Origin: Candidatus Dojkabacteria bacterium
GTDB lineage: Bacteria > Patescibacteriota > Dojkabacteria > JAOAGR01
Length of the DNA: 37,967 nucleotides
NCBI GenBank assembly: GCA_026415655.1
Contig: JAOAGR010000014.1
Span: 1-37,967, forward strand
Direction: 5' to 3'
Shown here piece by piece: positions 1 through 37,967 of this stretch (its first letter is position 1; every line of letters starts with the position of its first letter). The notes beneath the pieces were generated by a model, which was given only the letters and a program-made list of their open reading frames with translations, ran no database searches and was not told where the DNA came from. Both the position numbers and the translations under genes were made by a program.

Positions 1-22
1 GTAAACAGTTTATACATCAAAA

Positions 23-436
23 TTAAAATGATAATGGCACAATATTAAAATACACAAGTACTAAAAATATCATTACTAAAACTAAAACAATAACTATACC
101 AATGCCTATATTTATCAACATCGAAATATTGTCTTTTGATGATGAATTTTTAACGTTAGTTTGTGTGTTTTCATTAATATATGATGAATTATTAGTAACG
201 ACAGACGTAGAATTTTTAGCTACATTATTTTGATCTGTAGTCACCTCTATCGCCAATCTTTCATCTGGAAGAGGAGGAAGACCATCATCTATCATGTGTT
301 TTTGTGGTATATCACTAGGTGGTGTAAAGGTTTGTAAGGATTGTATACTTGGTATACCACTAGTGATTTTTAATTCAGGTGGCAGCTTTAGATCATTTTC
401 TGGATCTAAATCTATAGAATTATTTGGGTTTTGCAT
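23..436 (-). CDS. hypothetical protein with one C-terminal transmembrane segment
   Basis: 137-aa ORF; polar N-terminus and hydrophobic C-terminus (INIGIGIVIVLVLVMIFLVLVYF). Confidence 0.6.
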   Translation of the reverse strand: MQNPNNSIDLDPENDLKLPPELKITSGIPSIQSLQTFTPPSDIPQKHMIDDGLPPLPDERLAIEVTTDQNNVAKNSTSVVTNNSSYINENTQTNVKNSSSKDNISMLINIGIGIVIVLVLVMIFLVLVYFNIVPLSF

Positions 437-455
437 AATTATAATTTATTAATGT

Positions 456-483
456 TTTACAAATAAGTCAAATGGTGTAAAAT
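456..483 (+). promoter_or_regulatory. candidate sigma70-type promoter for tRNA-Ala
   Basis: TTTACA (456-461), 16-nt spacer, TAAAAT (478-483), about 12 nt upstream of the tRNA. Confidence 0.4.
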
Positions 484-495
484 TATTGCGTAATA

Positions 496-572
496 GGGCC
501 CTTAGTTCAGCTTGGTAGAACGCTTCTATGGCATAGAAGAAGTCAGCGGTTCGAGTCCGCTAGGGTCCACCA
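496..572 (+). tRNA. tRNA-Ala (anticodon GGC), CCA encoded
   Basis: Cloverleaf read by hand: acceptor GGGCCCT/AGGGTCC, D-stem GTTC/GAAC, anticodon stem CTTCT/AGAAG with loop ATGGCAT, T-arm AGCGG-TTCGAGT-CCGCT, then ACCA. Confidence 0.95.
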
Positions 573-893
573 ATAAGTTGCTAACATATTCTTTTTCAAG
601 GTAAATGTGAGTAAACATGACTTAGAGTAAAATAGAAATATTCATTATTTAAAACCGATTCATTTACAACCTTTATAAAAATAAAAGCGACCCTAATCAA
701 ATTTGAAATTGTTAATTTATATAGTAAAGAAAATAAAAGTATCCTATTCCGTAACACCTAGAAACTTTACAAAAAGAGATAAATTAAATATAAAGTGAAA
801 AATTTTAATTAGTAGATATAAGACAATTTACGCAAATAAAGTAAATAAAAAATTGACCATAAACCAATCAAACAGACCTCAGATAGAAACTTC

Positions 894-1097
894 TTATTCT
901 TTTACTCTATGTATCCAACAATATACTACTTCATTTCCGTTTATCCAATAAGTTTCTGTACCAGCATCTAACTCGATAACCTCAATATCATCATGAAACT
1001 TGACATTGTGCAAATGCAGCTCAAATGTCTGGCCATCACTAACTTTTATCATCAATTCACCACATGTATGTAGTTTGTCTTTTACTAATTTATACAT
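894..1097 (-). CDS. small hypothetical protein
   Basis: 67-aa ORF with coding-like composition; no overlap with other genes. Confidence 0.45.
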   Translation of the reverse strand: MYKLVKDKLHTCGELMIKVSDGQTFELHLHNVKFHDDIEVIELDAGTETYWINGNEVVYCWIHRVKE

Positions 1098-1217
1098 ATC
1101 AATACTATCTTATATGAATTGATGAAATATTCAAGTTTTTCATAGAGTTAGAAATACCCGAAGCTTGTTATGTGGCTATAAAGCTTGACTTTTCTTATTT
1201 TAACAATAAAAATAAAA

Positions 1218-1781
1218 TCACATTATATCCACCAATCTATCCTGAAAAACATAAATTATCTCAGTATTACCGTACTTTGTTACTAAATTTTGTGAATTTG
1301 GATAAGTATGACCGTGCAAAAGATATTTTGGCTGATGTTTTTGAATATATTCTAATAATCCAACAAATCCTTGATGTGCTAAAGAATCAGGTTCATCATT
1401 TATACCATACGACGGGCAATGCACAAGCATTACATCAACTCTAGGAAAATTCTTTAACATCTCTGAAGCTTCTTCTTGTGCGTACATCCTTGCATAACGG
1501 TCTTGTTTGTACCTAACACTACCTTCAAATCCACCAAAAGTAAATCCGTTAAATTCAAATACCTTCAAATGCATATTCAAAATTCCAAGATTTTCTAAAT
1601 AACCAACGGTACAATGATTACCATATACACCAAGTTTTGGTATATCATTTATCGATGCTAAGTCTGCAATATCATACTCTTCCAAATCTCCAAGTGTGCA
1701 TATCAAATCAACTTTATTTTTAGATAAAATTGACTTTATATTCTCTCTTGGTGGTCGATCAGAGATGGCTAGGATTTTCAT
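1218..1781 (-). CDS. calcineurin-like metallophosphoesterase
   Basis: Motifs AISDRP, GDLEEYD, YGNHC, VHCPSYG, LHGHTYP. Confidence 0.8.
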   Translation of the reverse strand: MKILAISDRPPRENIKSILSKNKVDLICTLGDLEEYDIADLASINDIPKLGVYGNHCTVGYLENLGILNMHLKVFEFNGFTFGGFEGSVRYKQDRYARMYAQEEASEMLKNFPRVDVMLVHCPSYGINDEPDSLAHQGFVGLLEYIQKHQPKYLLHGHTYPNSQNLVTKYGNTEIIYVFQDRLVDIM

Positions 1782-1850
1782 TCTAAGATTGTAACAAAAT
1801 CAAAAAAATATTACTTAAATTAGTCCATGAAAAAATTTTACAAATTAGAA

Positions 1851-3164
1851 TTATTTAACAACAAAAGTTAATGCATTGCCTGACTTACCAGCCCTGCCAG
1901 TACGGCCTATCCGATGGACATAATCATCAAAATTCTCAGGAGCATCATAATTTATCACGTATGTCACATCTTTGATGTCTAATCCTCTAGAGGCAACATC
2001 TGTGGCAAGCAAAATATTAGTATATCCGTCTTTAAAATTTTTTAGAGCTTTTCTCCTGAAAAATTGAGATCTATCTCCATGAATTGCAGAAATTTTAAAT
2101 CCCCTGGCTGATAGTTCTTTCTCAAGAGTATCAACTCTCATCTTTGTTTTCACAAAAACTATGATTTTTTCTGAATAATGATTTTCTAGAAAATTTATCA
2201 AAGCAGTAGTTTTTTCTGACTCAGAATCTAACCAAACAACATCTTGATCTACGTTGTCAATTGTATCTCCGGTTTTTACCGAAATCTTCACATAATCTTT
2301 TAGAAAGAGATGCACAACCTCTTCAACTTCTTTAGTAGATGTTGCAGAGAAAAATAAAGTTTGTCGTTGTGGTGGTAATTTTGAAGCAATATATTTTATA
2401 TCGTCTATAAATCCCATATCAAGCATACGATCTACCTCATCAAGGACAATTGTCTGAAAATCTTGAAATTTCAAATATCCTCTTTCATAAAGGTCTTTTA
2501 TTCTACCCGGTGTACCAATGATAAAATTGTGTGGTTTCGCAATATGTACTATTTGATCACGAATGTTTCTGCCACCGATTGCCAAGACATAATAAATCTT
2601 CATAAATTTTGAAAAAAGAACTAATTCTTGGCTAATCTGTTCTGCAAGTTCGCGTGTTGGAGCTATTATTAATACTTTTTGTTTGGGATTTTTAGCTACT
2701 TTATCAATTAATGGTATCAGAAATGCGGCAGTTTTACCGGTCCCCGTATTTGCCAAACCAAATACATCCCTTTCATCCATAACCAGAGGAATAGCTTGGT
2801 CTTGGATTGGGGTAGGTGAGATATAATTTCTATAAATAAGATTTTTCTTGATTTGTTCGTGTATTTGTAGATTTTGAAAATCTAAACTGGGTATGTATTT
2901 TTTCTCTTCTATTTTTATTATAGCTTTCTTTATAAATTTATTAGGATCTACACCTTTGGAACGTGATTTCCTAAAACCATTTTTCCTTTTGTTTCTAAAA
3001 CTAAATTTTCTTTTATCACTATGATATCTTTTCTTATCACCTTCAGATTTGAGATATGTTGCAAATTTTGGACGATATTCAAAATGTTTATTTTGAGTTA
3101 TTTTTCCATTTATCTCCGAATTCTGATTCGAATTATATTTATATTCTTTTTTGTTATCCTTCAT
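1851..3164 (-). CDS. DEAD-box ATP-dependent RNA helicase
   Basis: Motifs ANTGTGKTAAF, PTRELAEQ, TPGRI, VLDEVDRMLDMGF, FSATS, ATDVASRGLDI, YVHRIGRTGRAG. Confidence 0.95.
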   Translation of the reverse strand: MKDNKKEYKYNSNQNSEINGKITQNKHFEYRPKFATYLKSEGDKKRYHSDKRKFSFRNKRKNGFRKSRSKGVDPNKFIKKAIIKIEEKKYIPSLDFQNLQIHEQIKKNLIYRNYISPTPIQDQAIPLVMDERDVFGLANTGTGKTAAFLIPLIDKVAKNPKQKVLIIAPTRELAEQISQELVLFSKFMKIYYVLAIGGRNIRDQIVHIAKPHNFIIGTPGRIKDLYERGYLKFQDFQTIVLDEVDRMLDMGFIDDIKYIASKLPPQRQTLFFSATSTKEVEEVVHLFLKDYVKISVKTGDTIDNVDQDVVWLDSESEKTTALINFLENHYSEKIIVFVKTKMRVDTLEKELSARGFKISAIHGDRSQFFRRKALKNFKDGYTNILLATDVASRGLDIKDVTYVINYDAPENFDDYVHRIGRTGRAGKSGNALTFVVK

Positions 3165-3505
3165 ATTTTTTATTCAAAAAATTAGACTTATCAAACTTCT
3201 TATGGTGATACTTTATGAAACTGGTATAAAAATAATATTTCCAAAATACCGCCATAATATTCACTTTTCAACCAGCTTTATTAAAAGCTAATTAAAAATA
3301 TAAAAGCACGCATCTAATGATAAGCAAATTAGATATTTGCTTCCTATATAAATAGGATAATTTCTATTCAAATAAATACTAGATTATACAAAAATAATTC
3401 GAACAGAAATTGAACTATGATATTATAACATACAAACCTAAAAATCAAACAAATTTAATTTTGTGTAAGTTCGTTTAAAAACTTATCTTGTTATGTGTTT
3501 TATAA

Positions 3506-3922
3506 TCAAACGTAAGATCTAAAAATCTCAATCAATTCTTCATCGCTTAGCTGATCAGCACATAGGTTTACAGCATCATTCCAATTTTTCCAAAACTCAG
3601 GAGTATCCTCTGGCAAATCCACTTCTAATCCTAGTTCCGTTGCAATATTTCTAGGATCCAGATCTAAATCACCGACTTCTATTTCGAAATTATAAACATC
3701 TTTTTTGCCAAATTGATGGGTAAACTTCAATTCAAATTGATCAGTATCAAAAACATAACTTTCCATTTGCATAATCGCTGTCTGTAGATTATCGGATTTA
3801 ACTAAATTTCTGAGAATCTTGTATACATTCAATATTATTTCAGCATCTGGTAGCAACTTTGCACTGAATTCTTCTTTATATTTACTGCTATAAATGCCCG
3901 ATTTTTGCATTATTTCAGGCAA
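3506..3922 (-). CDS. CYTH-like domain protein, C-terminal part (apparently frameshifted from the next ORF)
   Basis: TTG-start ORF; reading upstream in its frame gives TNG-LPEIMQKSG, continuing DPRIRI of ORF 3910..4149; FELKFTHQFGKKDVYNFEIEV is CYTH-like. Confidence 0.5.
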   Translation of the reverse strand: MPEIMQKSGIYSSKYKEEFSAKLLPDAEIILNVYKILRNLVKSDNLQTAIMQMESYVFDTDQFELKFTHQFGKKDVYNFEIEVGDLDLDPRNIATELGLEVDLPEDTPEFWKNWNDAVNLCADQLSDEELIEIFRSYV

Positions 3923-4149
3923 TCCATTTGTATTCTGATTCTAGGATCTATATCCGTTCTATTGTAGTCTGTTATTTGTATTGCAAGCCTTCTTTTAAAC
4001 TTTGGTTCACCAAATTTTTCTTTGAAAATTTTTAACGATTCATTAAATTTTTCCTCGGTTATCAATGATAAGATTTCATTTCCAAACATATATATAGAAG
4101 TGTATGAAGATAACAAAAAATTGCAAATATTCCGTTTGATGATTATCAT
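3910..4149 (-). CDS. CYTH-like domain protein, N-terminal part (apparently frameshifted)
   Basis: FKRRLAIQITDYNRTDIDPRIRI, then a premature stop overlapping the downstream ORF by 13 bp. Confidence 0.45.
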   Translation of the reverse strand: MIIIKRNICNFLLSSYTSIYMFGNEILSLITEEKFNESLKIFKEKFGEPKFKRRLAIQITDYNRTDIDPRIRIQMDCLK

Positions 4150-4558
4150 GAAAATAAAAAATATTTTAAATTAAAATGCTTTATAGGCATTCAAACATTA
4201 TTTGAGTATAACAACAAATGTATCTTAAATTAAGTAAAAAAAATATAAGCAGTCCTAATAATCAACATAAATTTGATGATATTGAAAAATTATTCTTCGA
4301 AAATGAAGCTCAAAAGTATCCAGATATTAAAAAATTATTATCTAAATGATTTTGAGTTTAGTTCCTTGTATTTTTTATGCGTCAATATCATTAGAAGATA
4401 AAACATTGATATTAACATAATACTATTTCGATAAATACATAAATTATCTGATCTGATGATTAGAAAGGGAAAATATCATACATACATACATACATTATAT
4501 CTATTTTATAAACAGAAAAATTTTTTTGTATAGTTTTATCCAAGAATAAAATAAAAAA

Positions 4559-4580
4559 CCCCCTTTTTTCAAAGGGGGCT
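4559..4580 (-). terminator. Rho-independent terminator of the HU gene
   Basis: Minus strand: GCCCCCTTTGAAAAAAGGGGG followed by TTTTTTATTTTAT, about 25 bp after the HU stop. Confidence 0.85.
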
Positions 4581-4605
4581 TAATATCATTAGACCTTATT
4601 CCCAA

Positions 4606-4896
4606 TTATTTACCCATTGCTTTCGCAACTCTATCTTTTAGTGATTTACCAGCCCTAAATCCTGGAATGATTGATTCTGGTAAATCAATCTTCTGTGATG
4701 GATTTCTAGGATTGACACCTTTTCTTGCTCTTCTTTTTCGTACTACAAAAGCACCAAAACCGGTCAAATTGACCTTTTCACCTGCCTCCAATGCCTCAGC
4801 AACTGACTCAAGCATCGCATCGATAGCTTCTTTTGATTGTTTTAGTGTCATTCCTGTTTTAGCTTGCACTTTTCGTGCTAAATCCATTACGAGCAT
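4606..4896 (-). CDS. HU-family DNA-binding protein
   Basis: LTGFGAFVVRKRRARKGVNPRNPSQKIDLPESIIPGFRAGKSLKDRV is a typical HU C-terminus; AGGAGGT Shine-Dalgarno upstream. Confidence 0.95.
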   Translation of the reverse strand: MLVMDLARKVQAKTGMTLKQSKEAIDAMLESVAEALEAGEKVNLTGFGAFVVRKRRARKGVNPRNPSQKIDLPESIIPGFRAGKSLKDRVAKAMGK

Positions 4897-4989
4897 AGCT
4901 TTTTACCTCCTTTCCTTATTAGGATGGTATAAATATAGGACAATTTTTGAATTTTGCAAATAGGTAGCTTATAAATAGATATCTGTACA

Positions 4990-5358
4990 ATGAGAAGTAA
5001 CAGTACAAAAGAAAAACTTAACAACACGGAAAAAGGTAAAAAAGGTGAGTTTATAGCCAAAAAATACATTCTTTCAAAAGGAATCAATATCATTGCGGAG
5101 AATCATCATTCTATTTATGGCGAGATAGATATCATCGGTGAAAAAGATAAAAAACTATTCTTTTTTGAAGTAAAACTGAGAAATAATAAAAAATTTGGTG
5201 AAGCAAAAGAAAGTATAACCAAATCCAAATTAGAAAAATTACATAAAACAATACTTGATTGGCTGTCGAAAAATGAAAAATACGCTGATTATGAAATGCA
5301 CCTCATACTTATCGCAATTGATAAAGATAAAATATCAGTTTATGAAATTAGCACATAA
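4990..5358 (+). CDS. YraN/UPF0102 family (putative endonuclease-like) protein
   Basis: KGEFIAKKYILSKGINIIAENHHSIYGEIDIIGEKDKKLFFFEVKLR matches the GE..A..yL..G..i...N.r...GEIDlI......FVEVK pattern. Confidence 0.85.
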   Translation: MRSNSTKEKLNNTEKGKKGEFIAKKYILSKGINIIAENHHSIYGEIDIIGEKDKKLFFFEVKLRNNKKFGEAKESITKSKLEKLHKTILDWLSKNEKYADYEMHLILIAIDKDKISVYEIST

Positions 5359-5439
5359 TCCTAGGCATGCCCCTAGGAACGATATTAGAAGATTTACAAA
5401 GAGTTTATAAGTTTAGCACATAATACTAAGCGTGACCCC
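5341..5439 (+). repeat. imperfect direct repeat, copies 5341-5374 and 5406-5439
   Basis: TATGAAATTAGCACATAATCCTAGGCATGCCCC vs TATAAGTTTAGCACATAATACTAAGCGTGACCCC, offset 65 bp; the first copy spans the YraN stop. Confidence 0.75.
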
Positions 5440-5454
5440 ATGCTCAACCATGGG

Positions 5455-5558
5455 GTTACAAACCAAAGCCACTAAACTGAGTCACAAATCGAGGTCACAA
5501 GCCGAAGTCACAAATTTAGGTAACAAATTGAGATCATAAATCAAGACCAAGAGTCAAA
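5455..5558 (+). repeat. degenerate 13-bp tandem repeat, 8 units
   Basis: In exact 13-nt register: gttacaaaccaaa/gccactaaactga/gtcacaaatcgag/gtcacaagccgaa/gtcacaaatttag/gtaacaaattgag/atcataaatcaag/accaagagtcaaa. Confidence 0.8.
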
Positions 5559-5572
5559 CCACATTTTACAAA

Positions 5573-6052
5573 TTAACAAACGATCTTTTTAAGAAAATAA
5601 CCCACAATACCTCCACATGTAGCGACATTTAAAGAATTTTTAGTTCCGAAGACAGGTATTTTGATAATATATTGAGAAATTTTTATCAATTCATCAGATA
5701 CCCCATTTATTTCATGCCCAAAGATCAAATATACATTAGAATAATCATTGAATTTTATTTTTTCCAAATTGAATAAATCAATCTCATTTTCTGCATTACG
5801 TCCTTCTTCTACAGAACACACCAACGAATTTGCTTTGTCTAAAGAATTTATAAAATCATTATAATTTTGAAAATAATACCATTTGACTTTATCAAGAGTG
5901 CCCAGCGATGTTTTGTCTAATTTTTGACAATTTTGAGGAGTAGGGGAGATACCAAGCAAAATTATTTCATAGCCAAGACAATCCGCAGTACGAAAAAAAG
6001 AACCTACATTAAATGCAGATCTTACATTATCAAGGACAAAAAATATTTTCAT
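5573..6052 (-). CDS. SpoU/TrmH-family RNA 2'-O-methyltransferase
   Basis: ORF 5573..6094; likely start is the internal ATG (MKIFFVLDNVRSAFNVGSFFRTAD). Also IFGHEINGVSDELI and IPVFGTKNSLNVATCGGIVGY. Confidence 0.85.
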   Translation of the reverse strand: MKIFFVLDNVRSAFNVGSFFRTADCLGYEIILLGISPTPQNCQKLDKTSLGTLDKVKWYYFQNYNDFINSLDKANSLVCSVEEGRNAENEIDLFNLEKIKFNDYSNVYLIFGHEINGVSDELIKISQYIIKIPVFGTKNSLNVATCGGIVGYFLKKIVC

Positions 6053-6068
6053 AGATATAATATTAACA

Positions 6069-7148
6069 ATGAAAATAATATCATTACAAGACATTGATCA
6101 CCTTGCTGAAGAAATAAAAAAAGGAAAAATAGCTATTTTCCCGTTTGATACATGTTATGGACTCGTGGGCGACGCAACAAATCAACAAACAGTTGACAAA
6201 ATACGTTTATACAAAGCTAAAAACTATCAAAATCCTATACCTACAGTTTACAATAACATAGAACTAATCAAAAAATATACTGAAATAAATGAAAGTGGAG
6301 AAAATTTTATCAAAAGATTTTTGCCCGGTCCTTTTACCCTTATTCTTAGAGCAAAACCAGAAAAATTTGCAAAAGGTGTTATTTCTGAAAAAAATACTAT
6401 AGGCGTCCGAATACCAAATTATGAACCAATTATAAAATTAGTGGAAAAAACACAGGTCCCTCTCACCGCTACATCTGCCAACAAACAAAATACAAAAATA
6501 CCTTATCAAATTAATGATATTACAAAATTCTTTAATAAAAAGGATGAAGAGGTAATCGATTATATTGTCGATGTTGGCATCCTACCAAAAAGATTACCCT
6601 CAACAGTAGTAGATTTAACAACTCCAAATATAAATGTACTGAGAAAAGGTAATATCAAACATGATTTTGAAATTAAAGAAATCTATATAACTAAATCAGA
6701 GGAAGAAACCATAAATCTAGCAAACAATCTTACAAAAAAATATCTAGGTGAAATCATAAAGAGACCTTTAATCTTTGCAATGCACGGTGATATGGGGGCA
6801 GGCAAAACACATTTCGCAAAAGGAATAGCAAAAGCATTGCAAATCGATGAAAATATTAAATCACCAACATTTACCATCATCAACGAATATATCGGACAAG
6901 CAAATGTCAAACTAGTACATATGGATACCTGGAGATTGGGTGATCTTGATTTAGATGAAGAATTACACGATCTAGATTTTGATTCATATTTTCAAGAAAA
7001 AAATAATGATAAATATAACGTCATCATAATCGAATGGATAGAAAAAGTTCTAGATTACATCAAAATTACGCATCCGAACGCAAAAATAATATGGATAGAA
7101 ATAGAAAAAATAGATGACAATACAAGGAAAATAATAGTTGCAGAATAA
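6069..7148 (+). CDS. fused TsaC/YrdC threonylcarbamoyl-AMP synthase + TsaE P-loop ATPase
   Basis: N-half: FPFDTCYGLVGDA, LPGPFTLILRA, IGVRIPNYEP, PLTATSANKQ, STVVDLT. C-half: GDMGAGKTHFAKGIAKAL, SPTFTIINEY, HMDTWRLGDLD, IIEWIEKV. Confidence 0.92.
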   Translation: MKIISLQDIDHLAEEIKKGKIAIFPFDTCYGLVGDATNQQTVDKIRLYKAKNYQNPIPTVYNNIELIKKYTEINESGENFIKRFLPGPFTLILRAKPEKFAKGVISEKNTIGVRIPNYEPIIKLVEKTQVPLTATSANKQNTKIPYQINDITKFFNKKDEEVIDYIVDVGILPKRLPSTVVDLTTPNINVLRKGNIKHDFEIKEIYITKSEEETINLANNLTKKYLGEIIKRPLIFAMHGDMGAGKTHFAKGIAKALQIDENIKSPTFTIINEYIGQANVKLVHMDTWRLGDLDLDEELHDLDFDSYFQEKNNDKYNVIIIEWIEKVLDYIKITHPNAKIIWIEIEKIDDNTRKIIVAE

Positions 7149-7177
7149 AATAAATATCAATAAAATATTTATAAGTC

Positions 7178-7450
7178 ATGTCTGATTTTATTAATCGAGT
7201 AAAAAGTCTTAATTGGAAATTAATTGGAATAGTAACATTAGTATTAGTAATATTTGTATTTTTAATATTAGCTTTTTTTTGGGTTAGAAATACTATAGAA
7301 AAAGTTCAAAACGCAGATAGATACAAATCAGCATATGACGCATTACAAAAAGAACGTGAGTTTTGTAGGAAAATAGAAGGTACCAACCAGAAAAAAGAAG
7401 TTTTTTACTATTGCGATTTACTAGATGAAAGATTTAAAGATATAAAATAA
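7178..7450 (+). CDS. small single-TM hypothetical protein
   Basis: 90-aa ORF; TM segment LIGIVTLVLVIFVFLILAFFWV. Confidence 0.6.
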   Translation: MSDFINRVKSLNWKLIGIVTLVLVIFVFLILAFFWVRNTIEKVQNADRYKSAYDALQKEREFCRKIEGTNQKKEVFYYCDLLDERFKDIK

Positions 7451-7536
7451 CATGGCTAAAGTAAAACTAGGGACTCAAAGGTTAACCATTGGGTTTCGTT
7501 TAAATATGTAAAATAATATGGCTATAGTAAAACAAG
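7443..7536 (+). repeat. direct repeat flanking a palindrome (copies about 7444-7470 and 7510-7536)
   Basis: AAAATAACATGGCTAAAGTAAAACTAG vs AAAATAATATGGCTATAGTAAAACAAG. Confidence 0.75.
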
Positions 7537-7751
7537 TAAAATCGGAAACGAGTAAATATAACTATATAGATAAAATTTACTCTGATGTAAAAAAATCGAA
7601 AATCAAAAAAAATAAAAAATCCAAAAAACTTAAACAAATCACTACAAACTACTACAAAATAAACAAAAAACAGCTATTTTTGACAATAGCGAACTATATT
7701 TTAATGATTGTTGTATCAATATCGATTTATATTCTATCAATATATCTATGA
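7518..7751 (+). CDS. small Lys-rich single-TM hypothetical protein
   Basis: 77-aa ORF; basic N-half, C-terminal hydrophobic segment; overlaps the flavodoxin start by ATGA. Confidence 0.55.
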   Translation: MAIVKQVKSETSKYNYIDKIYSDVKKSKIKKNKKSKKLKQITTNYYKINKKQLFLTIANYILMIVVSISIYILSIYL

Positions 7752-8194
7752 ATATACTTATAATATACGGGTCAACTCTAGGAAAAACTGCAAGAATTGC
7801 AGGACTTATTGCTTCAGAACTTAGAAATTTTAATCATGATGTGACTATACGTAATGTAACAAAAGCTAATGTAAAAGATTTCGATGAATATGATCTTATA
7901 ATACTAGGTTCAAGTACGTGGGATGATGGTATGCTCCAATTTGACTTTAGACCCTTTGCTGAAACATTAAAAAACACCGATTTATCAAAATATAAATTCT
8001 TAATTTTTTGTCTCGGTAGTGAAAAATATCCACATCCATTCTACGCTGGTAAAAAATTAGAAGAGGTAGTTCTCAGATCTGGGGGAAAAATAATATCTGA
8101 AGTGTTTAATATAGATTTGGACCATGATGATGAAGAGACATTGAGAGATAATGAGGTGATAGAGTGGGTTAGTGTAATCAATACTAAACTATAA
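7748..8194 (+). CDS. flavodoxin-like protein
   Basis: IIYGSTLGKTARIAGLI FMN phosphate loop; LIILGSSTWDDGMLQFDF; FCLGSEKYPHPFYAGKKLEEVV. Confidence 0.85.
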   Translation: MNILIIYGSTLGKTARIAGLIASELRNFNHDVTIRNVTKANVKDFDEYDLIILGSSTWDDGMLQFDFRPFAETLKNTDLSKYKFLIFCLGSEKYPHPFYAGKKLEEVVLRSGGKIISEVFNIDLDHDDEETLRDNEVIEWVSVINTKL

Positions 8195-8465
8195 AATTAG
8201 ATAATTTATCTCGTATTTCTACTATCGACTTTGGTTCATTTTGTACCTTAATGGCTCTATCTACATTTAAATAAGGACTTATCCGTTTCTAAACCAAATA
8301 ACTCATTAAAATCATTTGATAATGCAGAAAATCTAAAAATAATTTCTCCAATTCTTTAGAATTTGGATAAATTACAATTGCACTCAGATATAGTCTTAGA
8401 GCTAAATCTAACATAATTTTACACTGCTCATAAGTACCAACAAAACAATGGCAAAAATTAAGAGA
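8190..8465 (-). pseudogene. decayed 3' fragment of a TatD-family gene
   Basis: Minus-strand reading across frames gives HCFVGTYEQCKIMLDLALRLYLSAIVIYPNSKEL...ALSNDFNELFGLETDK...YLNVDRAIKVQNEPKSIVEIRDKL, collinear with the C-terminus of the intact TatD at 11259..12032; frameshifts/stops present. Confidence 0.85.
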
Positions 8466-8514
8466 ATAGATAAGTACAAAAATAATAAATCCCTAAGTAT
8501 TAAATAATTGTAAT

Positions 8515-11184
8515 TTAAATATTCTCAAGCCTCTTTAGATAAAACTTGTAAACTAGGAAAAAAGTTCCAATGGCCAATATTAAAATTATATAAAAAATAT
8601 AAGCATTATTATTTGTATTGGGAAGATTTGCACCACTGGATGTTGTAGGGGTTAAGGTATTGGTAAAATTATTATTTGGTGTATTTATAGATGTATTAGT
8701 AAATGTGCTCGTTTGAGTATTGGTTAGCATATGTGTTGGAGTATTGGTCGGGGTATTAGTCGGTGTACTTGTTTGGGTACTCGTTGGTGTAAAGGTAGGT
8801 GATGGAGTAGAAGAATCAAAAGGTTCAGATGTAGTAGTTAATGTAGGGTTCGATTGGGATGAATCTGTGTCTGTCGGAGAGATACTCACTGTATTTGTAG
8901 GAGTAAAAGTTGCAGTATTTATGGGTGTTTGAAATTGTATGGTAGTTGGTGTCGGTGTAGGTGTTGATGTTGGGGTAGGAGTTAAACTAGATAATAAATC
9001 ACCACTTAATATATTTATTCTTGCTAAACAATCATCAGGATTTTGAATGCGTCCAAGCTGTCCTACGTCAAACCTTTCAGCAAATCCACGTAAAACAACT
9101 GCATCTAATGGTGTGTTTCTATCATAATCTTGATCAGGTTGATATAATTGATCATAATGTATTCGAAACAAAAATTCTATTTGATTATTATCTAATTTTG
9201 TTCCATTTACCGTACCAAAATAAGCATAACCTATGGGACCTGATTGTGTAAATACATTCATAATTGTCATTCCATCAATATTTATAGCCGATAGTTTTGC
9301 CCCATTCGGGTGATTCTTGGGATTATATGGAAATAAGTAGGCTTTATCGGAATTATAATTTTGAACAATCATCCTAATTCTGATAGTCTGTCCGGGTTTT
9401 ATTGTATTCACTAGATTCGACTCATTCTCGTTCACGACTTCAAATAATTTACAAATAGGCGTTTTACTCTCCGTAGAAAAACGAACCTTAGTAACACTTC
9501 GAGGAGGCAAATTTATAATTATATTATTTGGATCTATCGGCAAGGTATCTCTGGTCCACTGTAAATTACGTGTATAGAAGTTATCTGCTTTCCAGCGTTC
9601 CATATAAACCGATTTGTAATTTTTAAATGTATTATCAGCATAATTTATCTTGAGATTATGTGATCTATTTTCATCTAGATTTACTACATAAAAAAAATAA
9701 CCGTTATTATCTCTAAAAACAAAAGACGATATTACGTCAGCCTCTACTCCGCCTCTAAAACAGTGCGTATTGACACAATTCGAATTTAAAGTAAGCATGA
9801 CTTTAGGAGATACAATACTACTACTGATAAATTCTGTATCACCTATATCGCTAGAAAACCTAAATATCTCCCCAATATTATTTAATTTAGGGGGGCTAAC
9901 ATTCTTGTCAAATAGTGCGCAACCTTCACGATAACTATCTTCATAATATCCAGTAGTATGATAATAAGCTTGAGCAACATTATATTTTGCATACTGCATC
10001 AAGTGCAAAAAAACATATAAGGATTGTATACCGGTATTTGCAAATAAACGCATACCGTGGCTTGGAGACCAACAGTACATATTCCATTCAGTTATAGATA
10101 ATGGGAAATCATTTCCATAGACTGTAGAAGAAAATAAATATTCAAATTTACGAGGTAAAACGATATTGGAATAATATCCGGAGACAGTGTCATAATAATA
10201 TTGCTTAAGCTGATCAGGAATTTGTGAATATTCATCTTCAGAGCGATTGTAAAAGAAATTACCATATTGATGATCATTGACAAAATCAAAACATTTTCTA
10301 TTACCGCACATCGCTGTCTTAGCTTTTTTAGCATATTCTGTCCAACGTGCTCTGAGTTCAACATCCCTTTGGGCTTTTTCTGAGAGATTACCAGATGTAT
10401 CATGCATCACTGTAGGAAATCCAACATACTGAAGCTTAATATCAGGTTTTACTGAACGCATCTCGGTAGCAAAACGAATCATTATATTATAGTATTCCTC
10501 TGCATCCCAAAAACCCCAGGGTTCATTGCCCAGTTGGAACCAATCAATTTTCTCACCATATAACCTCACAATCTCTTTCGCATCGTTAATAAGTATATCC
10601 AACGCCCTATTATTACGTTCTAATTGCTGTTGCGCATCTAAGTTATCATTAATATCACTAAACGGATATAAAGGTATCCCACCACATGGATTTCCACGAC
10701 CATATCGGTATTCAATGTGTATCACATATAACTTTTTTGCGCTAACTTCATCCGCTAGTCTAATAAATTCGTCAGGTGTCCCAAGATTGTACTGATTTCT
10801 TCCCCCATTAGAAGCATATTGTAGTTTAGCAATACCTGTGCGGAAATTATAATAATCCGCTAGACACCCATTTGGAAATCTCAAACTTGTTATCCTAGAT
10901 TCTTTGAGAAGACGCGTTACATCTGGGTCAAGAGTCAGATTTGCATTAAGCAGATTTGCGCCCAGAATATATCTCGATACCTTATGCGTCGGTGAACCTA
11001 TATTTAATACTGCTGTGTAATTTTGGTTGTTATTTGAAGCTTCTGATTGATTATCAATACGATTATAGTACAAATTGACACTTAATACTAATATTACGCT
11101 CATCAATACAACAATTAATAATACGATAATTGCCAGAATAATTTTTCTTTTATTCTTTTTAATATCCATATCATATTGATACAA
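8515..11184 (-). CDS. cell-surface GH-A-clan-like glycoside hydrolase with Thr/Pro stalk and C-terminal membrane anchor
   Basis: N-terminal TM; TIM-barrel-like text with WFQLGNEPWGF (acid/base-like Glu) and LSITEWNMYCWSPSHGMR (nucleophile-like Glu); TPTPTSTPTPTPT...TNTPTNTPT stalk; LPNTNNNAYIFYIILILAIGTFFLVYKFYLKRLENI tail. Confidence 0.75.
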   Translation of the reverse strand: MYQYDMDIKKNKRKIILAIIVLLIVVLMSVILVLSVNLYYNRIDNQSEASNNNQNYTAVLNIGSPTHKVSRYILGANLLNANLTLDPDVTRLLKESRITSLRFPNGCLADYYNFRTGIAKLQYASNGGRNQYNLGTPDEFIRLADEVSAKKLYVIHIEYRYGRGNPCGGIPLYPFSDINDNLDAQQQLERNNRALDILINDAKEIVRLYGEKIDWFQLGNEPWGFWDAEEYYNIMIRFATEMRSVKPDIKLQYVGFPTVMHDTSGNLSEKAQRDVELRARWTEYAKKAKTAMCGNRKCFDFVNDHQYGNFFYNRSEDEYSQIPDQLKQYYYDTVSGYYSNIVLPRKFEYLFSSTVYGNDFPLSITEWNMYCWSPSHGMRLFANTGIQSLYVFLHLMQYAKYNVAQAYYHTTGYYEDSYREGCALFDKNVSPPKLNNIGEIFRFSSDIGDTEFISSSIVSPKVMLTLNSNCVNTHCFRGGVEADVISSFVFRDNNGYFFYVVNLDENRSHNLKINYADNTFKNYKSVYMERWKADNFYTRNLQWTRDTLPIDPNNIIINLPPRSVTKVRFSTESKTPICKLFEVVNENESNLVNTIKPGQTIRIRMIVQNYNSDKAYLFPYNPKNHPNGAKLSAINIDGMTIMNVFTQSGPIGYAYFGTVNGTKLDNNQIEFLFRIHYDQLYQPDQDYDRNTPLDAVVLRGFAERFDVGQLGRIQNPDDCLARINILSGDLLSSLTPTPTSTPTPTPTTIQFQTPINTATFTPTNTVSISPTDTDSSQSNPTLTTTSEPFDSSTPSPTFTPTSTQTSTPTNTPTNTPTHMLTNTQTSTFTNTSINTPNNNFTNTLTPTTSSGANLPNTNNNAYIFYIILILAIGTFFLVYKFYLKRLENI
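8660..8990 (-). repeat. low-complexity Thr/Pro-rich coding repeat (stalk)
   Basis: Recurring TPT/TNTPTNTPT codons inside ORF 8515..11184. Confidence 0.8.
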
Positions 11185-11258
11185 TCATAACGTATTTCAA
11201 ACAACCACACAAAAGAAAAATCAGGCACAGGTTGATTAAAGATAGTTTGATTTAATAC

Positions 11259-12032
11259 TTAATAATGATATGCAGACAATATCTTTCTTTTTGTTTCTAT
11301 AATCGACTTTGGTTCATTTTGTTTTTCAGTAGATCTATCTATATTTAGGTATGGACTGTCAGTTTCCAATCCAAATATCTCATTTACATCACTTGATAAG
11401 TTTGAAATGCGAAAAACAGTTTCTCGAAGTTCTCTGGAATGAGGATACATAACAATAGCACTGAGACCTAATTTTAATCCTATATCTAAAATCGCTTTAC
11501 CCTGATCATATGTACCCGTAAAACAATGCCAAAAACCTCGTATTCTCTTTCTATTATGTTTTTTCAACACAGATTGAATTGAGTAGTAAACCTCATCAAA
11601 CGAATCACGAATGTGTACAGAAACTGGTTTATCGAAAGTTATTGCAAGCTCTAACATTTTTGTAAATATCTCAATCTGAATATTTTTATGTTTCTGAGAT
11701 CTTTTCAAATCTATACCAATTTCTCCAATATAATCTATATATTCATAATATCTTTCTAGAAGTTCTCTTACTCGATCATACTCATGTGAAGCATAATCAC
11801 CGAGATCTTCTACCTCCAAAGGATGAATACCAACACCAATTTTTAATCCAGAGACACCAAGATTCCGTTTCATCTTTATCAATTCTAGTGAACTATCGAA
11901 ATCTAGTCCCATACTATGAATTTCCACAATTCCTTCTGATAAGTTTGATCGAATAATCTCAATTGGATCTTGATAATATTTAGAAATAATGTGGCAGTGA
12001 TGATCAATAAGTAAAAGCTTTTCCATGAGCAA
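11259..12032 (-). CDS. TatD-family metal-dependent hydrolase
   Basis: LIDHHCHI, GIHPLEVE, IGEIGIDLKR, KPVSVHIRDSFDE, FWHCFTGTYDQ, GLETDSPYL. Confidence 0.85.
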   Translation of the reverse strand: MLMEKLLLIDHHCHIISKYYQDPIEIIRSNLSEGIVEIHSMGLDFDSSLELIKMKRNLGVSGLKIGVGIHPLEVEDLGDYASHEYDRVRELLERYYEYIDYIGEIGIDLKRSQKHKNIQIEIFTKMLELAITFDKPVSVHIRDSFDEVYYSIQSVLKKHNRKRIRGFWHCFTGTYDQGKAILDIGLKLGLSAIVMYPHSRELRETVFRISNLSSDVNEIFGLETDSPYLNIDRSTEKQNEPKSIIETKRKILSAYHY

Positions 12033-12051
12033 AAAATTTTAATCAATTTAA

Positions 12052-12639
12052 TTATCTTTGAAAACTCCTGCGTATTTTTTCTATCAAATCCATAAATTCG
12101 TCAAATGAATCTAATGGATCGTGAGCTATACGCATATAATAATCCGCAAGATGCCTTCTACGTTTTTCCTCCATAATAAAATCAAATCTTTTTTCAAACT
12201 CTTCATCAAAATTATCAGTCTCTTTAATAGTTGCCTTGACAGACTCTTTTATAAACTCTATGTCGGTTATATCTAAAAAAATACTAATACTTTTTGGATA
12301 ATGTCTTTTAAAAACAGGCAAGTTTACAACGTTTATGACAGAAAACAAAACCTGACCTTTAAATTCTTCTAATGCCTTATCAATTTCATCTCTTTTTTTA
12401 CCATACCTATAACCGTTAGAAATAAGATTTTGCCATTCGACAAATTCGCCTTTATCTATAGATTCTGTGAATTCATCTGCAGATATAAAATAATACTCTT
12501 CACCGTGTTTTTCATGATCACGCTTAGGTCTATCAGTATATGCTACAATACGATTGTATCCATCCTGTAATATTGCTTTTTCTACTAGTCTACTTTTTCT
12601 AAGTCCTGAAGGACCTGTTATACATATTAAGAGAGCCAT
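12052..12639 (-). CDS. guanylate-kinase-like protein (atypical P-loop)
   Basis: ITGPSGLRKSRLVE, YTDRPKRDHEKHGEEYYFISADEF, GEFVEW, YRYGKKRDEI. Confidence 0.75.
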   Translation of the reverse strand: MALLICITGPSGLRKSRLVEKAILQDGYNRIVAYTDRPKRDHEKHGEEYYFISADEFTESIDKGEFVEWQNLISNGYRYGKKRDEIDKALEEFKGQVLFSVINVVNLPVFKRHYPKSISIFLDITDIEFIKESVKATIKETDNFDEEFEKRFDFIMEEKRRRHLADYYMRIAHDPLDSFDEFMDLIEKIRRSFQR

Positions 12640-12641
12640 AT

Positions 12642-14135
12642 TTATAAGAACATTTTTAATCTTTCTAAGACCTCATCCCATCCTAATATTTCTAACACCT
12701 CAAAAAGCGGTGGCGAGTACCTGCTTCCCGTGATACTAATTCTCAACAACATGAACAGATCCCCGTGTTTCCATCCTATCTCATCCGCTTTTAATCTTAT
12801 AGCACTCTCCCAGTCAGGATGAGATATAGGTCTTTTTAATTTACTCATTATATCATATAATCCTCGAATTTGCTCTATGCATTCTTGCCCCGTATGATTT
12901 GTCGGAGAAAAATCTAAGTTATTCACTTCAGGTCTAAAAAATAAAAATTGCAGATTTGTCAATACATCAATGAACTTTGAGATTCTAGTATTTAATAAAG
13001 GAAATACCTTATCCAAAATGTGCTGATCAGAAAGCAACTTTTCTAATACATATTTTTGATTTGATATATCAGTAAACCTTTCCAAATAATAAAAATCTGT
13101 ATGTCCCCATTTAATAAATCTCTCTTTAAGTTCTCCTAGCGATAACAGTCGAATATGCATTCCATTCATCCAATCTAATTTTGCTTGATTGAATTTAGCA
13201 TTTGTTTTTAATATCTTTGACTCATCAATTTGATTAAAAATCTGATCTTTTGTCATTACTTCATCATTTCTTGATGCAAAGTGAAAAGATGATGAGATAA
13301 CGACAATATAATTTAATATTGCTTCTGGTAAATATCCTTCCGCTCTAAACTGCAGAAGTGATTTTGCGCCATCACGTTTTGATAATTTTCCTGGCTTATT
13401 TTCGTTAAGAATATCGGAAAAATGAGTAAATCTTGGTATATCCCATCCAAAAGCTTTGTATACTAATATTTGCTTCGGTGTGTTTATGAGATGTTGCCTT
13501 CCTCTTACAACATCCGTAATGCCCATCTCATGGTCATCTACAACTACTGCAAAATTGTAAATTGGATATCCATTTGACCTCTGAATGACGAAATCACCTA
13601 TCGTATCGGCATCAACCTCTATGCGGCCAAACACTGTATCTTCGAATACTATCTTCTCATTTTTCGGGACTTTGAGACGTACAACATATTTTCGCCCTTC
13701 TTTTTCATAAGCCTCGATCTGTTCGGGTGTAAGATCTCTATGATATCCAGGATACACCAAAGGTTTGTTTTCTACTCTTAACTTATTCATTATTTCCTTC
13801 AACTCATCTTCTGTTTCATAAGCTTTGTAAGCTTTTCCTTCATTTAATAAATGATCTATGTATTTTTGATATATATGTAACCTTTGTGATTGGTAATATT
13901 CATCGGGTGTGGCACTTTTTGGTCCTTCATCATACTCTCCAAGCCACCTAAAATCCTCAAGCATACTTTCTATGACCTCAGGTTTATTTCGCTTTTGATC
14001 GGTATCTTCTATCCTTAAAATAAATTTACCGTTATATTTTTTTGCCAATGCATAATTAATCAAATACCCTTTTGCATGTCCTAAATGCAAGTAACCAGTA
14101 GGGCTAGGCGCTATTCGAAACTTTCTTATTTTCAT
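12642..14135 (-). CDS. gltX: glutamyl-tRNA synthetase
   Basis: RIAPSPTGYLHLGHAKGYLINY (HIGH region), RIEDTDQKRNKPE, GKLSKRDGAKSL (KMSKS variant). Confidence 0.95.
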   Translation of the reverse strand: MKIRKFRIAPSPTGYLHLGHAKGYLINYALAKKYNGKFILRIEDTDQKRNKPEVIESMLEDFRWLGEYDEGPKSATPDEYYQSQRLHIYQKYIDHLLNEGKAYKAYETEDELKEIMNKLRVENKPLVYPGYHRDLTPEQIEAYEKEGRKYVVRLKVPKNEKIVFEDTVFGRIEVDADTIGDFVIQRSNGYPIYNFAVVVDDHEMGITDVVRGRQHLINTPKQILVYKAFGWDIPRFTHFSDILNENKPGKLSKRDGAKSLLQFRAEGYLPEAILNYIVVISSSFHFASRNDEVMTKDQIFNQIDESKILKTNAKFNQAKLDWMNGMHIRLLSLGELKERFIKWGHTDFYYLERFTDISNQKYVLEKLLSDQHILDKVFPLLNTRISKFIDVLTNLQFLFFRPEVNNLDFSPTNHTGQECIEQIRGLYDIMSKLKRPISHPDWESAIRLKADEIGWKHGDLFMLLRISITGSRYSPPLFEVLEILGWDEVLERLKMFL

Positions 14136-14179
14136 ATAAAAATTTTATCATAATCTGTTGTGATATACTTTATTAATTT

Positions 14180-15742
14180 ATGAAAATATACTGCATAGCG
14201 ATTTGTGGTAAAGGCATAGGAAACTTAGCTGTACTTCTAAAAAAACAAGGCCACGATGTTAGAGGATCAGAATTTTCAGAAAAAACATTTTACCCTCCGA
14301 TGTCTACATATCTTAAAGAAAATTACATTCCAGTGGATATTGGTTTTGATCCTGATAAAATAACAAAAGATTATGATTTAATAATTCTTGGAGGTGCCGC
14401 ACTCATACATGATAAAAATAATCCACAAATACAACGAGCAAAAGAACTTGGGTTAAACACAATATCTTTTGCAAGAGGAATTGGAGATTTTATAGCGGCA
14501 GAAGAAGCAATAGAAGTCATTGGAAATCATGGTAAAACAACCATTACCTCTATAATCGCTTGGTGTTTTCAAAAAATGAGAGTAGATGCCTCATACTTCA
14601 TAGGGGAAGTCCCCAAAAATATGCAAGAATCTATTCACAAGGGCACTTCGTGTTATTCCGTAGTGGAAGGTGATGAACATCCTTCATTATATCAAGAAAA
14701 GGGAGGGAAATTCTTGTATCACAGGCCCAAACATATACTATTTACATCAGCTGATTGGGATCATAAAAATATCTACAGGACAGAAAAGTCGTACCTTAGA
14801 GCATTTCTCGAACTATTTGAATTACTTCCTGAGGATGGGAGTATAGTAGCTTGTATAGATGGCATAAATGTACCCGAAGTACTAACGAAAATATCAAAGA
14901 ACATACCAATATATCTGTACACACTTGGTACTTTCAAATCAGGTGATACAAACTTTGATTTTGAAGAAGCTGTCAATCACATCAGAGATAAATTTATCAA
15001 ATTCAAAAACAAATACAGAAAACTTGGTAAATTAGTAAAAAGAATTTATTTTATCTCTTATTTAGATTATAACTACAGTCCTGATGAAACTAGATTTCAG
15101 GTCTGTTACCTTGATTTAGAAACAGAAAAAGCCGAAGTTATAGGACATTTTATTACACATCTTATTGGAGATATCGGAGTGGAAAATTCGCTTGCATCCA
15201 TAGCAAGGTTACACAGCCTAGGTTTCAAATACGACCAAATAAACGAAGGCATAGAGACTTTCATGGGCCAAACTCGCCGATTGGAACTTGTATATAACAA
15301 AGGATACAAAGTGATTAACGATTTTGCACACTCACCAATTAAAATAAAATCAACATTACACGCAGTCAGGCAAAAATATAAAAATCAACAGATTTTTGTA
15401 ATATTTCATGTGATACAATCCGGTCTAAAAGAAAAAACTACATTTTATCAGCTGAAAAATGTATTTAATGAAGCTAATTTTGTCATTATTCCGCCAGTAA
15501 ATCCCAACCCTGCTGCTGAAGAGAAATTTTATGGTAAAGATTATCAAAATTTGATAAAAGAAGGGGCCGAAGAAAACGGGGACTACCTGAAACCAACAAA
15601 TGTTTATTACACGCCGATAATCCATCAAATTAGAAGTATATTAGAAAATAATCTAAGAAAAGATGATATTGTACTCATTATGTCTAGTGGTAATGTCAGT
15701 GAGATACTTGAGATTGTTTCTGGCATAAATCTACACTCATAA
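14180..15742 (+). CDS. Mur ligase family protein, Mpl/MurC-like
   Basis: IAICGKGIGNLAVLLKKQGHDVRGSE, EVIGNHGKTTITSIIAW, DWDHKNIY, NDFAHSPIKIKSTL. Confidence 0.8.
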   Translation: MKIYCIAICGKGIGNLAVLLKKQGHDVRGSEFSEKTFYPPMSTYLKENYIPVDIGFDPDKITKDYDLIILGGAALIHDKNNPQIQRAKELGLNTISFARGIGDFIAAEEAIEVIGNHGKTTITSIIAWCFQKMRVDASYFIGEVPKNMQESIHKGTSCYSVVEGDEHPSLYQEKGGKFLYHRPKHILFTSADWDHKNIYRTEKSYLRAFLELFELLPEDGSIVACIDGINVPEVLTKISKNIPIYLYTLGTFKSGDTNFDFEEAVNHIRDKFIKFKNKYRKLGKLVKRIYFISYLDYNYSPDETRFQVCYLDLETEKAEVIGHFITHLIGDIGVENSLASIARLHSLGFKYDQINEGIETFMGQTRRLELVYNKGYKVINDFAHSPIKIKSTLHAVRQKYKNQQIFVIFHVIQSGLKEKTTFYQLKNVFNEANFVIIPPVNPNPAAEEKFYGKDYQNLIKEGAEENGDYLKPTNVYYTPIIHQIRSILENNLRKDDIVLIMSSGNVSEILEIVSGINLHS

Positions 15743-16715
15743 GTAAAAAATATTTTATTGCCATATACTCTGATATTTTTCCTAATTTAATACCATATTC
15801 GCACTCAAGTAAAATTGAATTAAGAAAATAGAGAAGATTAAGATTCATTTTATTTCGGAGTGGATAAAATTTTTTATAAAAAAAATATCCATATGTAGAT
15901 ATTATATTCTTAACATTGTTATTTTTATCAAATTCTAAAAATTTAATAGCACTAATTATATAATTATAAATAGCGTACATTATTTGCATTGGTGGGATAT
16001 CTTCACTTTCAAATTTTGTTAGTTGTGAAATAATTTCGGCAAATAGTTTGTAAGACGGCGAAATAATATATTCCAAAAATACTTCTCCAAATTTCCATAC
16101 TGCAAAAGGATCACCTTGATCGAAGCATATTTTATAAATGATATCGGAAGAAATAGTTTTTATATCAGTAGATTGAATGTACAATCTTAATTTATTCAAC
16201 TCATTTTTGATCGCAAATAAATCCTTGTTAGTCACGGCAAGCAAAGTATCAATCGCCTCAGAATCTATATTTTTTAAGTATTTTCGAATATATTCTTTTA
16301 TCTCTCTTTCAGATAGTTTTTTTACCTCAGTTATTTGTCCATGTTTTTCAATAGCTTTATACAATTTTGTAGTTTTAGGTATTAAAGAATTAGAAAAAAG
16401 CAAAATTATATTTTGCGAATCCAAATATTTTTCGATATTTTTCACAAAGTCTTCAACGTAAGGCAGCAGTTTATTTGCATCTAAAATGGCATCTACAACA
16501 AAAGCTGTTTTATTGTCAAATAATGAAACCGAATCAAGAACACTTTGAATATCATACCATGTATTATAAACTTCTGTATTTATTAATCTTATATTGAAAC
16601 CTTTTTCTAACAACATTTTTTTAACCTTATGGAGTTCCTGTAATGCAAGATACTCATCCTCTCCGTGTAGTAAAATAATGTTTTTATCATGGATAATCAT
16701 ACTATTATTCTTCAA
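15696..16715 (-). CDS. holA: DNA polymerase III delta subunit-like (HolA)
   Basis: ILLHGEDEYLALQELHKVKKMLL start; LSEREIKEYIRKYL; LAVTNKDLFAIKNELNKLRLY. Confidence 0.75.
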   Translation of the reverse strand: MKNNSMIIHDKNIILLHGEDEYLALQELHKVKKMLLEKGFNIRLINTEVYNTWYDIQSVLDSVSLFDNKTAFVVDAILDANKLLPYVEDFVKNIEKYLDSQNIILLFSNSLIPKTTKLYKAIEKHGQITEVKKLSEREIKEYIRKYLKNIDSEAIDTLLAVTNKDLFAIKNELNKLRLYIQSTDIKTISSDIIYKICFDQGDPFAVWKFGEVFLEYIISPSYKLFAEIISQLTKFESEDIPPMQIMYAIYNYIISAIKFLEFDKNNNVKNIISTYGYFFYKKFYPLRNKMNLNLLYFLNSILLECEYGIKLGKISEYMAIKYFLLMSVDLCQKQSQVSH

Positions 16716-17253
16716 CTATTATAGTACCAAAATTTAACTCTGATTTTGGTAATGTTGGATTCATATATGTATAAGTACCTGATTCTTTAATTCTTATACT
16801 CTCTCGTCTACCGGGTTCTATTGCGATACGTCTTCCATTTGAGACCTCAATGAAAAATATATCATCGGTCATATTTAAAAAATATAAAACTGTATCTTTT
16901 TTGATACGAATTTGACTGGGAGAGAATCGTTCAGTAATAACAATTTTATTGATAGTTTGGGATAATGTCTGTTCATCCTGTGATGCGTAGGTAGGATAAT
17001 TTATAACCACAGGAGATAATATCACCGTTTTATTTGTTGGTGCATTAATATTATTTCGACTTCTATTTGTATTTGTTTCACTGATATTTTCTGTATTATT
17101 AGCAAAAAATGGGGCCAAAAATGAATATCCAGCAGTAACAAGAAACACTATAAAAAGAAAAATAATTATTTTTCTTGCAATATCTTTATCATTGAGCTTT
17201 TTATTAGCTTTTTTATTCAGATTTTTATTTGTTGCCTGCGTTGTCAATTTCAT
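16705..17253 (-). CDS. membrane-anchored protein with cupredoxin-like beta domain (no obvious copper ligands)
   Basis: N-terminal TM; C-terminal VITERFSPSQIRIKKDTVLYFLNMTDDIFFIEV...SGTYTYMNPTLPKSELNFGTIIVEE. Confidence 0.5.
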   Translation of the reverse strand: MKLTTQATNKNLNKKANKKLNDKDIARKIIIFLFIVFLVTAGYSFLAPFFANNTENISETNTNRSRNNINAPTNKTVILSPVVINYPTYASQDEQTLSQTINKIVITERFSPSQIRIKKDTVLYFLNMTDDIFFIEVSNGRRIAIEPGRRESIRIKESGTYTYMNPTLPKSELNFGTIIVEE

Positions 17254-18008
17254 ATTCGATCCAATATCTCTTTGGATAAAGTTTCATAGGCTTTAGCACC
17301 GGGCGAATTGGGGTCATAAAAATTTATCGGTTTTCCGTGAGATGGTGCTTCGGAAAGACGTACATTACGTGGTATAACGGTATCAAATACTTTTTTCCCA
17401 AAATGTTTGCGCACTTCATTGACTACATCCTGGGATAGTTTAGTTCTACCATCAAACATGGTCATCACCACTCCTAGGATCTTTAGTTTTGAATTTAAGT
17501 TATCTTTTATCAAATTAATAGTATTTATCAATTGAGAAATTCCTTCTAATGCGAAATATTCGCACTGCACTGGAATAATCACATAATCACTAGCGACCAG
17601 AGAATTCAACGTTAGTAAGCTTAATGAAGGAGGACAATCAATGAATATGAAATCATATTGATCTTTTATGGGATCTAATTTGGTTTTTAATATCTTTTCG
17701 CGTGATAGTCTTGATATAATTTCGATTTCAGCGCCTGCAAGGTCTATCTTAGAAGGTACAAGGTACAAATTTGGCGAGAGATCTGTTTGAATAAATATCT
17801 GATTGACACTAAGATCATCAACTAACAATTCATATGTACTTAAATAAGATTGGGATCTATCAAAACCAACACCCGATGTGAGATTGCTTTGAGGATCCAT
17901 ATCAACAAGCAAAACTTTCTTTCCCCAAAGAGCTAAGTAAGAAGCTATATTTATCGATGTAGTCGTTTTTCCAACACCCCCTTTTTGATTTGCAAATACA
18001 ATAACCAT
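17250..18008 (-). CDS. ParA/Soj-family ATPase
   Basis: FANQKGGVGKTTTSINIASYLA, VDMDPQSNLTSG, DFIFIDCPPSLSLLTLNSL, VIPRNVRLSEAPSHGKPI. Confidence 0.95.
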   Translation of the reverse strand: MVIVFANQKGGVGKTTTSINIASYLALWGKKVLLVDMDPQSNLTSGVGFDRSQSYLSTYELLVDDLSVNQIFIQTDLSPNLYLVPSKIDLAGAEIEIISRLSREKILKTKLDPIKDQYDFIFIDCPPSLSLLTLNSLVASDYVIIPVQCEYFALEGISQLINTINLIKDNLNSKLKILGVVMTMFDGRTKLSQDVVNEVRKHFGKKVFDTVIPRNVRLSEAPSHGKPINFYDPNSPGAKAYETLSKEILDRI

Positions 18009-18133
18009 TTGATTTATTATAACAAAAAATGTAAATCATTTTAGAAAGCAAAGTATTAAGAAACCCTTACTTGATATATATACATATATAATTGCTTGAT
18101 AATTTTTGTATTTTCTGATATTTATTAATTCGT

Positions 18134-20044
18134 ATGATCAAAAAAATCAATGGAAAAGTAACAAGCATATTTGGAGATGATATCAATACAGATGACATAA
18201 TACCAGCATGGACATTGCAAGAGTCCACCGAAAGAGGCTTTTTTTCGCAATATGCTTTTGAAAAATATGATACAGATTTTGTAAACAGATGTAGGCAAAC
18301 AGAAAAAAACATAGTCATAGCAGGAAAAAACTTTGCTTGTGGATCATCTCGTGAACAAGCAGTTTATGCCTTACAAGGGAATAATGTATTAGCTGTAATT
18401 GCAGAGTCATATCCTGATATTTTTTATCGCAATTCACTGAATAACGGATTAATACTGATTACATTACCAGATACTTCAATATTTAATATAAATGATGAGA
18501 TAACAATAGATCTAGAAAACAAAACAATAACTGTGAATGGTACCAACATTATCAATTACGAAATGGATGACAGAGATAGAAATATATTTATGCAAGGTGG
18601 TGTAATTGGCAGAATTAGGAAGGATGTTGAGGCAAAAATAAATGGTGAAATAAAATCACAACTCCATTATACCGATGTATCGGTAGATTATTCTAATCCT
18701 AAAACAATAGCCGAAAAAATTATATCAGAGCATCTAGGATACGAAGTCAATCCTGGTGATAAAATCGAAAGGTTACCAATAGATATCTTATTCTTCAACG
18801 AAGTAATAGCCCCACCAGCAATAACAGAGTTTGTAAATAACTTCTCAGATATATACACAAAGCATGGACAAACAATAAAAGTGTTTGATCCTGAAAGGAT
18901 TTTTCTAATACCAGATCATACGGTACCATCATCATCAGTGGCAGTATCTGAAGGTATTGATTTGATGGAAAAATTTGCAGCTGATCAAGGAATAAAATGT
19001 TATAAAGAAGGTGATGGTATAGAGCACGTCGTACTTATTGAAGATGGTTATATAGTGCCAGGTGAAATCATATTGGGCACCGACTCACATACATGTACAA
19101 ATGGAGCATTAAATACATTTGCTTTTGGTATAGGTACAACTGATGGTACTTATGCATTGGCAACAGGATATATTTATGACTTTATAGTACCAGAAAGTAT
19201 AAGGATAAATCTTCATGGTAAACTCCCGCATGGGGTATATAGTAAAGATCTTATTTTGACAATAATTGGTCAATTGGGCGTAGATGGCGCTGTCAAAAAA
19301 GTTGTTGAATTTGGTGGTCCTGGACTTAGAAATCTATCTATGGATGCCCGTACCACAATAGCAAACATGGCTGTAGAAATGGGAGCCAGAACTGCAATCT
19401 TCGAACCAGATGAAATACTAGAAGAATATGTAAGAGAAAGGGCAAAATTTAAATATAAGTTTTATCGACCAGATCCGAATGCAAAATACGTACAGATCTT
19501 AGATATAGATATGAGTAAAATAGAGCCAGCAGTTGCATTTCCCCATAAACCATCAAATGTGACTGCAATATCAAAAATCGATGAATATATCCAAAAATCA
19601 CAAGAAATAAATGCGGTGGATTTTCCAGCACTGTCAGATGTAAAAATCACCGATGCATTTTTGGGAGCATGCACAAATGGAAGATATGAAGATTTTGTGG
19701 AAGCTGCAAAAATAATAAAAGGTAAAAAAGTACATCCATCTGTAAATTTTGTTGTAATACCAGCATCGAGAAAAGTCTATAACAGACTTTTGAAAGAAGG
19801 GATTTTAGAAATTTTTGCTGAAGCAGGAGCAAATATAGAGTCATCAAATTGCGGTCCATGCTTCGGAAAACATATGGGTGTAGTTGGAAAAGGAGCCAAA
19901 ATTATTTCTTCTTCAAATAGAAACTATATCGGTAGAATGGGATCAAATGAGGCTTATATATTTTTAGCTGCACCATCAACAGTAACTGCGGCAGCAATCG
20001 CAGGTGAAATTGTGGATCCAAGACAATTTTTAGAAAATAATTAA
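18134..20044 (+). CDS. fused 3-isopropylmalate dehydratase-type protein: N-terminal LeuD (swivel) + C-terminal LeuC (catalytic)
   Basis: LeuD part: GDDINTDDIIPAWTL, NFACGSSREQAVYAL. LeuC part: IPDHTVPS, LGTDSHTCTNGALNTFAFGIGTTD, FLGACTNGRYEDF, SSNCGPCFG. Confidence 0.9.
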   Translation: MIKKINGKVTSIFGDDINTDDIIPAWTLQESTERGFFSQYAFEKYDTDFVNRCRQTEKNIVIAGKNFACGSSREQAVYALQGNNVLAVIAESYPDIFYRNSLNNGLILITLPDTSIFNINDEITIDLENKTITVNGTNIINYEMDDRDRNIFMQGGVIGRIRKDVEAKINGEIKSQLHYTDVSVDYSNPKTIAEKIISEHLGYEVNPGDKIERLPIDILFFNEVIAPPAITEFVNNFSDIYTKHGQTIKVFDPERIFLIPDHTVPSSSVAVSEGIDLMEKFAADQGIKCYKEGDGIEHVVLIEDGYIVPGEIILGTDSHTCTNGALNTFAFGIGTTDGTYALATGYIYDFIVPESIRINLHGKLPHGVYSKDLILTIIGQLGVDGAVKKVVEFGGPGLRNLSMDARTTIANMAVEMGARTAIFEPDEILEEYVRERAKFKYKFYRPDPNAKYVQILDIDMSKIEPAVAFPHKPSNVTAISKIDEYIQKSQEINAVDFPALSDVKITDAFLGACTNGRYEDFVEAAKIIKGKKVHPSVNFVVIPASRKVYNRLLKEGILEIFAEAGANIESSNCGPCFGKHMGVVGKGAKIISSSNRNYIGRMGSNEAYIFLAAPSTVTAAAIAGEIVDPRQFLENN

Positions 20045-20053
20045 AAATAAATT

Positions 20054-21142
20054 ATGTCAAATTCAAATAATCAAAAAGAATTTAATATAGCTGTACTTCC
20101 AGGTGATGGAGTAGGGCCAGAGGTAGTCAAAGAGGCTATAAAAGTTTTAAATAAAGTATCTGAAAAATACCAGATCAGATTTAATTATCAAGAAGGACTT
20201 ATAGGTGCACAGGCTATCTACAAATACAATTCTGCTCTTCCTGAAGAAACAAAAGAAATCGTAGAAAATGCCGATGCTATACTTTTTGGTGCAGTAGGTG
20301 ATCCAGCTTTTGATAAAGATCCAAATGCAAAAGTCAGACCCGAACAGGGAATATTACAATTACGAAAATTATTAAATTTATATGCAAATATAAGACCAAT
20401 CAAGACATATAAAGAATTATATTCAAAATCACCATTAAAAGAAGAAATTATCAATGGCGTGGATTTTGTAGTAATACGCGAATTAACAGGTGGCATCTAC
20501 TTCGGTGAGCCTAGAGGTAGGACTGAAAACAGTAAAAAAGCTTTTGATACTTGTATATATTCCGATGAAGAAATAACTAGAGTAGGTAGGATCGCCTTCG
20601 AAATGGCGCGTAAACGTCGAAATAAGGTCACAGTTGTGGACAAATCCAACGTGTTAGCTACATCTAGACTATGGAAAGAAGTAATTAATAACTTACATAA
20701 AGAATACAGTGATGTAAATTTAGAATTTTTATATGTCGATAATGCAGCAATGCAAATAATACGTAGACCTGCAGATTTTGATGTAATCCTTACTGAAAAC
20801 ATGTTTGGAGATATTTTGACGGATGAGGCATCTGTGATTACAGGATCCATCGGCATGTTGCCATCATCATCAATAGGTGAAAAGGATGGAAAAAGAAGAG
20901 GGCTTTTTGAGCCTATTCATGGATCATATCCCGAAGGAGCAGGGAAAAATATAGCTAATCCTATTGGAACAATCTTGTCAGCTGCAGATATGCTTGATTT
21001 TTTAGGTCTTGATGAAGCATCTAATGCTATCCGAAACGCGGTCGACAAAACACTATCTGATGGAATATTTACTATGGATATAGCGAATGAAAATTACATG
21101 TCTTGTTCTGAGATGGGAGATGCAATAACAAGTAGAATATAA
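20054..21142 (+). CDS. leuB: 3-isopropylmalate dehydrogenase
   Basis: VLPGDGVGPEVV, PEQGILQLRKLLNLYANIRP (IPMDH-type), ELTGGIYFGEPRG, DNAAMQIIRRPADFDVILTENMFGDILTDEAS, EPIHGSYPEGAGKNIANP. Confidence 0.9.
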   Translation: MSNSNNQKEFNIAVLPGDGVGPEVVKEAIKVLNKVSEKYQIRFNYQEGLIGAQAIYKYNSALPEETKEIVENADAILFGAVGDPAFDKDPNAKVRPEQGILQLRKLLNLYANIRPIKTYKELYSKSPLKEEIINGVDFVVIRELTGGIYFGEPRGRTENSKKAFDTCIYSDEEITRVGRIAFEMARKRRNKVTVVDKSNVLATSRLWKEVINNLHKEYSDVNLEFLYVDNAAMQIIRRPADFDVILTENMFGDILTDEASVITGSIGMLPSSSIGEKDGKRRGLFEPIHGSYPEGAGKNIANPIGTILSAADMLDFLGLDEASNAIRNAVDKTLSDGIFTMDIANENYMSCSEMGDAITSRI

Positions 21143-21281
21143 ACTAGAAAAGTCCAAAAACGTTAAAATTGAATATTCTTTAATTTATCCATAGCAAGAG
21201 CTTTTGATTATTCAGCAGGAAACTTTATTATACATTAAGTATTTTTGTTATTGATAAAATTAATTTGAATCTTAGTAATTA

Positions 21282-21307
21282 TAACCCCATGGTTAACCGT
21301 GGGGTTA
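21282..21307. repeat. 26-bp near-perfect palindrome/hairpin between convergent leuB and rpsL
   Basis: TAACCCCATGGTTAACCGTGGGGTTA (one T/G pair is a wobble in RNA). Confidence 0.85.
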
Positions 21308-21576
21308 CATTATTTTTCCATGAAATCATATTTAGAAAATAAGAAAAATCGCTTTAACCCGTTCACATTATTTATAAATTAATTAGACTATAAAAATTTT
21401 TCACAACTGTAATGTATCATTCACAAATATATAATTACATTAATCATCGGAACTATCACAAAATTGGAGGCAAAATATTTATTAGCGAAGACAAAAATTG
21501 GTAAATTAATTAGATTAATTATATAAATATAACACCTAATAACAACGATAATTTTGCAATATTGCAATATTAAAAA

Positions 21577-21990
21577 CTAGCTCTTAGGTCTCTTCGCTCC
21601 ATACTTGGATCTTGCTCTTCTCCTATTTTCTACTGCCGCAGCATCCAAAGTACCCCTAACGATAGTATACTTAACACCGATGAGATCCTTAACTCTTCCT
21701 GATCTGACAAGCACCACCGAGTGCTCCTGCAAATTATGTCCTATACCGGGTATATAAGCTGTAACATACATCTTGTTTGACAATCTTACTTTAGCGATTT
21801 TACGCAGAGCAGAGTTTGGCTTTTTAGGCGTTGTAGTTCTTACTACTACACAAACTCCTCTTTTGAAGGGATTATTTGCTAAAGTATTTTTACGAGTATT
21901 TTGATTAAAATTTGTTCTCAACGCTAAAATTTTAATCTTTTCTTTTTTTTGTTTTCTTGGTTTTCTTACTAGTTGACTAATTCTGGCCAT
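21577..21990 (-). CDS. rpsL: 30S ribosomal protein S12
   Basis: ORF extends to 22041 but the likely start is [61 protein letters not shown]. Confidence 0.93.
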
Positions 21991-22030
21991 ATTTTTTAGT
22001 ATTTTATCATTAGATTCATTTTTATCAAAA

Positions 22031-25000
22031 TTAATAAACAAAATCTAATTCATCTGGATTGATTCTTGCAGACTCATCCACTGGAATCTTTCTACCCATG
22101 ATTACATTTTCTTTTAGACCTATCAAATAATCTTTTTTACCCATAATAGAAACATCAGTGAGTACACGTACTTGCTCCTGGAAAGATGCAGCTGACAAGA
22201 ACGACTCTGTCTTTAACGAAGCCTGTGTAATACCAAGTAATACCTCTGAATATCTTATTTCTTTCTTACCTTCGCTTCGTAATTTATTGTTGATTATTCT
22301 TATTACATGCTTATCTCTTATCTCTCCAATGACTAAATTTGTATCCCCCGGGTCTTCTACTTTTACATATCTACCCATCTGAGCAACAAGCACTTCAAAC
22401 ATCTTATCAGCAATATTTATCCCCTGCAAAGAATAAACTTTTTTCACCTCTTGGATAATATAAAGCTGTGCTTGTAACAATCCCTTAGTCTGTAACAATA
22501 ACCTAGGATCAATATTTCCCATAGTAATAGGCGTACCTGGTTCGATAGTATCACCATCAGAAACTAATAGTTCCTGATCATAAGAGACCTTATACTGTAT
22601 CTGTTCCTGTATAGTTGTTTCTACCAATACTCGATCTGGCTTTATGGAAACTTTACCACTTCGTGTAGATCTTATTTCCTCACCATTAGCTTTTATAATA
22701 AGCAAATCTCCGGCTTTAACGGTTCTTGTACGTGGTTTTATCATTACTCTATCCTCATCAGTATATGAATAGTCAACAACATCCACTATAGTATTTGTCA
22801 CAGTGACCTGATATTGTTTATTAACGTCATCTTTTTTGATACTTACCTGTCCTCCAATCTCTGAAATAATAGCAACTCCTTTCGGAATTCTTGCCTCAAA
22901 CAATTCTGTTACTCTTGGAAGACCCATTGTAATATCACCTGATGCTGAAGCAGCACCTGATTTGTGCTTTGTGTTTAAAACCAACTGTGTAGCCGGTGCT
23001 CCTACGGCTTGACCAGATATAATTCCTACTGATTTACCAATTTCTACAAGATCATTAGTAGAATAATCAAGACCATAGCATTGCTGACACACTCCAAAAA
23101 GTGTCTTACAAGTCAACGGTGAACGCACAAAAACTTCGTTTATACCCAATGACACAACTCTTTTTGCAAAACTTCTATCAATCATCTGTCCTTTTGTTGC
23201 AATAATATTGCCTTCATGTACCACATCAGCTTGCAAAACTCTACCCCTAATCCTTTCTACAAATGGTAAACCTCCCAATACATCGTCTTCTGCTCTTATC
23301 CAAATACCATCTTCAGACTTACAATCTTCTTCACGGACGAGTACATCATGTGATACTTCACACAATTTTCTTGTCAAATAACCCGCATCAGCTGTTCTAA
23401 GGGCCGTGTCAGCCAAACCTTTTCTTGATCCCTTTGCCGATACGAAATACTCAAACGCTGGAAAACCGCGCGAATAATTGGACTTTATCGGTAACTCTAC
23501 AATTTTCTGATTGATATCAAAAACTAACCCCTTTGCTCCGACCAGCTGTGATATAACATCATATGAAAATCTTGCCCCAGAATCGGCAATCTCTTTCAAA
23601 GCACTGTTTTTTTGAGAATAGTATGATTTAACAATATTTTCGACATTGGGAATAATTTCATTTAACCATAACTTTGAAAATTGCATGGATTTATCAAAAT
23701 CAGTCAAGAGCCCAAGTGATGAATAATAATTAAGTTCTTGAGTTTTCTTAATACCCTCAGCTATTAACTCTTTGATTCCTTCAGGTTCTACAAGATCATT
23801 ACTTCCAATAGTCACCCCCATTTTGGTTGAAAGATCAAAACCTAGTCTAATTACTTTATCAAGTGATTGTACAATTTCATCAGCAGTATACTGATCAGCC
23901 ATCTCGGCGTAAATTTTTCGGATAGCTTTTCGATCAATTAGTGCATTGACAAATGGATATCTCTCAGGCAAAAGTTCATTAAACAAAATGCGCCCAACTG
24001 TAGTATCAAGGATGTTTTCTTCTATTAATACTTTTATTTTATCTCTCAAACCAACCTTACCTTGCTCATAAGCAGTAATGGCCAATTTGGGGTTAGAGAA
24101 GAAATAAGGTTTTTCACCTTCAATATAGGTTAAATAATACAGAGCATGAACAAGACTCATACGAGGACTAAACAAGAAATCACCCGAACCAGCATTCAAC
24201 AGATTCTGTTGAGTAAACATTTTTGTCTTCACTTCCTCTATAGCATCTGGGCTTAAAGGAACATGTACAGCCATCTGGTCACCATCAAAGTCAGCATTAT
24301 AACCTTCAGTAATTAATGGATGAATACGAATCGCATCTCCGTCTACTAGGACAGGATAATAACCTTGAATACTTTGTTTATGTAGCGTAGGAGCACGATT
24401 TATCATCACTGGATGATTGTGAGTTACATCAGCCAATATATTCCATACAAATTCTGGGGGGTTACTTTGTTCTAGTATGTTCTTTGCACTTCTTACATTG
24501 CTTGCATGACCACGTTCAATTAATTGATAAATTACAAAAGGTTTGAAAAGCTCCAATGCCATGTGTTTAGGAATACCCACTTGATTTAAATTGAGGTCTC
24601 TTCCTGCACCAACAATTACAGAACGTCCCGAATAATCAACTCTTTTTCCTAAAAGATTTTGTCTAAACCTTCCTTCTTTTCCTCTAAGATTTTCAGAAAG
24701 TGACTTTAACGGCATTTTTCTCTTATTGACAACAACAGCACCTACTTGCTTGTGTTCATTGTCAAGAAGCGAATCTACTGCTTCTTGTAACATTCTCTTT
24801 TCATTTCGTAGAATAATTTCAGGAGCACCAATGTCAATTAGTCTTTTCAGACGATTATTTCTGTTTATAACTCTTCGATATAATTCATTTAGATCAGCTG
24901 TTGCAAATCTACCACCGGAAATTTGCACAATAGGTCTTAGATCTGCAGGAAGAACGGGCAACACTTCTAGAACCATCCATTCTGGTCTAATTTTATTTCT

Positions 25001-25927
25001 AATAAAACCTTGCACCAATCTTAGTCTGGCTAAGGCTTTTACACGCCTTTGTAAATTTTTAGATTTTGTATCTTTCTTTAATTCTTCTGCTAGTTCTTCA
25101 AGATTTATTTTTTTCAATAAATACTGTACTGCTTCAGCACCAATTTTGTAATCAAAAAATATTAAGTTTTTCTCCTCTAAAAGAATTCTTTCCTCTTCAG
25201 ACATAGTTTCTCCGACATTTAATCTTGACACTAAATCTTTTAGCTCTTGATATTGTTTTTCTATCTTTTTACGTTTTTCAAAGGATTCCTCTTTTAACTT
25301 TGCAATCTCAATACGCAATTTATGATCCAATTCATCAATGAGAAAGTCTGCCTCTTCTTCGGATAAATTCTTAGCTTTTATCTCTTTTACTTTTTCTTCT
25401 AATTCCTGTTTTTTCTTATTTATTTCTTTTTCGACTTCTTGATCCAGATTTTGCAATGCACTGGCTAATTCTTCCTCAACGGTAACTATGGCATCTTGTT
25501 TTGCATCAGGATCGGATTCTACAACTAAATATCTTGAAAAATAAACAACAGCCAATAATTTTTTATGTGGTATATCAAGTAGTAAAGAAATCTTTTGATG
25601 AGCAGTAGCCATAAACCACACATGTGTAACGGGCGCAGCCAATCTAATATGCCCCATCCTTTCCCTACGAACAATTTTAGACGTTACTTCAACTCCACAT
25701 TTATCACAGATAACTCCCTTATATTTCACTTTTTTATACTTACCACAAAAACACTCATAATCTTTAGTAGGACCAAAAATTTTTTCACACATCAATCCAT
25801 CAGGTTCAGCTCTATGTGTACGATAATTGATGGTCTCGGCTTTTTTTACTTCACCATGGGACCAAGTCAGAATATCTTGGGGCGAAGCAAGTTTAATTTG
25901 TATATATTTTATTGCTGTGTTTTTCAT
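22031..25927 (-). CDS. rpoC: DNA-directed RNA polymerase subunit beta'
   Basis: [69 protein letters not shown]. Confidence 0.98.
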
Positions 25928-25929
25928 AA

Positions 25930-28900
25930 CTATTTATTTTCTTGTTCAATTTGTTCTATTTTTACATTTGAACTATTTTGTTCTTTTTGCTGAGATCTAG
26001 AATCTGTATGTGATGATCTATTCAAGGTAAGTTTAATCTCTTCATTGTGATCATCATAAATTCCCGGATTCAAACCTAATGCTTTTAATTCATTAATAAA
26101 CACTCTAAATGACTCTGGTATACCGTCGATTTTAATTTCTTTTCCATGAATAATTGCCTCATAAACTCTATCTCTTCCGATAACATCATCAGACTTAACT
26201 GTTAACATTTCTTGCAAAATGGTTGGCACACCATGAGCCTCAAGTGCCCAAACTTCCATCTCTCCAAATCTTTGCCCACCAAATTGAGCCTTTCCACCGA
26301 GTGGTTGTTGGGTAATAACAGTATAAGAACCAGTGGATCTTGCATGAATCTTCTCTTCAGCAATATGTGTAACCTTTAATAAATATTTGTATCCAACTGC
26401 TATTGGATTAGGATAAGCTTCACCAGTGCGACCGTCATAAAGTATACACTTGTCTTTTATATCAAATCCATTCTCTCCCAAAAGTCTATCAAGTTCTTCC
26501 TCATCTGGTTCTGTAAATGGATGAATAGCAAACTTAGTATTTAGCGCCTCAGCTTTTAGAGATAAACTCATTTCTTTTACTACTACAAAATTAAGACGCT
26601 TCAAAAAGAGCGGATTAAATATAATATCAATTGGAGTACCATCGGCGAGATGAGGCATATCTGACTCAGGAATAATCTTAGGAATTACACCTTTTTGTCC
26701 TCCACGATCACACAATTTATCTCCGATATTTACCTCATGCAAATGAGCAACTTTTACCCTTACTTGTTTCAATACACCGTTTGGAAGTTCATCCGTATTC
26801 CTATCTAACACGATGGTATCAATTACAACTCCATATTCACCATGAGGTACACGCAAAGATACATCCATTACATCATAGGCACTCTCACCAAATATAGCTC
26901 GAAGTAATTTTTCTTCTGGAGTCAACTCCACTTCCCCTTTTGGTGCAATACACCCAACCAATATATCACCTGCTTTTACTTTCGCACCAATTCTGACTAT
27001 TCCATCTTCATTTAATTTGGCAAGTAATTCTTCGCTGACACCAGGAATATCACGTGTTATCTGTTCTGGACCAAGTTTCGTTTGTCTTACATCAAAAGTA
27101 TAAGTTTTTATAATGACAGAAGCTAATTTATGGTTTTTTACAAGTCTATCCGAAACAACATAACCATCCTCAAAGTCTAATCCATCAAAGTACATACAAG
27201 CTGCAAGTACGTTTGTACCTACTGCAATTTCTCCATCTTGTGAAGATGCAAAATCCGCAATCAAATCTCCCTTATTAACTTTTTGTCCTAGATTAACTGT
27301 AGGTCTTTGATGAATAAGAGTATTATCGTTTGAACTTTGAAACTTATCTAAATAATAAGTCTTTTCTCCGCTTTTTCCAGATATTACAATCCTTCTAGAA
27401 TCAACATATTTTACTGTTCCGTCCAAATCCGAATAAATTGCTCTACCTGACAATCTACAAATATCATCTTCTAGTCCAGTACCCACAATTGGTGCTTCTG
27501 GATATACCAAAGGCATTGCTTGTTTCATGTTTGAAACAGCAATTTGATTGCGATCTACAGCAGTATGATTTCCTAATGGTAACAGAGAGAAAACAACACC
27601 AGCCGAAGATGTAGGATCTACATCAACATAATCAATTTCATATACTGAACCGTCATAAAAATTATTCCATGTACGAATTGGTACTACTTCATCTAATATG
27701 TTTCCATATTCATCAGTTCTTACATTAGCATCCGAAAATTTATAATCTTTTTCCAAATCGGCGTCCAGGTATACAATTTCGGAAGATATATATGGCTTTA
27801 CCATTATCGTGGGTTTGGACACTTTTTGTATCTGATCAAAAACAGATTCATCTATAAATGTGCCTTTTGATATTGTATCTTCACCTATATTAAGATCTTC
27901 TGCTAAGATTCTATTAAGCGATTCTTCTATCTTTGCCACTTTAAATACCTTTCTATATGGTACTTCAATAAATCCATAATCATTGATCCTTGCAAATAAA
28001 GCAAGATGATTGATCAAACCAATATTCAATCCCTCTGGTGTTTCCGCAACACAAAATCTACCGTATTGTGAATAATGTACGTCACGGACAGACATTGTTG
28101 CACTTTCCGATGTTAAACCACCAGGACCTCCAACTGTAATATAACGTAAATTTGATAGCTCAGACAAAACATTTTTTTGAGACATGAATCTAGAAAGCGG
28201 GCTAGTACCAAAAAAACTTTTAAACGCCGTTACAATTAAAGTTGGGTTTAAAATATCTGCAGGCATCAAAAGCTCATCTGATGAATGAATACTCATTTTT
28301 TCTTTTATGGACCTTTCAAGCCTTTTAATAGCAGTATAAACAACTTCACCTAAAAGTTCGTTTACTCTTCGAATTCGTCTATTTCCAAGATGATCAGTAT
28401 CATCTGGCATTTGATTGCCATAGTTTACGTCTAACAACCTTTCAATAATACCGATTAGGTCACTTGCAAAAAACTTATAATTATCTTCGTTTAACTCTCT
28501 TTTGTATTTTTCATTTAACTTCTTGTTAAATTGATAACGTCCTACATCACCAAGATAGGTCCTTTGTGGATCGAATAATAATGACTCTATGTATTGTTTA
28601 GCGCTTTCTAGACTAGCCGTTACATCTGGTCTCATTCTATTGTAGATATCAAAAATCGCCGCAGGAGTAGAATTGGTAGGATCTTTAGCTAGAGTAGCTT
28701 CTATTATATTTACTTGATTTGGATTAAATTTTACATCTCTAAATAAATTTAGTATATCGTCGTTTGAGTTGTAACCCAGAGCCCTTAAAAGGGTGCACAT
28801 ATTGATCTTCGATCTCTTAGGTCCTAACTTGATGCTCATAACACCAGTTTTACTGATGTCTATCGTAAACCAAGCACCTCTTTGTGGAATAATTTTGGCT

Positions 28901-29385
28901 AAATATAACGGTAAACCATTGTAAAAAAGTCCATTATGTAAGAATATCACTCCTTCTGATCTAACAATTTGAAAAACAACTGCACGCTCATCACCATTTA
29001 TAACAAAAGTACCTCGATCAGTCATTAAAGGCACATCTCCTATAAATACTTGCTGTTCCTTTGCCTCACCCGTTTGTAAATTAACAAGTCTAAATTTCCA
29101 ATATAATGGAGCACTGTAAGTAAGACCATTTCTTCTTGCTTTTACCACATCATGTTTTGGCTGTTTAAAAACTGGATCAAGAATTTCTAACGACCACAAT
29201 TTTCCTGTTACATCTACAACAGGACTTATAGATCTAAACATTTCTACAAGATCTTTCTCTAAAAACTTTTTATAGGCTTCTAACTGTGATTCTACCAAAA
29301 CTGGTATATCAAAACGAGTTTTATTTTTTGATATGTCAAGCCTTATTTCTTTTAAGGCGTTTTTTGATTTTGTAACTTTGTTCAT
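25930..29385 (-). CDS. rpoB: DNA-directed RNA polymerase subunit beta
   Basis: GDERAVVFQIVRSEGVIF, SQYGRFCVAETPEGLNIGLINHLA, GDKLCDRGGQKGVIPKIIPESDMP, GGQRFGEMEVWALEAHG. Confidence 0.98.
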   Translation of the reverse strand: MNKVTKSKNALKEIRLDISKNKTRFDIPVLVESQLEAYKKFLEKDLVEMFRSISPVVDVTGKLWSLEILDPVFKQPKHDVVKARRNGLTYSAPLYWKFRLVNLQTGEAKEQQVFIGDVPLMTDRGTFVINGDERAVVFQIVRSEGVIFLHNGLFYNGLPLYLAKIIPQRGAWFTIDISKTGVMSIKLGPKRSKINMCTLLRALGYNSNDDILNLFRDVKFNPNQVNIIEATLAKDPTNSTPAAIFDIYNRMRPDVTASLESAKQYIESLLFDPQRTYLGDVGRYQFNKKLNEKYKRELNEDNYKFFASDLIGIIERLLDVNYGNQMPDDTDHLGNRRIRRVNELLGEVVYTAIKRLERSIKEKMSIHSSDELLMPADILNPTLIVTAFKSFFGTSPLSRFMSQKNVLSELSNLRYITVGGPGGLTSESATMSVRDVHYSQYGRFCVAETPEGLNIGLINHLALFARINDYGFIEVPYRKVFKVAKIEESLNRILAEDLNIGEDTISKGTFIDESVFDQIQKVSKPTIMVKPYISSEIVYLDADLEKDYKFSDANVRTDEYGNILDEVVPIRTWNNFYDGSVYEIDYVDVDPTSSAGVVFSLLPLGNHTAVDRNQIAVSNMKQAMPLVYPEAPIVGTGLEDDICRLSGRAIYSDLDGTVKYVDSRRIVISGKSGEKTYYLDKFQSSNDNTLIHQRPTVNLGQKVNKGDLIADFASSQDGEIAVGTNVLAACMYFDGLDFEDGYVVSDRLVKNHKLASVIIKTYTFDVRQTKLGPEQITRDIPGVSEELLAKLNEDGIVRIGAKVKAGDILVGCIAPKGEVELTPEEKLLRAIFGESAYDVMDVSLRVPHGEYGVVIDTIVLDRNTDELPNGVLKQVRVKVAHLHEVNIGDKLCDRGGQKGVIPKIIPESDMPHLADGTPIDIIFNPLFLKRLNFVVVKEMSLSLKAEALNTKFAIHPFTEPDEEELDRLLGENGFDIKDKCILYDGRTGEAYPNPIAVGYKYLLKVTHIAEEKIHARSTGSYTVITQQPLGGKAQFGGQRFGEMEVWALEAHGVPTILQEMLTVKSDDVIGRDRVYEAIIHGKEIKIDGIPESFRVFINELKALGLNPGIYDDHNEEIKLTLNRSSHTDSRSQQKEQNSSNVKIEQIEQENK

Positions 29386-29429
29386 ACTTTATTTGTGTTA
29401 ATAAAATTTTTTGTTGACCTTTATAAAAT

Positions 29430-29457
29430 AAAAAAAGCAAGTACAAAAAGTACTTGC
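29430..29457 (-). terminator. intrinsic-terminator-like hairpin in the putative rpoBC leader
   Basis: Minus strand: GCAAGTAC-TTTTT-GTACTTGC followed by TTTTTTTATTTTAT; 52 bp upstream of the rpoB start. Confidence 0.8.
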
Positions 29458-29515
29458 AGGCGAATTAAAAAGAAAAGATTTTTTCCCTAGTCCAAACATT
29501 TATAAAGACTCAGGA

Positions 29516-29543
29516 AGTATAGCATAGGATATAAATTTGTCAA
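29516..29543 (-). promoter_or_regulatory. near-consensus extended -10 sigma70 promoter directed at rpoBC
   Basis: Minus strand TTGACA (29543-29538), 16-nt spacer, TGC-TATACT (-10 at 29521-29516). Confidence 0.75.
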
Positions 29544-29561
29544 ATACCTTGCAGATAATAG

Positions 29562-29738
29562 CTACTTATCTACAACAATTGCCCTAACTACTAAAACATT
29601 ATCCTGAATATCAACAATCTCTAACACCGAACCACATATAGAACATTCTATCGTATCACCGACCTCTGGATTTACTAATTCTATCTCGAATGTGTTTTCA
29701 CACTCAGGACACTTGCATGTATATTTCGTAGCTGACAT
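29562..29738 (-). CDS. small zinc-ribbon protein, LysW-like (58 aa; absent from the ORF track)
   Basis: Translation by hand: MSATKYTCKCPECENTFEIELVNPEVGDTIECSICGSVLEIVDIQDNVLVVRAIVVDK*; two CxxC knuckles. Confidence 0.8.
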   Translation of the reverse strand: MSATKYTCKCPECENTFEIELVNPEVGDTIECSICGSVLEIVDIQDNVLVVRAIVVDK

Positions 29739-29771
29739 ATTTTTTTATTTTTTATAAAATATTCTAAACTT

Positions 29772-30731
29772 GTGTCAAATTATAGTCAAGAGCAATTTGT
29801 TAAAATTCAAAGAAAATATAAACTCACCAAATATCCTTCAGAAATTACAAAAATATCAGGAGAACCATATTTTAAACTAGACACTACTCTGACTTTAAAA
29901 TGCTCAAAAGAACGCAGTATACCATTCATGATAGAAAATTTACTAAAGCAAGATAAAAGAAAATTCACTATCTCTAGCTCCGGCAATGCTTCAAAAGTAG
30001 CAGTATGGTGCGCATTAAATAATCCTGAAATTGAAGACTTAAAAGTCTATCTATCATCTAAATTTAACTACAACAAGTATTTAGTTTTATTTCAGATGTC
30101 CGATTTGGGACTGATGAAGAACAATTTTATTCGTAAAAAAAACTTTAAATATAAAAACATACAATTTTCCTTTTCAGATACTCCACGCAAAGATGCATCT
30201 AAGGATATAAATGATGGCTATTATTTACTCAGAGGTTCAGTCGATGACAATAGTTTCTGGGGTTATGCATCTATTATTGAAGAATTAAACGAACAAATGT
30301 CAAATTTAAAAAAAATCAAGAATATTTTTATTCCAGCATCAAGTGGATCTACTGTTATTGGTATTTTCCAAGCTACTCAAGATGCAAATTTAAAAATACG
30401 CTTTCATGTAGTTCAAACGACCAAAGTTTATACTCTAATAAAAAAGATGCTGAAAAATATACAACCTGAACTTGATCACCCGGCCGATTCTATTGTTGAT
30501 ATTGTTGGTAATTTAAGAGGTAGGATCGAAGATATAATTAGATCAACTAATGGTACTGCCAACGTGATATCGGCTGATGAATGCATACTCGCACTAAATT
30601 ATTTGAAAAATAATTTAAAAATTAATGATGTAAGTTATGATTCAGCATTGGGCTATGCCGCTTTTTTGTCGCAATCAAAAAAGGATAGTTCTATAAATTC
30701 AGAAAATTCTTTGATATTATTTACTGGATGA
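29772..30731 (+). CDS. divergent PLP-dependent (fold type II) enzyme, threonine/cysteine synthase-like
   Basis: YFKLDTTLTLKCSKER at the PLP-lysine position, TISSSGNASKVAVWCAL, IFIPASSGSTVIGIFQA. Confidence 0.65.
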   Translation: MSNYSQEQFVKIQRKYKLTKYPSEITKISGEPYFKLDTTLTLKCSKERSIPFMIENLLKQDKRKFTISSSGNASKVAVWCALNNPEIEDLKVYLSSKFNYNKYLVLFQMSDLGLMKNNFIRKKNFKYKNIQFSFSDTPRKDASKDINDGYYLLRGSVDDNSFWGYASIIEELNEQMSNLKKIKNIFIPASSGSTVIGIFQATQDANLKIRFHVVQTTKVYTLIKKMLKNIQPELDHPADSIVDIVGNLRGRIEDIIRSTNGTANVISADECILALNYLKNNLKINDVSYDSALGYAAFLSQSKKDSSINSENSLILFTG

Positions 30732-31489
30732 AAAATTCTATCGCTCCAAAAGAAGTTTTAGATGTTATAGAAAAGTATAAAACGTTAAGATATAAAGAAT
30801 TTGTTACGGCAGTACCTTATTATAGAAATAAGCCATTTTCGTTTTTTACTCCACCGGCTGAAGCCGGCAAAGGTAGCCCTGACGAAATACAAAGATATAT
30901 AGATGAAATAATAGCCAGATCACCACAAGCTCAAAAAATAAACAGTAATGAAATGTTCAGAAGTGTTCTAATTTCATTTCAAATTGGAGTTGATTGCTCT
31001 GGTTTTGTATATCATGTATTAGACGCATGGGCAAAAGTAAAACATAAAAAACCATTATCTTATTTTCTACCGAAAGAAAGTCCGATCTTTTTCAGAAAGT
31101 TTCTTTCAAGAATATTTAAACCACAGTCATCTATGAGTGCAGATGATTTCACTTCTGAGCCATTTGCTAGACAGATTAAAGGCACATTGAACATAAGAGC
31201 CGGTGATCTAATAAGAACTAAAAATGGTGATCACGTATTAATAATTATCTCAACAGAGATTGTAGGTGACAATTATGAAATAGTAGCTTATCAATCTTCA
31301 GATTCACATATTCCTCACGGACTAGTGAAAACTTTGATACACACACCATGTGAATATTTGGACATATCCGCAGGTTATTGGACAGATATAGGTACATTAC
31401 GTAGATATGAGCAAGTTTCATATTCAGGATATATAAGTGGCGGTGGGTCAATTTGGCGCCCAAGATTTTTAGAAATTGATGAAATATGA
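30728..31489 (+). CDS. NlpC/P60-like cysteine peptidase fold protein
   Basis: VDCSGFVYHVLDAW plus AGDLIRTKNGDHVLIIIS; starts on ATGA overlap. Confidence 0.6.
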   Translation: MKNSIAPKEVLDVIEKYKTLRYKEFVTAVPYYRNKPFSFFTPPAEAGKGSPDEIQRYIDEIIARSPQAQKINSNEMFRSVLISFQIGVDCSGFVYHVLDAWAKVKHKKPLSYFLPKESPIFFRKFLSRIFKPQSSMSADDFTSEPFARQIKGTLNIRAGDLIRTKNGDHVLIIISTEIVGDNYEIVAYQSSDSHIPHGLVKTLIHTPCEYLDISAGYWTDIGTLRRYEQVSYSGYISGGGSIWRPRFLEIDEI

Positions 31490-31797
31490 AAATAACAATA
31501 CAAGACGTAGTAAAACAATTAAAAAAAGTTATTGATCCAGAGATAGGAATGAATATTGTAGATATTGGTCTTATTTATGATATAAAAATTGTTGACTACA
31601 TTGTGAAGATAAAAATGTCTCTTACAACCCCAGGTTGTCCATTACAAGAATATTTCATATCTGAAATAGAATCGGTTTTATTAGACCTTGTTATAGATGA
31701 TGTAGAAATCGAGATCATATGGGATCCACCTTGGGATATGTCAATGATGGATGAAGATGCAAAATTGGAATTTTTTAATTCAATGAGACCTAATTAG
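31486..31797 (+). CDS. MIP18/DUF59 family (SufT/PaaD-like) protein
   Basis: VIDPEIGMNIVDIGLIYDIKI, MSLTTPGCPLQEYF, IEIIWDPPWDMSMM. Confidence 0.9.
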   Translation: MKITIQDVVKQLKKVIDPEIGMNIVDIGLIYDIKIVDYIVKIKMSLTTPGCPLQEYFISEIESVLLDLVIDDVEIEIIWDPPWDMSMMDEDAKLEFFNSMRPN

Positions 31798-31799
31798 CG

Positions 31800-32564
31800 A
31801 TGAATAGAAAATTCTACACAAATAAAAACTTGTCTAAACTAAATAGAATTAAACTTAATAAAGAACAAACATACAAAATTAGGCACGTATTAAGACTTAC
31901 AAAAGGTGACATTATTGAGATTTTTAATAATGAAATAATAGCGATAGCAGAAATAATTATCCCAAAATCCGATGGATGCGTTGTACAAATAAAAGAAAAA
32001 CGTCAGATAGATATAACAGAGCCTAATTTACCAAGCATTCATTTATTCCAATCATTTCCAAAAAATCCAAAATCAGAACTAATCGTAAGATCTTCTGTAG
32101 CACTAGGTGTAAGTTCGATTAGATTTTGGGGCTCTGAAAGATCTGTGATAAAGGTAGAACAAATAAATGAAAAAAAATTAGAAAGATTAATAAAGATTGC
32201 TGTTGAAGAGAGTCAAATAACATTTAATCCTTCACCACCTAATATTTTTATATTAAAAGACAAGGATCTTGAAGAAATTATTAATGAATACCACAATAAA
32301 TTTGATCATATTTTTTATTTAGACATTCATGGACAGACGTTAGATGGTGTTTCTGAGAACATATTTATAAGTGGCAAAAATGTAGCAATATTTATAGGAC
32401 CTGAAGGCGGTTTTAGCCCGAAAGAAAAGGAAATTTTTCACAAATACAACATTCATGCGATAAAAATATATTCAAACAATTTGAGAGTGGAAGAAGCCAT
32501 TTCTGTATTTATGAGTCAAATTTGGATATTAAATAAAATAAATACTAAAATAAATCATGGTTAA
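31800..32564 (+). CDS. rsmE: 16S rRNA (uracil-1498-N3)-methyltransferase RsmE-like
   Basis: HVLRLTKGD, LFQSFPKNPKSELIVRSSVALGVSSIRFWGSERS, AIFIGPEGGFSPKE, LRVEEAISVFMSQ. Confidence 0.85.
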   Translation: MNRKFYTNKNLSKLNRIKLNKEQTYKIRHVLRLTKGDIIEIFNNEIIAIAEIIIPKSDGCVVQIKEKRQIDITEPNLPSIHLFQSFPKNPKSELIVRSSVALGVSSIRFWGSERSVIKVEQINEKKLERLIKIAVEESQITFNPSPPNIFILKDKDLEEIINEYHNKFDHIFYLDIHGQTLDGVSENIFISGKNVAIFIGPEGGFSPKEKEIFHKYNIHAIKIYSNNLRVEEAISVFMSQIWILNKINTKINHG

Positions 32565-33435
32565 AGAACGCAAAATATCCGATGATAAAAAAAGAAAAAG
32601 TAAAGAAAAATCTAAAAAAAGAAAAATTTCTTCCCAAAATACATTGGCCGAGAATAAATCAAAATTTTTTTACATATTTGAAAAAATAAAAAATTCTATA
32701 AGAAACAAATTTCCTAGATTGTACGATTATTTAGCCAAGAGAACAGAGGCTTATCTTACAATTTTTGGAGCAATAGTTGCCCTTTCTATCATTATATTTG
32801 GATCAATATATTTATTTGGTCTTGATAAGGTTATTTTGAACAATAACAATATAGAAAACACAAAAAGTAATTTTGATGGATTAGTTTTATATGAGAGTGA
32901 AAAATACAAAATATATTATCCCAAAAAATTTACAGCCACACCTGTAGAAACAGAAATATATTTTATAAATGAACAACCAAATAGCTATGGAGGCAATAAC
33001 AATATTTTAGTGTCCGAAGGTAAAAGCTTCGATTTTTTAAATCTCAAAATTGATAACGAGGATATATGCAAAAACAACGTAGAAACACTTACAAATTGGT
33101 ATAAGACTTTCTTTTTAGAAAAATTAAACAACGATAAAGTCAAATTAGAAATCAAGTCATCTAAATTAAATAATGTTCAATACAAAGCCGATCAACAAAC
33201 AAAATCATGCCTAATAGATCTAGCATACACTATATACCGTGATGTAAAAGAATTTACGATACAAGACGTAACTATAACACCTATACAAGGTGATGCAGAA
33301 TTTAATATCCTATTAAAAATTGTAAATAAAAACGAAACGGTAGGTGTTGTCCAAGCAGGATATGATCCAACAGATGCTACACAAAAAGAGATTTTACTGA
33401 TTAAAGAATCTATTAACAGATTCGACATAAAATAA
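32557..33435 (+). CDS. single-TM hypothetical protein with Lys-rich cytoplasmic N-terminus
   Basis: 292-aa ORF; TM AYLTIFGAIVALSIIIFGSIYLFGL; overlaps rsmE stop by 8 bp. Confidence 0.65.
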   Translation: MVKERKISDDKKRKSKEKSKKRKISSQNTLAENKSKFFYIFEKIKNSIRNKFPRLYDYLAKRTEAYLTIFGAIVALSIIIFGSIYLFGLDKVILNNNNIENTKSNFDGLVLYESEKYKIYYPKKFTATPVETEIYFINEQPNSYGGNNNILVSEGKSFDFLNLKIDNEDICKNNVETLTNWYKTFFLEKLNNDKVKLEIKSSKLNNVQYKADQQTKSCLIDLAYTIYRDVKEFTIQDVTITPIQGDAEFNILLKIVNKNETVGVVQAGYDPTDATQKEILLIKESINRFDIK

Positions 33436-33444
33436 TCAAGATAC

Positions 33445-34185
33445 ATGTTTTTAGATATAGATAAAGAGATAATTGCAATAATAGGAAAAATGTCATTTTA
33501 TCGCAATATACTCACGTTAAACTTGAAATATAAAAATTGTATTCCATTTTTATTTACCTATGAGAAAGTTACTCTAAATGTCATATCCAGGTATACGTTG
33601 GACAAAAGTTACTACAATAGCTGGTACGCAATGAAAAAACTAGATGTATTGTTTGCGGAAAAATACTTTAGACCATTAAAAGCTTTTTTGGAAAGGAGAA
33701 AAATACCATCACCATGGCAGAATTATTTTAAATTATGTAAAAATACCAAAAATTATCCTCCTATTTTTTATTTACTTATTGGTATAAATTGTCATATTAA
33801 TTCAGATCTTTACGAGTGCTTATGTAAATTACGATATCGACATTATGAAGATTTCGAAAAAATAAACTTAATATTAGAAGAACTAGTTGATGAGATACTT
33901 ACACATTTAGCATTTGAGGATAAAGATATAATTGCGTTTGGGGGTCTTGTCTTTAAACAAATAGCACATGAAGAGTTTAAAAGAGTTATTGTTAATTGGC
34001 GTAACCAGGCCTGGGAAAACTATAAACGAACAACTAAAGAAAATTTCAAAACTAATTTGGAAATGATAAAAAAACAGACAGAAGATCTCACTCTAGAAAT
34101 AAAAAAAATATTCGATGAACTTTATATACCACAAAATGCCATAAATGCAATAACAAAACTTAATTCATTAAACGTGACAATTTAA
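33445..34185 (+). CDS. hypothetical protein
   Basis: 246-aa ORF in operon-like position; no recognised motif. Confidence 0.6.
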   Translation: MFLDIDKEIIAIIGKMSFYRNILTLNLKYKNCIPFLFTYEKVTLNVISRYTLDKSYYNSWYAMKKLDVLFAEKYFRPLKAFLERRKIPSPWQNYFKLCKNTKNYPPIFYLLIGINCHINSDLYECLCKLRYRHYEDFEKINLILEELVDEILTHLAFEDKDIIAFGGLVFKQIAHEEFKRVIVNWRNQAWENYKRTTKENFKTNLEMIKKQTEDLTLEIKKIFDELYIPQNAINAITKLNSLNVTI

Positions 34186-34874
34186 ATATTCAATGATGTC
34201 AAAGGTACATTGTTAATATCATATTCACCAATAGCAATTCTTCGTATACTTTTACAACAAGCATCTACACCAAGTCTATGCCCAATCTCACTAGCAATGG
34301 ATCTAACATAGCTACCAGATGAAACTTTCATTTCTACTGACAACAATTTTATAGAATGATCCTCAAAAAAATCATCTTTTAAACTAATAAATTTCAAATA
34401 TCTTATATGCATTAATTTTTTAGGTATGCTAATCTCACCCAAAGAACCTGATTTACGAATGATATTGCATAACTTCCGACCATTGATGCGTTTTGCACTG
34501 TATGCGGGGACCTCCAATTCTATGTCACAACCGCTAAGGTCATCAATTACTTTTTTTACCTTTTCCTGATTTATATGATCAACGGTTTGAAATTCTTTTG
34601 GCTTCATTTCTAGATCCAGAGTAGGGGTGGTGAATCCTAAAATAATTTCTGTAAGATAAGTTTTATCCAATCCGACGTAATTGATTAGTTTTTTTGTTGC
34701 TTTACCGATACCACAAATCATTAGACCCGAAGCCAAAGGATCAAGAGTACCGGCATGCCCAATTTTTTTAATACAAAACTTCTTTCTAAGCATAGTAATA
34801 ACATCAAAAGATGTTATACCAACTGGTTTATCAACAAAAATAATCTTATCTAAATTTTTCTCTTCAATATGCAT
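34182..34874 (-). CDS. truB: tRNA pseudouridine(55) synthase TruB
   Basis: VDKPVGITSFDVITMLRKKF, KIGHAGTLDPLASGLMICGIGKATK, YSAKRINGRKL, SSGSYVRSIASEIG. Confidence 0.93.
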   Translation of the reverse strand: MHIEEKNLDKIIFVDKPVGITSFDVITMLRKKFCIKKIGHAGTLDPLASGLMICGIGKATKKLINYVGLDKTYLTEIILGFTTPTLDLEMKPKEFQTVDHINQEKVKKVIDDLSGCDIELEVPAYSAKRINGRKLCNIIRKSGSLGEISIPKKLMHIRYLKFISLKDDFFEDHSIKLLSVEMKVSSGSYVRSIASEIGHRLGVDACCKSIRRIAIGEYDINNVPLTSLNI

Positions 34875-36181
34875 AGGCCTTCAACATGTGGTGTCTGAGG
34901 ATAATAATCATAAAACTTCATAAAATCAATGTCATAAATAGAATTTAACATACCAACATCCCTAGCCAAGGTAGTAACATTGCATGATAAATAAACTATC
35001 AACACCGGCTTTGATTCAATTATTCTTTTGACTAACTTTGTATGTAGCCCGCCTCGAGGTGGATCTACTATCAATACATCATTCTCACCAAAAATTTTTA
35101 CTTTTTCAGCTGGCATTGGTAGAGCATAAAAATTAGTTATATTATTTAATTTCGCATTATTAAGAGAATATTTAACTGCTATATCATCAATCTCAAACGC
35201 GGTAACTCGATCAAAATATTCGACCAAAGACAATCCAATAGTACCAACTCCCGAGTATAATTCGACTGCTTTCGGCTTTATTTTAAAATTTGACTTTTCT
35301 AAATAATTTTTAATATCTAATAAAGTTTTTTCAAATAAAGTTATATTATTTTGAAAGAAACTTAGATATCCGTATTCAAAAACTTTACCCAAAATTTTTT
35401 CTTTTATAGTTTCCCGTCCATTTTTAAGTAAAATCTCATCAATTGTTGTAATTGGAGTTTTGTACGATGAATGAACAACAACAAAATTAGAAAAATTAAA
35501 TTTTTTTAATGTCTCAAGAGAATTAACAACTCTATCTTTTTTATTCTTTACCGCTAACAGAATGGTAGAAGTCTCAGAAAAATTAAAACTTTTTCTGATT
35601 ACTATAGATTTCAAATCATATTTTTCAAGACCTGAGAGTCTTATTAATTCCAACAGTTCTAAAACTTGATTATTTAAATCTGTATCAAACAAACAACAAC
35701 CGTAATCCAAAATAAAATATTCATTATGTTTTGTTGGCTTATGAAAAGCCAAAAACACTTTTTTCTCAATCTCTGCAAAAGAATATTCAACCTTAGTACG
35801 ATAATGCCATGTGTTTTGATCATCATGTTCTAAAACAGGATCTATATCCACATGTACAAGAGCGTGAAATACCTTTTTAATGATATATTTTTTCAGTTGT
35901 ACCTGATAAGAATAATCTATCACTTGCCATGGAGAGCAACTCAAATAATGTTCTTCTTTAGGATTTTGCCTGAAAGGACTTGGTTTGATAACATCAGATA
36001 CAATACATTGTATTTCATTTTTCTTTTTCTTAACGATTTCACCATTTACGACCTCATCAGGAAAAGCACCTATTACATAGAAAATCTGATCATTTAGTAC
36101 CGCTTTACCTTTTCCATCGGCAACTATGTCCTGTATTACTAGAGGTTCGGTCTGATTATTTATTTCTTTCATTACGTACAA
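34850..36181 (-). CDS. TrmA/RlmC/RlmD-family RNA (uracil-5-)-methyltransferase
   Basis: N-terminal TRAM-like region; ELYSGVGTIGLSL, DPPRGGLHTKLV, VYLSCNVTTLARD. Confidence 0.88.
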   Translation of the reverse strand: MYVMKEINNQTEPLVIQDIVADGKGKAVLNDQIFYVIGAFPDEVVNGEIVKKKKNEIQCIVSDVIKPSPFRQNPKEEHYLSCSPWQVIDYSYQVQLKKYIIKKVFHALVHVDIDPVLEHDDQNTWHYRTKVEYSFAEIEKKVFLAFHKPTKHNEYFILDYGCCLFDTDLNNQVLELLELIRLSGLEKYDLKSIVIRKSFNFSETSTILLAVKNKKDRVVNSLETLKKFNFSNFVVVHSSYKTPITTIDEILLKNGRETIKEKILGKVFEYGYLSFFQNNITLFEKTLLDIKNYLEKSNFKIKPKAVELYSGVGTIGLSLVEYFDRVTAFEIDDIAVKYSLNNAKLNNITNFYALPMPAEKVKIFGENDVLIVDPPRGGLHTKLVKRIIESKPVLIVYLSCNVTTLARDVGMLNSIYDIDFMKFYDYYPQTPHVEGLCILKRKI

Positions 36182-36947
36182 ACATTATTGTACCAATAAA
36201 AAACATTAATGAAAACAAAATTAATATAACTGACAGATTAACATAAAAATTATTTAATACAAAAATGTCATTGCTTGACGTACCAGAATAATAAACAGAT
36301 CTAATTATATCTACTGCATATGTCATAGGAGCAAGATGTGAAAGTATATTTAATAATAATGGTTGATTGGTAATAGGGAAAAATATACCAGCTAGAAAAA
36401 ATTGGGGAAATATCAAAATAGGGAATAACTGATTTACGGAACGGTACTCTGGTATTAGGGATAAAACGAAAAGTCCAAATGAAGCACCAAAAAAACATAT
36501 CAATGGTAATAAAGGGATAATCATCAAAATACGTGTCCAATCAAGATCGACATTTAATATAAAAGCCAGTATGAAAATCCCGATTGATTGTAAAAGTGAA
36601 ATACTAGATTCACCCAAGATTTTGCCAAATATAATTGCATATCTTGAAGCTGGTGAAACGAATATCTCCTGCGAAAAATCATTCTCTCTGTCCTGGGCAA
36701 GATATAAAACACCTAACGCTGTAGATTGAAACAAAGACTGAGCCAAAACGCCTAAAAAAGTAAAAGATAGAAGATCGATATTCAATTTATCTCCTAAATT
36801 AGAATTGATCCCAGATCCAAAAACTCCAATAAAAATGAGAGGAAATAAAAGACTCGAAAGGATCCTAAACTTATTTGCCCAAAATTTTCTTACATCACGA
36901 TGAGCAATAATCAGAACTGAATTTATAAAATATTTTAATTTAGCCAT
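36156..36947 (-). CDS. ABC-2 type transporter permease
   Basis: Multiple TM segments; LYLAQDRENDFSQEIFVSPASRYAIIFGKILGESSISLLQ; FFPITNQPLLLNILSHLAPMTYAVDIIR. Confidence 0.85.
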   Translation of the reverse strand: MAKLKYFINSVLIIAHRDVRKFWANKFRILSSLLFPLIFIGVFGSGINSNLGDKLNIDLLSFTFLGVLAQSLFQSTALGVLYLAQDRENDFSQEIFVSPASRYAIIFGKILGESSISLLQSIGIFILAFILNVDLDWTRILMIIPLLPLICFFGASFGLFVLSLIPEYRSVNQLFPILIFPQFFLAGIFFPITNQPLLLNILSHLAPMTYAVDIIRSVYYSGTSSNDIFVLNNFYVNLSVILILFSLMFFIGTIMFVRNERNK

Positions 36948-36953
36948 AACGTT

Positions 36954-37898
36954 TTAATTTTCTAGAGCATTAATTAATTTTAAATATACATCCTCTAATT
37001 TAGGCTTATTTATATCAATATCTATAATTCCATCCATATTAAATACCCAGTTGATATCAGAAAATGTATCATAATAAATTCTAATTATATTACCTGGTAA
37101 ATCTTCCCAAGAAAGATTAGTCTTTTTGAATCTTTGTATTAATGCATTTTCTATATCTTTCTGGTAAGTTATCGTCACAAATTTCCTTTCAAACTTACGT
37201 TTTAATTCTGCAGGGGAGTCGAGTGTAACTATTTTACCTTGATTTATAATACAAATCTTGTCTGCATTTTCTACTTCGTCTAGATAATGGGTAGTAATGA
37301 ATATAGTAGTACCACTGTTTTTTCTTACATTATCAAGATAGTTCCAAAGGTTCCTCCTAATCTCAGGATCTAAACCAACTGTGGGCTCATCTAAAAAAAG
37401 AATTTGTGGCGTGTGCATAAGAGAACGGATAATCTCTAACTTACGTACCATACCACTCGAATATGAATTAACAGGTTTAAAAATACTGTCTTTCAAGCCA
37501 AATATTTCAACTAATGTACGTAATCGATCTTTATATGATTGTGGAGTTAAAAAATATGTTGGTGAAAATGGGATAATACCCCACAATACACTATGAAATC
37601 TTATATTTTCTTCACCTGTAAGATCTTTATCTATAGAGGGTTTTTGAAATATAATGCCAATCCTTTCCCGAACTTTATCTGGATATCTCTCTACATCTAA
37701 ATCACATATTTTAACTATACCAGAAGTTTTTGATAGTACAGTTGTTAAAATCGAAATAGTTGTTGTTTTCCCGGCGCCATTAGGTCCCAAAAAGGCAAAT
37801 AATTCACCTTCGAATACATCAAATGTAATATCATCAACAGCTCTTTTCCCATCTTTATAAACCTTTACTAAATTTTTAACTTCTATTATTTTGTTCAC
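36954..37898 (-). CDS. ABC transporter ATP-binding protein (DrrA/NatA-like)
   Basis: FLGPNGAGKTTTISIL, YSSGMVRKLEIIRSLMHTPQILFLDEPTVGLDPEIR, TTHYLDE. Confidence 0.95.
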   Translation of the reverse strand: MNKIIEVKNLVKVYKDGKRAVDDITFDVFEGELFAFLGPNGAGKTTTISILTTVLSKTSGIVKICDLDVERYPDKVRERIGIIFQKPSIDKDLTGEENIRFHSVLWGIIPFSPTYFLTPQSYKDRLRTLVEIFGLKDSIFKPVNSYSSGMVRKLEIIRSLMHTPQILFLDEPTVGLDPEIRRNLWNYLDNVRKNSGTTIFITTHYLDEVENADKICIINQGKIVTLDSPAELKRKFERKFVTITYQKDIENALIQRFKKTNLSWEDLPGNIIRIYYDTFSDINWVFNMDGIIDIDINKPKLEDVYLKLINALEN

Positions 37899-37967
37899 TC
37901 GGTAATTATATATTTATGGAAATCACAGTCAAGACATTATAGTCGGTACAGAAGAAACCCGTTATAT

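Follow-up and report, generated by a model that had tools for sequence, protein, structure and literature searches.

A probable transcription attenuator in the leader of rpoB in a Dojkabacteria genome, with a promoter-then-terminator order that recurs among relatives

In the stretch analyzed here (the window, 37,967 nucleotides of a Candidatus Dojkabacteria genome), a hairpin followed by a T-run lies directly ahead of the genes for RNA polymerase, and the locus raises the question of whether this predicted terminator ends the gene before it or acts within the leader of rpoB itself. The order on the minus strand is a lysW-like gene, promoter, hairpin, T-run, rpoB, rpoC and rpsL. The lysW-like gene (29562..29738, minus strand, 58 aa) is co-directional with rpoB and encodes a zinc-ribbon carrier (Pfam Zn_ribbon_LysW, 29.5 bits, cut-off 27; NCBIfam lysW, 30.2 bits, under the cut-off of 53.2). 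A -35 hexamer TTGACA (29538..29543, minus strand) and a -10 hexamer TATACT (29516..29521, minus strand), with the TG of an extended -10 one base ahead, were located by a consensus scan; they are separated by a 16-nt spacer and predict a start near 29509. The terminator hairpin GCAAGTAC-TTTTT-GTACTTGC (29437..29457, minus strand) has a perfect 8-bp stem and a TTTTT loop, and the U-tract TTTTTTT (29430..29436, minus strand) follows immediately 3'. The ATG of rpoB (25930..29385, minus strand, 1151 aa) stands at 29385, 51 nt from the hairpin. The next co-directional gene is rpoC (22031..25927, minus strand, 1298 aa, Pfam RNA_pol_Rpb1 domains), and rpsL for ribosomal protein S12 (21577..22041, minus strand, Pfam Ribosom_S12_S23) overlaps the end of rpoC, with which it probably forms one transcription unit.

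Other features of the neighborhood were recorded. Both family f1 genomes have a lysW-like carrier gene directly ahead of rpoB, and in the window a PALP-family gene is divergent from it; the genes scanned did not include a full lysW-dependent pathway to lysine. A fused isopropylmalate dehydratase adjoining leuB (18134-20044 and 20054-21142, both plus strand) was found in this reduced Patescibacterium genome, the fusion being a single ORF of 636 aa with a LeuD-like small-subunit domain (residues 12-163) ahead of a LeuC-like large subunit (residues 190-631).

The promoter was the top match of the consensus scan (11/12 positions, TG present). At a loose threshold, promoter-like matches in this AT-rich stretch were not rarer than chance (5 found, 7.4 expected), and because such matches are commonplace here the promoter claim rests on the near-perfect score and on conservation in relatives. 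The 21-nt hairpin had a folding energy of -10.6 kcal/mol (z = -5.5), which none of 200 shuffles equaled; the whole rpoB leader folded at z = -2.7, and terminator-like sites in 1.5 kb numbered 2, against 0.6 ± 0.8 in shuffles. The hairpin thus has the form by which intrinsic terminators are recognized, a stable GC-containing stem-loop and then a U-tract. It also occupies the position that defines an attenuator, between the promoter of rpoB and its start codon, as judged from sequence and conservation and with a predicted start. The sequence-only reading of this promoter, its start and the hairpin with U-tract ahead of rpoB was confirmed, with coordinates right within 1-2 bases. Rfam matches in the window comprised one tRNA only and no leader family at gathering score; a GcvB match (19.5 bits) fell far under its cut-off of 42.

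One alternative is that the hairpin serves solely to end lysW transcripts, and that either rpoB has an undetected promoter between hairpin and ATG or the promoter seen upstream is a chance match. The lysW-like gene is co-directional and ends 105 nt ahead of the hairpin, and in an AT-rich leader promoter-like matches are common. No strong promoter was found, however, in the mere 51 nt between hairpin and ATG, and the comparison with relatives described below bears directly on this alternative. The own genome (882 kb, 14 contigs) was studied over about 300 kb, and the relatives over stretches of at most 20 kb around rpoB (78 same-class loci and 40 further phylum genomes). By sequence, the best named relative was a distant Patescibacteria MAG, the remaining hits being unrelated. 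The only same-family relative (G001, locus L124), whose RpoB is 61% identical, has the same order as the window: lysW, a perfect TTGACA-16-TATAAT promoter with TG, hairpin, T-tract and rpoB. The promoter therefore holds the same place before the hairpin in both, and the two hairpin sequences are unrelated. Sequence and comparison establish which elements are present and how they are ordered, and that the order is kept although the hairpin sequences are not.

Across the class, a promoter followed by a terminator was found 5' of rpoB in 19/77 genomes, where dinucleotide shuffles of the same leaders gave 0.65 expected; in the phylum outside the class it was found in 11/39 (0.30 expected, dinucleotide shuffles). 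When upstream gaps of at least 120 nt at the same loci were compared, the design was present for rpoB in 21/62 and for other genes in 9/288 (Fisher P = 3e-11), and where the upstream neighbor was divergent in 11/34 and 2/122, respectively (P = 7e-7); both P values treat the genomes as independent and so disregard their relatedness. Since a divergent upstream gene needs no terminator at that place, the design cannot be the terminator of that gene, and its persistence beside divergent neighbors argues against the lysW alternative. Among 36 curated leaders, promoters scoring at least 10 lay upstream of the hairpin in 24/36 and downstream in 0/36, the softest of these figures, as hairpins guided the choice of leaders and more sequence was open to the search on the upstream side; perfect TTGACA hexamers numbered 20 upstream and 0 downstream.

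A lack of conservation in relatives had been named as grounds for dropping the earlier interpretation; the outcome favored it, the order of promoter, leader, hairpin, U-tract and rpoB recurring in many families of class and phylum far above shuffle and gene-background rates. In a strict automatic scan about one class genome in four showed the design, and by eye weaker hairpins and less perfect promoters were seen in further genomes (families f5, f7, f8, f9, f11 and f13). The design is absent from family f2, where rpoB stands directly behind its upstream gene, and from family f6 (25 genomes), where a conserved own promoter is accompanied by hairpins with no U-tract. The predicted rpoB leader design is widespread, not universal.

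The f6 hairpins, at the same place and lacking a U-tract, lend themselves to a different reading, in which the hairpin is a 5' mRNA stabilizer or a ribonuclease or protein site and no terminator. No consensus RNA structure was predicted in the 25 f6 leaders. Against extending the stabilizer reading to the other families stands the one-sided T-tract, a mark of terminators: when hairpins were picked by energy alone in the class excluding f2 and f6, mean T in nine nucleotides was 5.84 after the hairpin and 3.09 before it, and at least six T in nine were present after 31/44 hairpins and before 3/44. We regard the stabilizer reading as very improbable.

Two sequence features of these leaders were noted beside the comparison. 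In f6 leaders (for example L073, L087, L103 and L110) a recurring start GAGTTaCCTAAtTTTTGCTTTA follows a TTGACT-17-TAAACT/TAATAT promoter, and the 5' region of rpoB carries a TATGTTATAACAT-like palindrome. The rpoB leaders of two genomes of one genus (L075 and L085, family f10) both keep a long-range complementary pair, CTTTTAGGG ... CCCTAAAAG, with roughly 35 nt between its arms, 5' of the terminator hairpin.

On the order in G001, the excess over shuffles and gene background, the one-sided T-tract and the placement of the promoter, an element of the rpoB leader is preferred to a lysW terminator. The choice already made from the single sequence, an rpoB-leader attenuator over a plain terminator of the upstream gene, is supported by the order in relatives, including those with divergent neighbors; that the hairpin serves lysW only is quite unlikely. 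The hairpin and U-tract probably constitute an intrinsic terminator within the leader of rpoB, i.e. a transcription attenuator. RNA polymerase starting near 29509 would meet the hairpin after about 70 nt, where part of the complexes would stop, and the fraction reading through would set the output of rpoB-rpoC and possibly rpsL; the same hairpin could also end lysW transcripts. We infer from the arrangement that termination does occur, with some efficiency and perhaps in response to a signal.

A competing anti-terminator in the leader, for which the first interpretation had called for a search, was not supported. In the window leader the best segment pairing with the 5' arm of the terminator reached -1.6 kcal/mol and surpassed none of 100 shuffles; over 30 leaders anti-terminator pairing had a mean z of 0.04. 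A trp-type attenuator, T-box or riboswitch with anti-terminator was rejected, as no pairing rose above shuffles. BoxA-like antitermination motifs (GCTCTTTA, TGCTCTTT) were not found above chance. Elsewhere in the own genome (L151 4629-7545, contig C6) lies a gene that, going by the N-terminal sequence of its product, apparently encodes isoleucyl-tRNA synthetase. A very strong hairpin, AGGCTCCCTGAATTTTTCAGGGAGCCT with T-tract (-21 kcal/mol), stands 26-53 nt ahead of this gene, and there is a promoter-like match upstream; the leader gave no Rfam T-box match, and the hairpin may act as an attenuator or else end transcripts of the gene before it.

The element was then compared with known systems. 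In E. coli a partial terminator in rplL-rpoB, before rpoB, limits rpoBC transcription (PMC4670729; PMC6181997). That attenuator, like the present element, is a partial intrinsic terminator directly 5' of rpoB, but its setting is a long ribosomal-protein operon, in which it uncouples rpoBC from rplKAJL, whereas here the terminator lies in the short leader of a dedicated rpoB promoter and the upstream gene does not encode a ribosomal protein. Membership of the rplL-rpoB type was rejected, the upstream gene being lysW-like and a promoter lying in between. The mycobacterial rpoB-rpoC genes also form one unit with dedicated leader control, but there two promoters and an inter-promoter region are involved and PMC6181997 offers no read-through evidence for them. 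The trp/his/ilv-type attenuators share with the present leaders the order of short leader ORF, terminator and gene; here, by contrast, there is neither a competing anti-terminator nor a run of regulatory codons, and the stop codon mostly lies less than 20 nt from the terminator, against more than 20 nt in that type (PMC4824070). Since the gene context of the E. coli type is lacking and no anti-terminator of the trp or riboswitch types was found, this is an element predicted to work like an attenuator outside the E. coli, trp and riboswitch types. Searches of openly licensed papers yielded no account of an attenuator in the rpoB leader of Patescibacteria.

If the terminator acts on rpoB, it may do so in a fixed manner. 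A fixed partial terminator would involve no regulation and would either hold rpoBC output below the level that the promoter strength allows or insulate rpoB from upstream read-through; the absence of an anti-terminator, of conserved leader sequence and of an Rfam family speaks for it, as does the description of the E. coli attenuator as a device that decouples rpoBC from ribosomal protein genes (PMC4670729). A weaker promoter, however, would be a simpler route to the same effect, many relatives have no upstream co-directional gene that would need insulation, and the upstream ORFs (uORFs) described below are not placed at random. We give this alternative an appreciable chance, though one well short of even; premature termination as regulation is the reading proposed instead.

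Regulation might alternatively be autogenous, as in E. coli, with terminator efficiency set by polymerase activity or transcription frequency and no leader peptide involved. Steward and Linn, in 1992, reportedly proposed a possible autogenous control by way of transcription frequency (reference in PMC2659441). Rifampicin raises read-through of the E. coli rpoBC attenuator (PMC6181997). Nothing in the present sequence points specifically to such control, however, and the pattern of uORFs suggests a ribosome in the role of reader; autogenous control is accordingly graded unlikely.

The uORF pattern was as follows. An ATG-started ORF of at least 4 codons ended before the hairpin in 20/35 leaders, usually 0-21 nt ahead of it. 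Of all triplets, ATG was the most concentrated in the interval from +24 to +39 counted from the -10 (17 of 30 there, 6.9 expected), a position range picked after inspection. For ORFs ending next to the hairpin, ATG ranked 1/59 among triplets in the class and 3/59 outside it. The candidate uORF of the window (MFGLGKKSFLFNSPASTFCTCFFYFIKVNKKFY and a stop, 33 codons, 29398..29499, minus strand) runs from 29499 to 29398 through the hairpin and stops 12 nt ahead of the rpoB ATG; a stop-free run of 33 codons has a chance of about 7% at the composition of the window. G001 has a 39-codon ORF that ends exactly at the hairpin, and the two ORF lengths have a chance of 5-7% each. Neither peptide conservation across leaders nor a visible Shine-Dalgarno sequence before the uORFs was found. 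Two loci outside the class (L194 and L197) have uORFs of equal length, 18 codons, which stop 3-4 nt before the terminator and whose peptides differ. In this best pair, differences by codon position (7/9/5) gave no third-position excess and no sign of selection at the protein level; frame and length are kept.

A ribosome on the short leader ORF would be the most likely way to relieve termination, in the pyrBI/pyrE manner. Attenuation at the pyrE leader is of the pyrBI kind. As in these E. coli leaders, the candidate ORF reaches or overlaps a predicted intrinsic terminator and an anti-terminator would not be needed; unlike them, the regulated gene here is rpoB, the uORFs are short and have no visible Shine-Dalgarno, and their translation and any pausing are putative. 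At pyrBI a closely following ribosome blocks the hairpin, as discussed in PMC4824070. Ribosomes terminating at a stop codon repress E. coli transcription terminators that lie within about 20-27 nt of that codon, and amino-acid attenuators keep more than 20 nt between the two (PMC4824070); in vitro, hairpin termination was lowered, to half, by a trailing ribosome (PMC10135430). The proposal for rpoB is drawn from these distances and effects and from the uORF stops near the hairpin: a ribosome close behind the polymerase would block the hairpin, tying polymerase supply to translation. We advance ribosome relief of the rpoB leader terminator tentatively, as possible rather than probable. Its extension, a phylum-wide translation-coupled attenuator of polymerase synthesis in Patescibacteria in which peptide and hairpin sequences turn over and the layout is kept, is doubtful at present; if true, cells would produce polymerase only as long as translation keeps up with transcription.

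How a cell fixes its amount of RNA polymerase is a long-standing question that has been addressed mostly in E. coli, and knowledge of gene regulation in the Patescibacteria, whose genomes are reduced, is very scant. A layout kept across many families, with no conserved sequence, suggests that selection acts on premature termination before rpoB in bacteria remote from E. coli, and the cell probably sets its amount of polymerase by letting only some transcripts past the leader terminator. The placement of the uORFs offers a concrete and testable link by which translation may govern polymerase supply.
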